A stretch of 64,000 nt of DNA from Candidatus Poribacteria bacterium (GCA_958295945.1 OY282386.1:4210204-4274203); one strand, 5' to 3'. Shown: positions 1-64,000, counted from the first letter of the stretch. The notes: generated from the sequence alone by a model not told the origin. Numbers and translations: made by a program.

Positions 1-2670
1 GTCAAAACCACACTTGTCCTTTCAAAATCGACTCGCGATTCATTTGTAAATTCAAGTGTGAAGCCTTGGACAGGTTCAGAGAGTTCAATAATCTCATAAG
101 GAGTGAGATCTAAAGAAGTATCTGCAGTGTTAACTTTTACGGAGGCTATCTCCGGCATATCAAACTCCAACCTAAACGGATACGACACAACTCCCTGTGC
201 GGTATTTCCAGCAATATCTTGCGGTGTGACAGTAAGCGTATATAAACCCTCTTGAGTTAAGCTGACAAAACTTACAGTTAATTGGTCAAGACCATTATTT
301 TCTAATGTGAGTGGGATTGCAGTATTATTCGTCCCTGTGAGTGTGACAGTCGTAGCCGCGAAATTAACCTGTGTTGTCTCAATGAAATTCAAGGTAAGTT
401 GATTAACAGACTCAGATAGATCTGTAATTTGATACGGTGTTAGGACAATCGGTATCTCAGTATTCAGAGAGACTGCTGATATCCGTGGTACTTGCGAATC
501 ATAATAGATTTTGTGTGTAGTTTGATGTGTGTTACCTGCTTTATCAACGAGGTTGATCGTCAGCGTGTATTCTCCATCTTCGCTTCCATCAGTGGATAAA
601 GGTGTCGTTGGTGTAAAGAAAAGTCTGTTAACGCCATCATTTGTTACATGTCCGGCAACTATTTCTCCATCTTCATTCCTCAATCCGATTGTTTGATCTG
701 CCAGATCAAGTAATGATGGACCAACATCTTCAACTGTGAATTCAAACGGTGGCATATTTCCACCTATATACGACATAGGTTGATGGAGTATGATTGATGT
801 AGCATTGGTTATTCGTGGTGCTTGTGTGTCGTAAATAAAGTGGCGAGTGACTACTGTCCCCGTCCGTCCAGATTTGTCTAAAGGTGTGATAGTAACAGTA
901 TATCGTCCATCGGCACTACCATCTGTCGGAAGTGCTGCGGGAGTCCACGTCAACTGGTTAGTTCCGTTGGAAGATATGATTCCAGTAACAACAATGCCTT
1001 GGTCATTATTGACAGTGATTGTTGATCCGCTATTGCCAAACGCTAACCCGACACCACTTGCATCGGCGAATGTTGCAACTATCTCTGTATCAGGATCATT
1101 AATCAAAATATTTGTTCCGGGTTTGCTGTCAATAAGTACAGAACTCACTGTCGGAAGAGTGATGTCAAGTTTAAACTGATATTGCATCGGACTTTGTGCA
1201 ACATTCCCGCCAATATCTTGTGGTGTAATAGAGAGTGTATAGAGTCCGTTTTGTCCCAATGTGACAAAACGTGCCACAAACTGTGAACCGTCTCCATGTT
1301 CTTTTGTAACAGTGTTCACTTGTCCATTAGGTCCTGTCAAAGTCACTGTGGTCCTTTCAAAGTCAACACGCGATGCGTCTGTAAATGTAACCGTGAAATT
1401 GCTAATAGTATCAGTAATATCAAGAATCTTATAGGCAGCAAGTTCATAAGATGCGTCAACAGAGTTTGCATGAACTGAGGTAATACCTGGCACTTCAAAC
1501 TTCAACTTAAATGGATAGGGGACTTCCCCTTGTGGAGTATTACCAGTCATATCTTGTGGAGTAACGGAAAGCGTATACAAGCCGCCTTGTATTAGGGAGA
1601 CAAAACTCGCGGTTATTTCGTCAGTCCCGTTGTTTTCAAGTGTTAACGGGATTGTTGAACCATCCGGACCCATTAATGTGATAATCGTATTATCAAAATC
1701 GATCCTTGTCATTTCTATAAAGTTTAGTGTGATTTTGCTGATAGAACCTGGTAGATCTGTAACTTGATAAGGTGTTAGATTTAACGGTGTTTCTGTATTC
1801 AACGAGACTGAAACTATCTGTGGTGCTTGAGAATCATAAATAATAGTATGCTGGACTTGAGATGGATTACCTGCTTTGTCAACAAGGTTGACCGTAAGTG
1901 TGTATTCTCCATCAGCACTCCCATCAGTTGGCAATGGAGCAGGGAGTGTGAAGAAGAGTTGATTGTTGTTATCGTGTGTAATATGTCCGGCAACAGCTTC
2001 TCCACTTTTCTTTGTAAGGCTAATAGTTTGATCATCAAGGTCAAGTAGCGCGGGACCGACATCTTCAACAGAAAACTGGAACTGCTCCAAACTATCACCC
2101 ACATAAGATATTGGTTGATGTAAACTTATGGGGGTAGCAGCGGTTATTTGAGGGGATTGTGTATCGTATATGAATGCGCGATATGCAACATCACCAGTGC
2201 GACCTGCTTTATCTACAGGAGTAACAGACACCGTATAACGACCATCCGCACTGCCATCAGAGGGTAATACTGAAGGTCTCCATATCAGTTGGTTTTCATC
2301 GTTTAGAGTCGTCCTTCCGGGTGCTGGCAGCCCGCTATCAGTAGTTACAGCGATGTTTGATCCACCTTGTCCAACTGCTATACCGATTCCAGTGGTATCC
2401 ACTATCGTTGCAACGATTTCTCCTGCAGTCCCCTTGACATAAACAATCGCACCACTTTGACCGTCAATCAAGACAGATGTAACAACTGGAACTGCAATAT
2501 CTATATTGAATTTGTAGATAAACGGTGTTTGAGATACATTTCCGATATTGTCTATTGGTGTGACAGTGAGGGTATAGGTGCCAAGCTTCGCAATACTTTG
2601 GAAGTTCAAAGTCAATAATGCTTCCCCATCAATATTTTTGCGTCCTGCAATCTCATTGCCGTCGGGGTCT
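1..2670 (-). repeat. Two 1335-bp super-repeats inside the Ig-like gene
   Basis: Matching segments recur at a constant offset of 1335 bp (445 codons): 216 against 1551, 566 against 1901, 904 against 2239, and 1222 against 2557. Each super-repeat holds about four Ig-like modules. Divergence between copies is moderate and the reading frame is kept. The modules right of about 2.7 kb do not follow this register. Confidence 0.85.
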
Positions 2671-5306
2671 GCTACTGTGACAACTGTGTTTTCAAAGTCA
2701 ACATCGGTTGCATCAAATTCAATATTGATATGAGAGAACGATTCAGTAACATCAATAGTACTATCAAGAGATAGTTGGTTCAATGCATCTGTGCCAACCT
2801 GAACAGAGGTGATTGAAGGGGATATGGTATCCAGATTCAGATTAAAAGTCTGAGTAATGACTACACCAGAATAATCACGGAAAGACGCGGAAATAGTGTA
2901 TCTTCCATCCGCCGCACCTTTTGGAATTGTGGCTTCTGTACTCCATGTTAACTGGTTGGTTGCAGCTTCTGCGACAACTTCTGCTTGTGGAACAATTTGC
3001 CCCTGTGCATTTCGCACAGTGATCGTTGAAGCATCAAAATTGATTCCTGAACCGATATAATCAACAAGTTCTACTGTTATATCACCTAAACTATTTACCG
3101 TACCTGTCTCAGGTGTGACTAATTTCACTTGTGGTCGTGCTTGACTTACAAGATAGAATTCACGACGGATAACGGCTCCGAGATTTCCTGCTCTGTCAGT
3201 CGGTGTAACTTCAATGACATAAGTGCCATCGTCAGATCCGTCCAACGCAATCGGTTGTAGTAACGTAAGTGTAGCAGTATCTGTGCCGTTACTTGAAATA
3301 TTCACAGGCACTTCAACTTGATTTTCACCCATATTGCGTTTGAGTGCAAAGACACTTTGAACGAAATCAATTCCGCTTGTTGTTTCATTTAACTTCACAA
3401 CAACCTGTGATAAATCCTGAACACTCTGATTCGCTGCAGGCACTGTAGAAGCAAGCGTGGGTACTTGTGTGTCATAAATCAGATGAAAACTATAGATTTT
3501 GCTATTACCGAGAGAGTCTGCAGCTTTAACATTAAGTCTATAGCTGCCGTCTTGACTTCCATCACTATTTAGAAGAGGATCATCCAATATGTATGTAAGG
3601 ACATTGTTATTTAGGTCTGGGAATGCGCGACCTGATATTGCATCAACACCACCGTCTGTTTTTGGTGTGCCAAATATAATACGACTAATATCGTCTGCAC
3701 CTGAAAAAATTACACCAGTTCCAAATTCACCATCATCAAAAGTAGCAACAAACTGGTTTAGGGGGAGATTGTAGAACACAGTGTCGCCTAAGATGTTGAA
3801 TGGTTCACCATCCCGCGCTGGTTTTACGGATACGAGTTCTGGTGCGAGATTGTCAAAAAGAAATGTAATCTGTATAGGTGAGGTCCTGTTTCCTGCTTTA
3901 TCTGCAGCAATCACTTCAACGGTATACTGACCGTCGTGGACGCCATCTTTTGCTAATAGTGGAGATAATAGTTGCCACCGTATTTTATCATCTGCAGGTC
4001 GTGTCTGCTGTCCGAGCACGGCACTTCCACTTGGTCCCTTTAGGCGTATTGTTGAATCAGCGAGATTTAGTTCAATGTTGTCTTCTAATGTCGCTTCAAC
4101 GTAATTTGTCAATCCACTAATACCACTACCGGCGGCAAATTCTCCACTGTGGGTCGCCACACTTTTTAGTATTGGTGCTGCGTTATCAAACGTAAAAACA
4201 CGACTTGAGGTAAGGTTGTCTACGCTCACTGTAACTTCATACTTGCCGTTTTCATTTAATTCGTCAATGGGATCACTGAGCGTAAATGTGGTTTTGTTAG
4301 TGAGGGTGCCTTTTATTATATTTATGCTGTCAATAGGTCTAATCTGTATCTTTGTGTTCCTATCAGTGATATCCGGTGTCCCGTCATCTGTTTGGACAGT
4401 GAAACTGATCGTCCGAATTGCAGTGTTCACAAACATGCCATCTATAAGCGTTGAATCGTTTAGAGAAATACTACCGATACGTAGTTCTGTCGAATCAATT
4501 GTGACAGCATCTGTTTTATTACTTTCTCCCACATTCCCGCCTTTATCTTTTACCTTTAGTTGCAAGGTATACTGTCCATCAAAAACAGATTTATTGTTGT
4601 TATCCGTGCCATCCCAATAGTAAATGCTGCTTCCTTTGCTCAATTCACTCGGATCAATAGCCTTTTTAATTGGGTCGCCGCCACTGTTTTTTTGCAATTC
4701 TAACCACGCCTCGTCAACATCTTCGTCCAAACCACTATAGTGAACACGAAACCGATTTTCCAAGATTCGTGAAAACTCCGTATTATCAATACTGATAGAA
4801 ATCTCTGGGGCTTTGGTGTCTAAGGTTACTTGTGCGGTAAGTTCATCTGTCTGTTCTGGTGGAAGTTCAGTGCCATCAGAATTCTTTAACTTCACTGTAA
4901 TTGTATAATCACCATCAGGTAGTTTTTCACCTTTATTGACCGTTCCATCCCATATAAATTGTACAGTTTGATTTTTAGACAATTTCTGCCCAGCAGGCTC
5001 GTCAGGACCTTCGGTAATTTTTCTAGCGTCATCCAATTTTATTTCATATTTATACTGTTGATTATCATCACCAAAACCACTGGTAGTAAAGGAGATGATT
5101 AACTTCTCTTCATTGCCGTTAAATACATTATCGCCATTCGCATATACGGAGAGAGGCAATAGACCTGCCCAGGCATTCGGCTGCACAACTAACAATGCAA
5201 TAAACAATTGAAAAATGAGAAATGGTGCCCAACGATAACCGGTTGATACTGTAGTCCCTTTTTTGTTGTGGCACCCAGAAGTAAAACAATTTTTGATTTT
5301 TGACAC
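1..5306 (-). CDS. Giant secreted Ig-like repeat protein, 3' end outside window
   Basis: A reading frame of at least 1768 codons runs leftward out of the window. The chosen start is GTG at 5306, with a GGGGGA Shine-Dalgarno-like run about 8 nt upstream. Residues 2-28 are polar/basic, residues 29-41 are hydrophobic, and an AWA-G signal peptidase site follows near residue 47, so the product is exported. The rest is a chain of beta-rich modules of roughly 100-115 residues with the recurring pattern DGxYTLTVxxxDxAGN, joined by YDTQxP-type linkers, as in bacterial Ig-like/cadherin-like adhesins. The leftmost 2.7 kb consists of two copies of a 445-residue super-repeat. No catalytic domain is visible. 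Inference: cell-surface or adhesion protein. The C-terminus, which would show the anchoring or secretion signal, is missing. Confidence 0.85.
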   Translation of the reverse strand, partial: MSKIKNCFTSGCHNKKGTTVSTGYRWAPFLIFQLFIALLVVQPNAWAGLLPLSVYANGDNVFNGNEEKLIISFTTSGFGDDNQQYKYEIKLDDARKITEGPDEPAGQKLSKNQTVQFIWDGTVNKGEKLPDGDYTITVKLKNSDGTELPPEQTDELTAQVTLDTKAPEISISIDNTEFSRILENRFRVHYSGLDEDVDEAWLELQKNSGGDPIKKAIDPSELSKGSSIYYWDGTDNNNKSVFDGQYTLQLKVKDKGGNVGESNKTDAVTIDSTELRIGSISLNDSTLIDGMFVNTAIRTISFTVQTDDGTPDITDRNTKIQIRPIDSINIIKGTLTNKTTFTLSDPIDELNENGKYEVTVSVDNLTSSRVFTFDNAAPILKSVATHSGEFAAGSGISGLTNYVEATLEDNIELNLADSTIRLKGPSGSAVLGQQTRPADDKIRWQLLSPLLAKDGVHDGQYTVEVIAADKAGNRTSPIQITFLFDNLAPELVSVKPARDGEPFNILGDTVFYNLPLNQFVATFDDGEFGTGVIFSGADDISRIIFGTPKTDGGVDAISGRAFPDLNNNVLTYILDDPLLNSDGSQDGSYRLNVKAADSLGNSKIYSFHLIYDTQVPTLASTVPAANQSVQDLSQVVVKLNETTSGIDFVQSVFALKRNMGENQVEVPVNISSNGTDTATLTLLQPIALDGSDDGTYVIEVTPTDRAGNLGAVIRREFYLVSQARPQVKLVTPETGTVNSLGDITVELVDYIGSGINFDASTITVRNAQGQIVPQAEVVAEAATNQLTWSTEATIPKGAADGRYTISASFRDYSGVVITQTFNLNLDTISPSITSVQVGTDALNQLSLDSTIDVTESFSHINIEFDATDVDFENTVVTVADPDGNEIAGRKNIDGEALLTLNFQSIAKLGTYTLTVTPIDNIGNVSQTPFIYKFNIDIAVPVVTSVLIDGQSGAIVYVKGTAGEIVATIVDTTGIGIAVGQGGSNIAVTTDSGLPAPGRTTLNDENQLIWRPSVLPSDGSADGRYTVSVTPVDKAGRTGDVAYRAFIYDTQSPQITAATPISLHQPISYVGDSLEQFQFSVEDVGPALLDLDDQTISLTKKSGEAVAGHITHDNNNQLFFTLPAPLPTDGSADGEYTLTVNLVDKAGNPSQVQHTIIYDSQAPQIVSVSLNTETPLNLTPYQVTDLPGSISKITLNFIEMTRIDFDNTIITLMGPDGSTIPLTLENNGTDEITASFVSLIQGGLYTLSVTPQDMTGNTPQGEVPYPFKLKFEVPGITSVHANSVDASYELAAYKILDITDTISNFTVTFTDASRVDFERTTVTLTGPNGQVNTVTKEHGDGSQFVARFVTLGQNGLYTLSITPQDIGGNVAQSPMQYQFKLDITLPTVSSVLIDSKPGTNILINDPDTEIVATFADASGVGLAFGNSGSTITVNNDQGIVVTGIISSNGTNQLTWTPAALPTDGSADGRYTVTITPLDKSGRTGTVVTRHFIYDTQAPRITNATSIILHQPMSYIGGNMPPFEFTVEDVGPSLLDLADQTIGLRNEDGEIVAGHVTNDGVNRLFFTPTTPLSTDGSEDGEYTLTINLVDKAGNTHQTTHKIYYDSQVPRISAVSLNTEIPIVLTPYQITDLSESVNQLTLNFIETTQVNFAATTVTLTGTNNTAIPLTLENNGLDQLTVSFVSLTQEGLYTLTVTPQDIAGNTAQGVVSYPFRLEFDMPEIASVKVNTADTSLDLTPYEIIELSEPVQGFTLEFTNESRVDFERTSVVL

Positions 5307-5469
5307 GCGTTTTCCCCCACTACAACGAAGTTTGGATTCAACTTCGCGTGTATTCACAAGAATTAATGTCCTATTAGCATAGATTTGATTAAGTTTATGG
5401 TTTAGACGCAGGATTTATAATTAGGTTGATAAAAACATAGTATAGTATCAATAGACCATGTTTTTTCAT

Positions 5470-5490
5470 GGGCAGGTTCAAAACCTGCCC
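5470..5490. repeat. Palindrome in the gap between convergent-side gene ends
   Basis: A 9-bp perfect stem (GGGCAGGTT / AACCTGCCC) with a 3-nt loop lies just beyond the stop codon of the Gfo/Idh gene. It may end transcription of that gene, but no T-tract follows on either strand. It belongs with the other GGTTxxxAACC palindromes of the window. Confidence 0.4.
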
Positions 5491-5503
5491 AAATAAGTTA
5501 AGA

Positions 5504-6508
5504 TCAACCGATATCTCCATTTTGGACCATAGTTAGGAGTGCGGAATCATCTGCGGTGAGAGGTAAAGTTATTCTTGCACGTTCACGGCTGGAATGGTAA
5601 GTAGCAAAAATAAGTTCAGTTGACTGAAGTGCCTTGCGCCCGCTAAGTTCAGGTTCACGACCTGTTTTAACGCTGTCAATGAGATTGAGCACGGAAAGTG
5701 TCGTATCATTTCCTTTTGGGGTAACATCACTGAGATCGGGTTGTTCCCATTCGTTTGAACCTTCTCTTAGCATTTTTACTGGTGCCCCACCGCCGATATC
5801 AATAATGCCTTTCGTGCCAATGATACGATTTGCGAATCCTTTTAGAGAGACACCACCAGTCGTCAACAGACCTTCTACACCGTTTTTCCAACGGTACCAT
5901 GAGACAGCATCTGTCTCAACTTGTGTTCCGAAGACGATTCTTTCGTCTGTTACATCTATTTGACCAATTACCCAGTCAATAGGTTCGTCATTATTATAAA
6001 ATTGGAACATATCAAACCAATGTGTGCCCCAATCAAGTAGATTTGAGCATGAACCTTCCATCCTTCGCAATTCACCTATTGCTCCATCGTTTGCTAGTTG
6101 TTTTGCCTTGATGAATTGTGCGCCGAAACGGCGTTGATGGCAGAAAGTAATCACTACATCGTTATCCACGCATGCCTGATAGAGTGCTTTTGCATCGCCC
6201 CATGTAGGTGCCATCGGTTTTTCAGAATGAATTGCTTTGATGCCGCTATTAGCAGCAGCGATGACCATATCTTTATGAAGTGCAATCCACGTACATACGC
6301 TGACGAAATCGAGTGATTCCTTTTCAAGCATTTCATGATAGTCTTCATAAGTCCGTGGCACTTCAAACTGTTCAGAGAACTTGTCACGTGCCCCTTCAAT
6401 TGGGTCTGAGCATGCGACTATCTCCACATCAGGAGATGCTTTGTATCCTTGTGCATGGGCGCGTCCGCGTCCACCACAACCGATAATACCTGCTTTAAAT
6501 GTTGCCAT
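5504..6508 (-). CDS. Gfo/Idh/MocA family oxidoreductase
   Basis: A 334-residue NAD(P)-dependent sugar or cyclitol dehydrogenase-like protein. The N-terminus shows the Rossmann nucleotide-binding loop IIGCGGRGRAHAQG (residues 8-21), a beta2 acidic region (VACSD), and the family SEKP motif near residue 95, followed by the alpha/beta C-terminal substrate domain. Length is normal for the family. A strong AAGGAA ribosome binding site precedes the ATG. The substrate cannot be told from sequence; such genes are abundant in bacteria that break down complex sulfated or methylated sugars, which fits the sulfatase elsewhere in the window. It is transcribed alone. Confidence 0.9.
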   Translation of the reverse strand: MATFKAGIIGCGGRGRAHAQGYKASPDVEIVACSDPIEGARDKFSEQFEVPRTYEDYHEMLEKESLDFVSVCTWIALHKDMVIAAANSGIKAIHSEKPMAPTWGDAKALYQACVDNDVVITFCHQRRFGAQFIKAKQLANDGAIGELRRMEGSCSNLLDWGTHWFDMFQFYNNDEPIDWVIGQIDVTDERIVFGTQVETDAVSWYRWKNGVEGLLTTGGVSLKGFANRIIGTKGIIDIGGGAPVKMLREGSNEWEQPDLSDVTPKGNDTTLSVLNLIDSVKTGREPELSGRKALQSTELIFATYHSSRERARITLPLTADDSALLTMVQNGDIG

Positions 6509-6573
6509 ATTAATTTCCTTTCTTTATGATCCGTAGATCAAAAACCGATAGTGCGGCCAGATGACCGCTTATG

Positions 6574-6665
6574 TTATACCAAACTAACCCGATTTGTAGC
6601 GCGAGGTCTCCGTGCCTCGCAATGTCCCACGGTAGGCGAGGTTTCCTAACCTCGCCTAAGGAATG
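6574..6665. repeat. TTATACCAAA-type element carrying two palindromes
   Basis: Begins TTATACCAAACTAACCCG and continues with the palindromes GCGAGG..CCTCGC and GGCGAGGTT-TCCT-AACCTCGCC. The first 47 bp match 44552-44598 with only three mismatches. The second palindrome recurs at about 9391, 32310, 45152 and 48071. Confidence 0.75.
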
Positions 6666-6699
6666 TGTCCAAGGACTTCAATAATTTACCATAAATCGT

Positions 6700-6852
6700 A
6701 TAATACCAATTCTATTTATTTTTCTGTCGTTCTTTCGTAGGTCGGGTAGAGGAACGAAACCCGACACGTGTTGATTGGGTCTATCATGTCGGGTTTCGTG
6801 CCTCTACCCGACCTACGGAATAATGTTGTCCTATCAATTAGAAATGGTATAA
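6700..6852. repeat. Miniature inverted-repeat element with a 30-bp-arm hairpin
   Basis: Imperfect terminal inverted repeats (TAATACCAATTCTA at the left; the complement of TTATACCATTTCTA at the right) enclose a near-perfect hairpin. The arms are 6737-6766 and 6787-6816, 30 bp with one mismatch, with a 20-nt loop. The ends match those of the element at 37130-37250. There is no coding capacity. Confidence 0.7.
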
Positions 6853-6942
6853 GATGTTGACCCTTCATTTTAACAATGCTATAATTTATCACATATTAAG
6901 TTGAAACTCAACACACTTTTTATGTGGATGAGGAGAATACAG

Positions 6943-7350
6943 ATGGCGAACCAAAAATATGACCTTGTTGAATATCCTATTCAGGAAGATGTTTTACTAC
7001 AAGCTTATTGGCGGGATGATGTTGGTGGACGTGGTCCTGCAGCATCGCTATATGTTTATGATGATGAGATTATGCGGTTTGATTGTTTTGGTGGTGATAA
7101 CGGACATTGCCACTTCAACTTACGTCAGACCCGTGGTAGACGGTGGATGTATCCAGAAGGTTCATTCCAAGACCATATTCATCAGAGTCTGTTCGATCTT
7201 CGCACAAATTTGACCTTCTGTCTAAAAACGCATCAAGATGAGCGAATTCAGGAAATTCAGGTTTCGCAAGAGAGATTAGAACAAGCTACCTGTAAAATGG
7301 AAACGTATTTATTGGAATTAGCTGAAAAACTACAAGGCGAAACTGCATGA
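6943..7350 (+). CDS. Conserved hypothetical protein upstream of nnr
   Basis: A 135-residue soluble protein. The ATG at 6943 (MANQKYDLVEYP) is preferred over the upstream TTG because AGGAGA lies 6 nt before it. The central part has a mixed beta pattern with aromatic and acidic residues (YVYDDEIMRFDCFGG) and a GxGxCHFNLRQ-like segment. The last 40 residues form a predicted amphipathic coiled-coil helix. The stop overlaps the nnr start by 4 nt (ATGA), so the two are translationally coupled. I do not recognise the family. Its only context clue is the link to NAD(P)HX repair. Confidence 0.75.
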   Translation: MANQKYDLVEYPIQEDVLLQAYWRDDVGGRGPAASLYVYDDEIMRFDCFGGDNGHCHFNLRQTRGRRWMYPEGSFQDHIHQSLFDLRTNLTFCLKTHQDERIQEIQVSQERLEQATCKMETYLLELAEKLQGETA

Positions 7351-8903
7351 AAGTTGTAACAGCAGCTGAAATGCGCAAAATTGACCAAGATACAATTGAT
7401 GGTATTGGAATCCCCGGCATCGTTCTTATGGAAACTGCGGGGCGTGAAATTGTGCGTGCAATAGAACACCATTATCCGACTGCACAACGAATCGGTGTTC
7501 TTGTGGGTAAGGGGAACAATGGTGGGGATGGTCTGGTTATTGCACGTCAACTCGCGCATGTTGGACGGGAGGTGCATATCTTTCTTGTTTCTCCACCTGA
7601 AAGTTTCACAGGAGAAGCGAGAGCTAATTTGGACATCGCATATAATCTTGGACTGCGTATTCAGGAGACTTTGACAGATGATACAACTTGTATAAAGAAT
7701 CGTAGATGTGAATTGTTGGTAGATGCGATTTTTGGCACAGGATTGCATAGTGCTGTACGAGAAACCATCTCAACAATAATCAATGAGATCAACAAACTAA
7801 CCATACCTATTCTTGCTGTTGACTTACCATCTGGTTTGGATGCGGATACAGGCATTCCTTTGGGTGCTTGTGTAAAAGCCGATAGGACGGTAACTATTGG
7901 TTTACCTAAAAGAGGGTTGTTATTACAACCCGGTGCTGAACTCGCAGGTCAATTAGAGATTGTTGACATCGGTTTTCCGAAACGAGTCATTAAGGCACAG
8001 AAAATCAAAATTAATTGGACAACTGAAAAAAAAGCAGCGGCTTGGTTGCCACCCCGTGCTTCTGATTCACACAAAGGAAGTTATGGTCGTGTACTTGTTA
8101 TTGCCGGGTCAACAGGGATGACAGGCGCGGCTTCTCTGACAAGTGAAGCCGCTTTGCGCGCAGGCGCGGGACTTGTAACCCTCGCTATTCCGAAAAGCCT
8201 AAACCCTATTTTAGAGGTTAAACTGTCTGAAGTTATGACACTGCCTTTACCTGAAACGGAAAATGGGAGTTTAGCAGAAACAGCAACGCAACCTATCCTT
8301 GAATTTGCTGAAAAGACGAAGTCTGTTCTTGCAATGGGACCTGGTCTGTCGCAAGACCCAGAAACGGTGGTGCTCGTTCATCAACTGATAAAGGATATTA
8401 GTGAACGAGAGCTGGGGTTGCGAATGGTTATTGATGCAGATGGTTTGAATGCATTGGCAAAGGCAAAAGAACTTATTCCATTACTCGGTGAAGAGACAGT
8501 TCTAACACCACATCTCGGAGAGATGGCACGGCTCACAGACACTCCTAACACGACATTAGCAGCAGACAGAATTCGCACAACTAAGCAATTCGCAGAAAGA
8601 TATGGAGGAACACTTGTACTTAAAGGTGCACCTACTATAACCGCCTATCCAAGTGGTAGGGTTTGGATAAACGCTACCGGTAATCCGGGGATGGCAACTG
8701 CGGGTATGGGAGATGTTTTGACAGGTCTAATCGCAGGTTTGATGGCACAAAAAGTGCAAAGTAATCACGCTGCGACTCTTGGGGTTTATTTGCACGGGTT
8801 TGCAGGGGACATCGCTGCCGAAACTCTTGGAAGGCATGCACTCATCGCAGGCGATGTGTTAAGGACAATACCGCAGGCAATATCTTCATTGATACAAAAT
8901 TAA
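7347..8903 (+). CDS. nnr: Bifunctional NAD(P)H-hydrate epimerase / ADP-dependent dehydratase
   Basis: Repairs hydrated NADH/NADPH: the N-terminal YjeF_N domain (residues 1-215) interconverts R and S epimers and the C-terminal ribokinase-like domain (about 235-510) dehydrates the S form using ADP. Visible motifs are GKGNNGGDGLVIARQL and DLPSGLDADTG in the first domain, and HKGSYGRVLVIAGS, VIDADGLNAL, TPHLGEMARL and the nucleotide-binding NPGMATAGMGDVLTG in the second. At 518 residues it is the normal fused length. It is coupled to the small upstream gene and probably co-transcribed with the small gene downstream, 17 bp away. Confidence 0.96.
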   Translation: MKVVTAAEMRKIDQDTIDGIGIPGIVLMETAGREIVRAIEHHYPTAQRIGVLVGKGNNGGDGLVIARQLAHVGREVHIFLVSPPESFTGEARANLDIAYNLGLRIQETLTDDTTCIKNRRCELLVDAIFGTGLHSAVRETISTIINEINKLTIPILAVDLPSGLDADTGIPLGACVKADRTVTIGLPKRGLLLQPGAELAGQLEIVDIGFPKRVIKAQKIKINWTTEKKAAAWLPPRASDSHKGSYGRVLVIAGSTGMTGAASLTSEAALRAGAGLVTLAIPKSLNPILEVKLSEVMTLPLPETENGSLAETATQPILEFAEKTKSVLAMGPGLSQDPETVVLVHQLIKDISERELGLRMVIDADGLNALAKAKELIPLLGEETVLTPHLGEMARLTDTPNTTLAADRIRTTKQFAERYGGTLVLKGAPTITAYPSGRVWINATGNPGMATAGMGDVLTGLIAGLMAQKVQSNHAATLGVYLHGFAGDIAAETLGRHALIAGDVLRTIPQAISSLIQN

Positions 8904-8920
8904 CCTAATTGTGAGGTAAA

Positions 8921-9331
8921 ATGGCTAACTATAAAATCTTTGCAGTTGCTACAGCAGATGCTTCAACTGCCTTCCAAATAGAATTGGATCCGCGTGCAAT
9001 TGCTGCTATGGAAGAACTCGAAAATAGTAAGGCACAAGGCGCAGAAAGAGAAGAGATTTTACAAAAACATCTCTCTCCTGACTATGAAAAAGGGTATCAC
9101 GGAACTGCGTGGGACTTGCACGGAATTTCAGCAGGGTTAACGCCTGCGCGCTTAGCACTTTTGTTAGAAGCACACGGCGAATCGTTTGACCCTTGTGCTG
9201 AACGGGAAACTTTTGATCACAGCCTGATGGTTAATGTTGAAGAGGAATTAGCATCACAGTTAGATGATATCCGTCAATCTGTTTTAAACGCAATTATTGA
9301 GGAATATAAAGGTGAATTGTTAGGCGAATAA
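8921..9331 (+). CDS. Conserved hypothetical protein downstream of nnr
   Basis: A 136-residue acidic soluble protein with no signal peptide or membrane segment, starting 17 bp after nnr behind a GAGGT ribosome binding site. It is mainly helical, with a segment YHGTAWDLHGISAGLTPARLALL in the middle (only partly quoted as a landmark: HGTAWDLHGISAG) and a helical glutamate-rich C-terminus. I do not recognise the family. The short spacing suggests it shares the transcript of the nnr pair. Confidence 0.7.
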   Translation: MANYKIFAVATADASTAFQIELDPRAIAAMEELENSKAQGAEREEILQKHLSPDYEKGYHGTAWDLHGISAGLTPARLALLLEAHGESFDPCAERETFDHSLMVNVEEELASQLDDIRQSVLNAIIEEYKGELLGE

Positions 9332-9350
9332 TCAGGCATCAACTTTATTA

Positions 9351-9590
9351 TATAGTGAATTATAAATATAAGTTGACACTTTCGTCCCATGGTAGGCGTG
9401 GTTTCCTAACCTCGCCGATGCAGAGTGTTCAAGTCCTTTCAAATGTAGGGGCGGGTCTCTGTGCCCGCCCGTTGCCTTACAGGACAAGGAATCGCGGGGC
9501 ACAGAGACTCCGCCCTACAATAGAGGACAGGTTTTCACTTGAATTGATGTCTACGGTGACAAAAACTTTACGCACCCTTTGCCTGCATTT
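9351..9590. repeat. Nested repeat block in the gap after the nnr operon
   Basis: Positions 9351-9443 are a near-identical copy of 48031-48123 (TATAGTGAATTAT... with the palindrome GGTAGGCG-GGTTTCCTAACC-CGCC). At 9444 this copy is interrupted by a second element beginning TGTAGGGGCGGG, with the palindrome GGGCGGG..CCCGCCC, and ending near 9590 with CTTTACGCACCC. That end resembles the GGGTGTGTAAAG terminal repeat seen at 53775-53983. The 9332-9704 gap holds nothing else recognisable. Confidence 0.7.
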
Positions 9591-9704
9591 GATTTGACTT
9601 TTAAGAGATTATGTGGTATTTTTTATAATGTAAGCTATTGAAAAATTCAAAGTTATTTTGACGAATCGTGCTTTATATCAGTGTTAGGAGGAACACAAAG
9701 GTCT

Positions 9705-10928
9705 ATGAACAAACTTACAATCATACCGTTCATTTTACTCTTATTCATCTGCATAGGTTGTGATAGGAAACAGAAAGGTCCCACGCATCTGGAGGTAGGT
9801 AGGACAACACTAATTGATAAAGGGAATGCAGTTGAAGCCATAAATAATTATCTTATAGAGGCTGAAAAAAAGGAAGAGGATAAAGCAGAACCCCGAGCAC
9901 TGCTTGCTATTGCATATTCGTATGCACTGGAATCAGGTGTTACAAGAGGACAAACATTTGAATCAGAATACGAGAGACAAAAGGAGCAAAGAATAGCCGC
10001 CTTAAACGATGCTGAGATGGACAAAATGATGGAAATTCTCAGTAAACGTTCAGAAGTCCAGCAGAAAGGTTTTCAAGTATTTGTGGAAAAAGGCACAGAT
10101 GCCGCAAATGTAATAATTAAACATCTTGTCGCAGGCACTCACTCAGAGATACATAATCACCTAACAAATGTCCTTGTAAAGATGAAGTCTAATGCGATTG
10201 ATCCTATTTTAGACAGTATCACTGACGCTTCAACACCATCCGCAACGAAAATGACACTCATTCAAGTGCTCGGTGAAATTGGCGATAAAACGGCAATTGA
10301 AAGATTAAAATCAATTGACCTCACAGATATGTCCGCTGCACTCAAAATGGAATTCTATACAACGCTATATAGACTCGGTGATAGCTCCTATAAATCTCAA
10401 ATACTTGCTGGGGTAACATCAGATGAGGTCGAAGTTCGTCGGGCTGCAGCAAAAGCTATGTCTAACCTGAAGAATATCAACACATCCTCCCTCATCAAAG
10501 CACTTAATGATGATGATCAACAAGTAGTAAAAGAAATTGTTAAGGCACTGTCTGTACATAAATCAAAAGAGGCAGTACAACCTTTGATAAACGTTCTGAA
10601 GAGGGAAAATAAAGATGATGATAATGTAGAACAACAGAGTATTAAGCAAGAGGTGTTAAATACTCTTACTACGTATGTTCATGCTGGTGGAGAACTGAAA
10701 AGAGGGATAGCAAAAACCGTCGCTGAGTTACTCATAAATAAAGAAATAAGCAGTGACAATGTCCGGCTGCGGATTGTTACATTCTTGCAGGATGATGCGT
10801 TAGAAAAGTCACTTAAAGCATTAAAACTGACCGAGGATATATATAATAAACTATATAATTATTCACAACAGGAAGAAAGCGATTTCGTGAAAAGTGCACT
10901 CCTTGAATTGCTTAATGATATCAAATAA
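9705..10928 (+). CDS. HEAT-repeat lipoprotein (first paralogue)
   Basis: A 407-residue lipoprotein. The ATG at 9705 is chosen because it gives an ideal lipoprotein signal (MNKLTIIPFILLLFICIGC, with the lipidated Cys at residue 19) behind AGGAGG at 9686-9691. After a short tetratricopeptide-like helical region it has alpha-helical HEAT repeats, for example VEVRRAAAKAMSNLKN and VVKEIVKALSVH, typical of protein-binding scaffolds. It is paralogous to the gene at 11697: both have the GRxxLxxxGxAxEAIxxxLxxAExxEEDK block after the lipobox. Likely anchored in the inner or outer membrane facing the periplasm. The partner is unknown. Confidence 0.85.
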   Translation: MNKLTIIPFILLLFICIGCDRKQKGPTHLEVGRTTLIDKGNAVEAINNYLIEAEKKEEDKAEPRALLAIAYSYALESGVTRGQTFESEYERQKEQRIAALNDAEMDKMMEILSKRSEVQQKGFQVFVEKGTDAANVIIKHLVAGTHSEIHNHLTNVLVKMKSNAIDPILDSITDASTPSATKMTLIQVLGEIGDKTAIERLKSIDLTDMSAALKMEFYTTLYRLGDSSYKSQILAGVTSDEVEVRRAAAKAMSNLKNINTSSLIKALNDDDQQVVKEIVKALSVHKSKEAVQPLINVLKRENKDDDNVEQQSIKQEVLNTLTTYVHAGGELKRGIAKTVAELLINKEISSDNVRLRIVTFLQDDALEKSLKALKLTEDIYNKLYNYSQQEESDFVKSALLELLNDIK

Positions 10929-11303
10929 TTGTGCTTTATATTCAGCAACCAATATGTAAGAATATGTAAATACAGCCTCTGTGATGCACTCCCAAACGCC
11001 TAAAGGCGTGGGCTTCTTTAAGAAGGTCCGCTTCCCAGCAAGCATACGGACAGCATTTTGCCTCTCATCTGGAGGCTCCAAGGGTGTGGGTTCTCTAAGA
11101 GTAACCGCGAACCCAAGTTACACGATTGAATGCACAATCGCGGCACGCACCACAAATGCGACTACAGGGAACTGGTAACTTGGGTAGTTCCCTGATACGT
11201 AACCCGAATCAGTTTCGGCATTACTTTGATTATTTTACAATTCCGTAACCGTCAAACTTCGCTTATAGCAGCTTGACGGAAGTCAAAAATAAAGGAATTA
11301 ACC

Positions 11304-11384
11304 CATAACCTTAACCCTATATGCACTTTGGGTGGGCAGTCGCTCTACCAAGCGGTAGAGGTGCATTGACTGCCACAGGTTATG
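11304..11384 (-). ncRNA. Candidate structured RNA core of IS605-type copy A
   Basis: Immediately downstream of the minus-strand -10 box. The outer stem is CATAACC/GGTTATG (11378-11384 with 11304-11310). Inside lies a two-step hairpin: lower stem GGCAGTC/GACTGCC and apical stem CTCTACC/GGTAGAG with a 4-nt loop. The same architecture with unrelated bases occurs at 49466-49558 and 55582-55663. Transcription is inferred, not shown. Confidence 0.6.
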
Positions 11385-11389
11385 AGAAT

Positions 11390-11419
11390 ATTATACCACA
11401 ATTCTTTGTCTTGTGTCAA
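11390..11419 (-). promoter_or_regulatory. Sigma70-like promoter inside IS605-type copy A
   Basis: On the minus strand a perfect -35 TTGACA (11414-11419) and perfect -10 TATAAT (11390-11395) are separated by 18 bp, pointing into the element. Confidence 0.7.
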
Positions 11420-11696
11420 CCTTTTTTTGACTCCGTCACGAGTTAGATGGGTTGGACCCAAACCTAAAGGATTGGGATTGTTAAGGGAGTCCCTTCATGA
11501 GCATGAACGATTGTTCTGTGTCGCTATTGGATGCAAACTGATAATACGGAAGAAAATATATTCTTGACACAAAAACGCATCTGTTTTATTATACATGAAT
11601 AATGATTCCCTCGTAATCTTGAGGAAAAAACAGAAGTAACATTATGAATTGGATACTTTATTTATGTTGATGTTAGGAGGAAAAAACGAACGTAAC

Positions 11697-12920
11697 ATGA
11701 AAAAACTTGTAACGATATGCCTCGTATTACTATGGGTTGTGTCGTTTGGCTGTAAGCAGGATAAAATCATACCTGAAATATCACCAGGTAGAGCGAAGTT
11801 GTTGCAAGCTGGATATGCAATTGAGGCGATTGAGGAACATCTAAAACTTGCCGAAGTAGAAGAAGAGGATAAGGATGAAGTACGGGCACTCTTGCTCATT
11901 GCCTATAGTCATGCCCTTTCTGAGGACATTGCGTGGTTAAGAACCAACAATAAAGAAAGTGAATATAAAAATGAACGGGTCAGACGACTCGCAGAATTGA
12001 ACTTATCTGAAATGAAGGAAACTTGTCGAGTTCTTGATGGGAGATATCGTGTTCATAAGGATACTATACAAATCCTAATTGATAAAGGAACACCAGTCAT
12101 CCCTCTTATTGTAAAGAGTTTCATCGAAAATAAATATACCAACGCACATACAGACTTTGATTATATCCTAATACAAATTGGGAGCAAAGGCCTTGATGAA
12201 CTCTTCACAGCAGTTGAAAACACAGACACCCCTGTTTTAGTCAGAGACAGATTGATCCGTATTATTGGAGAAATCGCTGATCCTGCTGCCAAAGATAGAT
12301 TAGAAGCACTAAAAAATACAGCAACGGATGCTGGTTTGAAGATGGAGATTATCGCTGCTTTATACAAACTGAACAACAAAGCATACAAAGATGACATTGA
12401 GGCAGGTTTGAATGATGCTAACGTTGTCGCACGACGCGCCGCTGCCAGATCAATGATATTGCTAAATCCACCGTCAACATCAAAATTGATCGACGCTCTT
12501 AAAGACACTGACGATTTAGTGCGGATCTCCATTGTCAGAGCATTACAGAAGTATGTTGATGCAAATGCCGTTGATAATTTAGTTGACATGCTCACCAACG
12601 ATTCAAGTATTAAAACGAAAAAGGTTGTTGTTGATACGTTAAGTCTGTATGCTGAAAAAGGGCTTACGTCTGGATTAGCACCACGATTAATCGATTTGTT
12701 GATAAACAAATCAATTCCTAATCACGAATACAGAGTACTTATTGTACAACTACTGAATAAACCTGCACTGATCAAGGAAATTAAAGAATCTAATCCGACC
12801 GATAATTTACAGTTTAAGCTCTATGACTACTATGAAAATAAGGAGAAAAACACAACGGTCAATTATGAACTTAATTCCTTGCTTGTTGAACTTGATCCAA
12901 AAGAAAGTGTAGAAGATTGA
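11697..12920 (+). CDS. HEAT-repeat lipoprotein (second paralogue)
   Basis: A 407-residue lipoprotein starting at ATG 11697 with signal MKKLVTICLVLLWVVSFGC (lipidated Cys 19). AGGAGG at 11675-11680 lies rather far upstream, at 16 nt. HEAT-like helical repeats follow, for example ANVVARRAAARSMILLN and DDLVRISIVRALQKY. It shares the post-lipobox helical block and overall layout with the gene at 9705, so the two are a tandem duplication later split by an IS605-type element. Role unknown; probably a periplasmic scaffold. Confidence 0.85.
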   Translation: MKKLVTICLVLLWVVSFGCKQDKIIPEISPGRAKLLQAGYAIEAIEEHLKLAEVEEEDKDEVRALLLIAYSHALSEDIAWLRTNNKESEYKNERVRRLAELNLSEMKETCRVLDGRYRVHKDTIQILIDKGTPVIPLIVKSFIENKYTNAHTDFDYILIQIGSKGLDELFTAVENTDTPVLVRDRLIRIIGEIADPAAKDRLEALKNTATDAGLKMEIIAALYKLNNKAYKDDIEAGLNDANVVARRAAARSMILLNPPSTSKLIDALKDTDDLVRISIVRALQKYVDANAVDNLVDMLTNDSSIKTKKVVVDTLSLYAEKGLTSGLAPRLIDLLINKSIPNHEYRVLIVQLLNKPALIKEIKESNPTDNLQFKLYDYYENKEKNTTVNYELNSLLVELDPKESVED

Positions 12921-13027
12921 ACTTGTTGATTAGACACGTGAAATAATTTTACTTTTCCAATCAAACACAACCTTAGTATCCTTATCTTATAAATGTATGC
13001 TGCCACAATTGAAGGGGATTTGAACAC

Positions 13028-14194
13028 ATGCCTAATTATCCAAAGGATATCAAGATAACCAAAATTGAACAGGTTACAATTGAAATTGATCAACCACCAA
13101 TCGGTTGTAATTCAGGGGCAAAAGAAATAAAACAACCTGATCCCAATGGTAAGTGGCGTGAAGGAATTACGCGTATATATACGAACGACGGTACACTCGG
13201 TTGGGGAGCAACAAGTTGGGGGGCATCCGCAGAAGAAGCAAAATCTGCAATTAACAAGAATCCGTTTGACCTATTGAATCCTGAAAATGGAGTTGTTGAA
13301 GAATACCGTGGATTTGAAAACGCACTATGGGATACAATCGGGAAAATTCTCGGAAAACCTGCATATCAACTCATGCGAACTGAATCTTACGGTAACGGGT
13401 TACCTGCGTACGACAGCACAATCTATTTCAACGATCTGTTATACGAAACAAGAGCCGAAGGTCTCAAACGAATAGAAGATGATGTCAAAAAAAGTCTTGC
13501 TGATGGATTTACCGCCTGTAAAATGAAAATGGGACGCGGGAATCATCTCATGGAACGTAAGGCTGGATTGGAACGTGACATAGAGGTAGTACAACTTGCC
13601 CGGAGCATTACAGGAGACGGCTATAATATCCTCGTTGATGCGAACAACGCATATACTTACGATGAAGTCATCACTTTCCTAAACGAAACAAGTGAATGTG
13701 ATGTGTTTTGGATTGAAGAGATGTTTGAAGAGGATGTTGAATTATATCGCAACTTAAAAGCATATATCCAAGAAAAAGGCTTAAACACCTTAATCGCTGA
13801 TGGTGAAACACGCACCCGTGCCCCACTTGAATTCTACGAGCCGTTCTTTGAAGCGGGTGTCATTGATGTCATCCAACACGACATGAAAGGACTTGGTGTT
13901 ACCGGTTGGAGACGACTTTCTGATATGGCAGCTGCGGGTAATGTCCAATGTGCTCCACATAACTGGGGTTCTTTACTCGGATTTTTCCTCAGCCTCCAAT
14001 TTGCAAAAACGATCCCGCATTTTCTCTACGGTGAAGTCGCAACGTTAACCAGTGATGTCATAGATGTTTCTGGTTATGGATTCTCAGATGGAACGTTCAC
14101 AGTGCCCGACACACCTGGTCTCGGTTTGGAATTCAATCAAGATGTTTACGATGCACGCTATGCTGGTAATGAACATTGGCAAGTTGAAGCGTAG
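13028..14194 (+). CDS. Enolase-superfamily enzyme (mandelate racemase/muconate-lactonizing type)
   Basis: A 388-residue enzyme that likely abstracts a proton alpha to a carboxylate, e.g. a sugar-acid dehydratase or racemase. The C-terminal TIM barrel shows the general base Lys in CKMKMGRG, Mg ligands in LVDANNAY (Asp), WIEEMFEED (Glu) and IADGETRT (Glu), and the catalytic His in CAPHNWGS. The N-terminal capping domain (residues 1-120) contains the usual FENALWDTIGKILGKP segment. Start ATG 13028 follows AGGGGA. The exact substrate is not determinable. It stands alone between the lipoprotein pair and the restriction-modification genes. Confidence 0.9.
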   Translation: MPNYPKDIKITKIEQVTIEIDQPPIGCNSGAKEIKQPDPNGKWREGITRIYTNDGTLGWGATSWGASAEEAKSAINKNPFDLLNPENGVVEEYRGFENALWDTIGKILGKPAYQLMRTESYGNGLPAYDSTIYFNDLLYETRAEGLKRIEDDVKKSLADGFTACKMKMGRGNHLMERKAGLERDIEVVQLARSITGDGYNILVDANNAYTYDEVITFLNETSECDVFWIEEMFEEDVELYRNLKAYIQEKGLNTLIADGETRTRAPLEFYEPFFEAGVIDVIQHDMKGLGVTGWRRLSDMAAAGNVQCAPHNWGSLLGFFLSLQFAKTIPHFLYGEVATLTSDVIDVSGYGFSDGTFTVPDTPGLGLEFNQDVYDARYAGNEHWQVEA

Positions 14195-14272
14195 ATCCAG
14201 AGATTATTTCTATGGTCCTGGTAGATGAATTGATTGTGAGGAGTTTTATAATTACTATAAAACTGTAGTAGT

Positions 14273-16249
14273 ATGACTTTCAATCTATTTGACTATCCCT
14301 ATGAAGACTATCTTACCTACGAAGAAGCATCTGATGTATTAGGGGTTTCTTCTGCAACCGTTAGAAATTGGGTAAAACTGGGACACATAAAACCAGTCTC
14401 AGTTTATTTAGGTAATAGATTTCTAAGATCACACATTAATGAAGTCAAAAGTAATATCGCAGACGGTTCTCTTGCCAAACTCAATAAACGTGCAAACAAG
14501 ATAAAGTCTATCTCTAAGATCATTCCAACGGAATATGCTGATGATAATGAAGTACTTGAACCGATTTTAGCAATAACTAAACTAACTAAAGTATCTAATC
14601 TTGATAGGGATTCAGTGCTGCTTGTAACTGCTTTGAATTTACTTACAAAGGTCGGTTTAATTAGTAATACACAGAATTTATCCCTAAATGGAATCAGTTA
14701 TTCAAATGATATAATTAAATCCGAAATAGAAGATTGGTTGCATACTAAAGAAGACCTTCAATTGACAACACACTATAAAGATGTCTTAAATGCTAAAGTT
14801 CCAATCAACTGTGATTTTTTAGGGTTACTTCATCAGTCACTCCTTTATGAAGGTGAGAGAGCAAAGAACGGTTCATATTATACTCCAAAACACATTGTTG
14901 ATGAGGTAGTTACGCAAAACATAAAAAGCAGTGATATTGTTCTTGATCCTTGTTGTGGGACTGGTCAATTTTTGCTTTCGGCTTCTGAAAAAATAGATAA
15001 TCCATCTAACCTATGGGGTTTTGATATTGACAAGTATGCTGTTAGACTAGCAAAAATCAATCTTTTTCTAAAGTTTCCTAATCATAAATTTAAGCCAAAT
15101 ATATACGTCAGAAATTCATTGTTGGATGAATATGATGGTGTTCCTAACTTTGATATAGTGATAACAAATCCGCCTTGGGGATCCCATTTCACACATGATG
15201 AAGAACTGATGCTGAAAAGGAAATACAGAGATATAAAGTCAAACGAAGCGTTTGCATATTTTCTTGACGCGGGTATTGCATTTTTAAAGGACGGTGGCAC
15301 ACTATCTTATATATTACCAGAATCAATCCTAAACATTAAAATCCATAAAGATATTAGAGAAAAAATCCTAAAGCAGACTACAATCAAAAAGATCAAATAT
15401 TTCAAACAACCTTTTGACGGAGTATTTACAAATGCCATCCAAATAGATCTGATAAACAGAAAAACTGATAGAAATGTCTTTATCGCTGAGAAAAACGGAT
15501 CCCTATTCCAACCTGAACAAGAAAGAATATCTGCCAATAACGACTTTATCTTTGATGTTTTTACAGATATAAAGGACGCTGTTTTGACAGATAAGGTATA
15601 TGCTGTCAAACATAGAACATTAAGAGATAATGCAATATGGGCTCTTGGTATCGTTACTGGTGACAATAAAAAACACATACAAGATCAAAAAGGTAGTGGG
15701 TCAGAACCCATTTTAACAGGTAAGGACATCAAAAGGTTTTGTACAAATAACCCAAGTAAGTTCATCAAGTATAAACCAGATGAATTTCAGCAGGTTGCAC
15801 CAGAAGAAAAATATAGAGTAAGAGAGAAATTGTTATATAAGTTTATTTCTAAATATTTAGTGTTTGCTTATGATGATAAGCAAACACTAACTCTTAACAG
15901 TGCAAACGTATTGATACCAACAATACCTAATTACCCTATTAAAACAATTTTGGCACTGTTCAATTCATCTCTTTATCAATTTATCTTTCAAAAGAAGTTC
16001 GGGGCTATAAAAGTTCTGAAAAGCCATATAGAGCAATTACCATTACCCAATATTGACAAAGAAAAACATCATAAATTTGAAAGTTTAGTAGACGAACTGC
16101 TAAAGAAAGATCTTGATTTTGAACAGCGTAAATGTCTATACAAGAAACTTGATGATGAAGTTATGAATTTATTCTCTTTCAATGAACAAGAAAAGAAACA
16201 AATATACAAAGGTGTGAAAATTTCAGATAAATCATTAGAAGTAAATTAA
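14273..16249 (+). CDS. Type II N6-adenine DNA methyltransferase with N-terminal helix-turn-helix
   Basis: A 658-residue modification enzyme. Residues 12-60 form an excisionase/MerR-like helix-turn-helix (YLTYEEASDVLGVSSATVRN). Around residues 198-212 is GSYYTPKHIVDEVV, at about 224 the AdoMet-binding motif DPCCGTGQFLLS, and at about 298 the catalytic NPPWGSHF typical of the gamma class of adenine methylases (TaqI/Eco57I-like). The C-terminal third (with LTGKDIKRF) is the probable target-recognition domain. Three bases separate its stop from the next ORF, which carries a nuclease core, so the pair forms a restriction-modification system. The fused HTH might allow self-regulation (inference). 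The A/T-rich codon use differs from neighbours, suggesting transfer. Confidence 0.9.
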   Translation: MTFNLFDYPYEDYLTYEEASDVLGVSSATVRNWVKLGHIKPVSVYLGNRFLRSHINEVKSNIADGSLAKLNKRANKIKSISKIIPTEYADDNEVLEPILAITKLTKVSNLDRDSVLLVTALNLLTKVGLISNTQNLSLNGISYSNDIIKSEIEDWLHTKEDLQLTTHYKDVLNAKVPINCDFLGLLHQSLLYEGERAKNGSYYTPKHIVDEVVTQNIKSSDIVLDPCCGTGQFLLSASEKIDNPSNLWGFDIDKYAVRLAKINLFLKFPNHKFKPNIYVRNSLLDEYDGVPNFDIVITNPPWGSHFTHDEELMLKRKYRDIKSNEAFAYFLDAGIAFLKDGGTLSYILPESILNIKIHKDIREKILKQTTIKKIKYFKQPFDGVFTNAIQIDLINRKTDRNVFIAEKNGSLFQPEQERISANNDFIFDVFTDIKDAVLTDKVYAVKHRTLRDNAIWALGIVTGDNKKHIQDQKGSGSEPILTGKDIKRFCTNNPSKFIKYKPDEFQQVAPEEKYRVREKLLYKFISKYLVFAYDDKQTLTLNSANVLIPTIPNYPIKTILALFNSSLYQFIFQKKFGAIKVLKSHIEQLPLPNIDKEKHHKFESLVDELLKKDLDFEQRKCLYKKLDDEVMNLFSFNEQEKKQIYKGVKISDKSLEVN

Positions 16250-16251
16250 AC

Positions 16252-16980
16252 ATGGATGTCTTAAAGCAAAAACTGAATGAACTTATAGAAGAACTTTCTG
16301 AAGATAAAAAAACGGTAATTAGAAGTAGACTCAATGACTTGGCATCAGTATACCCATTTAATGAGTATGAATACATTATTTCATCTTTAATGGGTTTCGG
16401 AAAGATAACTCTAGATGATTACTATGAGATCAGAGACGATTACATATCACGTAACATCTATCTATATATTTTTGAGATCGCATCACCAAGAAAATTTGGA
16501 GAAAGGTGGGCACAAGGGCAACTTATGTCTCTTGAACCAGACTTTGTAAAACCCACGAAGAAACTTGACAGTAATTATAGTGGTCAGTACGATATTGCAT
16601 TGAAACACAAAGGTGATCTTATAAAAATTGAAGTAAAAGCATCTAGAGCAGTTGACGAAGAGAGCAAAGAACCACTCTACGTAAAAGCACTATCTTACGG
16701 AAGTGTCCAGCCATTTACTATGAATTTTCAACAAATTAAACCGGCGTGTGCAGATGTATTTATCTGGATTGCTGTCTGGAGGAATGCAATTAAATATTGG
16801 GTTATTTCTTCTACTGAAGTTGAAAGCAACAAGTACTATTCGGATAAACAGCATCGAGGAAATATTGGTGAGGGTCAATTACATATAAAAGACAGTAACA
16901 TTGAAGAGTTTTCAAAATATGAGTGCAAACCTGAAGAATTAAGACAAGCCGTTACTGATGCTTATGAAAGACAGAAATAG
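16252..16980 (+). CDS. Putative type II restriction endonuclease (PD-(D/E)XK fold)
   Basis: A 242-residue protein immediately downstream of the methyltransferase. The segment YDIALKHKGDLIKIEVKAS (residues about 113-131) gives the Asp of the PD motif and the ExK of a PD-(D/E)XK nuclease core (IEVKAS). The N-terminal 60 residues are helical and probably dimerising or DNA-contacting. Length and position fit a type II restriction enzyme paired with its methylase. Recognition sequence unknown. Restriction enzymes diverge fast, so assignment rests on the motif plus context. Confidence 0.8.
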   Translation: MDVLKQKLNELIEELSEDKKTVIRSRLNDLASVYPFNEYEYIISSLMGFGKITLDDYYEIRDDYISRNIYLYIFEIASPRKFGERWAQGQLMSLEPDFVKPTKKLDSNYSGQYDIALKHKGDLIKIEVKASRAVDEESKEPLYVKALSYGSVQPFTMNFQQIKPACADVFIWIAVWRNAIKYWVISSTEVESNKYYSDKQHRGNIGEGQLHIKDSNIEEFSKYECKPEELRQAVTDAYERQK

Positions 16981-17119
16981 AACAATAACCGATCTTCGCC
17001 ATTCATGAAACACGAATATCCAAAGAAGAAGAGTAGTCATTTGAACCCCGACATAAATAGGAATATGATGACATAACAGGCACTCACCGTGTGTCGTAAA
17101 CACCCCAAGGTAATATCCC

Positions 17120-18214
17120 ATGGAAAAAGTCCTCGTCGCAATGAGCGGTGGCGTAGATAGTTCCGTTACCGCTGCCATGATGGTTGACGCTGGTTATGAT
17201 GTCACTGGCATCACCATGCGCCTCGGTGCACCTGACACTATTGAAGTAGAACCGGAACGTCCCAATTGCTGTTCACTTGAAGGCATTGAGGATGCGCGGC
17301 GCGTTGCCACACAACTTGGGATTCCTTTTTATGGCGTGAATTACGAAGATATATTCCGAGAACAGATTATTGACTATTTTGTAGAAGAATATCTCGTTGG
17401 GCGCACACCGAGTCCTTGTATGGTCTGTAACCGTAAACTCAAATTCGGTAAACTCCTTGACCTCGCAAAATCATTGGAATGTGAGACAATAGCCACAGGA
17501 CATTATGCCAGAATTGAACAGCATCCTGAGACAAGTCGTTATCTCTTACGAAAAGCACTTGATATTAGCAAGGATCAGTCCTATTTCCTTGCTGCACTCA
17601 CACAGGAACAGTTGAGTTGTGCGATGATGCCTCTCGGTGAATATACCAAAGCAGAAGTGCGTGACCTCGCGCGCAAGTATCAGTTGCGAACAGCCGAAAA
17701 GATTGAAAGTCAGGAACTCTGTTTCGTCGCAGATACCAATTATAGAAGGTTCCTTCAAGATAGAATTCCTGAAAAGATTGAAGGTGGCGATATTATTGAC
17801 AAGGATGGCAAAGTTCTAGGCAAGCATCAAGGTGTGCCATTTTATACCGTTGGACAGCGTCGTGGGTTAGGCATCGCAGTCGGCAAACCGCTTTATGTGA
17901 CGAAACTCAACGCAGAGGAAAACACCGTTGTTGTCGGAGAACAAGACGATCTCCTTGAGGATACTATGCACGTAGAACGTATCAACCTCATCTCAATTGA
18001 GAAGATGATAGAACCGATACGCGCACACGTCAAAATCCGTTCTCGTGACGAGGGTGGTCCTGCGACAATTACTCCCGTGAGTGAGACAGAAGCAGTTGTT
18101 AAGTTTGACGAACCGCGCCGCGCAATCACCCCCGGGCAAGCCACCGTCTTTTATGATGGAGAATACGTTCTCGGTGGTGGTTGGATTGTAAGTGCTGGCA
18201 ACACTGCAACGTAA
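17120..18214 (+). CDS. mnmA: tRNA-specific 2-thiouridylase MnmA
   Basis: Adds sulfur to U34 of tRNA Lys, Glu and Gln. The N-terminal PP-loop ATPase motif AMSGGVDSSVTAAMM is at residues 7-21. The two catalytic cysteines appear in PSPCMVCNRKLKFG and QELCFVAD, and the tRNA-binding GHYAR and central HQGVPFYTVGQRRGLGIAVG segments are present. At 364 residues it is full length. The start has AAGG upstream. It is followed closely by a membrane protein and miaA, so two anticodon-loop modification genes sit together. Confidence 0.97.
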   Translation: MEKVLVAMSGGVDSSVTAAMMVDAGYDVTGITMRLGAPDTIEVEPERPNCCSLEGIEDARRVATQLGIPFYGVNYEDIFREQIIDYFVEEYLVGRTPSPCMVCNRKLKFGKLLDLAKSLECETIATGHYARIEQHPETSRYLLRKALDISKDQSYFLAALTQEQLSCAMMPLGEYTKAEVRDLARKYQLRTAEKIESQELCFVADTNYRRFLQDRIPEKIEGGDIIDKDGKVLGKHQGVPFYTVGQRRGLGIAVGKPLYVTKLNAEENTVVVGEQDDLLEDTMHVERINLISIEKMIEPIRAHVKIRSRDEGGPATITPVSETEAVVKFDEPRRAITPGQATVFYDGEYVLGGGWIVSAGNTAT

Positions 18215-18260
18215 ATAAGGAGACAACTCAAATGCAAAATAAGGAGACAACTCAGATGCA
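18213..18260 (+). repeat. 24-bp tandem duplication of a ribosome binding site and start codon
   Basis: The unit ATAAGGAGACAACTCA(A/G)ATGCAA occurs twice head to tail, so two AGGAG sites each precede an in-frame ATG (18232 and 18256). Confidence 0.9.
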
Positions 18261-18810
18261 AGACACATCACAAGATATACCTAACGCTGATACCTTTAAA
18301 AATGCGTTAAAACCTTATGTGATAAGATGGGGTATCGTTTACGGAGTTTTAATTTCCTTTATCGCTTTCATAAATGTTTGTATTTCTGCGCATAATTGGC
18401 AATTTGCACAGTGGCTTATGTTCCTGTTTATGGACATAGGCGCAGTATTTGACGGTGATACGATTCGTTACGGCCTGTTTTCTATAGGAGGAAACCATGT
18501 TAGCATTTTAGCTGCCGGGGTGAATGTAGCAGGCGTGTTTGCATTCGGAGTCAATACCGGGGGAATTTTTGCCATCGGTACAAACACTATTGGTATTATT
18601 GCTATCGGCGTAAATGCTTGTGGTATTATTGCTATCGGCGTAAATGCTTGTGGTATTATCGCTATTGGTCGAATTGCTTTTGGTACCTATACCCTTTCCT
18701 ATTCACATAGGGGTAGAGGTAAATATTTGCTTGCACCCCACCGTCAAGACCCTAAAGCAATAGATTTCTTTACACGCTGGTTTCCTAAGTTGACTCCGAC
18801 TGAATACTAA
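18232..18810 (+). CDS. Membrane protein with glycine-rich decapeptide repeats
   Basis: A 192-residue protein from ATG 18232, or 184 from the duplicated ATG 18256. A transmembrane segment lies near the N-terminus (WGIVYGVLISFIAFINVC). From about residue 90 a run of decapeptides of the form GIIAIGVNAC/GVFAFGVNTG follows, six or so units, a solenoid-like hydrophobic glycine pattern. It ends with a basic tail (SHRGRGKYLLAPHRQDPK). Two repeat units are identical at DNA level, which indicates recent slippage. I do not recognise a function; probably inner-membrane. It lies between mnmA and miaA on the same strand. Confidence 0.7.
   Translation: MQNKETTQMQDTSQDIPNADTFKNALKPYVIRWGIVYGVLISFIAFINVCISAHNWQFAQWLMFLFMDIGAVFDGDTIRYGLFSIGGNHVSILAAGVNVAGVFAFGVNTGGIFAIGTNTIGIIAIGVNACGIIAIGVNACGIIAIGRIAFGTYTLSYSHRGRGKYLLAPHRQDPKAIDFFTRWFPKLTPTEY
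18591..18660 (+). repeat. 30-bp coding tandem repeat
   Basis: GGTATTATTGCTATCGGCG followed by TAAATGCTTGT is present twice without change, with a third diverged start, encoding GIIAIGVNAC units. Confidence 0.85.
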
Positions 18811-18904
18811 CCTACCAGGCGGACGATCATATTTTAGCTGCATGTTCAACACTCGGAGAATTTACAAAACTGTTTCTAATGCAGTCGATACAGAGAAGAA
18901 AAGA

Positions 18905-19822
18905 ATGTCGAAACTCCTCTGTCTCCTCGGTCCCACAGCATCTGGCAAAACTGAAATAGCAATTCAACTTGCCCAACGTCTCAATGCCGAAATTATCTCC
19001 GTTGATTCCCGACAGATATATCGTCAGATGGACATCGGTACCGCCAAACCTACTCCCGAAGAACAACAAGCAGCACGGCACCACCTCATAGATTGTGTAG
19101 ACATCACAGAACCTTTCTCCGTTGCCGACTATCAATCTCTCACAGATACAGCAATCGCTGATATACAAAATAGAGGCAAACAAGTCCTACTCGTCGGTGG
19201 TGCTGGTCTCTATTTCCGAGCGATTGTTGACGGTCTATTTGAGGGACCTGCGGCAGACCTTTCACTTAGAAAACGACTTGAGCAAGAAGTATCTGATCAA
19301 GGTGTTGATGTGCTTCATAATCGTCTCCGCGCTTGTGATCCAGAATCTGCCGAACGTATCCATCCTAACAACGTTATCCGCGTCATCCGCGCCCTTGAAG
19401 TTTATGAACTGACAGGTACTCCTATGTCTGAGCATCAGCAACAATGGAAACCTGAAAACCAACGTTATCCATCTATCGCTTTTGGACTCACAATGCCACG
19501 TGACCTACTTTACCGTCGCATTGAACAACGTGTAGATATTATGCTTGCAAATGGATTGATGGCGGAAGTGGAATCGCTATTAGCAGCAGGATATTCCCGT
19601 GATAACTTTGCTCTACAAAGTTTTGGTTATAAGGAGTTGATTGCATATCTTGATGGGAAATGTACTTATGTGCAAGCGATTGAACAATTAAAACAGAACA
19701 CCCGCCGCTTCGCTAAACGGCAGATGACATGGTTTCGGAAAGACACACGTATTGAATGGATTGATCGTGAGGAGATATCGGATGTTGTTGGGTATATCAT
19801 AGGGAAGATTGGAGATATATAA
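18905..19822 (+). CDS. miaA: tRNA dimethylallyltransferase MiaA
   Basis: Transfers a dimethylallyl group to A37 of tRNAs reading codons that start with U. The ATG at 18905 (MSKLLCLLGPTASGKT) is chosen over upstream starts since it puts the P-loop at the usual residue 8 and gives 305 residues, the family norm. Further motifs are VDSRQIYRQMDIGTAKPT, the catalytic-site loop GGAGLYFRAIVDGL, and the C-terminal FGYKELIAYL and RRFAKRQMTWFRKD. A small palindrome (CCACAT-CTTTT-ATGTGG) follows the stop. Confidence 0.96.
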   Translation: MSKLLCLLGPTASGKTEIAIQLAQRLNAEIISVDSRQIYRQMDIGTAKPTPEEQQAARHHLIDCVDITEPFSVADYQSLTDTAIADIQNRGKQVLLVGGAGLYFRAIVDGLFEGPAADLSLRKRLEQEVSDQGVDVLHNRLRACDPESAERIHPNNVIRVIRALEVYELTGTPMSEHQQQWKPENQRYPSIAFGLTMPRDLLYRRIEQRVDIMLANGLMAEVESLLAAGYSRDNFALQSFGYKELIAYLDGKCTYVQAIEQLKQNTRRFAKRQMTWFRKDTRIEWIDREEISDVVGYIIGKIGDI

Positions 19823-19891
19823 CCACATCTTTTATGTGGGTAAGGTGAAATTCGCACGTGATTGTAAGTAAATGTTGATAAAACGCGATCC

Positions 19892-19920
19892 TTGACTCTG
19901 CCAATAGGTTTTGATACAAT
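19892..19920 (+). promoter_or_regulatory. Sigma70-like promoter for the AAA/PD-(D/E)XK gene
   Basis: TTGACT (19892-19897), a 17-bp spacer and TACAAT (19915-19920) lie 35 bp before the ATG at 19955. This fits the predicted start and argues against an upstream start, which would be inside the promoter. Confidence 0.65.
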
Positions 19921-19954
19921 TAAAGTGCGGATGCTTAGCGAAAAGGAGATAAAA

Positions 19955-21610
19955 ATGAGACGTTTTGGCACACAAGGTCCCGTCAATTCTCAGGAACACT
20001 ATGTCGTTTCACGTTCCGATGAAATTGCCGACTACATCAAACGTGTTGAAGATGGAAAATATGTTGTCCTCTTCGCACCGCGCCAAACAGGCAAAACCAC
20101 CTTCTTTCAAGCAGCTTTAGAAACACTCACTGTTGGCACTATACCAAATACTGCCGCTGCACAAGTCAAATCCGATACAAAGTTTAACTACTTTCCTATT
20201 CAACTTAATTTTGATGTGTATAAGAACACGTCTGTTGCTGACTTTTACGATAACTTTTACCAAGATGTTTGTGAAGCAATTGAGAAACTGTTTCAGCGAC
20301 GCTGTGAGATATTGCCTGATGCTTTAAGTCAATTTATGGAGGACACAAAATTAACGAATCATCATGCAATGAGAAGGTGTTTTAGACATCTTGAACGTTT
20401 ACTAACGCCACAAAAACTCGTCTTAATCATTGATGAATTTGATGGTATACCGCAAGCTGCGCTCAGCGATTTTCTGCATACGCTTCGCCATATCTATATA
20501 TCGGGTAAGCCGCGATGTCCACATAGTGTCGGTATTGTCGGGGTTAAAAGCATTGCGCAGCTCAACTATGACCGTTCAATCTCTCCTTTCAATATCCAAG
20601 ACGAATTCCATCTCCCAAACTTTACCTTTGAACAGGTGCAGGAATTACTTGCACAATATACAGATGAAGTTGGACAATCATTCGTGCCAGAGGTTGTAGC
20701 ATCTATTCATAAACAGACTGCTGGACAACCCGTGCTTGTCAACCGCGTCGCGCAGATTCTCACCGAAGAACTTGATATCCCTATTACAGAACCGATTACT
20801 ATGTCACATTTTTCAATGGCACACTCGGAACTTCTTCACGAACGGAACACAAACATTGAACACCTCACAACAAATATCCGTAGAAAACCGCGTTTTGAAA
20901 GTGTTCTCATGCGAATTATGGAGCAGGATGAGGGTGTCGACTTCAATATGGACGATGATATTATCAGTGAACTCGCGACTTACGGTGTCATCAAGAAATC
21001 TGCTGATGGGATGTGTCAGATACTGAATCCGATTTATCTCTATCGCATCATGAGAACCTTTAAACCAACAGTAAATGGTTTAGAGAATCAATATTTTCCC
21101 AACGGTGATAATGAAGAATTTCTGAATTATGTCACTGCAGAAGGGGTTATTGATATGGAGTCATTACTTGATAATTTTCGAGATTTTATAGTACGCGCGG
21201 GATTTAAAATTCTACAAGTGCCTGATACACCACAAGAATCTGTTGGAAGACATCTCTTGTTTGCTTATCTTGACCAATTTGTTAAACTCATCGGTGGTTT
21301 TATGCACATTGAGGTGCAAACAGGTAGGGGTCGGATGGACATTATAATTACTCACAACCAACGGAAATACATCATTGAAACAAAGATATGGAGAGGTGAC
21401 AGTCGTTATCAGGCAGGTAAGAAGCAGCTCGCAGCATATCTCAACACTGAGGGAGTAAAGGCAGGGTACTATATCGTATTTGATCATCGGGAGAATCCAG
21501 AACCACGCGTAGAAACGGAGATGATTGAAGGGTTGACGATTCGGAGTTATGTTATTCCTGTGCTGCAGGAACTGCCTTCAGGAAGTCAAGACACTCGCGA
21601 AATCAGCTAA
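19955..21610 (+). CDS. AAA-ATPase-like protein with C-terminal PD-(D/E)XK nuclease-like domain
   Basis: A 551-residue two-domain protein starting at ATG 19955 behind AAGGAG. The N-terminal ATPase has Walker A FAPRQTGKTT (about residue 33) and Walker B LVLIIDEFD, as in the AAA-ATPase-like/AAA_35 group, then a winged-helix-like linker. The C-terminus has GRGRMDIIITHNQRKYIIETKIW, giving the Asp and the E-x-K of a restriction-endonuclease-like core. This architecture is widespread and often mobile in bacteria. The biochemical role is not established; genome defence or mobile DNA upkeep is inference. It carries its own promoter and lies next to the DUF488-RecQ operon. Confidence 0.85.
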   Translation: MRRFGTQGPVNSQEHYVVSRSDEIADYIKRVEDGKYVVLFAPRQTGKTTFFQAALETLTVGTIPNTAAAQVKSDTKFNYFPIQLNFDVYKNTSVADFYDNFYQDVCEAIEKLFQRRCEILPDALSQFMEDTKLTNHHAMRRCFRHLERLLTPQKLVLIIDEFDGIPQAALSDFLHTLRHIYISGKPRCPHSVGIVGVKSIAQLNYDRSISPFNIQDEFHLPNFTFEQVQELLAQYTDEVGQSFVPEVVASIHKQTAGQPVLVNRVAQILTEELDIPITEPITMSHFSMAHSELLHERNTNIEHLTTNIRRKPRFESVLMRIMEQDEGVDFNMDDDIISELATYGVIKKSADGMCQILNPIYLYRIMRTFKPTVNGLENQYFPNGDNEEFLNYVTAEGVIDMESLLDNFRDFIVRAGFKILQVPDTPQESVGRHLLFAYLDQFVKLIGGFMHIEVQTGRGRMDIIITHNQRKYIIETKIWRGDSRYQAGKKQLAAYLNTEGVKAGYYIVFDHRENPEPRVETEMIEGLTIRSYVIPVLQELPSGSQDTREIS

Positions 21611-21621
21611 AAAAGAGTGTT

Positions 21622-24600
21622 TTAGTCAATTCCATGTTCATCGCAATAGTCCTGGATAATTGGTAAAAAATCATCGGCGTATTTTTCAACTTTCTTGGGA
21701 CTAACACGATCAATCTGCAGAAATTCTTCTTCTGTTTGCGGAAAATAGGTTGCCATATCTTTCAACGTATTGTTCCAAAAGATGAAAAACGCCAAAACTC
21801 CTTTCTCATCAGCAACTGTTTTACGCTTTTCTCGAAGCCGATCAAAAAGCTCCTGAGAATATCCACTTTGTCTTTCGGAGATAACCTCAGAAGTATTCAA
21901 TGTTTCCGGTGCCTCCGCTGTTGAGTCAATTCCATGTTTCTGGCAATAGTCTCGGATAATCGGTAAAAAATCATCGGAGTATTTTTCAGATCGCTTGGGG
22001 CCAACACCAAACATTGGTTTGAACGATTCTTCAGATATTGGAAAATAGGTAGCCATTCCTTTTAGTGCTTCATCGTGAAAGACCTCATAGGGCAGTACAC
22101 CTTTTGCTTTAGCGATTTTGTCTCGTTTGGTCTGGAGTAATTCGAAGAGTTCAGGGGAATATTCACTTGGTTGTTCGGATGTGGCATTATAAGTATCAGA
22201 TGTTTCAGATACGTCCTCTATAGAATTAATCCCATGTTCTTTACAATAGTCTCGGATAATCGGTAAAAATTCATCGGAGTATTTTTCTGTTTTCACCGGT
22301 CCAACACCACGAATTTGTATAAAAGCTTCTTTGGTTTGTGGAAAATCTGACGCTATCGCTTGCAATGTCGTGTTGTGAAAAATACAGAATGCTGGTAACC
22401 GTTCTTGATCTGCTATACTTTTGCGCTTGATGCAAAGTCGATCAAAAAGTTCAGGAGCATATGTGTTTGATTCTTTGGGTGTTGGTTCATAAGTCTTTAC
22501 CACTTTGGTTACTTGATTTACCTTATCCACCGGAAGTCCCCAAAACTTCTCTTTGTTTTTTAATACATCCCACCCTTTTTTTGTCAAACGAAGACTACCG
22601 TACCGTGAATCTCGCTCTAACAGTTCGTGTTTAAGGAATTGATCTGCTAAATATCGCCACTGCTCCTTGTTGTACTCTTTACCTTTACCATAGGTCTTGA
22701 TTTTATCATGGTCGTTATCAAGAATCTTGTTACGCTTTGAGCCCCGTAAAACATCAACAATATATACTTCCCCGAAAATCTGATTTGTCCGGTAAACGCC
22801 AGACATAAATTTTTGCGCTGGTTCTGTCAAATCAATCCTCTCCATTTCAGAATTTTGGCAGTTGTCACACATTCCACAATTCTGTGTCTCGTATTCTTCC
22901 CCGAAATAGCTTAACAATTCCTTACGGCGGCACTCTACTGAAGTCGTCCATGAAACAAGCGTTTGCAATCTCTTAAGTCGTCCTTTCCTCTCAGATGGTG
23001 AGCCTTGATCAATAAAGTCGTAGATAATTTCGGCATCTCCATTATCAAATAGCAAAAGACACTCTGCTCGGATCCCATCTCGGCCTGCACGTCCAATTTC
23101 TTGATAGTAAGATTCAGGATTCTTTGGTAATCCAGCATGTAGGACAAATCGTACATCTGCTTTATCTATACCCATCCCAAACGCAATTGTAGCAACTATC
23201 ACTCGGGTGTCACCATTAATGAATGCCTCTTGATTTTGTTTGCGGGTTTCACCATCAAGTCCTGCGTGATAGGGCAGTACCGAAATCCCATGTGCTACTA
23301 AATCCTGATAAAGCGATTCAACTTGTTTTCTCCTTTGACAGTAGATTATACCAGCTCCATTCGTATGCTTATTAAGAAATGTTAATGTTTGCCCGAGTAA
23401 ATTAAACCTTGGATCAACGGCAATAAAAAGGTTTTGTCTGTCAAAACTAGCAATAAACTTGTTGTCATCATGAATTCCTAACAACTGCTTAATATCATCT
23501 TGAACCCGCGGCGTAGCTGTAGCTGTTAGTGCCACACAAACAGCGTTTGGAAAGCATTGACGAATAGAAACTAATTCTCGATAATCTGGACGGAAATCGT
23601 GTCCCCACTGCGAAATGCAGTGCGCTTCATCAATCGCAAGGCATGCGACGTTCGCATCATCAAGCATTACGAGTATTTCAGACTTAACAAGTGTTTCAGG
23701 GGCAAGATAAAGCAGCTTAATTTCACCCTGTCTGACCTTATGCATTGTGGCCACATACTCTTCTTCCTCAATCATAGAGTTGAGAAAAGCCGCACTGACT
23801 TCTTTCTGTTCCAACTGCATCACTTGATCTTGCATGAGGGCAATCAGTGGAGAAACAACCACAGTTAATCCATCAAAAATGAGTGCTGGCAATTGATAGC
23901 AGAGTGACTTTCCACCCCCTGTTGGTAGAACAACCAAGGCATCTTGTCTGTTGAGGATATTATCAATGATCGCCTTCTGAAGTGGGCGAAAATCTTCAAG
24001 CCCAAAAACATTTCTAAGGATTTTTAAAGGATTTTGTGTTAAATTCGGGGATGGTGGCGGTGGAATTTTTCCGAGCGGTTCCGGAAGCACTTGTTCCACC
24101 TCTTCAAAAAACCATCCGGAAATTTGCACGTAGCAACGCAGTTCAACGTGTGGCGTATTGTCTGATCGCCACCAATGAGCAAGTGACACACGCAGAAGTG
24201 TGCCTTTTGGAATTGCCCTGGGAGGATCTTGATAGCCGACAAAAGTGAGCGTACAACCACCATTTTCAGTCGGATAACGATAACGTAGTTTCTTTTTATC
24301 TGTTTCAAGGATGAGTTCCTTATCTGTTCGCCAAAACATGGTGCTGTAAGGTAACACATCACTCCCAGGTGGAAGGTAGAGCGAGCCGCTGTCTGTAATT
24401 TTCAGTAAGCCTTCATACAACTTCAACGGATTCCCAGTTTTTGGCGGCATCAATAGTTCAATTGCACCGATCAACTCTCTCGTGTCTTCCATCCTATAAA
24501 GCCGTGACTTACTATGGACGACAAAATTCTCGTTATGCGGCGGAGTCAATGAAGTTTCCGGCTCACCAGTAATTTCCCAAACATCGCCAACTTCATATTC

Positions 24601-24726
24601 TCTATTAGCACCGTCACGCGGATCAGCGTTAAGTGGAATAAGTCGGACGCTTTCCCCTTTTTCTGTTATCCCACCGATACATGCGCCACTACCCATTCGC
24701 GTTTTAGCAACAATCAATACTCTCAT
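21622..24726 (-). CDS. RecQ-family helicase with extra N-terminal domain and three HRDC domains
   Basis: A 1034-residue 3'-5' DNA helicase. Residues 1-205 form an additional beta-rich domain (start MRVLIVAKTRMGSGACIGGI) that I take to be the dual-OB-like module found next to DUF488 genes. Then comes the RecQ core: Q-motif region, Walker A LPTGGGKSLCYQLPA (about 265), DEAHCISQWGHDFRPDY (about 368), TATATPRV, and the motif VI QEIGRAGRDG. The zinc-binding cysteines lie at about 599-624 (CRRKELLSYF..NCGMCDNCQ), followed by a winged helix and three HRDC-type domains spaced exactly 100 residues. Typical RecQ has one HRDC. The start overlaps the upstream DUF488 stop (ATGA). Confidence 0.93.
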   Translation of the reverse strand: MRVLIVAKTRMGSGACIGGITEKGESVRLIPLNADPRDGANREYEVGDVWEITGEPETSLTPPHNENFVVHSKSRLYRMEDTRELIGAIELLMPPKTGNPLKLYEGLLKITDSGSLYLPPGSDVLPYSTMFWRTDKELILETDKKKLRYRYPTENGGCTLTFVGYQDPPRAIPKGTLLRVSLAHWWRSDNTPHVELRCYVQISGWFFEEVEQVLPEPLGKIPPPPSPNLTQNPLKILRNVFGLEDFRPLQKAIIDNILNRQDALVVLPTGGGKSLCYQLPALIFDGLTVVVSPLIALMQDQVMQLEQKEVSAAFLNSMIEEEEYVATMHKVRQGEIKLLYLAPETLVKSEILVMLDDANVACLAIDEAHCISQWGHDFRPDYRELVSIRQCFPNAVCVALTATATPRVQDDIKQLLGIHDDNKFIASFDRQNLFIAVDPRFNLLGQTLTFLNKHTNGAGIIYCQRRKQVESLYQDLVAHGISVLPYHAGLDGETRKQNQEAFINGDTRVIVATIAFGMGIDKADVRFVLHAGLPKNPESYYQEIGRAGRDGIRAECLLLFDNGDAEIIYDFIDQGSPSERKGRLKRLQTLVSWTTSVECRRKELLSYFGEEYETQNCGMCDNCQNSEMERIDLTEPAQKFMSGVYRTNQIFGEVYIVDVLRGSKRNKILDNDHDKIKTYGKGKEYNKEQWRYLADQFLKHELLERDSRYGSLRLTKKGWDVLKNKEKFWGLPVDKVNQVTKVVKTYEPTPKESNTYAPELFDRLCIKRKSIADQERLPAFCIFHNTTLQAIASDFPQTKEAFIQIRGVGPVKTEKYSDEFLPIIRDYCKEHGINSIEDVSETSDTYNATSEQPSEYSPELFELLQTKRDKIAKAKGVLPYEVFHDEALKGMATYFPISEESFKPMFGVGPKRSEKYSDDFLPIIRDYCQKHGIDSTAEAPETLNTSEVISERQSGYSQELFDRLREKRKTVADEKGVLAFFIFWNNTLKDMATYFPQTEEEFLQIDRVSPKKVEKYADDFLPIIQDYCDEHGID
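21640..22510 (-). repeat. Triple 300-bp in-gene repeat encoding HRDC domains
   Basis: Conserved stretches recur at 21669, 21969 and 22269, an exact 300-bp period. Each encodes GVGPxxxEKYSDDFLPIIRDYC-like text at the end of an HRDC domain. Confidence 0.85.
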
Positions 24727-25214
24727 GGCAAAATATTTTCAACCTCCAAATCAAATGTTTGCTCCAATTTATCTGCTACCAATGAGCGGTGGCATGCCTC
24801 TGGTGCAGTTTCAACACAAAACAGTGCAACAACCTTTGCATCCGATTCTAATTCCTCAAATAGACTTTTAGGATCAAATAGATCAAGACATTCAGTGCGA
24901 TATGCTTCAATGAACACCTCACCGAGTTCAGTCCGTTTCCGTTTAGCAGTCTTAGTTGCTTTGTCGGAAACGACTTGTTTCTCTCGAACAGTTTTTGTAG
25001 GTGCGAGGTCTTTACGATGAATATATCGGATACCAAGTTCGGCAAGTCGTGCTTGCAGCCGCTGACTATTCGCAAATGCATAGGTCGAACCACGGACACC
25101 GCGCCGACTACGAATATCGCAGAAGGTATCAACCTTTGCTTTGCACAGAGCGTCAAAAAAACTGATCTCATCAAAACCGTATACACCGATGGTAACTACT
25201 TTGATCTTTTTCAT
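24723..25214 (-). CDS. DUF488 family protein, second of the pair
   Basis: A 163-residue protein with the DUF488 hallmarks: an N-terminal TIGVYGFDEISFFDAL, DIRSRRGVRGS, a middle LAELGIRYIHRKDLAP, and the C-terminal putative catalytic signature CVETAPEACHR (C-x-E...C-H-R). The family is uncharacterised biochemically; the conserved Cys and His suggest an enzyme. Its stop codon overlaps the helicase start by 4 nt, and it begins 6 bp after the other DUF488 gene, so all three form one operon. Confidence 0.85.
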   Translation of the reverse strand: MKKIKVVTIGVYGFDEISFFDALCKAKVDTFCDIRSRRGVRGSTYAFANSQRLQARLAELGIRYIHRKDLAPTKTVREKQVVSDKATKTAKRKRTELGEVFIEAYRTECLDLFDPKSLFEELESDAKVVALFCVETAPEACHRSLVADKLEQTFDLEVENILP

Positions 25215-25220
25215 AGAATA

Positions 25221-25775
25221 TTAGTTATGTTTCTTACGTGAGTGAAACGTCTCCTCCCCAAACAAATTCATCTGTCCACCCGTAATCCTATCAATGATCT
25301 GCTCCTGCGTCATCTCTTCACTGTTTTCATCAATATGGACAACAGGCAAATCCTCATCAGTGAGGGTAGCACTGATAAGTTTCGTGCGATGGCAATGTTC
25401 CGGTTTCCCCTCAGCACACATAAGTGCAACACGCTGCTGTTGCGTCCAAGCAGTCCGCAGACGTTCAATACCTTGCAGATAGAATTCCGCCTTCTTAACC
25501 TTTTCATAATCAACAATTCCGTTGACATAACACGATTCATCATCAGGTTTCCCACCGAGTAGATCTCCCATATACACATACCGAATACCGTGCTGTTCCA
25601 ATTCATTGGCAAGCTGGTTTTTGGAGAACTCTGGCTTATACCCCGAATGTGGCACTGAGCGAACATCAATAAGATATGCAATCTCATATTGTAAAAGAAC
25701 ATCAATAAACTCAGAAATGGAACGGCTTCCATAGCCTATCGTCCAAATTGGAATGGTGTCTGTTTTCATATCCAT
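25221..25775 (-). CDS. DUF488 family protein, first gene of the operon
   Basis: A 184-residue DUF488 protein: TIGYGSRSISEFIDVLL at the N-terminus, IDVRSVPHSGYKPEFSK (the more usual DVRS-P-S form), GIRYVYMGDLLGG, and CAEGKPEHCHRTKLIS near residue 125. It is divergent from its neighbour, so this is not a recent duplication. It leads the operon with the second DUF488 and the RecQ-like helicase. The C-terminal tail (QMNLFGEETFHSRKK) resembles the peptides by which partners bind other proteins (inference). Confidence 0.87.
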   Translation of the reverse strand: MDMKTDTIPIWTIGYGSRSISEFIDVLLQYEIAYLIDVRSVPHSGYKPEFSKNQLANELEQHGIRYVYMGDLLGGKPDDESCYVNGIVDYEKVKKAEFYLQGIERLRTAWTQQQRVALMCAEGKPEHCHRTKLISATLTDEDLPVVHIDENSEEMTQEQIIDRITGGQMNLFGEETFHSRKKHN

Positions 25776-26142
25776 AATAGGTAAATAATATCATAAAGAC
25801 CGCTAATAATCAACCGAATTTACTACACGGGTATGTCCACTCTTATTTGATAGGTCCATATCGCGATTCGGAGATCGCTCCTACCGATTCCCGATTTCTT
25901 TGGTGATTCACAATTTTAGAGTTAACACACCCCTGATACCAAAATTTCCTTGCTATCTTAATAGATAATTTGTTATATTATATAAAAAATATTGATTTGT
26001 GTTGAAAGTGCATCAGTTCTTGTTTCTTAAAACATTTTTATAACATATCAGTCTAATACATAAGGTCTATCATCCAATTGAAGAAAACCCAAGAATTTCT
26101 TATATTCACTCCAATTAAATGGATTAGGACAGAGGAGAAATA
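25776..26142. other. Gap between divergent DUF488 operon and DUF4175 gene
   Basis: An AT-rich divergent promoter region. It contains one GCGAT-TCGGAG-ATCGC palindrome near 25864-25879 of the dispersed type. No gene is visible. The DUF4175 ribosome binding site (GAGGAGAA) is at its right end. Confidence 0.5.
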
Positions 26143-29100
26143 ATGAGCACAAGAGAAGGTTACGCAGAACTACAGACAAGAATAATGGACGCGCGACGTG
26201 TATGGAAACGGAGTCTATTTTGGACAGGTTTAGCTATTGTCTTGATTGGACTCTTGGCAATTCTAATTGGAGAATCAATCGTTGATTGGTTGATGCCGCT
26301 ACCAAGTCCTGTACGCGTGGTAATACTCGTTGGGATAATTGGAGCGACACTCTATCTACTTTATAGACACTTAATCCAACCCTTGAGAGCATCACTAACA
26401 CTGCGAGATGTGGCTCTGAACGTTGAACAAAGCCATCCAAACCTTGAAGACAGACTTGTAAGTGCAGTCCAATTCGGTGCTCGTGAATCGGATGATCCGA
26501 TTGAATCACACATGCTTCAACGTTTACTTGAAGATACAACCGAACGGATTAAAGGTATTGACTTCAAAGCGACGGTTGATCACAGTCGCACCCGTAAGTA
26601 TGTCGGTATTGCATTTTTAGCCGTTGTAGGATGTTGCTTGCTTTCACTCCTTTTTCCAACAGAAACCCGAATAAGTTTAATGCGAGTCCTTGTACCATGG
26701 GAAAAAACTGACCCGATTTTGACTACAAAAGTTAATGTTACCCCCGGAAATGCGCGCATCCTGCGCGGAAAAAGTCTACCTATTGAAGTAATTGTTACAG
26801 GCAAGGATGCAGAGAAAGTGGTACTGACATATTATGACAAAGACACACCACCGACTGCAGAAAATGAAGGAAGTAAACAGGAAATCAATATGTTGCAGAA
26901 CCCCGAGGACAAACGCGGGTTTGCCTATGAAATATTCAATATAGAAGCAGACATGGAATACTATGTTGTAGCAAATGAAACCACCTCTGAACGCTATACC
27001 GTTGAAGTGTTTGAAATGCCACGAGTAGAAGATATCTCTGTCTCTTATGTATATCCTGAATATACAGATCTTTCGCCTGTTGTGCAACAGGGAAGTGGTG
27101 ATATTCAAGCAGTCATAGGTACAACAGCAGAAATCCGTATGACAACCAATAAGGTGATACAGAAAGCAACATTCACCCAGCAAAATTCAGCAAATACAAT
27201 GGCGATAGTAGAAGATAACACCGGTGAAGCAGCTGGGACAACATCCCTTGACATGAACATTGCAGATGGCAATATTCTTACACGGACCATAGATGTGCGT
27301 GAAGATGGTAAATATACCGTTGAATTATTCTGTATTGATGAGTTCAAGAATGAGATACCGATTGAATATACCGTCAAAGCGTTGCCTGATAATGTCCCCG
27401 AAGTGGTAATCAAAGAACCCGGACGCGATGTCAAAGCATCAAAATTGGAAGAGGTAGAAATTATTGCTGAGGCTACAGATGACTTCGGCGTTGATGAGTT
27501 AAACCTTATGTATCGCATCGGTGCGGGTGAATTGAAAGAGATTCCTTTAGAATCTACTGGTGAAAATGCTGATATAAGCTCAGGTAAACACCTGCGGTCT
27601 GGCACATATACCTTCTATTTGGAAGAGTTTGATGTTGAACCTGGGGAAGTGATCTCATACTATGCACATGCTATTGACAATAATACGCTAACTGGACCAG
27701 GTGAAGCGAGTAGTGAAATTTACTTCATAGAGATCAAACCCTTTAATCAGCGGCTTGAAGATGGCGGACAAGTTGAAGCTGAAGAAAGTATGCCAAATCC
27801 TATGTTGGAGATAATTGCATCGCAGAAGCAAATTATCAGAGAAACTTGGAAGCACATCAACTCACAACCGCCATCGGTTACGGATGAATATAGGACTGCC
27901 GTTAAACAGACCGGAAAAAAACAATCTGACCTGAAGGATAAAACGCAACGTGTTGCGGATGAGTTAAGTATGGCGATGCAAGAGCTGCAAGTTGACCCAG
28001 AAATCATGATGAACCTTGAAGAAGCGATTGATAAGATGGGAGAAGCGAGAGATAACTTGAACGCTGTCCAACCTATAGAGGCAATGCCACCTGAACAAGC
28101 TGCACTGGAGCTTCTCAATAAAGTCAATCTTGCGATACCTAAAGTCCTGATGCAGGCGAGAGCCAGCCAACCTCAACTCGCTGAGAACTTTGAAATTGAA
28201 ATGGAGGAGCTTGAAAGTGAACTTGAGCAAGATCAGGAAGAACTTGAGCAGGAGATGCAAGAACAGACCCAGGAGATGTTAGACCAAGCACGTGAAATGC
28301 TATCACAACAACAAAATCTCAATCAACAGAGTCAAGAGTTAGGGAGACAAGATCAACCTTCTCCGAGTGATATGCAACAGAATAGCCAACAGCAGGGACA
28401 GTTATCTCAGCAAGCACAACAGATGTCAGAACAACTCTCCCAAATGCAGGGCAATACCCAAAATCCTCAACAACAACGTCTCAGCCAAGCCGGACAGTCG
28501 ATGCAACAAGCAGGCGAACAGATGCAACAGGCATCACAAGGGATGCAACAGCAACAACCTCAGATGAGTGCCGCGAAAGGTGAAAAAGCAGAGGAAAGAC
28601 TTGAGGAAGCTATAGATCAACTTGAAAGAGCTGCAGCTGAATTCTCCGATAACGCTCTTGAAAGAGCTAACCAACAACTCCAACAGTTGACTGAGGAACA
28701 ATCCGTTGTTCAACAACAAACACAAGAGTTGAGAAATAGATCGCGTCAATCGGGTATGACTCCTGATGATTACCGTCAAGCATCAGAACTTGCAAATGAG
28801 CAGCGACAACTGCAACGCGACTTAGAATCGCTTGAAGAAGATTTAGGCAACCTTCAACAACAACTCAACCAAGACAATCCAGAGGCAGCGGAAAATGTCT
28901 CAGATGCATCAAGACGACTTGCGGAAGAACAGACATCGGAAGATATGGCAACCGCACAACGCGCCCTGCAATGGCGTAGTTTGCAATCCGCAGATCTGAA
29001 TCAGCAAGAAGTACTTGAAACGCTTCAAGAGACACAAGCAGATCTTCAACAGGCAAGAGCCAATATGGCAACTAATGAAGAAGAACAATTGGAAGCTGCA

Positions 29101-29691
29101 CTGGATCAACTTCAGAGTTTTGAAGAACAGATGCAGGACATTCAACGTGAACTGGAAGGAATGGAAGGACAAGAACAGACTGCGGAACAACAACAACGAC
29201 AACAGCAACTTGCCGAACAGCAGCAACAGTTAATGGAGCGGATGCAAGAGGCACAACAAGCCATGCAAAACGCTCAAGAAGGTCAACAACCCGGACAACA
29301 AGGACAGGAACCGAGTCAAGAAGGACAACAACAAGGTCAACAACCCGGACAGCAACCCGGACAAGAAGCACAACAAGGGCAGCAACCCGGGCAGAACGGT
29401 CAGGGAGAAAACGAAGATGACTTACCACGCGGTGGGGCAGAATCCAATCGTGAAATAAAAGAACTATGGCTTGAGATGATCGATGCTATGCAGCCCCCAG
29501 CAGGACGCCGTTCGCGACCCTTCCCAAATTATGAATTCGCGATACGTGACCTGAGGAAATTAGAGGCAGCATTAGAAAAACGCCTCAACATGCTTCAAGA
29601 GAAAAAGCAACTGACTCAAGTCGCAAAGGAAGATGTTCCACCAGAATATCGCAAACTCGTTGATAACTACTACGAATCTTTAGCGAAGTAA
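26143..29691 (+). CDS. DUF4175-type membrane protein with long Gln-rich coiled coil
   Basis: A 1182-residue protein. Membrane segments are at about residues 24-42, 57-75 and 152-172. A large beta-rich extracytoplasmic part follows (residues 180-540; segments such as VTPGNARILRGKSLPIEV and YTVKALPDNVPEVVIKEPG). Residues about 640-1110 are helical and extremely rich in Gln and Glu (QQQPGQQGQEPSQEGQQ-like runs), ending with a basic helical tail. This layout fits the DUF4175 family, whose function is not established. A GAGGAGAA site precedes the ATG. Probably a periplasmic rod anchored in the inner membrane. It is transcribed alone here, without the AAA/DUF58 partners often seen with such proteins. 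Confidence 0.75.
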   Translation: MSTREGYAELQTRIMDARRVWKRSLFWTGLAIVLIGLLAILIGESIVDWLMPLPSPVRVVILVGIIGATLYLLYRHLIQPLRASLTLRDVALNVEQSHPNLEDRLVSAVQFGARESDDPIESHMLQRLLEDTTERIKGIDFKATVDHSRTRKYVGIAFLAVVGCCLLSLLFPTETRISLMRVLVPWEKTDPILTTKVNVTPGNARILRGKSLPIEVIVTGKDAEKVVLTYYDKDTPPTAENEGSKQEINMLQNPEDKRGFAYEIFNIEADMEYYVVANETTSERYTVEVFEMPRVEDISVSYVYPEYTDLSPVVQQGSGDIQAVIGTTAEIRMTTNKVIQKATFTQQNSANTMAIVEDNTGEAAGTTSLDMNIADGNILTRTIDVREDGKYTVELFCIDEFKNEIPIEYTVKALPDNVPEVVIKEPGRDVKASKLEEVEIIAEATDDFGVDELNLMYRIGAGELKEIPLESTGENADISSGKHLRSGTYTFYLEEFDVEPGEVISYYAHAIDNNTLTGPGEASSEIYFIEIKPFNQRLEDGGQVEAEESMPNPMLEIIASQKQIIRETWKHINSQPPSVTDEYRTAVKQTGKKQSDLKDKTQRVADELSMAMQELQVDPEIMMNLEEAIDKMGEARDNLNAVQPIEAMPPEQAALELLNKVNLAIPKVLMQARASQPQLAENFEIEMEELESELEQDQEELEQEMQEQTQEMLDQAREMLSQQQNLNQQSQELGRQDQPSPSDMQQNSQQQGQLSQQAQQMSEQLSQMQGNTQNPQQQRLSQAGQSMQQAGEQMQQASQGMQQQQPQMSAAKGEKAEERLEEAIDQLERAAAEFSDNALERANQQLQQLTEEQSVVQQQTQELRNRSRQSGMTPDDYRQASELANEQRQLQRDLESLEEDLGNLQQQLNQDNPEAAENVSDASRRLAEEQTSEDMATAQRALQWRSLQSADLNQQEVLETLQETQADLQQARANMATNEEEQLEAALDQLQSFEEQMQDIQRELEGMEGQEQTAEQQQRQQQLAEQQQQLMERMQEAQQAMQNAQEGQQPGQQGQEPSQEGQQQGQQPGQQPGQEAQQGQQPGQNGQGENEDDLPRGGAESNREIKELWLEMIDAMQPPAGRRSRPFPNYEFAIRDLRKLEAALEKRLNMLQEKKQLTQVAKEDVPPEYRKLVDNYYESLAK

Positions 29692-29718
29692 GCAGAATCG
29701 GATAGGTTAACCATCCCA

Positions 29719-29756
29719 GTAGGGACAATTCGGCAAGTTCCGTTTGTCCCTACAAT
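29719..29756. terminator. Stem-loop after the DUF4175 gene
   Basis: GTAGGGACAA / TTGTCCCTAC arms, 10 bp and perfect, with a 15-nt loop about 30 bp after the stop. There is no clean T-tract, so terminator function is uncertain. It could equally be one of the dispersed palindromes. Confidence 0.4.
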
Positions 29757-29847
29757 AATTTTAGTATAACGAGTTGTGCTAAATAACTAAATGTTAAATA
29801 TAGTTTCACGTAAACAGGATGTTTAAGGACATTTCTTTTTCTTTGAA

Positions 29848-29935
29848 CGGTCTTTAGTCCCATAGGGACGATATGTTTATAGAAAACGGCATAGTACACC
29901 TTCTTTAGTCCCGTAGGGACGATATGTGTGTCCTA
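29848..29935. repeat. Two CTTTAGTCCC-xTA-GGGACGATATGT hairpin units
   Basis: Two copies of a 25-bp unit whose 5-6 bp stem (AGTCCC/GGGACG) has a TA-containing loop and is followed by ATATGT, the first then by TTATAGAAA. The same flank with different stems occurs at 38114-38260. The remainder of the 29692-30085 gap shows nothing further. Confidence 0.7.
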
Positions 29936-30085
29936 AAAACCTAATACATGTGAAAACTTTAAAAATAAATAGTTAACTGGCACAAGTCGTTAGTATAGTG
30001 ATTGTTTGGTATATGATGAGGTGTTTTAGCCACATTATTTGATATTCGCTTGAACTTTATTAACACGTGACTATGGAGGATCGCA

Positions 30086-30913
30086 ATGACACAACCTTTT
30101 ATTGTTAAGCCCGGTGAAAAAATTGGTCTCAGCGGGGTTGAAAATGATTGTAACCCCGAACATATTCCGGATTATACAGGGGCTTATCGTAAAAAAGGTG
30201 AAACGAAAAAACCCTTAAAAAAACTGAATAAACGGCTGCTCAAACTTCAGGAACTACTTTTTGCTGAAAGTGAACGCGCACTTCTAATAATACTGCAAGG
30301 CATGGATACTTGTGGTAAGGATGGCACTATCCGCAAAGTGATGGCAGGTATAAATGTACAAGGTTGTGATGTTGTTAATTTCAAAGTGCCTTCTGCTGAG
30401 GAGGTATCACGGGATTTTTTGTGGCGTGCACATAGAGCCGTACCGCGAAAAGGAAAAATCGGAATTTTCAACCGATCACATTATGAAGATGTCCTTGTTG
30501 TGCGGGTGCATGACCTGGTGCCAGAATCAGTTTGGAAGCAACGCTACCAGCAGATAAACGATTTTGAAAGGATGCTCGTGGAAAACGGAACAGTCATCCT
30601 GAAATTCTTCCTTCATATATCTAAGGACGAACAGAAGGAACGACTTGAATCCCGCATCAACGACCCCACAAAACATTGGAAAATCACTGAAGCGGATATC
30701 CGTGAACGCTCCTACTGGGACGATTACATGCAGGCGTATGAATCTGTGCTACACAAATGCAGTACTGAATGGGCACCATGGTATATAATCCCAGCGAACA
30801 AAAAGTGGTATCGGAATCTTATTATTACAGAACGTATCGTTGAAACGCTTGAGAATTTAGATATGAAATTCCCAAAACCGAATTCTGATGTATCTATATT
30901 ATATGTTGACTAA
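30086..30913 (+). CDS. ppk2: Polyphosphate kinase 2 family protein
   Basis: A 275-residue PPK2 enzyme that moves phosphate between polyphosphate and nucleotides. Walker A ILQGMDTCGKDGTIRKV (about residue 70), the family segments DFLWRAHRAVPRKGKIGIFNRSHYEDV (landmark: IFNRSHYEDVLVVRVH), the lid-region arginines, and C-terminal WAPWYIIPANKKWYRNL are all present. The length matches single-domain class I/III members; which nucleotide it prefers cannot be read safely. A GGAGGA site lies before the ATG. It is followed 20 bp later by a small membrane protein. Confidence 0.93.
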   Translation: MTQPFIVKPGEKIGLSGVENDCNPEHIPDYTGAYRKKGETKKPLKKLNKRLLKLQELLFAESERALLIILQGMDTCGKDGTIRKVMAGINVQGCDVVNFKVPSAEEVSRDFLWRAHRAVPRKGKIGIFNRSHYEDVLVVRVHDLVPESVWKQRYQQINDFERMLVENGTVILKFFLHISKDEQKERLESRINDPTKHWKITEADIRERSYWDDYMQAYESVLHKCSTEWAPWYIIPANKKWYRNLIITERIVETLENLDMKFPKPNSDVSILYVD

Positions 30914-30933
30914 AGATTAGTTGAGGATAAGTT

Positions 30934-31227
30934 ATGAAATTCAATCTCTTGAGTAATAATAAAAGAAATGTGCTAATAGCAATGTTTGTCGGACTTTCAC
31001 TGATAAATGTGGATATCTTTATCCAATACCTAAATATTGGATCAAGGCATTTTGTGTGGACTTCCATTTTGGGAGGAATTATAGTAATCTGGAGCATATT
31101 TTCATATTACTTCATATTTGCTGGCGAGAAGATAACATTAAATCCTTCACGGATGGTTGGGAATATATCATTCTTAATCCTGTCGGTTTCTTGGGTAATA
31201 TTATGGTCTTGGATTTATTTGTCATAA
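30934..31227 (+). CDS. Small membrane protein
   Basis: 97 residues with three hydrophobic segments (about 13-31, 42-63 and 75-96) and a short basic N-terminus. A GAGGATAAG site lies 5 nt before the ATG. I see no family motif. It is 20 bp downstream of ppk2 and likely co-transcribed. Confidence 0.6.
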   Translation: MKFNLLSNNKRNVLIAMFVGLSLINVDIFIQYLNIGSRHFVWTSILGGIIVIWSIFSYYFIFAGEKITLNPSRMVGNISFLILSVSWVILWSWIYLS

Positions 31228-31290
31228 CATTGATATTTATACTGTCATATATATTCAAAATTTATTACGCGAAATAACAAAGGACATTTG

Positions 31291-32070
31291 ATGCTTTCAA
31301 CAGCACAGTTAAAGCAATTTGATGAAAAGGGCTACTTGTTACTGTCGGGGTTGATTCCGAAAGAGACCATCGCAAAGGCAGAAAAAGCGATGTGGCACTG
31401 CATGGGTATGGAATCCAGCAATCCTGACTCATGGGAAAACATCCAACGTCCATTTCTCACTGGTTTTTACATAGAAAACATGGCACACGAAAAGCGTATT
31501 GAGCTTTTCGGCGTAACGCATCCAGATTTGTTAGCGTGTTGCACACAAGAGTATCTTGCCGTCCTAAATCAACTTGCTGAACAATATCCGACTATCCCGC
31601 ATTGTAAAAGCAAAGAGCCTGATGCTATCTGGGCAATGAATCAATTTCCTATTGATGATAAATGGAGGACACCTTTACCTCATTTAGATGGTTACTCAAG
31701 AGATTTACGATTGGACCCAGGCACTTTTCGCGCATCCAGTTTAACCTATCTTACTGATGCCAATTCACATCAAGGAACGACAGTGATTTGGCCCGAGGGT
31801 CCACAACGAATTCGTGAATACCGCAAACAAAATCCGAGTCTTTCCGATAATGTCCAAATTATGTTGACACATTTGCCAGAGATTGATTTGGGTGAACCGA
31901 TGGAAGTTGTTGCAAAACAGGGTGATGTTCTCCTGTTTCACCATCTATTGCCGCATGCAAGTACGTTAAATGCTGGAAAATCTCCGCGCTTTGCTATCCG
32001 TTTTATGTGCTTGTGTTATGAATGTCGTCCTTGGCAAAAAAGAGGAGAATGGAACATCTGGATGCCGTAA
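31291..32070 (+). CDS. Phytanoyl-CoA dioxygenase (PhyH) family protein
   Basis: A 259-residue Fe(II)/2-oxoglutarate-dependent oxygenase. The ATG at 31291 has AAAGGAC upstream and is preferred to the adjacent TTG. The metal-binding His and Asp are in TPLPHLDGYSRDL (HxD), the second His in VLLFHHLLPHAST, and the 2-oxoglutarate-binding Arg in SPRFAIRF. The N-terminal QLKQFDEKGYLLLSGLIP is the usual PhyH opening. Substrate unknown. These proteins are strikingly numerous in sponge-associated Poribacteria, which is one reason for the taxon guess. Confidence 0.88.
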   Translation: MLSTAQLKQFDEKGYLLLSGLIPKETIAKAEKAMWHCMGMESSNPDSWENIQRPFLTGFYIENMAHEKRIELFGVTHPDLLACCTQEYLAVLNQLAEQYPTIPHCKSKEPDAIWAMNQFPIDDKWRTPLPHLDGYSRDLRLDPGTFRASSLTYLTDANSHQGTTVIWPEGPQRIREYRKQNPSLSDNVQIMLTHLPEIDLGEPMEVVAKQGDVLLFHHLLPHASTLNAGKSPRFAIRFMCLCYECRPWQKRGEWNIWMP

Positions 32071-32146
32071 ACATCATCAGTATTATTTAATGTCTAACCA
32101 ACAAGGGTTAGCAAACCTATAATTAATTACAATCAAGGAGAACAGA

Positions 32147-32248
32147 ATGAATAACAGTTTATACCGAATCAAGTCAAAATCTTATACCAATCTGATCATA
32201 CCATTTATTTTATTAGTCACACTTGTTTCCAGAAATCACCATTCATAA
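32147..32248 (+). pseudogene. 33-codon signal-peptide-like ORF, probably the stump of a secreted protein gene
   Basis: ATG at 32147 follows an excellent AAGGAGAACAGA site and encodes a basic start then a hydrophobic core (LIIPFILLVTLVS) before TAA at 32246. Both translation signals and export signal look real but nothing follows. Twenty bases later a repeat element begins (32271-32360). The likely reading is a secreted-protein gene deleted after its signal peptide; a genuine small membrane peptide is the alternative. Confidence 0.45.
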
Positions 32249-32270
32249 CCAAATAGGTAGTTATGGTGAA

Positions 32271-32360
32271 GCATAGAATTTATCTACGCCTTCTATCAAC
32301 GGTAGGTGAGGTTTCCTAACCTCGCCTCAGCAATATGTAAAATTAATTCAACAATTTACC
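32271..32360. repeat. GCATAGAATT...TTTACC repeat, copy 1
   Basis: About 90 bp matching 45119-45211 throughout, built round the palindrome GGTGAGGTT-TCCT-AACCTCGCC. The two copies differ by point changes and a few small indels. Confidence 0.75.
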
Positions 32361-32460
32361 AAAGTAATTCCAGTTCTCCACTATTCTTGAACGAATAGAA
32401 TTAGAATGGAATAGGTATAGGCAACCTCGCATCTATATGTTAATTCACAGGAGAAATGCT

Positions 32461-33300
32461 ATGAAGTGGCGGCAATTTCTGAAAAACTTGGTGCGCAGTG
32501 CAGGTGAAATGGGACAAGAACTAAAAAATGCTCTTCGTGAGTTGATAAGATCAATTCGTTCTATGGACAAAGAACGAATACCGAATCCAAAACAAGTCAT
32601 AAGGGAGTTGAAAAGGGTTCTACGTACTATCCTCAGTGCAGGAAAAGCAAAATTGAAAGAATTGTGGGAGGCAATACAGGAACTGAAAGATGCTATACAA
32701 TCTATAATCAAAGCACAGATGCCAGATATGCAAAATGTTTTCCATTCTATCGGTGAATGGTGGTTGGATTTGAGAAACACCTTTCTTAGCATAGATTTTG
32801 GTAAAGGTCCTACATGGCTAGGAGATTTAGGAAGAAAAGCAAAAAATGCTTTTCAGGACAGGGGTTCTCTTACAATTGACAAGGCTGTCGAGATAATTAC
32901 AGCCTTGGGTGTCCCTGGACTTATATTGGTCGTATTGATGGCAGTTTCACCTTGGTATGGTGCTGCAGCTATGACATGGGCACTTGCAGTTCTTGGGGGA
33001 CCGCTTGGAATGGCGGGTGGAATTGCGCTACTACTTGTGTTAGTACTTATCGCAAGGGCACTCGCAAAATTTGGATTTAATAAGTTATTTCAAGCAGTTT
33101 TAGTTAAACTAAAGGAAAGTGGTAAAAGCATTCAGGAAATCTTGGACGAAATTGATAGTTATCCAATTTCCAAAGAACTAAAGAAGAAGCTTAAAGAATA
33201 TATAGAGAAATATTCTGAGGAAAATGAAGAGGAAAACGATATAAGAAATGAAGATGAAGATATAGAAAACAATGAAGAGGAGAGCAACAGTGAACAGTGA
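32461..33300 (+). CDS. Helical protein with central glycine-rich hydrophobic hairpin
   Basis: 279 residues from ATG 32461 (CAGGAGA upstream). The first 100 residues are basic amphipathic helix. Residues about 148-205 form a glycine-rich hydrophobic block with two helices around the turn AVLGGPLGMAGGIALLL. Then come a lysine-rich helix (SYPISKELKKKLKEYI) and a very acidic tail (about 30 residues, mostly E/N/D). No enzyme motif is present. The hydrophobic block suggests membrane insertion; a channel or pore-like role is only a guess. Its last 11 bases overlap the next gene's GTG start. Confidence 0.7.
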   Translation: MKWRQFLKNLVRSAGEMGQELKNALRELIRSIRSMDKERIPNPKQVIRELKRVLRTILSAGKAKLKELWEAIQELKDAIQSIIKAQMPDMQNVFHSIGEWWLDLRNTFLSIDFGKGPTWLGDLGRKAKNAFQDRGSLTIDKAVEIITALGVPGLILVVLMAVSPWYGAAAMTWALAVLGGPLGMAGGIALLLVLVLIARALAKFGFNKLFQAVLVKLKESGKSIQEILDEIDSYPISKELKKKLKEYIEKYSEENEEENDIRNEDEDIENNEEESNSEQ

Positions 33301-34105
33301 TACAGTTAGCCTAACATCAGCACAAAGGCTACACTTTGACATATACGGCTTCGTTCTACTTGAGAATGTTCTTACTGATGATGAAATCGAGAGAATCAAA
33401 AACGCGCTTTATAGGATCAAAGACAGTGAAAACCTTGATGGCACAAGGGTCTATCTCAATTGGCGGGGTGAACACCACGCGCACATGGGTAATCTCGTTG
33501 AATACGATCCAGCACTACTGGAATATGCAGCACATCCTAAACTCGTTCCATTAGTTGAGGAGGTGGTAGGAGGAGGAGTACGGCTTGAGGAAACTGAAGC
33601 TATCATTAACAAGCGAAGTGCGGATGCTGATATAGATGAACTTTTCAAACGCCGTTACAACCCAACAGGATTCCATCGTGGGACACAGCACGGTTGGGGA
33701 ACTTATATGGAACAGAACAAGTTCCACTGCATCTTTGTAAAGACGCTTGCATTCCTTACCGATGTCGGTCCTGATGATGGCGGCACCTGTGTGATTCCCG
33801 GAAGCCACCGACTCACATGGAATCAGAGCGAGATGATAGAAGCAGCCTTATCTGATGATAGTCTAATCCATCAGGTTGAAGCATCTGCGGGATCAGTCCT
33901 GTTATTTGCGGAGTCGCTGGTTCATAGTACCACAGCAATCCGTAGCGATAAAGAAAGGGTTGTCCTTATAGCGGGTTATACACCACCGATGGTGCGCGAG
34001 TGGCCAGGCAACGAGGTAAGCCCCGAATTTATAGAGACACTTCCTGAAGAAATCCGACCGCTTATCTCAGGTAGTGACAGTTGGCATTGGAGACGACGTT
34101 ACTAA
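33290..34105 (+). CDS. PhyH-like dioxygenase family protein
   Basis: 271 residues from GTG 33290, chosen because AGGAGAG lies 5-8 nt upstream; an in-frame ATG at 33272 is the alternative. It has the PhyH opening QRLHFDIYGFVLLENVLTDDEI, core AFLTDVGPDDGGTCVIPGSH (20-residue landmark), and C-terminal GSVLLFAESLVHSTTAI with the distal His. At the usual HxD metal site the sequence reads FHRGTQHGWG, so the Asp is replaced by Gly. It may bind iron through other residues or not be a standard oxygenase. It overlaps the preceding membrane protein and is probably co-transcribed with it. Confidence 0.82.
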   Translation: MNSDTVSLTSAQRLHFDIYGFVLLENVLTDDEIERIKNALYRIKDSENLDGTRVYLNWRGEHHAHMGNLVEYDPALLEYAAHPKLVPLVEEVVGGGVRLEETEAIINKRSADADIDELFKRRYNPTGFHRGTQHGWGTYMEQNKFHCIFVKTLAFLTDVGPDDGGTCVIPGSHRLTWNQSEMIEAALSDDSLIHQVEASAGSVLLFAESLVHSTTAIRSDKERVVLIAGYTPPMVREWPGNEVSPEFIETLPEEIRPLISGSDSWHWRRRY

Positions 34106-34150
34106 GTCCTACTTGTAATTGTAGGACGAGGACTCTGTGCCTTGCATCTC

Positions 34151-35662
34151 TTATGCTCCCGATGTGCGTGGCATAGGCAGCACTTCTTTACCCATTTCCG
34201 CAAACAGCAGTTTCATCACTAAATCTGCCTTCAATTCTGCGTGATCAGGTGAATTCCATAGATTGTTGATCTCTCCTGGATCCTCCTGCATGTCAAATAA
34301 CTCACCATATTCGCGGTTGTAATAGACGGTAAGTTTGTATCGGTCATTGACGTAAGTCTTAACATGAACCGTCGTCGGTTCGTGATGGTTTTCAACGATG
34401 ATATGGTCACGTGCTTGTTCCTCCTGTCCATACCAAACAGGGGTCTGATCCACACCTGTCATTGGAAGTGGAATGTCAATCCCCGCAGCACTGAGGAATG
34501 AAGGTGCTAAGTCTACTAAAGTTTGCAACGCCTCAGATTGCTCGCCTGCCGCTACAACTCCCGGATACCGCACGATAAACGGCACTTTGATAACATCTTC
34601 ATAATGGAATGCCCCCTTTGCAATCAGACCGTGCTGCCCGTAAAAATGACCATGATCAGATGTGAAAACAACCAATGTATTATCTGCAAGTCCGAGTTCG
34701 TCAAGTTTACCCATGATCTTGCCGATATACTTATCCATCAGACTCACCATACCGTAATACACAGCAATATCTGCTGCGAGTGCATCCCGATCCCGAAGAT
34801 GTGATCTGAATCCGTGAACCCCTTTCCCTGTCTCACGCCACGCAGAGAAATCCGGCTTTTGTTCTTGTGTCATTTGGAAGTGAGGCGGGTTTTTGTCATG
34901 CTCACCCTCCGTAATGGAGGGCACAATCAACGTTTCTGAATCATACATCGTATCCCAAGGTTCAGGCACAAGATATTTCGGATGTGGGTCAAAGAAACTT
35001 GCCCATAGGAAAAAGTTCTCACCGTTCTGTTGATACTCTTCCATAAGAGCATTCGTGCGTTCAGCGATCCAGGTATCGTAGTGATATTCTTCAGGAATTG
35101 GCCATTTGTGGTACTGCCCGCGAGCATTGCCTGTCGGTGGTGCGAAGTAATCACGCCAATTTGTACATCCGTTTTCTTCCATCCATATAGCGTAATGCTG
35201 TCCGACGTGTGCTTCATCAGCATGGTTACGCGCCAGTTCCACATGTTCAAATCCGTAGAAGGTTTCATTGAAATTACGCCAAAAATCTAAGTCTTGTAAG
35301 ATAGGATAGGATTCAAGTGAAGGGAATTCATCTGATCCACGTAACGGTTGGAAATGTGCCTTACCGACTAAACCAGTTCGGTAACCTGCTGCTGTAAAAT
35401 CTTCGCCGACAGTATGTTCATCTTCCAGAAGTTTTGTGCCAAGAGACCACGCACCGTGTTGGCTCGGATATTTCCCTGTGATGATTGAGGCACGGGTCGG
35501 GGTGCATGTTGGGTTAGGACAATACGCTCTTTGGAAAAGCGTGCCATCTTGTACTAAGGAATCCAAGTGTGGTGTCTGTATTTCAGGGTTAAGGCAACCC
35601 AATGTGTTCCAATGTTGTTGGTCACTTGTGATAAGTAAAATATTCGGTCTGGTTTTATTCAT
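34151..35662 (-). CDS. Sulfatase (arylsulfatase-type)
   Basis: A 503-residue type I sulfatase that hydrolyses sulfate esters. The formylglycine motif C-T-P-T-R is at residues 53-57 (C53 is the modified residue), followed by AS..TGKYPSQHG. Metal and active-site segments are LLITSDQQHW at the N-terminus and VFTSDHGHFYGQHGLIAKG in the second half. No signal peptide is seen, so it is cytosolic or exported in an unusual way. The adjacent same-strand gene encodes a radical-SAM sulfatase maturase, which can oxidise this cysteine. Natural substrate is probably a sulfated polysaccharide (inference). Confidence 0.93.
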   Translation of the reverse strand: MNKTRPNILLITSDQQHWNTLGCLNPEIQTPHLDSLVQDGTLFQRAYCPNPTCTPTRASIITGKYPSQHGAWSLGTKLLEDEHTVGEDFTAAGYRTGLVGKAHFQPLRGSDEFPSLESYPILQDLDFWRNFNETFYGFEHVELARNHADEAHVGQHYAIWMEENGCTNWRDYFAPPTGNARGQYHKWPIPEEYHYDTWIAERTNALMEEYQQNGENFFLWASFFDPHPKYLVPEPWDTMYDSETLIVPSITEGEHDKNPPHFQMTQEQKPDFSAWRETGKGVHGFRSHLRDRDALAADIAVYYGMVSLMDKYIGKIMGKLDELGLADNTLVVFTSDHGHFYGQHGLIAKGAFHYEDVIKVPFIVRYPGVVAAGEQSEALQTLVDLAPSFLSAAGIDIPLPMTGVDQTPVWYGQEEQARDHIIVENHHEPTTVHVKTYVNDRYKLTVYYNREYGELFDMQEDPGEINNLWNSPDHAELKADLVMKLLFAEMGKEVLPMPRTSGA

Positions 35663-35699
35663 ATATTTCCTTTAAATTTTATATATCATTCGTGTCCGT

Positions 35700-37010
35700 T
35701 TATGTGTCCTTTCCTAAACAGCACTGTTTATACTTACGTCCACTACCACATGGACACGGTGAATTTCGTCCAACTTTCTGTGAGGATGTGTCAGCAGGTT
35801 GTACGCTCATGTCATTGCGCTTAGGCCTTGGATTTCGTTTCTCACGCATCACTGGTATTATGCTATTAGCAGGTTTTCCCATCTTTAGTGCGGAAGCCAT
35901 GAGTTTCATCGGTTCATCAATGTGATTGAAAAAATGTTTATAACCAGCACAGAGGTAGTTCAAACCATCTTCTCCATCTGGCGTTTTGATAATTCGGTTC
36001 TTCGGACAGCCACCATTGCATACGAACTTCACTTCGCAATTACGACAGTATTCAGGTAGTGTATCCTTCTTATCAGTGCCAAATTTACGTTGGAACGGTG
36101 AATCCACAAGGTCTGCTAATGATGTTTCTTCTATGTTTCCGATGAAGTAATCAGGATCAACGTAATGGTCGCAGGAGTAGAGATCTCCATTATGTTCAAT
36201 TGCCATGGCATCACCACAAGTTTCATTGAATACACAAAGGCTCGGATTATACCCCATCCATGCTTCTAACGCTACATCAAAAATCTGCACAAAGATTTTT
36301 CCAATATCACTTAATACCCATTCATCAAAAATTGCGGAGAGGAATTTGCCATACTGCTTTGCTGTGACAGATCGCGGGGACACATTTTCGCCATCAAAAT
36401 GCTCAACAGCAGGAATAAACTGCATGAACTCTGCACCGAGTTCTTTGAAATAGGAGTACACTTCCTTCGGATATTCAGCATTATGATTATTGACAACACA
36501 AAGTATATTATAATCAACTCTATGCTTTTGTAAAATCCGCAACCCGCTTATTACCTGATCAGATGATGGACCACCGCGTTTGTCATAACGGTATTTGTCG
36601 TGTATCTCAGGTGGTCCGTCAATACTAATTCCAATTAGGAATTTGTTCCGTTTGAAAAATTGTCCCCATTCATCGTCAAGCAGTGTTGCATTGGTTTGAA
36701 ATGTGTTCTGGATAGTCATGCCGGTGCGTCTATATTTCTGCTGATACCGGACTGCTTGCTTGAAAAAATCTATACCCATCAAAGTAGGTTCGCCGCCTTG
36801 CCATGCAAAAGTGACTTCATTGACTTGTTGGGCTTCAATATATTGTTTGACGTAATTTTCCAAAGTCTCGTCCCCCATTCTAAATGAACGAGTTTCTGGA
36901 TAGAGTTCTTCTTTTTCCAAGTAGAAGCAGTATTCGCAATCTAAATTGCATATTGGTCCGATTGGCTTTGTCATCACATGAAATGCGCGTGGGGATTTCG
37001 GTTGAAGCAT
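35700..37010 (-). CDS. Anaerobic sulfatase-maturating enzyme with C-terminal SEC-C zinc motif
   Basis: 436 residues from ATG 37010, chosen because AGGAGG lies 8 nt upstream. The radical SAM cluster motif is [18 protein letters not shown] near residue 22-39, and SPASM cysteines appear in [14 protein letters not shown] and [17 protein letters not shown]. It converts the sulfatase active-site Cys (or Ser) to formylglycine. A tail of about 50 residues ends in the SEC-C zinc motif [16 protein letters not shown], an addition to the maturase core. It lies just upstream of the sulfatase (37-bp gap, same strand), a natural enzyme-activator pair. Confidence 0.92.
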
Positions 37011-37084
37011 TTGCATCACCTCCTGTTTTGAATCTTTGGTAAGTTTAGCACATTCCCAATAAATCCACAAGAAAAAAGTATTGA

Positions 37085-37110
37085 TGGGTGTGTAAAGTTT
37101 TTGGCATTGT
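37085..37110. repeat. Solitary GGGTGTGTAAAGTTTTTGGCA element end
   Basis: Matches the left end of the element at 53775-53983, but no partner end follows. Probably a truncated copy. Confidence 0.5.
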
Positions 37111-37129
37111 CCTTATGTCGATGTCAATG

Positions 37130-37250
37130 TTATACCATTTCTAATAGAAAACTCCGCATTTTTGTCCCCCAAACTGCTAGTTTGGGTTTCTGTCCTTCAA
37201 GAGATTCTTAACAAATGTTAATGGGACAAACATTTATAGAAATGGTATAA
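37130..37250. repeat. Miniature inverted-repeat element with TTATACCATTTCTA ends
   Basis: Fourteen-base perfect terminal inverted repeats bound 121 bp containing the palindrome CCCAAACT-GCT-AGTTTGGG region. The right end is relatable to that of 6700-6852. No coding capacity. Confidence 0.75.
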
Positions 37251-37349
37251 TTTCAAAATCTACTATATACCTCAATGCATAACGTTAATTAACAATTACC
37301 ACACGCATTGACAGCATATATCACAATTGATATAATATAGATGAGGGGT

Positions 37350-37538
37350 GTGCATAAAGAATTCCGGTATAAAATATGCTCTTAGAAAGTAGTAGGCACA
37401 CTCCGTGGGTACTCCGTTCACAAGTTCAAAGACGCACAATGAATTGTGGAACTACAAACGGCATTTCTGTAAATCAAGCGGGCTCTGAAGTCTGTTCGGA
37501 CCTGTGTTGATGAGCCAAATATTTATGCACACCCCTCA
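37350..37538. repeat. Inverted-repeat element with GAGGGGTGTGCATAAA ends
   Basis: The left end TGAGGGGTGTGCATAAA and right end TTTATGCACACCCCTCA are perfect inverted repeats about 190 bp apart. The flanking ATATA-rich sequence may extend the inverted repeat. The right end abuts the ISAs1-type transposase fragment. Confidence 0.7.
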
Positions 37539-37566
37539 ATTATATCTGACACTCCGCCAGAGGCAT

Positions 37567-37866
37567 TCAATTGTCGATGTTTGCTCCTATAAGTGTGAGT
37601 GCTTCTTTAGGTTTTGCTGCAAAATATCTGAATGCATAAGCGATTTCTGTGTTTCCAGAAGTGCGTAATAGACTAAGGGTTGCATTTCGTCCTGCACACA
37701 TCACCTGAGGTCCGTTGCCACACCGGACTTGAGACGCATCCTCATCAAAGAGCACATCCCGCGTGCGGTGCGACAGATTCTCTATCGCCCAATGCCCACG
37801 ACGGAGCATCAAAATCCGTTTTGCTGACCCACACTCAGGTGTTAGACTTGTGATGCCATTAGGCAT
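37567..37866 (-). pseudogene. 3' fragment of an ISAs1-family transposase
   Basis: The 99 codons match the C-terminal region of ISAs1 (H-repeat) transposases: GITSLTPECGSAKRILMLRRGHW, IENLSHRTRDVLFDEDASQVR and GNGPQVM are the usual sequence around the last catalytic Glu (landmark: RRGHWAIEN). Family members are about 370 residues, so about three quarters of the protein is missing at its N-terminal side. The fragment ends at a natural-looking stop. Inactive remnant. Confidence 0.85.
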
Positions 37867-38001
37867 ATCATGTGCCTAACAGTCGTGAGTACGCCTGTCC
37901 CTCTCCCCTAAAGGCGTGCTCACAAATAGCGATTTTGGTAAGCGCGTTATCCAAATCGCTATTTATGAAGGTAGCGGTCTCCGGATCGCTACCTTCTTTT
38001 T
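37861..38001 (+). ncRNA. Candidate structured RNA: serial hairpins ending in an intrinsic terminator
   Basis: In order: AGGCA/TGCCT; GTGAGTACGCC/GGCGTGCTCAC (11 bp, one G-T pair); AAATAGCGATTTTGG/CCAAATCGCTATTT (one bulge); and GAAGGTAGCG/CGCTACCTTC (10 bp perfect) followed directly by TTTTT. The last is a textbook terminator on the plus strand. No promoter was found upstream. The alternative is a cluster of dispersed palindromes. Confidence 0.45.
37967..38001 (+). terminator. Intrinsic terminator
   Basis: A perfect 10-bp stem with a 10-nt loop and a run of five T directly after it. Confidence 0.6.
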
Positions 38002-38012
38002 ACTATAAACTG

Positions 38013-38361
38013 TACTATAGTTTGGACAATTTTTGTTCAGTGGAAGTTGAGTCTTCAACGGAGAAACTATTTTCAGCGAGTTTCCCATATCGGGGGAACC
38101 CCACGAAAAATGCTGCACTCCAGCGGAGTGCTATGTTTATAGAAACGTTATGGCATATTCTCGTACTCCAGCGGAGTGCTATGTGTTAATTCATACATAC
38201 CGCTCCGCTGGAGCGGGGAGGTTGTTCCATACTGTGGCTATAAACATATTGCTCCGCTGGAGCAAAGAGCGTTTGTGTCCTGTGTCAGAATTGGGTAACA
38301 GATGTCGTCCAACAAATTTCTTGTCCTAAACTCACGTATGAAAATTGTCCAAAGTATAGTA
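38013..38361. mobile_element. Miniature transposon with 21-bp inverted repeats and AACTG duplication
   Basis: The ends TACTATAGTTTGGACAATTT(T) and the complement of TACTATACTTTGGACAATTT(T) differ at one of 21 positions. The bases AACTG flank both sides (38008-38012 and 38362-38366), a 5-bp target-site duplication. Inside are four CTCC-AGC-GGAG hairpin units, two in each direction, and no ORF. Confidence 0.75.
38114..38260. repeat. Four CTCC-AGC-GGAG hairpin units in opposing orientation
   Basis: GCACTCC-AGC-GGAGTGC-TATGTTTATAG (38114), ACTCC-AGC-GGAGTGCTATGTG (38165), then two reversed copies (38201 and 38250). Stem bases change with compensation, while the flank TATGTTTATAG stays. Confidence 0.75.
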
Positions 38362-38618
38362 AACTGTAGGTGTTAATTTAGTGGGTTATTCGTACCGATT
38401 CTATACCAGAAGAAATCGGATTCATGAGATAATCTCGTTGACACTGATCAAGGATAACTCTATAATGTTTTGACAGCATAAGAGATGCCAAATTATTTGA
38501 ATAATTATCTTGAGTCTAATGATATCATTTTTATGAATAATAATCAAACAGATGTTGACTAAGCATTAGTATGATATTCTCATACCATCTACAAACATTC
38601 AGGAATAATACAGATATA

Positions 38619-39521
38619 ATGGCGCGAAATAAATTGAAGGACAGTGCAGTATATCAGTTCGTTATGATCTTTGGTTGGATTTGTCGTCTCCTACCCAAGA
38701 AATGGGCAATGTCCTTCGGCACAGGAATTGGCAAACTTCTCTATCGCATCCTCAAAAAACGCAAACAGATCGCACTCAATAACTTGAAAATTGCATTCGG
38801 AAACGCCATGGACGAAGACAGGCGACGTGATATTTGTAAAGCAAGTTTTATCAATCTCAGTAAAACAATCATTGAATTTATGCGTTTCACTAAACTGAAT
38901 CCTGACAATATCTGGCAGGAAGTTTCAGTAGAAGGCAAAGAGCATCTTGATGCAGCATTTGAAAAAGGTAATGGAGCCATCGTAGTATTAACTCATTTTG
39001 GGAATTGGGAACTTCTCTCACTCGTTTGGGGAGTACTCGTCCCAAACCGGGCAACAGCCATCGCCTTTCCTTTGAAAAATGGGAAACTGAATGCTTATAT
39101 TTGTCGCAATAGAGAACGCCTGAGTCTAAAACTTATACCGAGGCAAAACGCTATTCGCGCAACACTAAGTGCACTAAAAAATAATGAAGCAGTTGGGTTC
39201 TTTGCTGATCAGAATGCAGGAGAACAAGGAATATTCATTGAGTTCTTTGGCAAACCCGCATCCACATCCAGAGCACCCGTCACAATAGCATTGAAAACCG
39301 ACACGCCGATCCTATTTACATTAGATATACGACAACCAAATGACCAACATCATGTTTACATCTCTCCACCAATCCATTTGAAGTCATCTGGTGATACAGA
39401 AACTGATGTTATAGAATACACAACGCTTCTTATTAAAGAGTTAGAGAAATACATACAGAAATATCCAGAACAGTGGCTTTGGCTTCACAATCGGTGGAAA
39501 ACCCAACCGAAACATGATTGA
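38619..39521 (+). CDS. Lipid A biosynthesis acyltransferase-like protein (LpxL/HtrB family)
   Basis: 300 residues from ATG 38619 (upstream in-frame ATG at 38571 is possible). N-terminal membrane-anchoring helix VYQFVMIFGWICRLLP, then the catalytic H-x4-E motif in VVLTHFGNWELLS, a conserved GFFADQNAGEQGIFIEFFG region and the family C-terminus WLWLHNRWKTQP. It transfers a secondary acyl chain onto lipid A or a related glycolipid at the inner membrane. Presence implies an LPS-type outer membrane. Transcribed alone. Confidence 0.9.
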   Translation: MARNKLKDSAVYQFVMIFGWICRLLPKKWAMSFGTGIGKLLYRILKKRKQIALNNLKIAFGNAMDEDRRRDICKASFINLSKTIIEFMRFTKLNPDNIWQEVSVEGKEHLDAAFEKGNGAIVVLTHFGNWELLSLVWGVLVPNRATAIAFPLKNGKLNAYICRNRERLSLKLIPRQNAIRATLSALKNNEAVGFFADQNAGEQGIFIEFFGKPASTSRAPVTIALKTDTPILFTLDIRQPNDQHHVYISPPIHLKSSGDTETDVIEYTTLLIKELEKYIQKYPEQWLWLHNRWKTQPKHD

Positions 39522-39568
39522 CTTATGAGATGAACTGTGACTATTGGAAACAGCAGACAGTTTATTGA

Positions 39569-39887
39569 GGGTGGGTAATCGAGGGTGAAAACCGCTCCAA
39601 AAAGAGGCCGGAAATCGCTTTCGTAGGCGGGGAATGCCAAAAGGCATTCATACCGTTGATTTGGTGCTTTGTTAGCGCGCTCTTACATTGTTGGAGCGGT
39701 TTAAAACCGCGATTTCTTTCTGTCCTACAGGACTATAGAGGTTGAAAACCGCGATAGCCACCTCCCGCATTGTAGGGCGGGGTCTCTGTGCCCCGCCTAA
39801 ACCTGCTACATTTAAACAATGGGCGGGGCACAGAGACCCCGCCCTACAATGGATAATGTGATATTTTGCCAAAAACTTTACTCACCC
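39569..39887. mobile_element. Miniature transposon with GGGTG-GTAA ends and 8-bp target duplication
   Basis: Left end GGGTGGGTAAT and right end CTTTACTCACCC are related inverted repeats. TTTATTGA stands directly outside both (39561-39568 and 39888-39895). The interior holds several palindromes (GGAGCGGTTTAAAACCGC; GGCGGGG..CCCCGCC twice in inverted order). The right 50 bp are the reverse complement of the left end at 53775. No ORF. Confidence 0.75.
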
Positions 39888-39996
39888 TTTATTGATTATA
39901 CTATTGCTTAAACATAGAAAATATGCTAACATATAGAATATAAACAAAACACATCAAATGAACATTGAGTTATAATAACAGCAGCAGGGTAACAGC

Positions 39997-41520
39997 ATGA
40001 AAAGATACACATTGTCCTTCATCGTATTAGTGGTCGCGATAGGAATACCATTGCTCATCATTCACTCCAGTGAAAAAGATGCAGTCAGTGAAACCGAGCA
40101 AATAAACCGATTGATTGGAGCACTCAAATCTGCTATTGATACTGCAAAAGAAAATCATTATAAACCGGTAGACACAAATGCAATGTATCGTGGTGCAATA
40201 AAAGGTGCACTCGGTGCAATCAATGACCCATATACCTATCTATTGTCGGAACGAGATCATCAACGTTCTGTTGAAAATCTATATAATGCAAATTTCGGTG
40301 GAATTGGAGTGGGCATATACCCTGATCGTGGATTTATCAAAATATCTAAACCAATACCAGGAACTCCCGCAGATTCCGCACATCTTCAAGCTGGCGATTA
40401 TATTACCAAAGTTAATGGCAAACAAATTTTCTTAAATGAAAGAACGGGTATGACCGTCGACGATGTTGTTGATCTACTCAGAGGAGCAGTTAATACAGAT
40501 GTCACCATTACCGTACAACGCAAGTTCCTCGAACCTTTTGATGTAAAACTCAAACGCGCTAAAATCTTGGTGCCGAGTGTCACAACATCTATGTTGGACG
40601 ATAAAATTGCATATATACGAATAACCAAATTTATCGGAACAAACCGAGTAGGTGGAACAGTACAAGAATTCAATAAAGCACTCGCAGCACATAAAGAAGC
40701 AGGTATGCAGGCACTCATCTTAGACTTGCGAAACAATCAAGGCGGTTTGCTGGATGCAGCATACCACATCGCAGATGCATTTATCAGTCAGGGGATAATC
40801 GTTTCAACAAAGGGAAGAAAAAACGAGTTTGATGAACAATATACTGCACGCCCAAAAATCAAATGTGACTCTGATATTCCGATCGTCGTTCTCGTAGATG
40901 AATATAGTGCCAGTGCATCTGAAATTGTCGCAGGTGCGATTAAAGATACAGGCCGTGGAATCCTTGTCGGAACGAAAACTTACGGCAAAGGTGTTGTCCA
41001 AAAACGATATCCGCTATCTGACCTCGGGGCAATTTCCCTCACAATATCGTCCTATTATACACCTAACGGCATATCAATAGACAATACCGGGATTGCGCCA
41101 CATGTCCATGTTACTGAACCGCAAACTGAAAGAATCGAACAAATAATGCAGCGGATCGTCGCTGAAAAAAATGCACTGGAGAATTTTGTCACTGAATGGA
41201 TTGAGGAGGAATCCAAACGAATAGGGAATATCCCTACTGATTTTGGAAAACTTGAGGCGGCACTTCCACAATTCAGACAAAAACTTGCTGACGATGGATA
41301 CCGAGTCAGTCTAAGATGGTTGACAATACGCGCTGAACAACTGTTCAACATTAATGTCGGTATTGAACGGGTTGTCAACTTAAGGCATGATACACAACTG
41401 AAAGAAGCAATCCGTCTCATCAAGACAAATGAAGTCGGGAACACGATACAGTTGTACCGCGCACTGGATCAGATACTGCAATTAATGGGAAAAGAAATGC
41501 AAACAATGGCACAGTTGTAG
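39997..41520 (+). CDS. Carboxy-terminal processing protease (S41 family, CtpA-like)
   Basis: A 507-residue periplasmic serine protease. The N-terminal signal or anchor is MKRYTLSFIVLVVAIGIPLLIIH (landmark: VLVVAIGIPLLII). A PDZ domain covers residues about 105-190 (FGGIGVGIYPDRGF, AGDYITKVNG). The catalytic core has LDLRNNQGGLLDAAYH, the nucleophile Ser in EYSASASEIVAGAI, and the general-base Lys in TYGKGVVQKRYPL. A C-terminal helical extension of about 130 residues is typical of larger members. It trims or degrades exported proteins. Confidence 0.94.
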   Translation: MKRYTLSFIVLVVAIGIPLLIIHSSEKDAVSETEQINRLIGALKSAIDTAKENHYKPVDTNAMYRGAIKGALGAINDPYTYLLSERDHQRSVENLYNANFGGIGVGIYPDRGFIKISKPIPGTPADSAHLQAGDYITKVNGKQIFLNERTGMTVDDVVDLLRGAVNTDVTITVQRKFLEPFDVKLKRAKILVPSVTTSMLDDKIAYIRITKFIGTNRVGGTVQEFNKALAAHKEAGMQALILDLRNNQGGLLDAAYHIADAFISQGIIVSTKGRKNEFDEQYTARPKIKCDSDIPIVVLVDEYSASASEIVAGAIKDTGRGILVGTKTYGKGVVQKRYPLSDLGAISLTISSYYTPNGISIDNTGIAPHVHVTEPQTERIEQIMQRIVAEKNALENFVTEWIEEESKRIGNIPTDFGKLEAALPQFRQKLADDGYRVSLRWLTIRAEQLFNINVGIERVVNLRHDTQLKEAIRLIKTNEVGNTIQLYRALDQILQLMGKEMQTMAQL

Positions 41521-41569
41521 AAGTACCGCAGTTCTCATTGAGCAAAGCAAATCCCTAACCACAAAATTA

Positions 41570-43501
41570 ATGAATCACCAAACCTCGCAAACTAACGAGG
41601 TTATCTCCAAAAAAGCGATAATTGTTGGTTTAATCCTCGTCATCGTAAACGCATACTGGGTGGGAATAGCCAGTGAACTCTGGTATGCAGTCTACACACT
41701 TGTCTCCCCGTTTTCTAATGCTGTCTTTACACTAGCAGCACTGCTTGTTCTCAACGTTCTCCTTCGCAAATTCACACCACGCATCGCATTCACGCCAGCA
41801 GAATTGCTACTGATTTATATCATGGTGACGATGGTCTCCACCATCTCTGGACATGCCATGATGGCAATCCTGATGGGGACATTAGCACACCCATTCTGGT
41901 TTGCTACTCCCGAAAATGAGTGGGCGCAGCTCTTTTTACACCACATTCCACAATGGCTAACAGCTCACGACCCTGAATGGTTAGTAGGTTATTATGAAGG
42001 TGAATCAAGTCTGTATATGACTGAACACCTTCGCATCTGGGCAAAACCAGTACTTATCTGGACAGGTTTTATCTTCATCCTCTACGGATCGTTGCTCTGT
42101 TTAGGATTGCTACTCCGAAAACAGTGGATGGAACGCGAAAAATTAAGTTTCCCATTGACACAGTTGCCGTTGCAGATGGCAACGAACCGTAGCTTTTTCA
42201 GATTAAGATCACTTTGGATAGGGTTTGGTATCGCCGCTCTGGTCCGTATCATTGCTGGATTGCACGACCTGTTTCCTGTATTCCCCGCTTTCCCATCAAG
42301 TTATCGGTTAGATAGGTTCCTCACAGACAGACCGTGGAACGCAGTCGGTTATGTCTCTATGTCGTTCAATCTTGCAATAGTCGGTTTGACCTATTTCATG
42401 CCGCTTGACCTTGCGTTTTCCACGTGGTTTTTCTTCTGGTTAACACGCGCAGAACGAGTGATCGCAAGTGCAGTCGGTATAACGAATATAGGAACACTCC
42501 ACCTCAATGACCGCGCGTCAGGTGCCTGGATAGGCATCGCTGTGCTAACGCTATGGATGGGACGTAGACACATCGTCCGGTTTTTCAGACATGTGGTGGG
42601 GCTCGAACAAGGTGACGATAGCAACGAACCGCTATCCTATAGAACAACTGCAATCCTCGCAATACTCAGTGTTGGTGCTGTGTTTCTTTTCTGTTATATG
42701 GCGGGTATGTCGCTATGGGTGATCGCTGTCTTTTACGCGCTATTTATCGCATTTGCACTCGCAATCGGACGCGTCCGGGCGGAATTAGGCCCCCCTTATC
42801 ATGAGGTCATCGGGATAAATCCGCGCCAAATTATGGTTAATACTTTCGGCACGCGCGCTTTAGGTGCACCGAACCTGACTATGATGACTTTTCTCTATGC
42901 GTTTAACCGATGCAACCGCTCACATCCGATGCCAAATCAGATTGAATCGCTCCGAATCGGCAATCAGGCACGGATACCCGGAAGAACATTAGTCTTATGC
43001 ATGGCACTTGCTATCGGAATCGGTGCACTTGCCACATTTTGGACATATCTACAAGTCGCGTATCAATATGGCGTGCTTGCAAGATGTCAGGGACATGTTG
43101 GACACTTCGGGTGGGAAAGTTTCAATCCCCTACAAAGTTGGTTGCAACATCCGAAGGAGGCAAATGTCAGTTCAATAGGATTTATGGGTGCTGGATTCGC
43201 ATTTGTGTTCCTGCTCAATTTCTTGCGAACACGTCTGCTATGGTGGACACTGCATCCATCAGGTTACGTGCTGTCCGGTGCTTCTTGGGGTGGACTCATC
43301 TACTTTTGGTTTCCTGTCATGGTGAGTTGGTTGATTAAGTTTATGATCCTACGGTTCTCGGGTTGGCAAACCTATCGCAAAGCTATTCCGTTTTTTCTCG
43401 GTCTGGTTTTAGGAGATTTCGTGCCACGAAGTGTTTTGAGTATCATCAGTTTTGTAATGAATCTCTATATGCCATCTTCAGGGGCGGGGCATTCGCTTTA
43501 G
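41570..43501 (+). CDS. Large polytopic membrane protein (DUF6784/DUF6785-like)
   Basis: 643 residues with about 12-14 hydrophobic membrane spans and short loops. Conserved-looking soluble landmarks are GRVRAELGPPYHEV and NPRQIMVNTFGTRALG in the second half, and LSFPLTQLPLQM in the first. It resembles the poorly characterised DUF6784/6785 proteins, which look like distant oligopeptide-transporter relatives; this assignment is from memory. A transporter role is inferred from topology only. It starts 49 bp after the protease and may share its transcript. Confidence 0.7.
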   Translation: MNHQTSQTNEVISKKAIIVGLILVIVNAYWVGIASELWYAVYTLVSPFSNAVFTLAALLVLNVLLRKFTPRIAFTPAELLLIYIMVTMVSTISGHAMMAILMGTLAHPFWFATPENEWAQLFLHHIPQWLTAHDPEWLVGYYEGESSLYMTEHLRIWAKPVLIWTGFIFILYGSLLCLGLLLRKQWMEREKLSFPLTQLPLQMATNRSFFRLRSLWIGFGIAALVRIIAGLHDLFPVFPAFPSSYRLDRFLTDRPWNAVGYVSMSFNLAIVGLTYFMPLDLAFSTWFFFWLTRAERVIASAVGITNIGTLHLNDRASGAWIGIAVLTLWMGRRHIVRFFRHVVGLEQGDDSNEPLSYRTTAILAILSVGAVFLFCYMAGMSLWVIAVFYALFIAFALAIGRVRAELGPPYHEVIGINPRQIMVNTFGTRALGAPNLTMMTFLYAFNRCNRSHPMPNQIESLRIGNQARIPGRTLVLCMALAIGIGALATFWTYLQVAYQYGVLARCQGHVGHFGWESFNPLQSWLQHPKEANVSSIGFMGAGFAFVFLLNFLRTRLLWWTLHPSGYVLSGASWGGLIYFWFPVMVSWLIKFMILRFSGWQTYRKAIPFFLGLVLGDFVPRSVLSIISFVMNLYMPSSGAGHSL

Positions 43502-43527
43502 CACAATAAGTATGTTATAATGAAATT

Positions 43528-44565
43528 ATGAAACCACTACTCACAGTCAATTCAATAACAAAACAGTTCGCAGCAACACCTATCGTAACAGACGTTAGCT
43601 TCAAGGTGTATCCAGAAGAAATCTTTGCCCTATTAGGTGCAAGCGGATGTGGCAAAACGACAACCTTACGCCTCATTGCAGGATTTGAAAAGGCAGATGC
43701 AGGCACAATAACAATGGAAGACCGTGTCTTTGATGACCAAAACACCTACATTCCCCCAGAAGCACGCGGCATCGGATTTGTCTTTCAAGATTATGCCCTT
43801 TTCCCTGACAAAAACGTGCTGGAAAACGCTGCCTTTGGTCTGAGTCGGAAGATCCCGAAAAAGGAACGACATGCGAATGCTTTGGATACCCTTGAACGAG
43901 TCGGCATTGCACACCTACATGCACGTATGCCACATCATCTCTCTGGTGGAGAACAGCAAAGGGTCGCTTTGGCACGTTCACTTGCAACACAACCGAAACT
44001 CCTACTCTTAGACGAACCTTTTTCAAGTCTTGATGCGGGACTCCGACAAGCTACACGTGAAGAGGTGCGCGAATTGCTAAAGGCCTCAGGGATCACTGTG
44101 GTTCTGGTAACCCACGACCAAGAAGAAGCATTGAGTTTCGCTGAACGGATAGCAGTCATGAACAGCGGAAAGATCGAACAGATCGGCACACCTACAGAGG
44201 TATACCAACATCCAAATACAGAATATGTTGCCAGATTTTTAGGCACAACGAACATCATTGAAACGGATATCAAAAATGGCATCGCAGATACACCCGTTGG
44301 AACTTTAGAAGTAGATTCACCAGACACAACACACACACTCATTTCAATCCGTCCGGAACATCTCCACATAGAAAAGCAGAGTACCAATGCTCGTGATAGA
44401 AAACAAGGACATATCGTAGCTCGTGAATTCAAAGGGCATGACTTTACTTATCGCGTTGAGGTGGATGGTAAACAGTATTTCGTCCAAACCGACTATCAAC
44501 AGCACTTTGAGGTGGGAGATGTGGTTACGTTGAAACCCGTTGAAGCGGTTGTTATACCAAATTAA
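43528..44565 (+). CDS. ABC transporter ATP-binding protein (FbpC/PotA type)
   Basis: A 345-residue ATPase of the iron(III)/spermidine/sugar-import subfamily. Walker A GASGCGKTTTLRL, Q-loop VFQDYALFP, signature LSGGEQQRVALARSL, Walker B LLLLDEPFSSLD, switch VTHDQEEAL, and a C-terminal TOBE-like regulatory domain (residues 235-340; ISIRPEHLHIEK). No permease or binding protein is adjacent, so it is an orphan here. The last four codons and stop derive from a repeat element that begins at 44552, so the native C-terminus was probably altered. Confidence 0.93.
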   Translation: MKPLLTVNSITKQFAATPIVTDVSFKVYPEEIFALLGASGCGKTTTLRLIAGFEKADAGTITMEDRVFDDQNTYIPPEARGIGFVFQDYALFPDKNVLENAAFGLSRKIPKKERHANALDTLERVGIAHLHARMPHHLSGGEQQRVALARSLATQPKLLLLDEPFSSLDAGLRQATREEVRELLKASGITVVLVTHDQEEALSFAERIAVMNSGKIEQIGTPTEVYQHPNTEYVARFLGTTNIIETDIKNGIADTPVGTLEVDSPDTTHTLISIRPEHLHIEKQSTNARDRKQGHIVAREFKGHDFTYRVEVDGKQYFVQTDYQQHFEVGDVVTLKPVEAVVIPN

Positions 44566-44605
44566 TCCGATTTGTAGCGCGAGGGCTCCGTGCCTCGCCA
44601 ATGTC
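44552..44605. repeat. TTATACCAAA-type element overlapping the ABC gene end
   Basis: The first 47 bp match 6574-6620 with three mismatches and include the palindrome GCGAGG..CCTCGC. Its TTATACCAAATTAA provides the stop codon of the ABC ATPase. Confidence 0.8.
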
Positions 44606-44840
44606 TGAACACTATAAACACCAATCAAAAATCCTGGTTCAGACAATTCCCGTGTCAATCCGCAATGCCCTCGCGTTTTATACTTGTCTTCAGCACCAGC
44701 GGTGCGGAAGGTGTATAGAACATAGACCATCCCAACAAACAAGCCCCAGCGGGGCAGCATGCGCGTGTGGCATGCTGCATGAGGTGTATCCCTATACAAT
44801 CCTGAAAATCTACAAATCCTGAAAATCCTGGTTCAGACAA
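44602..44840. repeat. Hairpin-rich repeat region
   Basis: TGTCTGAAC (44602) and GTTCAGACA (44637) are an inverted pair; CTGGTTCAGACA recurs near 44829. GCACC-AGC-GGTGC (44692) and GCCCC-AGC-GGGGC (44743) are further AGC-loop hairpins like those at 38114. The A/C-rich tract 44840-45060 has no convincing gene. Confidence 0.55.
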
Positions 44841-45118
44841 AAAGGAACAAAGCACAATGAAACACAGAACACCCAAAATAAACCCAACAAAATCAAAGAA
44901 CATTAATGTAGAATACAGAGACAAAACAGACAAAATATTGACCCAAAAAAACAACACACAAACCTTCACAAACCCAGACAGGTACAGACCGCACAGACAA
45001 CACAAAAAAGGGGCACTGTGTGAAAAACAACACAATACGGTGTGAAAATCAAAAAACACCCTCTTGTTGGAGTGGTTTAAAACCACGATTTTCAACAATG
45101 GTTGGAGCACTTTATGGG

Positions 45119-45211
45119 GCATAGAATTATATTTATACTTTCTATCAACGGTAGGCGAGGTTTCCTAACCTCGCCTGATATCAATGTGTAGAATTAATTC
45201 AATAAGTTACC
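45119..45211. repeat. GCATAGAATT...TTACC repeat, copy 2
   Basis: Counterpart of 32271-32360, with the central palindrome GGCGAGGTT-TCCT-AACCTCGCC. Confidence 0.75.
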
Positions 45212-45230
45212 ATATATTCTTGTTTGCGAT

Positions 45231-45511
45231 TCAAGGTGAATCAGGAGATTTTCCTTCAAATGATGAAATACCTGCAAGTATATACGGGGAGAGCCATGGA
45301 GATAAATTTTGGACAAGTTCGAATTTTGGAAATATATTCGCGTCAAAGACATATGCTCACTTGATAGTGAACTTGGTGAATATGTGCTTTCTGCGTACGT
45401 TTTCTTAAATAATTTAACCCTAGTCCAGGCGACTATGTCATCACGGCACGCGTGTATCGCTTCTCAGATTACACATATTACGATGAAACATACACTGTTA
45501 CGGTATGGTGA
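45231..45511 (+). pseudogene. Decayed gene with at least two frameshifts
   Basis: Protein-like text continues across all three frames: GESGDFPSNDEIPASIYGES, then LDSELGEYVLSAYVFLNN, then SPGDYVITARVYRFSDYTYY ending in VTVW and a TGA at 45509. The last piece is a convincing beta-rich C-terminus. An intrinsic terminator follows 26 bp later. The original protein is not recognised; probably a secreted beta-sandwich protein. Confidence 0.6.
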
Positions 45512-45537
45512 GAATATGTAGTTTTACAATCATTGAC

Positions 45538-45579
45538 AAAAAACAGGCAGGTAACCGCAAGGTTATCTGCCTGTTTTTT
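45538..45579. terminator. Strong bidirectional intrinsic terminator
   Basis: A 19-bp stem (AAAAAACAGGCAGGTAACC pairing with GGTTATCTGCCTGTTTTTT, one G-T pair) capped by a GCAA tetraloop, with A and T tracts on the two sides. Confidence 0.92.
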
Positions 45580-45682
45580 CACTACATTTTTGCTCCTAAA
45601 TGTGTTAAAATAATTAGGTGTAAGATACGTGCCTTTACGGAACCTATTTTACTATTTTAATGCTAACAGCAAGGATATTCTG

Positions 45683-46396
45683 ATGGAAGCAAAAATACTA
45701 ATTGTAGAAGATGAACGTGACATCGTAGAGTTGCTAAGATATAATCTGCGGGAAGCGGATTTTAAAGTTGACGCTGTACGTAACGGGGCAGACGCACTGC
45801 AACGTGCAGTAGATAACCCACCCGACCTGATTCTATTAGACCTCATGCTACCAGAGGTTGACGGCTTAATCGTCTGTCGTCTCCTAAAGAACGACCCCCG
45901 AACCAAAAAGATCCCCATCGTCATGCTGACCGCAAAAACTGAAGAGAGTGACCGTGTGACAGGACTTGAATTAGGTGCTGATGATTATATCACCAAACCT
46001 TTTAGTCCACGAGAAGTTGTTTTACGAATCAATGCTGTCCTCAGAAGACTCAAAGCAGGCAATGAGGCGGATGAGGAAAATCAGATACAAACACACGGCG
46101 TGACAATTGACTTGGATAGACATCAAGTGTTAACAGAAGACGGCGCGATTGATCTCACCGCAACCGAATTCAAACTTATTACAATGTTTGCACGTTCACC
46201 CGGTCGCGTTTTCAATCGTGATGTGCTTATGGATATCATCTGGGGACAGGAATATTACGGTGTTGATAGAACAGTGGATACACACGTCAGCCGACTCAGG
46301 CGAAAAATCGGTGATTTAGGAGCACATATTGAAACGGTGTACGGCGTAGGGTATCGGCTTAAGGAAGAAAAAGTACCGAAAAAGAAAAAGAAATGA
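45683..46396 (+). CDS. PhoB-type response regulator (receiver + winged helix)
   Basis: 237 residues from ATG 45683 (AAGGA 7 nt upstream). Receiver domain residues 1-120: acidic pair EDERD, phospho-acceptor Asp in LILLDLMLP, Thr in VMLTAK, Lys in ITKPFSP. The OmpR/PhoB winged helix lies at about 130-230 (LTATEFKLITMFARSPGRVF, VDTHVSRLRRKIG, ETVYGVGYRL). A lysine tail ends the protein. No histidine kinase gene is adjacent, so the sensor lies elsewhere or was lost. Confidence 0.93.
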   Translation: MEAKILIVEDERDIVELLRYNLREADFKVDAVRNGADALQRAVDNPPDLILLDLMLPEVDGLIVCRLLKNDPRTKKIPIVMLTAKTEESDRVTGLELGADDYITKPFSPREVVLRINAVLRRLKAGNEADEENQIQTHGVTIDLDRHQVLTEDGAIDLTATEFKLITMFARSPGRVFNRDVLMDIIWGQEYYGVDRTVDTHVSRLRRKIGDLGAHIETVYGVGYRLKEEKVPKKKKK

Positions 46397-46451
46397 CCAC
46401 TTATGTACATTCAAACGATTACCTTTGCATGAAAGGAATGGAGCCAACTAA

Positions 46452-47222
46452 ATGAACTTAAGACTAAGAGACAAAGTCGTCGTTGTGACAGGGGCAAGCC
46501 GTGGAATCGGTAGAGCCATCGCAAACGGATTTGCTGAAGAAGGTGTACGACTTAGCGTCTGTGGGAGAGACCCGGATACTTTACAAGATGTAACTGAGGA
46601 ACTCACCGCACACGGTATCAAAGTGTTTTCAAAACCCACCGATGTAACTGACCCTGATCAAGTTGAGGCATTTATGGCAGAGACGTTGACTCGTTTCACC
46701 AGAATAGATGTTGTTGTTAACAATGTGGGTGGGAGTCGGTGGACACCATTAGACGAGATTTCTGATGAAGAATGGCATGAAATCTTGGATCTAAATCTGG
46801 TTTCAGCAGCACGTATTAACCGACACGCTATCCCAGTAATGCAGAAACAAGGTGGTGGCGCGATTATCATGATTACATCTATTTACGGCAGAGAAGGTGG
46901 TGGACATATCACCTATAACGCTGCAAAAGCCGCAGAAATCAGTATGACCAAATCGTTAGCGAAGGAACTTGCACCACAAAACATCCGTGTCAATAGCATT
47001 GCACCTGGGTCTATCCTATTTCCCGGTGGCGGCTGGGATCGTCGTATCAAAGCAGACACGGAAAAGATGAAAGCATTCGTAGAAAGTGAGATGCCGTTGG
47101 GACGATTTGGCAAACCTGAAGAGATTGCAAATGTCGCTGTTTTCCTTGCATCCGAACGCGCCAGTCTTATTACAGGAGCATGCATCAATGTTGATGGGTG
47201 TCAATCCCATTCAAATATATAA
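46452..47222 (+). CDS. Short-chain dehydrogenase/reductase
   Basis: A 256-residue classical SDR: NAD(P) loop TGASRGIGRAIA, NNVGG at the end of beta4, catalytic Ser in MITSIYGREGGG, and Tyr/Lys in YNAAKAAEISM. It is of FabG/glucose-dehydrogenase type. An unusual SIAPGSILFPGGGWDRR loop follows. Substrate unknown, though the neighbouring ThuA-like and Gfo/Idh genes suggest sugar metabolism. GGAATG is a weak ribosome binding site. Confidence 0.92.
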   Translation: MNLRLRDKVVVVTGASRGIGRAIANGFAEEGVRLSVCGRDPDTLQDVTEELTAHGIKVFSKPTDVTDPDQVEAFMAETLTRFTRIDVVVNNVGGSRWTPLDEISDEEWHEILDLNLVSAARINRHAIPVMQKQGGGAIIMITSIYGREGGGHITYNAAKAAEISMTKSLAKELAPQNIRVNSIAPGSILFPGGGWDRRIKADTEKMKAFVESEMPLGRFGKPEEIANVAVFLASERASLITGACINVDGCQSHSNI

Positions 47223-47331
47223 AATCTTTATGGTAGGCTCTGTTTCCTAACCGCACCAGATTATATCACCATAAGTTTGAAAAATCCTGTATAATACCCA
47301 ACAAAACTGCAATCACCGAAAGGATAGAAAT

Positions 47332-47997
47332 ATGAACATACTGATGTTACGCCATTCTGCTGGTTTTGAACATAGTTATTTGCCGAATGCCGAAGTTGCA
47401 CTCAAAGAGATTGGTGCAGCAAACGGATGGCGCGTCACAACAACGCACCGTTGTGATCGTATCTCAGCAGACAATTTAGCAAAACACGATGTCGTCGCAT
47501 TCGCAACAACGGGTAACTTGCCGTTCAACGATGCACAAAAAAAGGCGTTGCTCAACTTTGTCCGAAACGGTAAAGGCTTCTTCGGAATCCACAATGCCAC
47601 CGACACTTGCTACGACTGGGAAGAATTCGGAGAAATGATCGGAGGTTATTTTAATGGACATCCATGGCATGAAGAAGTCAACGTCATCGTTGAGGACACA
47701 GACCATCCCGCAACGCGTATGCTCGGAGAGAGTTTCAAAGTTGTAGATGAAATCTACACATTCAAAAACTGGGCGCGTGAAAATACGCATGTGTTGATGC
47801 GTTTGGATAACGATTCCATTGATGTCTCTCGCGGTAATCGTGATGACAACGATTATGCCCTTGGGTGGTGTCATACCTACGGTGAGGGGCGCGTGATGTA
47901 TACTGCATTTGGACACCCCGATGCACTTTGGAGTCAGCCTTGGTTCCATGAACACATCACCGGATGCCTAAAATGGGCAGGTGGATTAGAAGATTAG
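47332..47997 (+). CDS. ThuA-like domain protein
   Basis: 221 residues with a glutamine-amidotransferase-like fold: MNILMLRHSAGFEHSYLP, DVVAFATTGNLPFNDAQKKA, GKGFFGIHNATDT, GGYFNGHPWHEEV and the C-terminal VMYTAFGHPDALW. ThuA proteins take part in disaccharide (trehalose) use or interact with Gfo/Idh enzymes. A Gfo/Idh gene lies on the opposite strand just downstream. Confidence 0.88.
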   Translation: MNILMLRHSAGFEHSYLPNAEVALKEIGAANGWRVTTTHRCDRISADNLAKHDVVAFATTGNLPFNDAQKKALLNFVRNGKGFFGIHNATDTCYDWEEFGEMIGGYFNGHPWHEEVNVIVEDTDHPATRMLGESFKVVDEIYTFKNWARENTHVLMRLDNDSIDVSRGNRDDNDYALGWCHTYGEGRVMYTAFGHPDALWSQPWFHEHITGCLKWAGGLED

Positions 47998-48030
47998 TTG
48001 CTTCTTGTTGGAGGGGTTTCCAACCCCGAT

Positions 48031-48133
48031 TATAGTGAATTATGAATATAAGTTGACACTTTCGTCCCACGGTAGGCGAGGTTTCCTAACCTCGCCGATG
48101 CCGGGTGTTCAAGTCCTTTCAAAATCTACTATA
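48031..48133. repeat. TATAGT-ended miniature element
   Basis: The ends TATAGTGAATTATGAATATAAG and the complement of TATAGTAGATTTTGAAAGGA are imperfect inverted repeats around the palindrome GGCGAGGTT-TCCT-AACCTCGCC. The first 93 bp are nearly identical to 9351-9443. A GGTTTCCAACC palindrome at 48008-48028 precedes it. Confidence 0.75.
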
Positions 48134-48182
48134 AATAAGATTCTTCAATCAATCGGGGTTAGGAAACCTATCCAACAATACC

Positions 48183-49184
48183 TTACTGTGCTATCACTCC
48201 AGTCGCACGCAATAACGTCTCTTGCACTAACAATTCATGGGACATAGGTCTATCAGGCGGTTGTTCTCCTTTGATAGTTGCCAAAAACGCAACCAACTCC
48301 AACTCATACGTACGCTGACGACTTTCACCATCTATATGGACTATCTGTTCACCTTGTGAATATCCATCTTTAGCATCTTGTAGACAGAGTCGAATAGTAT
48401 GACCGGGTTCAAAAGGTTCAATGATAATAGCACTCCCCTCGGTGCCATACACCTCAAACCGTCGCGCAACTGGACGCGGTTCCAATGCAGAAATTGTGAT
48501 AAACGCCATTCCCTTCTCATACTCATAGACTGTGAGTGTATTATCTTTGAAAGGTTCCACTGAACCGCCATCGTTGCGTAGAAAACTGGTAACCTTCTCT
48601 GGTCTACCCAGCATCCAGACTATTTGATCCAGCACATGTCCACCTAAATCAAAGAATATACCCCCGATATGTTGACTAATTCGCGTCCGCGCTTCCTTTG
48701 AAATATTGGTTGACATGTGTGCCCGAACTGAAAACACATTCCCCAAAAATCCAGATCGCGCCCATTCTGTCACCAGTCTAAAACTGGAATGATACCGCAA
48801 CATATACCCCATCTGTACTAATAGCGACTTTTCCTGAGCCGTAGCAATGACGCGTTGCCACTGTTCCCAGTTTTCTCCAGCAGGTTTATCGTACCACACG
48901 TGTTTACCAGCATTCACTATCTCTTCTGTCTGATCCAAACTCTCTACGTTGTTCCCCTCAGAAGCGATTGCAACAATCGTGTCGTCTTCTAACATCTCCG
49001 CTGCATCTTTATACCAGTGGACATCGTAAGACCAACTTCCATTTGCCTGATGTTTAGCACGTCGTTCTTCATCGGGTTCATAAACGCCAACGACCTCTAC
49101 ATCAGGATTTCCAAGCATCGCCTGAAGTTTGCCACGTGCATGTCCGTGTTTAGTGCCGTATTGTGCCATCCGTATTTTCGCCAT
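48183..49184 (-). CDS. Gfo/Idh/MocA family oxidoreductase
   Basis: 333 residues. The N-terminal Rossmann segment is RMAQYGTKHGHARGKLQAM, in which the usual GxGxxG is degenerate, and the family EKP motif appears as VWYDKPAGENW near residue 98. The C-terminal domain includes GGIFFDLGGHVLDQIVWMLG, a typical substrate-side segment with the catalytic His. A GGAGGAGA site precedes the ATG. Probably a sugar dehydrogenase; it faces the ThuA-like gene tail to tail. Confidence 0.87.
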   Translation of the reverse strand: MAKIRMAQYGTKHGHARGKLQAMLGNPDVEVVGVYEPDEERRAKHQANGSWSYDVHWYKDAAEMLEDDTIVAIASEGNNVESLDQTEEIVNAGKHVWYDKPAGENWEQWQRVIATAQEKSLLVQMGYMLRYHSSFRLVTEWARSGFLGNVFSVRAHMSTNISKEARTRISQHIGGIFFDLGGHVLDQIVWMLGRPEKVTSFLRNDGGSVEPFKDNTLTVYEYEKGMAFITISALEPRPVARRFEVYGTEGSAIIIEPFEPGHTIRLCLQDAKDGYSQGEQIVHIDGESRQRTYELELVAFLATIKGEQPPDRPMSHELLVQETLLRATGVIAQ

Positions 49185-49261
49185 ATTCTCTCCTCCATTG
49201 TTTGAAATATCGTATGACTATTTTACGTAACTTATCACAGCATGTCAAGAATTGTTATGCT

Positions 49262-49295
49262 ATACGGATTGTCAGAGGCATCCAATTGTCACTTA
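49262..49295. repeat. Possible remnant of the ISAs1 3' end
   Basis: GTCAGAGGCATCCAATTGTC matches GCCAGAGGCATTCAATTGTC next to the transposase fragment at 37553-37575 in 18 of 20 positions. Confidence 0.4.
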
Positions 49296-49434
49296 TAGAT
49301 ATTGCGAAAAACTATACACGCTAAACTGTGTTTTCCAATTGACAATTCCACTATTATCTAATCTTCCGCCACAAAACCCCTTGCTTTAGCTGGCGGGATG
49401 TAGTGGCGGCCTTGTGATTGTGTCAAGAAAAAAC

Positions 49435-49463
49435 TTAACTTTTCGTCTAAAATGTGGTATCAT
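49435..49463 (+). promoter_or_regulatory. Promoter inside IS605-type copy B
   Basis: TTAACT (49435-49440), a 17-bp spacer and TATCAT (49458-49463), aligned with the promoters of copies A and C. Confidence 0.6.
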
Positions 49464-49465
49464 AT

Positions 49466-49558
49466 ATTTAGTCCGTTGGATAGGAAAGCAATCGCCTGCT
49501 ACCTGCAGGTGTCCTATCCAAACCTAATTGCTTAGGTTGGAACGGATTGGGACTAAAT
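49466..49558 (+). ncRNA. Candidate structured RNA core of IS605-type copy B
   Basis: Outer stem ATTTAGTCC/GGACTAAAT (perfect 9 bp, 49466-49474 with 49550-49558). Inside are GGATAGGA/TCCTATCC with an apical CCTGC/GCAGG stem, and a separate perfect hairpin AACCTAA-TTGC-TTAGGTT (49521-49538), giving a three-way junction. Confidence 0.65.
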
Positions 49559-49949
49559 CCCTTAGCCACATTCGGTTGTATACGCTGCAAGTTGTGATCC
49601 TTGCCAGTCGTTTGTGATGAGTTCTGCATTCGCTATATAGGATTGTGTAGGTGTTCCCTCCACAACTGCGATCAAACAGAACGCAAAACTAAAGTATCTG
49701 GGTCGCTCATTTGGGGATACCTCATAAGGACCCTGTTAGTCGTGCCTTGGCGGGCACCCCGACAATTGCTGTCTCGGTTAACTTGGCTTAAAACCAAGTG
49801 AGTATGCTATAAGCATATAAAAGAGGTTTCCCACACTTTCAAAAAACGGAGGTATCCGTGAGAAAGTGACTTAAAGGAAACCCCATCCTTTAGGTTGGGG
49901 AGCCGTCATGTATTAAAATTTCACTTACTTTATCCGCAAGGAGCGATTT

Positions 49950-51155
49950 ATGAAACAGATTGAAGGTGGAATTACTGCAGTTCAAGGCGTGCAAGCTGCA
50001 GGTATCTGCGCTGGAATAAAAAAGGCAGAAACAAAAGATATAGCACTTATTTACACGGATACACCTGCGACAGCAGCGGGTGTCTTTACCACAAATAGTG
50101 TCACCGCTGCCCCAGTTTTAGTTTGTCGTAAGCACCTCTCCGACGCAACAGCACAAGCAATTATAGTCAACAGTGGGAACGCAAATGCCTGCACTGGCGA
50201 CCTCGGTATGACAAATGCACATCGGATGGCGGCAGCAACTGCAGATCAACTTGACATAGAAGAAGAGGAGGTACTCGTAGCGTCAACAGGTGTGATTGGA
50301 CAACAATTACAAATGCAGGTAATTGAGAACGGTATACAGATGGCAGCAAAAACACTCAGTAGCGAAGGTGGAGACGACGCAGCAGAAGCGATTATGACAA
50401 CCGACACATTTCCAAAGTCAACTGCTATTGAGATAGAAGTTGGTGGGAAAACCGTGAGAATCGGTGGGATAGCCAAGGGCGCGGGGATGATCGCTCCGAA
50501 TATGGCGACAATGCTCTCATTCCTAACAACCGATGTCAATATCAATAGTGATACGCTCCAATCCGCTCTAACCCGTGTTGTGGATAACACCTATAATCTC
50601 CTTACCGTAGACACTGACCGCAGTACAAACGACACCGTGCTCATTCTTGCAACAGGAAACGCAGAAAATACCGAAATAGCTAACGCAAGTGGACGGGATT
50701 ATGAAGCCTTTTGTGATGGGTTGATGTTCGTCTGCACGGAATTGGTAAAAATGTTAGCACGTGATGGGGAAGGCGCGACCAAACTTGTGGAAGTTGTCAT
50801 CAAACAAGCGAAGAATAAAGAGGATGCAGAAAAAACTGCTCGTGCAGTCGCAGAATCACCTCTCGTCAAAACTGCAGTCTTCGCAAACGATGCTAACTGG
50901 GGACGAATAATGATGGCAATCGGTAAATCTGGTGCAGCGTTTGATCCTTATCAAGTAGATGTACTACTCGGAGATTATCCACTTGTCAAAAACGGAATGG
51001 ACTCTGGCTACGATGAAGAAAAAGCAACGCAGTTGTTTGACAACGACACTGTTCGGATTACCATTGACCTGCGCGCCGGGGATGCTGAGATAACCATGTG
51101 GACCTGTGATTATTCCTACGATTACATCCGTATTAATGCAGACTATCGAACATAA
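49950..51155 (+). CDS. argJ: Bifunctional glutamate N-acetyltransferase / amino-acid acetyltransferase ArgJ
   Basis: A 401-residue arginine-biosynthesis enzyme that moves acetyl from N-acetylornithine to glutamate, and can use acetyl-CoA. The self-cleavage and nucleophile site is in KGAGMIAPNMATMLSFLTTD (Thr after MA). Also visible: the N-terminal TNSVTAAPVLVCRKHL, IIVNSGNANACTG, and DTFPKSTAIEIEVGG. ATG 49950 follows AAGGAG. No other arg genes are adjacent. The gene starts 42 bp after an IS605-type element. Confidence 0.95.
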   Translation: MKQIEGGITAVQGVQAAGICAGIKKAETKDIALIYTDTPATAAGVFTTNSVTAAPVLVCRKHLSDATAQAIIVNSGNANACTGDLGMTNAHRMAAATADQLDIEEEEVLVASTGVIGQQLQMQVIENGIQMAAKTLSSEGGDDAAEAIMTTDTFPKSTAIEIEVGGKTVRIGGIAKGAGMIAPNMATMLSFLTTDVNINSDTLQSALTRVVDNTYNLLTVDTDRSTNDTVLILATGNAENTEIANASGRDYEAFCDGLMFVCTELVKMLARDGEGATKLVEVVIKQAKNKEDAEKTARAVAESPLVKTAVFANDANWGRIMMAIGKSGAAFDPYQVDVLLGDYPLVKNGMDSGYDEEKATQLFDNDTVRITIDLRAGDAEITMWTCDYSYDYIRINADYRT

Positions 51156-51266
51156 TAACTTGCTGCAAAATCAATTGCTATAATAACACCCTTGAAAATT
51201 GATTGGCAATTCTGAACTTTTTATGGCATTATTATACAAAGAGATTATGGAGAAGGAGAACAGACA

Positions 51267-52220
51267 TTGAAATTCTTTAAAAAAGGTGACAAAGATGTAG
51301 AGAAGGCGAATCCCGAAGCAAAACCACATCCTGAACTAAAAGTGATTAGCGGTGAGGAAATCTCAGGCAAACGCACGCAACAACCACCACCCCAGCAACA
51401 GGCACCACAACAGCCTCAACAGAACATCACATTACCAAATATAAAGTATAAAATTGCCGTGGCAAGTGGTAAAGGTGGAGTCGGTAAGTCTACCGTTGCT
51501 ACCAATTTAGCCATTTCTCTTGCGAAAAACGGTGCAGCTGTAGGATTAATGGACGCAGATGCTTACGGTCCGAGCATTCCTACGATGATGGGTATACAGG
51601 AAAAACCACGCACCAGTCCTGAAAGAAAACTCATCCCACTTGAACGTCATGACATTAAACTCATGTCTATCGGGTTTATGGTGCCAGAAGAACAGGCGAT
51701 GATATGGCGCGGACCGATGTTGCATTCTGCTATCAGACAATTTTTGACTGATGTGGAATGGGATGAATTGGATTATCTCATCATTGATCTACCACCCGGC
51801 ACAGGCGATGTTGCCCTAACCCTATCACAAGCAATCCCACTCACAGGTGCCGTGATTGTGACTACACCACAGGATGTCGCTTTGGCAGATGTACGACGTG
51901 GTGTTGCCATGTTTGAACGCTTAGGTGTGCCGATTTTGGGGATTATTGAAAATATGAGTTATTTCCTCTGTCCACACTGCAATGAAAAGACAGAGATTTT
52001 CAGTTCGGATGGTGGAAGAAAAACAAGTGAACAGTTCAGTGTTTCTTTTCTGGGTGAGATTCCACTTGACGCAGAAGTATGCACTGCAGGCGATCTCGGT
52101 GTGCCTATCGTCGCAGGACATCCAGATTCTCCACAAGCGGCTGCTTTCGGAACAGTGGCTGCGGAATTGGATAATGTATTACAAGAGAGTGGGGAAGAAG
52201 ACGAATTGACTATCCTATAA
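51267..52220 (+). CDS. Mrp/NBP35-family iron-sulfur carrier ATPase
   Basis: 317 residues from TTG 51267, with AAGGAGA upstream. A proline/glutamine-rich linker covers residues 38-55. The deviant Walker [33 protein letters not shown], and [15 protein letters not shown] are standard for Mrp/ApbC. The CxxC in [14 protein letters not shown] is the cluster-bridging pair. It carries Fe-S clusters to target apoproteins. The usual N-terminal DUF59 domain is absent, replaced by a short charged tail. Confidence 0.93.
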
Positions 52221-52333
52221 AGAAAAACTGGTTTGTAGTCGCGCAATTCACGAGACTTTTACATACCAGTTAATAAGCGAATATTAATTTATAAAATTAC
52301 TATAATTTCAAATTTGGAGGATATTTGTAGCAA

Positions 52334-52828
52334 TCAAATTGCAATTGATACTTCTTGAATAAGATCAATACCCATTGATTCCGCGATCAGACGCATGGCA
52401 TTCTGAAGTAAATCCCCTTCTTTTTCTTTATCTTGGATGGGCGGATTTCCAAGGTTTTTGTTCAAATCTTCCAGCAAGGAAAATCCGAAGTTTTCCATTC
52501 CTTCAAGCATATCCCCAAGATAGCCAAGGGTCGGCAATTTCAAGTCGTAAGCATCCTCACGCATACGATAAAACATTATGTCATCTTCGTAATACTTGCC
52601 ATAAAGTTCCGGGTATCCCTCATATCTGTCAAGTAATTCCTCGTGTTCTTCGGTAATTTCCCAAAGTCCCCCCTTAACAGACTTACCGGGTACAGGAGTA
52701 ATGTCTGCGTAAAACCGAAAAACAAGTGAATATCCTTCAAGTGTATACGGTCCAAGCGGGACAGCATTCCTACACCGCCACTGCATCTGTTCCACATTGA
52801 GATTTGATCCGTAAGCAAAATATTTCAT
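52334..52828 (-). CDS. Gamma-glutamylcyclotransferase-like (AIG2/GGCT fold) protein
   Basis: 164 residues. The N-terminal substrate loop KYFAYGSNLNVEQM and the catalytic Glu in LLDRYEGYPELYGKYY are the GGCT-fold signatures. The last 60 residues are helical and outside the core. No good ribosome binding site is visible. Role in gamma-glutamyl peptide or amine metabolism is by homology. Confidence 0.85.
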   Translation of the reverse strand: MKYFAYGSNLNVEQMQWRCRNAVPLGPYTLEGYSLVFRFYADITPVPGKSVKGGLWEITEEHEELLDRYEGYPELYGKYYEDDIMFYRMREDAYDLKLPTLGYLGDMLEGMENFGFSLLEDLNKNLGNPPIQDKEKEGDLLQNAMRLIAESMGIDLIQEVSIAI

Positions 52829-52957
52829 GGTTAAGTAATTGCATGAACTAAAATGAATGGTTGAAACTGACTATAATAAATCGCAACGATCAGGTATCAG
52901 TTAGTTACATTCAATCAAAATGAGGAATCTGACTAACTGATAACTGAATAGTATGTG

Positions 52958-53653
52958 CTAATACAACAACAACTCGGTATCTGTTACAGTTGGAGCATCA
53001 ACTGTGTCGTCTCCATTTTCAACTACAGTATCCTCAGATGTTTTGTATCCGTAGATTTCAATTTCACTAATTTTTGCAGGTGCACGACGGCGAACTGCCG
53101 CCATAGATGCTGACCCTCACGTGCTGCCAGTAGCACAATCCGCAGCATTCGTAAGATTTCGAATTCCGTTCGCATTTTCCTTCCGTGTCAGTGCAGCATC
53201 GTCAGTTGTTCCTAAAACTGACAAACGAATGCGGTCTGTTGGGAAAGAGTATAATACTGGGATTACTATTGGGTTTGATTTTACACGTTGAACAGTCTTG
53301 ATCATTTGCCAATCTGTACCAGATATCGCGCTGCCACCTTTATCTGCATAAAGGACAAAGTTTTTGATATTGTCTGAGTGGATTACTATTTTGCGAACAA
53401 CCTTTTTGTCGGGTAGACTCACGATGATTTCTGGGGCTGCACTTCTCCCCACAGTAGAGTCTGAATTGCTGGGAGAACTCGTTACCCCTACGGTGTTGAT
53501 GTCACCATCAATCATTTCTATGCTGGTTGCTTGTGCTCCATCAAGTAAGGCGTAATTGTCACTCCACTCTTGTGGTGAAAGTAAAGCCGCACAACCTACC
53601 ATAATCACTACAAAAGATAATAGTGTAAGTACAACAGCGAATTTATAAAACAT
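52958..53653 (-). pseudogene. Discoidin-like lipoprotein gene with in-frame TGA
   Basis: The first 178 codons (ATG 53653 behind AGGAGT; lipobox VIMVGC) encode a lipoprotein with a beta-sandwich resembling F5/8 type C domains (KVVRKIVIHSDNIKNFVLYA). At 53117-53119 the frame meets TGA, yet the same frame continues for 52 codons to TAG at 52958, reading AKISEIEIYGY, the usual last strand of such domains. So a single nonsense codon divides one coherent protein. A short functional form ending at TGA remains possible. Confidence 0.75.
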
Positions 53654-53774
53654 CTTAGTACTCCTATTGCTGGTTTGCATTGTTGATATTTACTTTATTT
53701 TACTTTTCTCTCAAAATGTTAAATACTATAATATCAGATTATGATAATATTTGTCAAGAAAATATGTAGATAAG

Positions 53775-53983
53775 GGGTGTGTAAAGTTTTTGGCAAAATA
53801 TCACATCCACCATTGTAGGGGCGGGTCTCTGTGCCCGCCCGTTGCCATACAGCACAAGGAATGCCGGGGCACAGAGACCCGGGGAATGCCATAAGCGCAC
53901 TCATACCGTTGATTTGGCCCTACAATAGAGGACAGGTTTTTCACTTGAATTGATGTCTACGGTGACAAAATCTTTACACACCC
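53775..53983. mobile_element. Miniature element with GGGTGTGTAAAG terminal inverted repeats
   Basis: Perfect 12-bp ends (GGGTGTGTAAAG and CTTTACACACCC), extending imperfectly through TTTTG. Internal palindrome GGGCGGG..CCCGCCC, and a nested stretch (GGGGAATGCC..ATACCGTTGATTTGG) that also occurs inside 39569-39887. No clear target duplication was found here. The rest of the 53654-54120 gap is AT-rich leader. Confidence 0.7.
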
Positions 53984-54120
53984 TCTATTACTTATAATGT
54001 TGCAACAAATATACAATTTTGCTAAACTTGCTAAACTTTCTATTCAAGCTAAACCCACATTAATAAATACGGTTATTCTATTGCAAACTAAAAGCATAAG
54101 GATGCCAAGGAGAAAATCTC

Positions 54121-54819
54121 ATGATAACCAAATTCCAGTTGATACTAACGTTCTGTCTTTGCTTTTTGTTCTTGAGTATAACTATGAGTTTTGCTGTTGA
54201 AATGTTCAAGATTTCTGAATATGGAAATGGTAAACAAATTTGGTTTGAAGCAGAACATTTTGATGAACGCGATCCAAATAAGGTTTACAAATTAGGTAAG
54301 GAAGAAGGGGCAAAAGTTCCCACTGATGGTGCCTATGGCGATATTGTCACCAACATAGGTGGAAATGGATGGTTACGCTATAATTTTGACATCAGTCATG
54401 CTGGCGGAGAGGCAGGAGATTGGCGGTTTATCGGACGTGTCAAAAATCCGAATAATCACTCTGATTGGTTATGGGTTCTGGGTGCTGATGGAGATGAAAT
54501 TCCTAAGGAAAAACCTGGACACTTTTTAAAAGATGTGGATATCATTTTTGAAGAAAACACACCTGCTTGGGATTGGGTGCGAACCGGCATTTTTGGGGCA
54601 GATGGCGGCACGGTCAATGAATTGCAGGACGGTGAAAACGTCATGATTATATATTATCGTCAGAGTTCAAACCTTGTTGAATATGATGTCTTTCTCTGGT
54701 CAAGTGATTTAGAGTATGAACCGACAGATGAGGATTATGAAAACGCTAAAGTCGCAACTTTACCTGTGAATCCAAAAGGATTGCTGACAACAACTTGGGG
54801 TAATCTCAAGAATCGGTAG
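54121..54819 (+). CDS. Secreted CBM-like beta-sandwich protein
   Basis: 232 residues with signal peptide FQLILTFCLCFLFLSITMSFA and cleavage after SFA near residue 26. The mature part begins with IWFEAEHFDERDP and includes GGNGWLRYNFDI, a pattern like CBM6-type carbohydrate-binding modules (FEAE, G-W-Y/N), followed by a WVLGADGDEIP region and ending in a short TTTWGNLK tail seen in bacterial secreted proteins. AAGGAGAA precedes the ATG. Binding partner unknown. Its 3' end overlaps the convergent Fur-type gene by 14 bp. Confidence 0.75.
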   Translation: MITKFQLILTFCLCFLFLSITMSFAVEMFKISEYGNGKQIWFEAEHFDERDPNKVYKLGKEEGAKVPTDGAYGDIVTNIGGNGWLRYNFDISHAGGEAGDWRFIGRVKNPNNHSDWLWVLGADGDEIPKEKPGHFLKDVDIIFEENTPAWDWVRTGIFGADGGTVNELQDGENVMIIYYRQSSNLVEYDVFLWSSDLEYEPTDEDYENAKVATLPVNPKGLLTTTWGNLKNR

Positions 54820-55315
54820 CGTCTGGCGGTTCTGCTTCTGTTGAAGCAGTCGCCTCTAATTCCGCCTGACATTCAGAACAGTGTCCGATTATCTCATTTC
54901 GGAAGCGCACCGGTTTAAATTGGTGTGCTTCACACACCGCTTTTTGCAAGGCATCAATCTGCGGTTCTTTGAATTCAACAATCTGTCCACATCGTAGGCA
55001 GATGAGGTGAGCATGCTCTTTAAGAGAATGGATACTCTCGTAACGCGTGTTTTTCTGTGCGTCAATAAATTCTGTCAGTAAACCACTTCTTACGAGAAGC
55101 GGGAGCGTGCGATAGATAGTCGGACGCGAAACGTTATACCCATTTTGACGCATCTGTACCAAAAGGTCTTCGGTTTGAAAGTGTCCAGGGTAGGCGAAGA
55201 CTTGGTTCAAAACGTCCATCCGCTTTTGCGTTAGACGAAGTCCAGAACTTTTAAGAAAATCCTCAAACTGTTGTGTAAAGTTGTCAGCAGTGGTAGTGTC
55301 TTCATCGGAGTTCAT
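54806..55315 (-). CDS. Fur-family transcriptional regulator
   Basis: 169 residues. The winged helix lies at residues 20-95 (LRLTQKRMDVLNQVFAYPGHF, VSRPTIYRTLPLLVRSGLL), then the metal-binding dimerisation domain HAHLICLRCGQIVEF and GHCSECQAEL, whose two CxxC pairs form the structural zinc site. An N-terminal acidic extension and acidic tail flank the core. It could be a Fur, Zur or PerR-type regulator; metal cannot be assigned from sequence. Confidence 0.93.
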   Translation of the reverse strand: MNSDEDTTTADNFTQQFEDFLKSSGLRLTQKRMDVLNQVFAYPGHFQTEDLLVQMRQNGYNVSRPTIYRTLPLLVRSGLLTEFIDAQKNTRYESIHSLKEHAHLICLRCGQIVEFKEPQIDALQKAVCEAHQFKPVRFRNEIIGHCSECQAELEATASTEAEPPDATDS

Positions 55316-55581
55316 TTTTTAACCTATTTTGTATTGTATTTATTCTGACATGCTCCCCAAGCTAAAGCATGGGGGTTCTTTCGTTCTTATATTAGGCATG
55401 TTGCCTAAATGACGCTTCCTGCTTCCGTCTCTCGTGCCACAAATATGGTCTTAATTGGACTCCACAGGCGTGACTTTCGGGGTGCCCCCCCGTAGTTTAG
55501 TAGCGAATGTCCCAGGGATGTCCAGGTTGTGGACAAAAATTGGTGTTCTGGGACATTCTAATGTTTAACGTGATCTCGCAC

Positions 55582-55663
55582 CAGCATCACACAACTTTTC
55601 ACGATTGGGGATAGGACCCAACACGGGTAAGTGTTGGGGTGAAAACCCTATCCTAAGATGCTG
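55582..55663 (-). ncRNA. Candidate structured RNA core of IS605-type copy C
   Basis: Outer stem CAGCATC/GATGCTG (55657-55663 with 55582-55588), lower hairpin stem GGATAGG/CCTATCC, and apical stem CCCAACAC/GTGTTGGG (8 bp perfect). The layout is as in copies A and B. Confidence 0.62.
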
Positions 55664-55668
55664 AATAT

Positions 55669-55697
55669 ATGATACCACATTACTGTGTAAATGTCAA
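55669..55697 (-). promoter_or_regulatory. Promoter inside IS605-type copy C
   Basis: Minus-strand TTGACA (55692-55697), 17-bp spacer, TATCAT (55669-55674). Confidence 0.68.
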
Positions 55698-55899
55698 GTT
55701 TTTTTCTTGACACAACAAAGGCGGTGTGGACATCCCCGAGCTAAAGCAACGGGGTTTTGACACCGAAGTCGTTGATAAGTATTCTTACTTCGTTGATGTT
55801 TTAATAATATTTCTTATGTAGCACAAACTTTTAGTCTGTGCATTCGTATACGCAAACTAAAAGTTTGCACTGCAAAGAATTGCTTACACCGAACTCACG

Positions 55900-56727
55900 T
55901 TATAATTCTGCGATTTTTAGTGATAAGGTCTTTCCAGATTCAACAAGTTTGTGTTTCACAGCAAGTTTATAATAGAGTTCAAGCCCTGCAATTGCCGATT
56001 GGTCTAAGTCATAATTGATGTGATGTCGCAGGTAGTCTCTACAGAGGGTTTCGGGAAAACCGAGTTTTGTTGCTTCAATCTGTGCAATTTCAGGAATCTG
56101 TCTAATTCCAAGTGTTTTTGATTCTATTAGCAGTTGCGGGACGTTTTCAAGGGTAACCTCTTTCCTTGCTACCCAACAAGCGTAGACGAAAGGCAATCCT
56201 GTTAATTCTTGCCATTCTGTGCCAAGATCAATGCTATATTCTGTTGCTCCGAGGTTCTTGAGTGCTGCATCTCCAATGAGCAACACTGCATCCGTATCTG
56301 TAGTAGCGGGATCAATTGATGGATCACAAGACTTAAACGTTGGATTTATTTGATATTTTTCTGCGAGTAAGATCTTTAACAGCGCAACAGATGAACGCGA
56401 ACTTGTATCTAAAGCAATTTGCTTAACATCCCGAATCGGCACACGACTGAACAATTGGATACTTAAGACACTTCCACGCGAACCAATCGCTATGTTTGGA
56501 AGAATCCGGTAACCTATTCCCGTAGCATTTGCACGAAAGTATTCTATAATCGGAATTAAACCGATATCTAACTCACCAATACTTAATTGAGATGCAAGGC
56601 TACTCGGAACCCTAACGCTTAGCGATATTTGTTCTGTTTGAAGTTGTCCGTTCAAGAGTGGATAGATGAGCGGTTTAGTATTCAAGAACGATACTGCCCC
56701 TACCCTCAAGCAGCTTTTCTGTGCCAC
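55900..56727 (-). CDS. mqnA: Chorismate dehydratase MqnA (futalosine menaquinone pathway)
   Basis: 275 residues from GTG 56727. A TTG at 56709 overlapping the mqnE stop (TTGA) would give the more typical start RVGAVSFLNTKPL and is a serious alternative. The periplasmic-binding-protein-like fold shows VGAVSFLNTKPLIYPLL, SIGELDIGLIPIIEYF, and IALDTSSRSSVALLKILL, the MqnA signature. It removes water from chorismate to give 3-enolpyruvylbenzoate. It overlaps mqnE by up to 22 bp, a coupled pair for consecutive pathway steps. Confidence 0.92.
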   Translation of the reverse strand: MAQKSCLRVGAVSFLNTKPLIYPLLNGQLQTEQISLSVRVPSSLASQLSIGELDIGLIPIIEYFRANATGIGYRILPNIAIGSRGSVLSIQLFSRVPIRDVKQIALDTSSRSSVALLKILLAEKYQINPTFKSCDPSIDPATTDTDAVLLIGDAALKNLGATEYSIDLGTEWQELTGLPFVYACWVARKEVTLENVPQLLIESKTLGIRQIPEIAQIEATKLGFPETLCRDYLRHHINYDLDQSAIAGLELYYKLAVKHKLVESGKTLSLKIAEL

Positions 56728-57842
56728 TGATTTCCCTCTCGAATTATCTCATTATACAACGTATCGCGTTCCACTGGAATATAACCTGCTTCTTCAATGA
56801 GACGTGTGAGTGCCTCTACTGAAACAGACTCCGGCGTATCTGCACCCGCCATGTGTGTAATCTTTTCCTCTGTCACTGTCCCATCAATGTCATCAGAACC
56901 AAAACTGAGTGCTACTTGTGCCGTTTTCAACCCAGTCATAATCCAATATACTTTTATATGGGGTATATTGTCCAATATCAGTCGTGATACAGCGATGTTC
57001 CGCAGATCGGTTAATCCTGATGTTGACGGCAGATAAGCCATACGGGTATTCGCTGGATGAAACGCAAGCGGAATAAATGTTACAAAACCACCAGATTTAT
57101 CTTGTTGTTCCCGTAATCTGATGAGATGGTCAACTCTGTCCTCTATTGTTTCAAGGTGTCCATACAGCATTGTTGCATTTGTGGGAATACCGAGTCTATG
57201 AGCAATACCGTGTATTTCAAGCCAACCTTCGGCACTTAGTTTCCCGGGACAGATTTTCTCACGCGTCTCTTCTCCAAATATTTCCGCACCACCTCCAGGA
57301 ATTGAATCTAAACCTGCTTCGCGTAACTGCGTCAATACTTCCTCTATAGACATTTTAAATATACGTGAAAAATGATGAATCTCAACCGCAGTAAAAAATT
57401 TTAGGTGAACATCGGGCATCCGTTCTTTGAGGCCACGGATAATCTGTAGATAGTAGTCAAATGGAAGTTTCGGGTGCAGACCCCCGACACTATGTATTTC
57501 CGTACATCCGTGTTGGATAGAATACATCGCTTTGTCCAAAAATTCGTCAACACTCATCTCCCAAGCACCTTCAGTTTGCATGTTTTTCCGGGCAAAAGCA
57601 CAAAAATGGCATCGTGCATGCAGGATACACACATTGGAATAGTCTATGTGTTGGTTGATATTGTAGTATGTGACGTTTCCATTCAAGCGTTCACGAACAT
57701 GGCTCGCTATGAATCCAACCCCAGTAATATCAGAACTTTCGTAAAGTGTAACTCCTTCTTGAAAAGAGAGACGTTCTTCTGATGTAACTTTTTCGTAAAT
57801 ATCATGTAATTTAGGGTCTGTAAAAGGTGTATATTTCTCCAT
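56706..57842 (-). CDS. mqnE: Aminofutalosine synthase MqnE (radical SAM)
   Basis: A 378-residue radical-SAM enzyme joining 3-enolpyruvylbenzoate and the adenosyl moiety to aminodeoxyfutalosine. Landmarks: TYYNINQHIDYSNVC, the cluster region C-ILHAR-C-HF-C, EIHSVGGLHPKLPFDYY, LKFFTAVEIHHFSRI, GGGAEIFGEETREKICPGK, and PTNATMLYGHLE. GGLHP and the FTAxEI motif favour MqnE over MqnC. The Cys spacing reads CX5CX2C rather than CX3CX2C. Directly precedes mqnA. Confidence 0.9.
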   Translation of the reverse strand: MEKYTPFTDPKLHDIYEKVTSEERLSFQEGVTLYESSDITGVGFIASHVRERLNGNVTYYNINQHIDYSNVCILHARCHFCAFARKNMQTEGAWEMSVDEFLDKAMYSIQHGCTEIHSVGGLHPKLPFDYYLQIIRGLKERMPDVHLKFFTAVEIHHFSRIFKMSIEEVLTQLREAGLDSIPGGGAEIFGEETREKICPGKLSAEGWLEIHGIAHRLGIPTNATMLYGHLETIEDRVDHLIRLREQQDKSGGFVTFIPLAFHPANTRMAYLPSTSGLTDLRNIAVSRLILDNIPHIKVYWIMTGLKTAQVALSFGSDDIDGTVTEEKITHMAGADTPESVSVEALTRLIEEAGYIPVERDTLYNEIIREGNQWHRKAA

Positions 57843-57969
57843 TATTGTTTATACCTATTTCGTAATCAGTATTTGAGATTCTCCTTGACAGCAATCCTAC
57901 TATAAAGGTATTATAGCATAACACATAAATATATGCAAGAATTCTTTATTGGAAGGTATGAATACAACT

Positions 57970-58770
57970 ATGTCAAAACTTGGATTAATCCATTATAACT
58001 ACGCAGGCAAATCACTTGACGATTTCCTTAAATTTACAAGCGAAACAGGATTCGGGTACGTTGAACTTTCCATCGGTGATGTTTGGAAATCGGATACCCC
58101 TGAACCGGAAAAGAACGCGGAATCTGTTAGAGAACAGGTTGAATCCTACGGTTTGCAGGTCTCAGCACTCGGAGCAGGAAACGACTTTGTTGTCTTAGAT
58201 GAGGAAGCTATTCAGGCACAAGTTGAGCGGATGGAACGGATTGCTGGACTGGCAAAACTTGTGGGTACTTCGGTTTTACGGACAGAAGGCGGGTCTATGA
58301 AAGATTCTGTGCCTGAAAGTCGTTGGGTAGAAGCAATGGCTGGATGTCTAAAGCGATGTCTTGAATTTGCTGAAAGGGATGATGTCTACTTGGCTGTAGA
58401 CAATCACGGATTAGTTACCAATGATGGTGATTTGCAAGTGGAACTGTTTGAAAAGGTAGGTTCTAAGCACGTTGGTGCAAATATGGATACGATGAATTAC
58501 CGTTGGGCAGGTCACGATTTAGAGACAGTGGGCAGATACTATGAAATCATCGCACCTTGGACACTACACACGCACCTGAAAGACGGCACAGGTTCACGCG
58601 GAAGTTATCGTGGCGAAGCACTCGGTGAAGGTGAGATTGATCTGGCAAAAGCTATCAGTTGTTTGAAAGAAGCAGGTTATGACGGTGTCTGGTGTTGTGA
58701 ATATGAAGGTAGAGAAAATGATGGCACTGGTCAACGGAAGAGTTTTGCATGGATGCAGGAAAATTTGTAA
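57970..58770 (+). CDS. Sugar phosphate isomerase/epimerase family TIM-barrel protein
   Basis: 266 residues from ATG 57970 (GGAAGG 13 nt upstream; ATG 57958 is possible). A xylose-isomerase-like barrel: KLGLIHYNYAGKSLDDFL, FGYVELSIGD, metal-ligand strands VYLAVDNHG, VGANMDTMNYRW, LHTHLKDG (His), and a C-terminal WCCEYEGR (Glu). The set of Glu/Asp/His ligands for a divalent metal is present. Substrate unknown. Such proteins often partner Gfo/Idh oxidoreductases. Confidence 0.87.
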   Translation: MSKLGLIHYNYAGKSLDDFLKFTSETGFGYVELSIGDVWKSDTPEPEKNAESVREQVESYGLQVSALGAGNDFVVLDEEAIQAQVERMERIAGLAKLVGTSVLRTEGGSMKDSVPESRWVEAMAGCLKRCLEFAERDDVYLAVDNHGLVTNDGDLQVELFEKVGSKHVGANMDTMNYRWAGHDLETVGRYYEIIAPWTLHTHLKDGTGSRGSYRGEALGEGEIDLAKAISCLKEAGYDGVWCCEYEGRENDGTGQRKSFAWMQENL

Positions 58771-58798
58771 TTTCGCCTCAACCTGAGTCCTTCAAATA

Positions 58799-59665
58799 AT
58801 GAACAGACCTACTCCTATCATCACATTAACAACCGATTTTGGCACAAGCGATGTATACGTTGGTGTGATGAAAGGTGTCATCTTAAACATAAATCCGAAT
58901 GTGCAGATTGTTGACATCACACATGCCATTACTCCACAAAATATCCACGAGGCTGCCTTCACAATCAACTCAGCATATCGCTTTTTTCCAAAAGGAACGA
59001 TACATGTCGTCATCGTAGATCCCGGTGTTGGCAGTGATCGACAAGCAATGGTTTGCCAAACGGATGATGGTTTCTTTGTTTGTCCTAACAACGGGGTGTT
59101 AAGCTATCTGCTTCAGCACATTGAAACCGAAGAAGCAGCCATTCCAGAAGTGGTAGCCATTGAAAACCCAAGTTACATTCTACCGAGAGTTTGCAATACT
59201 TTCCACGGCAGAGATATTTTCGCGCCTGTTGCTGCGCATTTATCACTCGGTGTTTCACTTGTAGATATCGGTGCTCCGATCCGAGAACTCATCCGATTTC
59301 CTTTCCCGGTGATCCACACTACGCATGATACATTAACAGGACAAATTATCAATATTGACAGTTTTGGTAATCTAATTACGAATATCACTGAAAATATGCT
59401 CACTGATTTTTTGTTATCATCTGAATCGCATGAAGATACAGTTAAAGAACTTGATAAATACTCTGTATCTGCTCAATTTGAGATAATAGCGGGTAATACA
59501 ACTCTTAAGAAATTGAATGGCACTTATACTGAATCTGAAGCAGGGAAACCCCTTGCAATTATCGGTAGTTTTGGACTGTTAGAAATTGCAATCAATTTGG
59601 GAAATGCAGAAGCACATTTGGGATTAAAATCTGGTGATAAGGTGTTTGTGCGTAGGTTGAATTGA
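58799..59665 (+). CDS. SAM hydroxide adenosyltransferase (DUF62 family)
   Basis: A 288-residue protein that hydrolyses S-adenosylmethionine to adenosine and methionine in characterised relatives. It shows PIITLTTDFGTSDVYVGVMK, HVVIVDPGVGSDRQAMV, CNTFHGRDIFAPVAAHLSLG and the C-terminal domain INIDSFGNLITNI. These match the catalytic Asp-Arg-His set of the family. No strong ribosome binding site; the gene begins 28 bp after the isomerase and may be translated from the same message. Confidence 0.93.
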   Translation: MNRPTPIITLTTDFGTSDVYVGVMKGVILNINPNVQIVDITHAITPQNIHEAAFTINSAYRFFPKGTIHVVIVDPGVGSDRQAMVCQTDDGFFVCPNNGVLSYLLQHIETEEAAIPEVVAIENPSYILPRVCNTFHGRDIFAPVAAHLSLGVSLVDIGAPIRELIRFPFPVIHTTHDTLTGQIINIDSFGNLITNITENMLTDFLLSSESHEDTVKELDKYSVSAQFEIIAGNTTLKKLNGTYTESEAGKPLAIIGSFGLLEIAINLGNAEAHLGLKSGDKVFVRRLN

Positions 59666-59719
59666 CATCTCAGACTCTGTAGGTTATAATATGGTTGGAA
59701 TAAAATTAGGAGAACAGAA

Positions 59720-60721
59720 TTGAAACAGATCGCTCTTACAGGTATAAAACCGACAGGACAACCCCATATCGGTAACTATCTCGGTATGATCAAACCTGCA
59801 CTTGAACTCGCGCAGGATTATCAAGCACTCTATTTCATTGCAGATTACCATGCACTCACCACTGTCAAGAACAAGAAAGAATTGGAAGATTTGACATATC
59901 AGGTGACTGCGACATGGTTGGCGTTGGGATTGAATCCAGACAATGTTATTTTCTTCCGTCAATCTGATATACCAGAAGTGTTTGAGTTGGCATGGGTGTT
60001 AGCCTGCTTTACTTCAAAAGGATTGCTTAACCGGGCACATGCTTATAAAACTATTGTGGAGGACAATGTGGCTGCAGGACGCGAAGAGGACAAAGGTATC
60101 AACACGGGTTTGTATACGTATCCAGTTTTGATGGCTGCAGATATTTTGTTATACGGGTCTCACGTCGTTCCTGTAGGACTTGACCAACAACAACACCTTG
60201 AAATTACGCGCGATGTTGCCATGATGTTTAACAACAATTATCGTGAAGTGTTGGTCGTGCCAGAAGCAGTAATTCGAAAAGAGGTGATGACTATCACCGG
60301 ACTTGATGGGAGGAAAATGAGCAAAAGTTATAATAATGTCATCCCGATTTTTGCACCTTCAAACCAAGTCAGAAAACAGGTGATGCGTATTGTGACAGAT
60401 TCCAAACGTCCTGAAGAACCGAAGGATCCGGATGAATGTAATATCTTTGCCATCTATCGTCATTTTGCGGATGCCAATGCTGTTGAAGCAAAACGGCAAC
60501 TCTATATTGACGGTGGACTTGCTTATGGTGATATGAAAAAAGATCTATTTGAATTGTTAGAGACTACGTTCTCTGCACAACGTGATCAATATAATCTGTT
60601 GATGGAAAATCGTGCTGAATTGGACAAAGTGCTTGAGAGCGGTGCCGAAAAAGCGCGTGATATCGCTGTGCCAATTATGAGAAAGGTTCGTAAGGCTGTT
60701 GGTTTGACGGGTGCGCGGTAG
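59720..60721 (+). CDS. trpS: Tryptophanyl-tRNA synthetase
   Basis: 333 residues from TTG 59720 behind AGGAGAACAGA. Class I synthetase with the HIGH-type motif GQPHIGNYLGM (residues 16-26) and the KMSKS loop GRKMSKSYNN (near 194). The TrpS-specific segments QSDIPEVFELAWVLACF and VPVGLDQQQHLEITRD are present. Charges tRNA-Trp. Single housekeeping gene, not in a trp operon. Confidence 0.97.
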   Translation: MKQIALTGIKPTGQPHIGNYLGMIKPALELAQDYQALYFIADYHALTTVKNKKELEDLTYQVTATWLALGLNPDNVIFFRQSDIPEVFELAWVLACFTSKGLLNRAHAYKTIVEDNVAAGREEDKGINTGLYTYPVLMAADILLYGSHVVPVGLDQQQHLEITRDVAMMFNNNYREVLVVPEAVIRKEVMTITGLDGRKMSKSYNNVIPIFAPSNQVRKQVMRIVTDSKRPEEPKDPDECNIFAIYRHFADANAVEAKRQLYIDGGLAYGDMKKDLFELLETTFSAQRDQYNLLMENRAELDKVLESGAEKARDIAVPIMRKVRKAVGLTGAR

Positions 60722-60749
60722 GATAGAGTGGTTTTGCCAAAATATAGAT

Positions 60750-60989
60750 TTATTCCATCAAATACTGTCGTGCGCTGGATTTTGCAAGACGCATCAGATG
60801 CTCAAGTTGCAAACAGTGGTTGAGTTCTGCTGTTTCTTCAGATGTCAACCCAGTTGTCTTTTCACGATGAATCAGATCTGCTACCCGTTCTTTTGCTTCT
60901 TTTGAAGGACGAAACTCTACCAAATTTTGAGGTGTCGTGCCTGCAGCGATGAAATCTATGATTTCCTTATAAATGGGTGAGATAGGCAT
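60750..60989 (-). CDS. Small conserved helical protein
   Basis: 79 residues, all-helical and charged, behind a strong AAGGAGG site. Landmarks: IYKEIIDFIAAGTTPQNLVEF, LIHREKTTGLTSEE, CLQLEHLMRLAKSSARQYL. Similar small proteins are common in cyanobacteria and other bacteria, often beside endonuclease or toxin genes; none is adjacent here. An antitoxin-like role is only a possibility. Confidence 0.7.
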   Translation of the reverse strand: MPISPIYKEIIDFIAAGTTPQNLVEFRPSKEAKERVADLIHREKTTGLTSEETAELNHCLQLEHLMRLAKSSARQYLME

Positions 60990-61030
60990 TGTATTATCCT
61001 CCTTATATCATTATACCATACATTATCATT

Positions 61031-63136
61031 TTATTTCAAAATCAACATCTTACGCGTTGCGGAGAATTCTCCTGCAGTTAAGGTATAGAAATAGACTCCA
61101 CTTGATACAGCCTCACCAACATCATTTTTGCCATCCCAATATGCCGCACGGCTACGATTTTGATAGAGTCCGGCAACCTGATTTCCCAAGACCAATGTCC
61201 GAACTAACGTCCCATCTGCAGAATAGATGGATATGGAAACAGATTCAGGTGTTGCCAACTGATACGGTATCCACGTTTCTGGATTGAAAGGGTTTGGATA
61301 GTTTGGTAAAAGTGCTGTTTTTTGTGGAAGTATGACCGTTAGAAGTTGTTCAAGCACAAGAATCCCTCTTTGAAAAGTAGGATCCGTTGAGTTAACTGTC
61401 CGCGCATCACGCAACCATTGCTGTACATTGAACGCAGAGAGCATCTCTTGTCCCTCTGCATAGATTGCGGGTGCGCCCGCAGTATCTCCAAATGCACCAG
61501 CGACTAAGACAAGGTCTACGATATTGACCGTTCCGTCACCATTAACATCTTCTGGAATGCCGCCTCTATCTCCGAACTTAGTGGCAACAAGCACTAAATC
61601 TTGGATATTGACTTCACAATCCTTATTTACATCTTCTCTAATAATGGTTGTGCAAGTGATGCTTTCACCATCCTCTGTAACAACACTTTTCAATAATTGG
61701 GCACCTTCAATCCAAGCGTAAGATTTATTTCCTTCACTGTTAGATAGAATGACATCTCGTAAACCTATTTTTGAAGTTCTAATTGCTTTGACTTTAAATT
61801 TAATCGTTGCCAGCGTCCCATCGCCATTACTAACATCACCAGATAAGGAAAGCGATGCGAGTTGCACTGTGCCTGCATGTTGATTTGCAATAGGTTGAAC
61901 TGGCACACCGCCAGATAAATAATCTCCGTATTTCGTTTCTACATATTCAAGCGAATCAGGATCAAATTCTATTGTTGCTTGATAACCTGATAGGTTTTTG
62001 CCGTTTGTAATTTTAACATCAAATGCTAATTCTTCCCCAATAGTTAGAGATGGAACTGAATCTGGCAAAATGCTTACAATGGGATAGGATATTAAATCGT
62101 ATAGTAAAACTGTGTCATCACGACCTGAAGCAGCTAATATATTACCGTCAGGAGAAATCGCCATGTTATATTCAAAACTTTCTATGGATAATATCCGTTT
62201 ATATTCAAAAGTTGTAATATCAAGAAAATTTATGCCATGAACATCACTGCTTATAAGTGTATTATTGTCTTGAAAGATAAGTGATGAAATAACCCAGAAA
62301 TTACGGTCAAATTTAAATTTCAAATTCTTTGTTTTGGTATCATGTAAATAAATGTTGTGCAAATCACCAGCAGCTAAAATATTCCCATCTGGAGAATATG
62401 ATACAGAGAAAACTTGATCATCTCTATTTTCAAGTAATACGACTTCGGTATTTTGTTCTGTATTATATATCCAAATACCAAGTCTACAAGCTACGGCTAA
62501 TTCTTTACCGTCTGGAGAATAACTTAATCCTTTAATCCCAGTCACTGTTGTTGATGATGTGGCGAAGGGAACTGATGTGGGACTCGCTTCTGGTGTAACT
62601 ACTACCGATGCATCTGTAGGTAGGACATTTATAGGTGTATCACCTACAGGCAACGCATCTGTATTTGGTTCGTCTACATTTGATTTCCAAAAACGAATTC
62701 CCTTTGGTCCTGCTCCCGCTAAGGTTTTACCGTCCGGAGAAAAGAGGACATAATCTCTATAACCTTCTCCATCAAGAAGTAATAATTTCGGTTCTCCGGT
62801 TATAGCGTCATATACAACATCACCACATACAAGTGTCTTACCATCTGGGGAATACCTAACATATTTCCCATTAACGTCATTAATAGTCAATTTTGCTGTC
62901 TTATTTTCAATATCCCATAGAACTACCTTCCGTACCCAATTGACTACACTTGCTAAAGTCTTACCATCTGGAGAAAAATCCAAATCTACAAAAGGTTGAT
63001 TATCTTGCGTACATAAACGCGCTATTGCATTTTCTGGTAAACTCAATTGCGTGCAACTTTGTGCAGATACATTAAATGAAGATAGATGTATTCCGGAGAA
63101 TAAAGAAAGTGAAATTAGAATGAATAATTTTTTCAA
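61031..63136 (-). CDS. Secreted beta-propeller / cohesin-like / dockerin protein with C-terminal sorting domain
   Basis: 701 residues from TTG 63136 with AAAGGATAA upstream. Signal peptide residues 1-25 (ISLSLFSGIHLSSFNVSA). Residues 40-345 hold WD40-like blades with the repeated SPDGKTLA motif. About 360-490 is a cohesin-like beta-sandwich (SGYQATIEFDPDSLEYVET, GTLATIKFKVKA). About 500-550 is a dockerin-like pair of calcium loops (DVNKDCEVNIQDLVLVATKFG; DVNGDGTVNIVDLVLVAGAFG). The end, from YPNPFNPETWIPYQL to YFYTLTAGEFSATRKMLILK (each only quoted as landmarks), is a FlgD-like/type IX-type sorting domain. Cell-surface assembly or scaffold role is inferred. Confidence 0.88.
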   Translation of the reverse strand: MKKLFILISLSLFSGIHLSSFNVSAQSCTQLSLPENAIARLCTQDNQPFVDLDFSPDGKTLASVVNWVRKVVLWDIENKTAKLTINDVNGKYVRYSPDGKTLVCGDVVYDAITGEPKLLLLDGEGYRDYVLFSPDGKTLAGAGPKGIRFWKSNVDEPNTDALPVGDTPINVLPTDASVVVTPEASPTSVPFATSSTTVTGIKGLSYSPDGKELAVACRLGIWIYNTEQNTEVVLLENRDDQVFSVSYSPDGNILAAGDLHNIYLHDTKTKNLKFKFDRNFWVISSLIFQDNNTLISSDVHGINFLDITTFEYKRILSIESFEYNMAISPDGNILAASGRDDTVLLYDLISYPIVSILPDSVPSLTIGEELAFDVKITNGKNLSGYQATIEFDPDSLEYVETKYGDYLSGGVPVQPIANQHAGTVQLASLSLSGDVSNGDGTLATIKFKVKAIRTSKIGLRDVILSNSEGNKSYAWIEGAQLLKSVVTEDGESITCTTIIREDVNKDCEVNIQDLVLVATKFGDRGGIPEDVNGDGTVNIVDLVLVAGAFGDTAGAPAIYAEGQEMLSAFNVQQWLRDARTVNSTDPTFQRGILVLEQLLTVILPQKTALLPNYPNPFNPETWIPYQLATPESVSISIYSADGTLVRTLVLGNQVAGLYQNRSRAAYWDGKNDVGEAVSSGVYFYTLTAGEFSATRKMLILK

Positions 63137-63190
63137 TTTTGGTTATCCTTTTCTCATATAAGACATTATTGACATAAAATAATTGTTTCA

Positions 63191-64000
63191 CTAAGATGTT
63201 CGAATTCGTAGGTTTTTCTGGTAATCCGCATGTGCAGTCTGCGGATCAGATTCACCATCAAGCACGCGACGTAGGCATTGCACAAAACTAATCGGGTCAT
63301 CTTCACCAAAGATTGTGCGACCAAACAATATAGCACGTCCACCGTTCTGCACAACGTTATGTGCCAGAGCAAAAGTGCTACGAGCATTTTGCCGCGCTCC
63401 ACCCAATGCACCGATAACAAGCGTCGTATCAAATTGGCATAGCTCAGTCCAAACATCAGCAGTTGTGTATGCAGTCTTTATGAAACGAGGACGTTGGTGT
63501 TTTCGGAGATAACTCATCGTGCGGACAATAGAATCGGCGACATACATACCACGTTTTTCTTCATCCATTCCCGGCATTTTTACATTCGGCAAAAACACCT
63601 CTAATAGATGATCAAATCCCTCTATTTCTCCCACAATATGTGCAAATTGAACGTAAGCTTGCAACATTTTTTCGTCTACAAGAGGGTCATTGTTGAGCGT
63701 AATTGAATACAATCCAAGATTGACTCGGCAATCCAATGCAGGACCAACAAGCGTCTCACAATAACGTTGCATGTCTTCAGGAAAGACTGTTTGGAAAGGC
63801 ATTGATGGTCTTGAGGTGTAAACACCAAATCTCGGATTCCAGATTGCGGTCTCAGAGTTCATCCGAACAATTGGGGTAATTGGTGTGTTCTCAAACAGAT
63901 TTTCATCCAGTGCAAGTGTTTCAGCATCTGCAGGGGTCATCAGGAGACCGTCAAGTTGTCCATCTGCAACAAGGTCGCGTTGGAGTTGTAAAAACTCTCC
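63191..64000 (-). CDS. Aldolase-like TIM-barrel protein, 5' end outside window
   Basis: At least 269 residues; the frame is open to the right edge, so the ATG at 63940 is internal. It has a barrel-like alternation: QLDGLLMTPADAETLAL, ITPIVRMNSETAIWNP, CRVNLGLYSITLNN, EGFDHLLEVFLPNVKMPG, RPRFIKTAYTTADVWTEL, TLVIGALGGARQNARST, and GGRAILFGRTIFG. The Lys in FIKTAY and the GGA/GR phosphate-binding-like loops recall class I aldolases of the DeoC/FbaB type. Substrate unknown. Confidence 0.7.
   Translation of the reverse strand, partial: GEFLQLQRDLVADGQLDGLLMTPADAETLALDENLFENTPITPIVRMNSETAIWNPRFGVYTSRPSMPFQTVFPEDMQRYCETLVGPALDCRVNLGLYSITLNNDPLVDEKMLQAYVQFAHIVGEIEGFDHLLEVFLPNVKMPGMDEEKRGMYVADSIVRTMSYLRKHQRPRFIKTAYTTADVWTELCQFDTTLVIGALGGARQNARSTFALAHNVVQNGGRAILFGRTIFGEDDPISFVQCLRRVLDGESDPQTAHADYQKNLRIRTS

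What the first reader, a model, noticed from the sequence alone, without database searches (positions are those of the whole stretch)
21622..25775. DUF488-DUF488-RecQ operon: candidate uncharacterised DNA-processing or defence system
Two divergent DUF488 proteins, each with a C-x-E...C-H-R signature, are followed by a RecQ helicase with an extra 200-residue N-terminal beta-rich domain and three HRDC domains. Gene spacing is 6 bp and then a 4-nt ATGA overlap, so the three are made together. DUF488 has no established biochemistry. The operon sits beside an AAA-ATPase/PD-(D/E)XK gene and 4.6 kb from a restriction-modification pair, as in defence islands.
Basis: partly seen in the sequence, partly recalled or inferred. 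Interest (0 to 1): 0.7.

Follow-up and report, generated by a model that had tools for sequence, protein, structure and literature searches.

The report
DUF488 pair with DuOB-RecQ helicase
Three genes that are almost always found together in many bacterial phyla encode two related enzymes of unknown chemistry and a DNA-binding protein, here fused to a RecQ DNA helicase; they move between genomes like an anti-virus system and often carry a short tag that looks made for docking on the DNA-replication clamp.

Summary
A tight minus-strand operon encodes DUF488a, DUF488b and a RecQ helicase whose extra N-terminus is the already-named Pfam domain DuOB (PF22557). All 47 DuOB genes in the window's phylum (Poribacteria by matching loci) sit behind the pair. 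The constant unit is DUF488a-DUF488b-DuOB, not DUF488-DUF488-RecQ: RecQ is fused in one clade only (Poribacteria, Chloroflexi, Verrucomicrobia and others), once sits as a separate gene, and is absent elsewhere. The AAA/PD-(D/E)XK neighbour is independent. The unit is the catalogued phage-defence candidate PADLOC PDC-M45 (A=DuOB, B=DUF488a, C=DUF488b), rearranged and helicase-fused beyond PADLOC's DuOB models. Defence-like traits: patchy distribution, plasmids, a prophage, CRISPR/R-M neighbours, and a chromosomal slot that in relatives holds CBASS, pAgo or R-M. New here: DUF488a usually ends in a sliding-clamp-type motif (GQLSLFG; 71 of 91 versus 12 of 569 controls), and some DuOBs carry clamp- or SSB-type tails. 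Best reading: a mobile, replisome-docked DNA(-end)-processing defence complex; chemistry and defence are unproven.

The parts
25221..25775 (-). DUF488a (184 aa), first gene; active-type DUF488, corresponds to PADLOC PDC-M45B
   Evidence: PF04343 7e-22; PDC-M45B 1e-49; C120, E122, C128, H129, R130 invariant in 52 aligned relatives
25386..25418 (-). DUF488a signature loop C120-A-E-G-K-P-E-H-C-H-R130
   Evidence: invariant columns
25260..25274 (-). QMNLF in the C-terminal tail of DUF488a: matches the sliding-clamp-binding consensus QxxLF (binding inferred, not shown)
   Evidence: 71 of 91 triad DUF488a have Q..[LMI][FY] after CHR versus 12 of 569 control C-termini with Q..[LMI]F; tail has low pLDDT in the AF2 model; consensus from PMC12309361
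24723..25214 (-). DUF488b (163 aa), second gene; corresponds to PADLOC PDC-M45C
   Evidence: PF04343 3e-13; PDC-M45C 1e-13; C133, E135, C141, H142, R143 invariant in 44 relatives
24786..24818 (-). DUF488b signature loop C133-V-E...C-H-R143
   Evidence: invariant columns
21622..24726 (-). DuOB-RecQ helicase fusion (1034 aa), third gene, overlapping DUF488b by 4 nt
   Evidence: RecQ equivalog cut-off passed
24112..24726 (-). DuOB (dual OB) domain, residues 1-205; likely DNA-binding
   Evidence: PF22557 6e-25; AF2 pLDDT 92; Foldseek best matches HIN-200 tandem-OB DNA sensors, E 9e-5, with POT1, Teb1 and BRCA2 lower; VIA-align Z only up to 5.2
22855..24024 (-). RecQ ATPase core and zinc-binding domain (residues 235-624), Walker A and DEAH intact
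22543..22845 (-). RQC domain (residues 628-728)
   Evidence: PF09382 2e-31
21643..22455 (-). three HRDC domains (residues about 758-1028); copy number varies 0-4 among relatives by a home-made HRDC profile
   Evidence: PF00570, 3 stretches

Best explanation
The operon encodes an accessory, horizontally moving DNA-processing complex that most likely acts against invading or mis-replicating DNA. Shown: DUF488a, DUF488b and DuOB form one inherited unit; both DUF488 proteins keep all signature residues; DuOB is a two-OB domain; in one clade it is fused to a complete RecQ helicase; DUF488a commonly ends in a clamp-binding-type peptide. Inferred: DUF488a's tail docks the complex on the DnaN sliding clamp at replicating DNA; DuOB grips single-stranded DNA or a DNA end; RecQ unwinds 3' to 5' to expose it (in lineages without the fusion, a host helicase or none); the two DUF488 cysteine enzymes, of the rhodanese/phosphatase superfamily, then change the terminal phosphate or sugar of the DNA end or of a nucleotide, blocking replication or repair of the invader or marking it. 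The exact reaction is not known.
For: One unit: 79/80 DUF488b loci have DUF488a and 79/80 have DuOB; 47/47 DuOB genes in the window's phylum have the pair; the triad also occurs in Rhodothermus. Coupling to RecQ arose as a fusion (54 of 80 loci, one clade in the tree) and once as a separate adjacent gene (L055). Enzymes: invariant residues; the DUF488a model aligns with diphthine-synthase/precorrin-methylase folds and KAP phosphatase, Z 8.4-9.5. Docking: QxxLF tail 71/91 versus 12/569; it recurs in other sequence contexts (QLTMF, QLQLF, QFNLF, QIEMF) and on the extra DuOB of tandem-DuOB loci (QIPLF, QPSLF); other DuOBs end in SSB-like tips (DDLPF, EDSELPF). Defence: same families as PDC-M45; beside CRISPR type III on pRMAR01 and Csm6/Csx16/Cas1 on pAt1, beside TIR or RloB genes; on a prophage contig; the miaA-DUF4175 slot in relatives holds CBASS, pAgo, type I/II R-M or PDC-M19; patchy: 47/85, 45/400, 11/398 genomes.
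Against: No activity has been measured for any component. Bacteroidetes and several proteobacterial DUF488a keep only xxDLF/xxxLF, without the Gln that matters most for clamp binding, so docking may not be universal. In the window's own family the triad often stays at the same chromosomal slot, as a resident repair gene might. RecQ is absent from most phyla's versions. Only 5 of 16 triad-lacking slots examined show other defence genes. Fold matches for DUF488a and DuOB are weak.
Confidence: 0.5

Rival explanations
1. Accessory DNA-repair or fork-restart complex, not defence: the clamp-docked DUF488 pair cleans blocked DNA ends and RecQ restarts forks; patchiness is ordinary gene loss.
For: Clamp-type tail, RecQ/RQC/HRDC architecture and OB folds are all replication-repair features. 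In the window's family the triad is syntenic with miaA/DUF4175 in many genomes. In some relatives DUF488a survives alone with its tail (8 of 16 triad-lacking slots).
Against: Occurs on plasmids and a prophage contig, beside CRISPR and R-M genes, and swaps with known defence systems at one slot. A second RecQ-family gene is present in the genome. Very sparse in other phyla.
Confidence: 0.28
2. DNA-modification (self-marking) system: the DUF488 pair installs a modification on DNA opened by RecQ and held by DuOB, and a separate nuclease restricts unmarked DNA.
For: Other members of the wider clade (DUF4326) are argued to bridge NAD-derived signals and DNA modification (PMC7824862). R-M genes are frequent neighbours. 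A PD-(D/E)XK gene is adjacent in the window.
Against: No nuclease is constant: the AAA/PD-(D/E)XK gene is missing from several triad loci and present where the triad is absent.
Confidence: 0.12
3. Nucleotide-signal system: the DUF488 enzymes process an ADP-ribose-like or cyclic nucleotide signal and DuOB/RecQ is the sensor of foreign DNA.
For: On small plasmids the partner of DuOB-DUF488 is a DUF4326 protein, fused to a minimal SLOG nucleotide-binding domain in Moraxella. DUF4326 is predicted to process ADPr phosphates (PMC9503650).
Against: The window version has neither SLOG nor DUF4326, and helicase and clamp features point to DNA as the substrate.
Confidence: 0.1

Closest known systems
PADLOC candidate PDC-M45 (DuOB + DUF488 + DUF488)
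   Same: Same three protein families; DUF488a hits PDC-M45B at 1e-49 and DUF488b hits PDC-M45C at 1e-13; proteobacterial M45A proteins are DuOB by Pfam.
   Different: Gene order a-b-DuOB instead of DuOB-a-b; DuOB fused to RecQ; the window DuOB is not detected by the M45A models.
PADLOC candidate PDC-M19 (DUF488-containing M19A + M19B)
   Same: DUF488-bearing protein beside a second small protein; found in the same miaA slot of a relative (L194).
   Different: A single DUF488 protein; M19B has no Pfam DuOB match.
DuOB-DUF488-(mSLOG-)DUF4326 cassette of Acinetobacter, Klebsiella, Salmonella and Moraxella plasmids
   Same: DuOB and a DUF488 protein in one short operon.
   Different: DUF4326 replaces the second DUF488; no helicase.
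DNA helicase RecQ (E. coli type)
   Same: ATPase, zinc, RQC and HRDC domains; passes the NCBIfam RecQ equivalog cut-off; PDB relative 1oyw.
   Different: N-terminal DuOB, three HRDC domains, operon with two DUF488 genes; a second RecQ-family gene exists in the genome.
Rhodanese-phosphatase superfamily, RapZ-C/DUF488/DUF4326 clade (Burroughs and Aravind 2023, from memory; paper not held)
   Same: From memory, that work predicted DNA-end-processing roles in conflict systems for this clade; Pfam now carries 'active/inactive DUF488-N3' models.
   Different: I could not check whether it describes the RecQ fusion or the clamp-type tail.

Membership tests
PADLOC PDC-M45 | M45B and M45C (two DUF488 proteins) adjacent | tested here: met
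PADLOC PDC-M45 | M45A protein by PADLOC profile | tested here: not met
   no M45A match to the window DuOB at E 0.1; both are DuOB by Pfam, so I file it as a variant, not a member
DuOB (PF22557) | match over the curated cut-off | tested here: met
   89 bits against 27, full length
DUF488 (PF04343) | match over cut-off, signature residues kept | tested here: met
Rhodanese-phosphatase superfamily | Rossmann-like fold with a catalytic Cys loop | tested here: inconclusive
   Z 8.8 to KAP phosphatase and 8.4-9.5 to methylase folds, no Foldseek E below 0.001; catalysis not testable
RecQ helicase | NCBIfam TIGR01389 cut-off, RQC, HRDC | tested here: met
   784 bits against 640.2
Dpd (7-deazaguanine) system | DpdF by NCBIfam cut-off | tested here: not met
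   196.6 against 550 bits; the strong PADLOC DpdF hits probably reflect generic RecQ homology
Sliding-clamp client proteins | QxxLF clamp-binding peptide in a flexible tail | tested here: met
   QMNLF in the window protein; 71/91 in relatives; low-pLDDT tail
Sliding-clamp client proteins | measured binding to DnaN | not testable with these tools
   needs a peptide-binding assay
Anti-phage defence system | protection against phage | not testable with these tools
   only context available

The most novel reading that the evidence does not exclude
A widespread defence system in which a two-enzyme DUF488 complex with a new DNA-end chemistry is delivered to replicating DNA through short clamp- or SSB-type tails that move between its subunits during evolution, and which in one clade has captured RecQ as its own unwinding motor.
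Probability: 0.28. Interest if true: 0.8.

Novelty: new variant of a known kind. Interest (0 to 1): 0.52.

Why it matters
DUF488 is a large family without established biochemistry. Here two copies with all signature residues are tied to a DNA-binding protein and, in one clade, a well-understood helicase, with a testable docking peptide. That gives a concrete substrate class (DNA opened by RecQ) and a concrete place (the sliding clamp). PADLOC's DuOB profiles miss this variant, so its spread has probably been underestimated.

Tried and rejected
Literature: no held paper contains DUF488 with RecQ, PDC-M45, or DuOB in the protein sense; the 2023 rhodanese-phosphatase paper is not held. Rejected: AAA/PD-(D/E)XK as part of the system (present without the triad, absent from several triads). 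Rejected: Dpd system. Rejected: RecQ as the core partner. Sequence searches against the PDB found no DUF488 or DuOB relative. DuOB of the window type was not found in phage records or viral contigs by the DuOB query; the DUF488b query found one prophage contig with the full triad. No RNA family or tRNA in the window. A PDC-M45A model search in nine triad genomes found nothing, later explained by model specificity.

Full report
What is there. DUF488a and DUF488b match PF04343, and the helicase carries the full RecQ set with RQC and three HRDC stretches. It passes the NCBIfam RecQ equivalog cut-off. The 'extra N-terminal beta-rich domain' is Pfam DuOB, PF22557. The genome has just these two DUF488 genes and one DuOB, and a second RecQ-family gene elsewhere.

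Is it one unit? In the window's phylum (Poribacteria, judged from matching public loci), 47 of 85 genomes have DuOB. Every one of the 47 has DUF488a and DUF488b directly beside it. A genome-wide scan with DUF488b found 148 relatives, of which the best 80 were kept. Of those, 79 have DUF488a and 79 have DuOB. They span Poribacteria, Latescibacterota, Chloroflexi, Verrucomicrobia, Planctomycetota, Bacteroidetes, a Geobacter bin and an Acidobacteria bin. Rhodothermus marinus plasmid pRMAR01 has the same three genes with a free-standing DuOB, next to Cas1, Cas2, Cas6 and Csm6. Gene spacing is tight: the a-to-b gap is 20 bp or less (or overlapping) in 73 of 81, and 56 of 84 DUF488b genes end in ATGA or GTGA, the start-stop overlap form.

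RecQ is a clade-specific partner. 54 of the 80 loci have DuOB fused to RecQ. In a tree of the concatenated triad, all 26 sampled fused loci form one clade (support 0.65, so moderate), which mixes Poribacteria, Chloroflexi and Verrucomicrobia. One divergent relative (L055) has four genes, DUF488a-DUF488b-DuOB-RecQ, with RecQ unfused and of a different type. So helicase coupling probably arose twice. HRDC number varies from 0 to 4 by a home-made profile.

What kind of thing. DUF488a and DUF488b hit PADLOC candidate proteins PDC-M45B and PDC-M45C. Proteobacterial plasmids (Agrobacterium, Allochromatium, Rhodovastum) carry X-DUF488-DUF488, where X is both PDC-M45A (for example 2e-88) and DuOB by Pfam (for example 6e-62). 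The window triad is therefore a rearranged, RecQ-fused variant of PDC-M45. Its DuOB is too divergent for PADLOC's M45A profiles. I found no experimental paper on PDC-M45 in the held library. From memory, Burroughs and Aravind (2023) placed DUF488 in a RapZ-C/DUF488/DUF4326 clade of rhodanese-phosphatase enzymes and predicted DNA-end processing in conflict systems; that paper is not held. Two earlier papers by the same group on DUF4326 are held and agree in outline.

Enzymes and DNA binder. All signature residues are invariant in both paralogues: C120, E122, C128, H129, R130 in DUF488a (52 sequences), and C133, E135, C141, H142, R143 in DUF488b (44 sequences). The DUF488a model (pLDDT 84) aligns with diphthine-synthase/precorrin-methylase folds and the KAP phosphatase at Z 8.4-9.5; Foldseek gave nothing below 0.001. 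DuOB (pLDDT 92) best matches tandem-OB HIN-200 DNA sensors, with POT1, Teb1 and BRCA2 lower. Its VIA-align Z is at most 5.2, so this supports the two-OB arrangement only.

A docking tail. After the CHR motif, DUF488a has a tail GQ[LM]x[LM]FG...SRKxY. QL[S/D]LF, more generally QxxLF, is the bacterial clamp-binding consensus (PMC12309361). 71 of 91 triad DUF488a have it, against 12 of 569 unrelated C-termini (Fisher p about 1e-63; sequences are related, so this p overstates independence). In divergent Chloroflexota triads the surrounding tail differs but a Q-led motif recurs (QLTMF, QLQLF, QFNLF, QIEMF). In tandem-DuOB loci where DUF488a lacks it, the extra DuOB ends in QIPLF or QPSLF. Three DuOBs end in SSB-like tips, DDLPF twice and EDSELPF once. 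Bacteroidetes and the proteobacterial plasmid DUF488a lack the Gln. The tail lies in a low-confidence, probably flexible region. Binding is inferred.

Defence or repair. For defence: patchy distribution (47/85, 45/400 and 11/398 genomes), plasmids, CRISPR and R-M neighbours, and a prophage contig with the triad between terminase and DnaC-like genes. In relatives without the triad, the miaA-DUF4175 slot holds CBASS (cyclase plus 4TM effector), a short pAgo with TIR/REase partner and type I methylase, type II R-M, or PDC-M19. Other triad-lacking slots hold no defence genes, and eight of 16 keep DUF488a alone, one with a broken DUF488b remnant. The AAA/PD-(D/E)XK gene persists in most triad-lacking slots, so it is a neighbour, not a part. 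For repair: clamp, RecQ and OB features, and long residence at one slot in the family. I put defence-type DNA processing at about one half.

Limits. No structure of a complex, no chemistry and no phenotype were available. Counts of related sequences are not independent events.

Noticed in passing
window 19822-26143 and loci L180, L182, L185, L190, L194: The miaA-DUF4175 interval is a variable site that in relatives holds CBASS, short pAgo with a TIR/REase partner, type I/II R-M, a PDC-M48B-like protein or PDC-M19.
   Followed up: partly
L183, L181, L184, L188, L190 and others: DUF488a survives alone (tail intact) where DUF488b and DuOB-RecQ are lost; L188 keeps an 85-residue DUF488b remnant.
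   Followed up: partly
L258:4443-6115: A viral contig (IMG/VR) with terminase genes carries the full triad, about 4 kb from a gene for a C-terminal DnaN (sliding clamp) fragment.
   Followed up: partly
L260-L262, L264: Acinetobacter, Salmonella, Klebsiella and Moraxella plasmids carry DuOB-DUF488 with a DUF4326 protein (minimal SLOG fusion in Moraxella) instead of the second DUF488.
   Followed up: partly
L241, L239, L242 (Chloroflexota phylum search): Tandem DuOB genes beside DUF488a; the extra DuOB ends in QIPLF or QPSLF, clamp-type peptides.
   Followed up: partly
window 18181-18810 (+): ORF between mnmA and miaA made of repeated A-[IF]-G-x-N-like units, conserved at this place in relatives, no Pfam match.
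   Followed up: no
window 61031-63136 (-): Large protein combining WD40-type propeller, cohesin, weak dockerin, FlgD-like Ig and a type IX-like sorting tail.
   Followed up: no
window 16252-16980 (+): 242-aa ORF behind an Eco57I/TaqI-type methylase with no Pfam match; possible unrecognised restriction enzyme.
   Followed up: no
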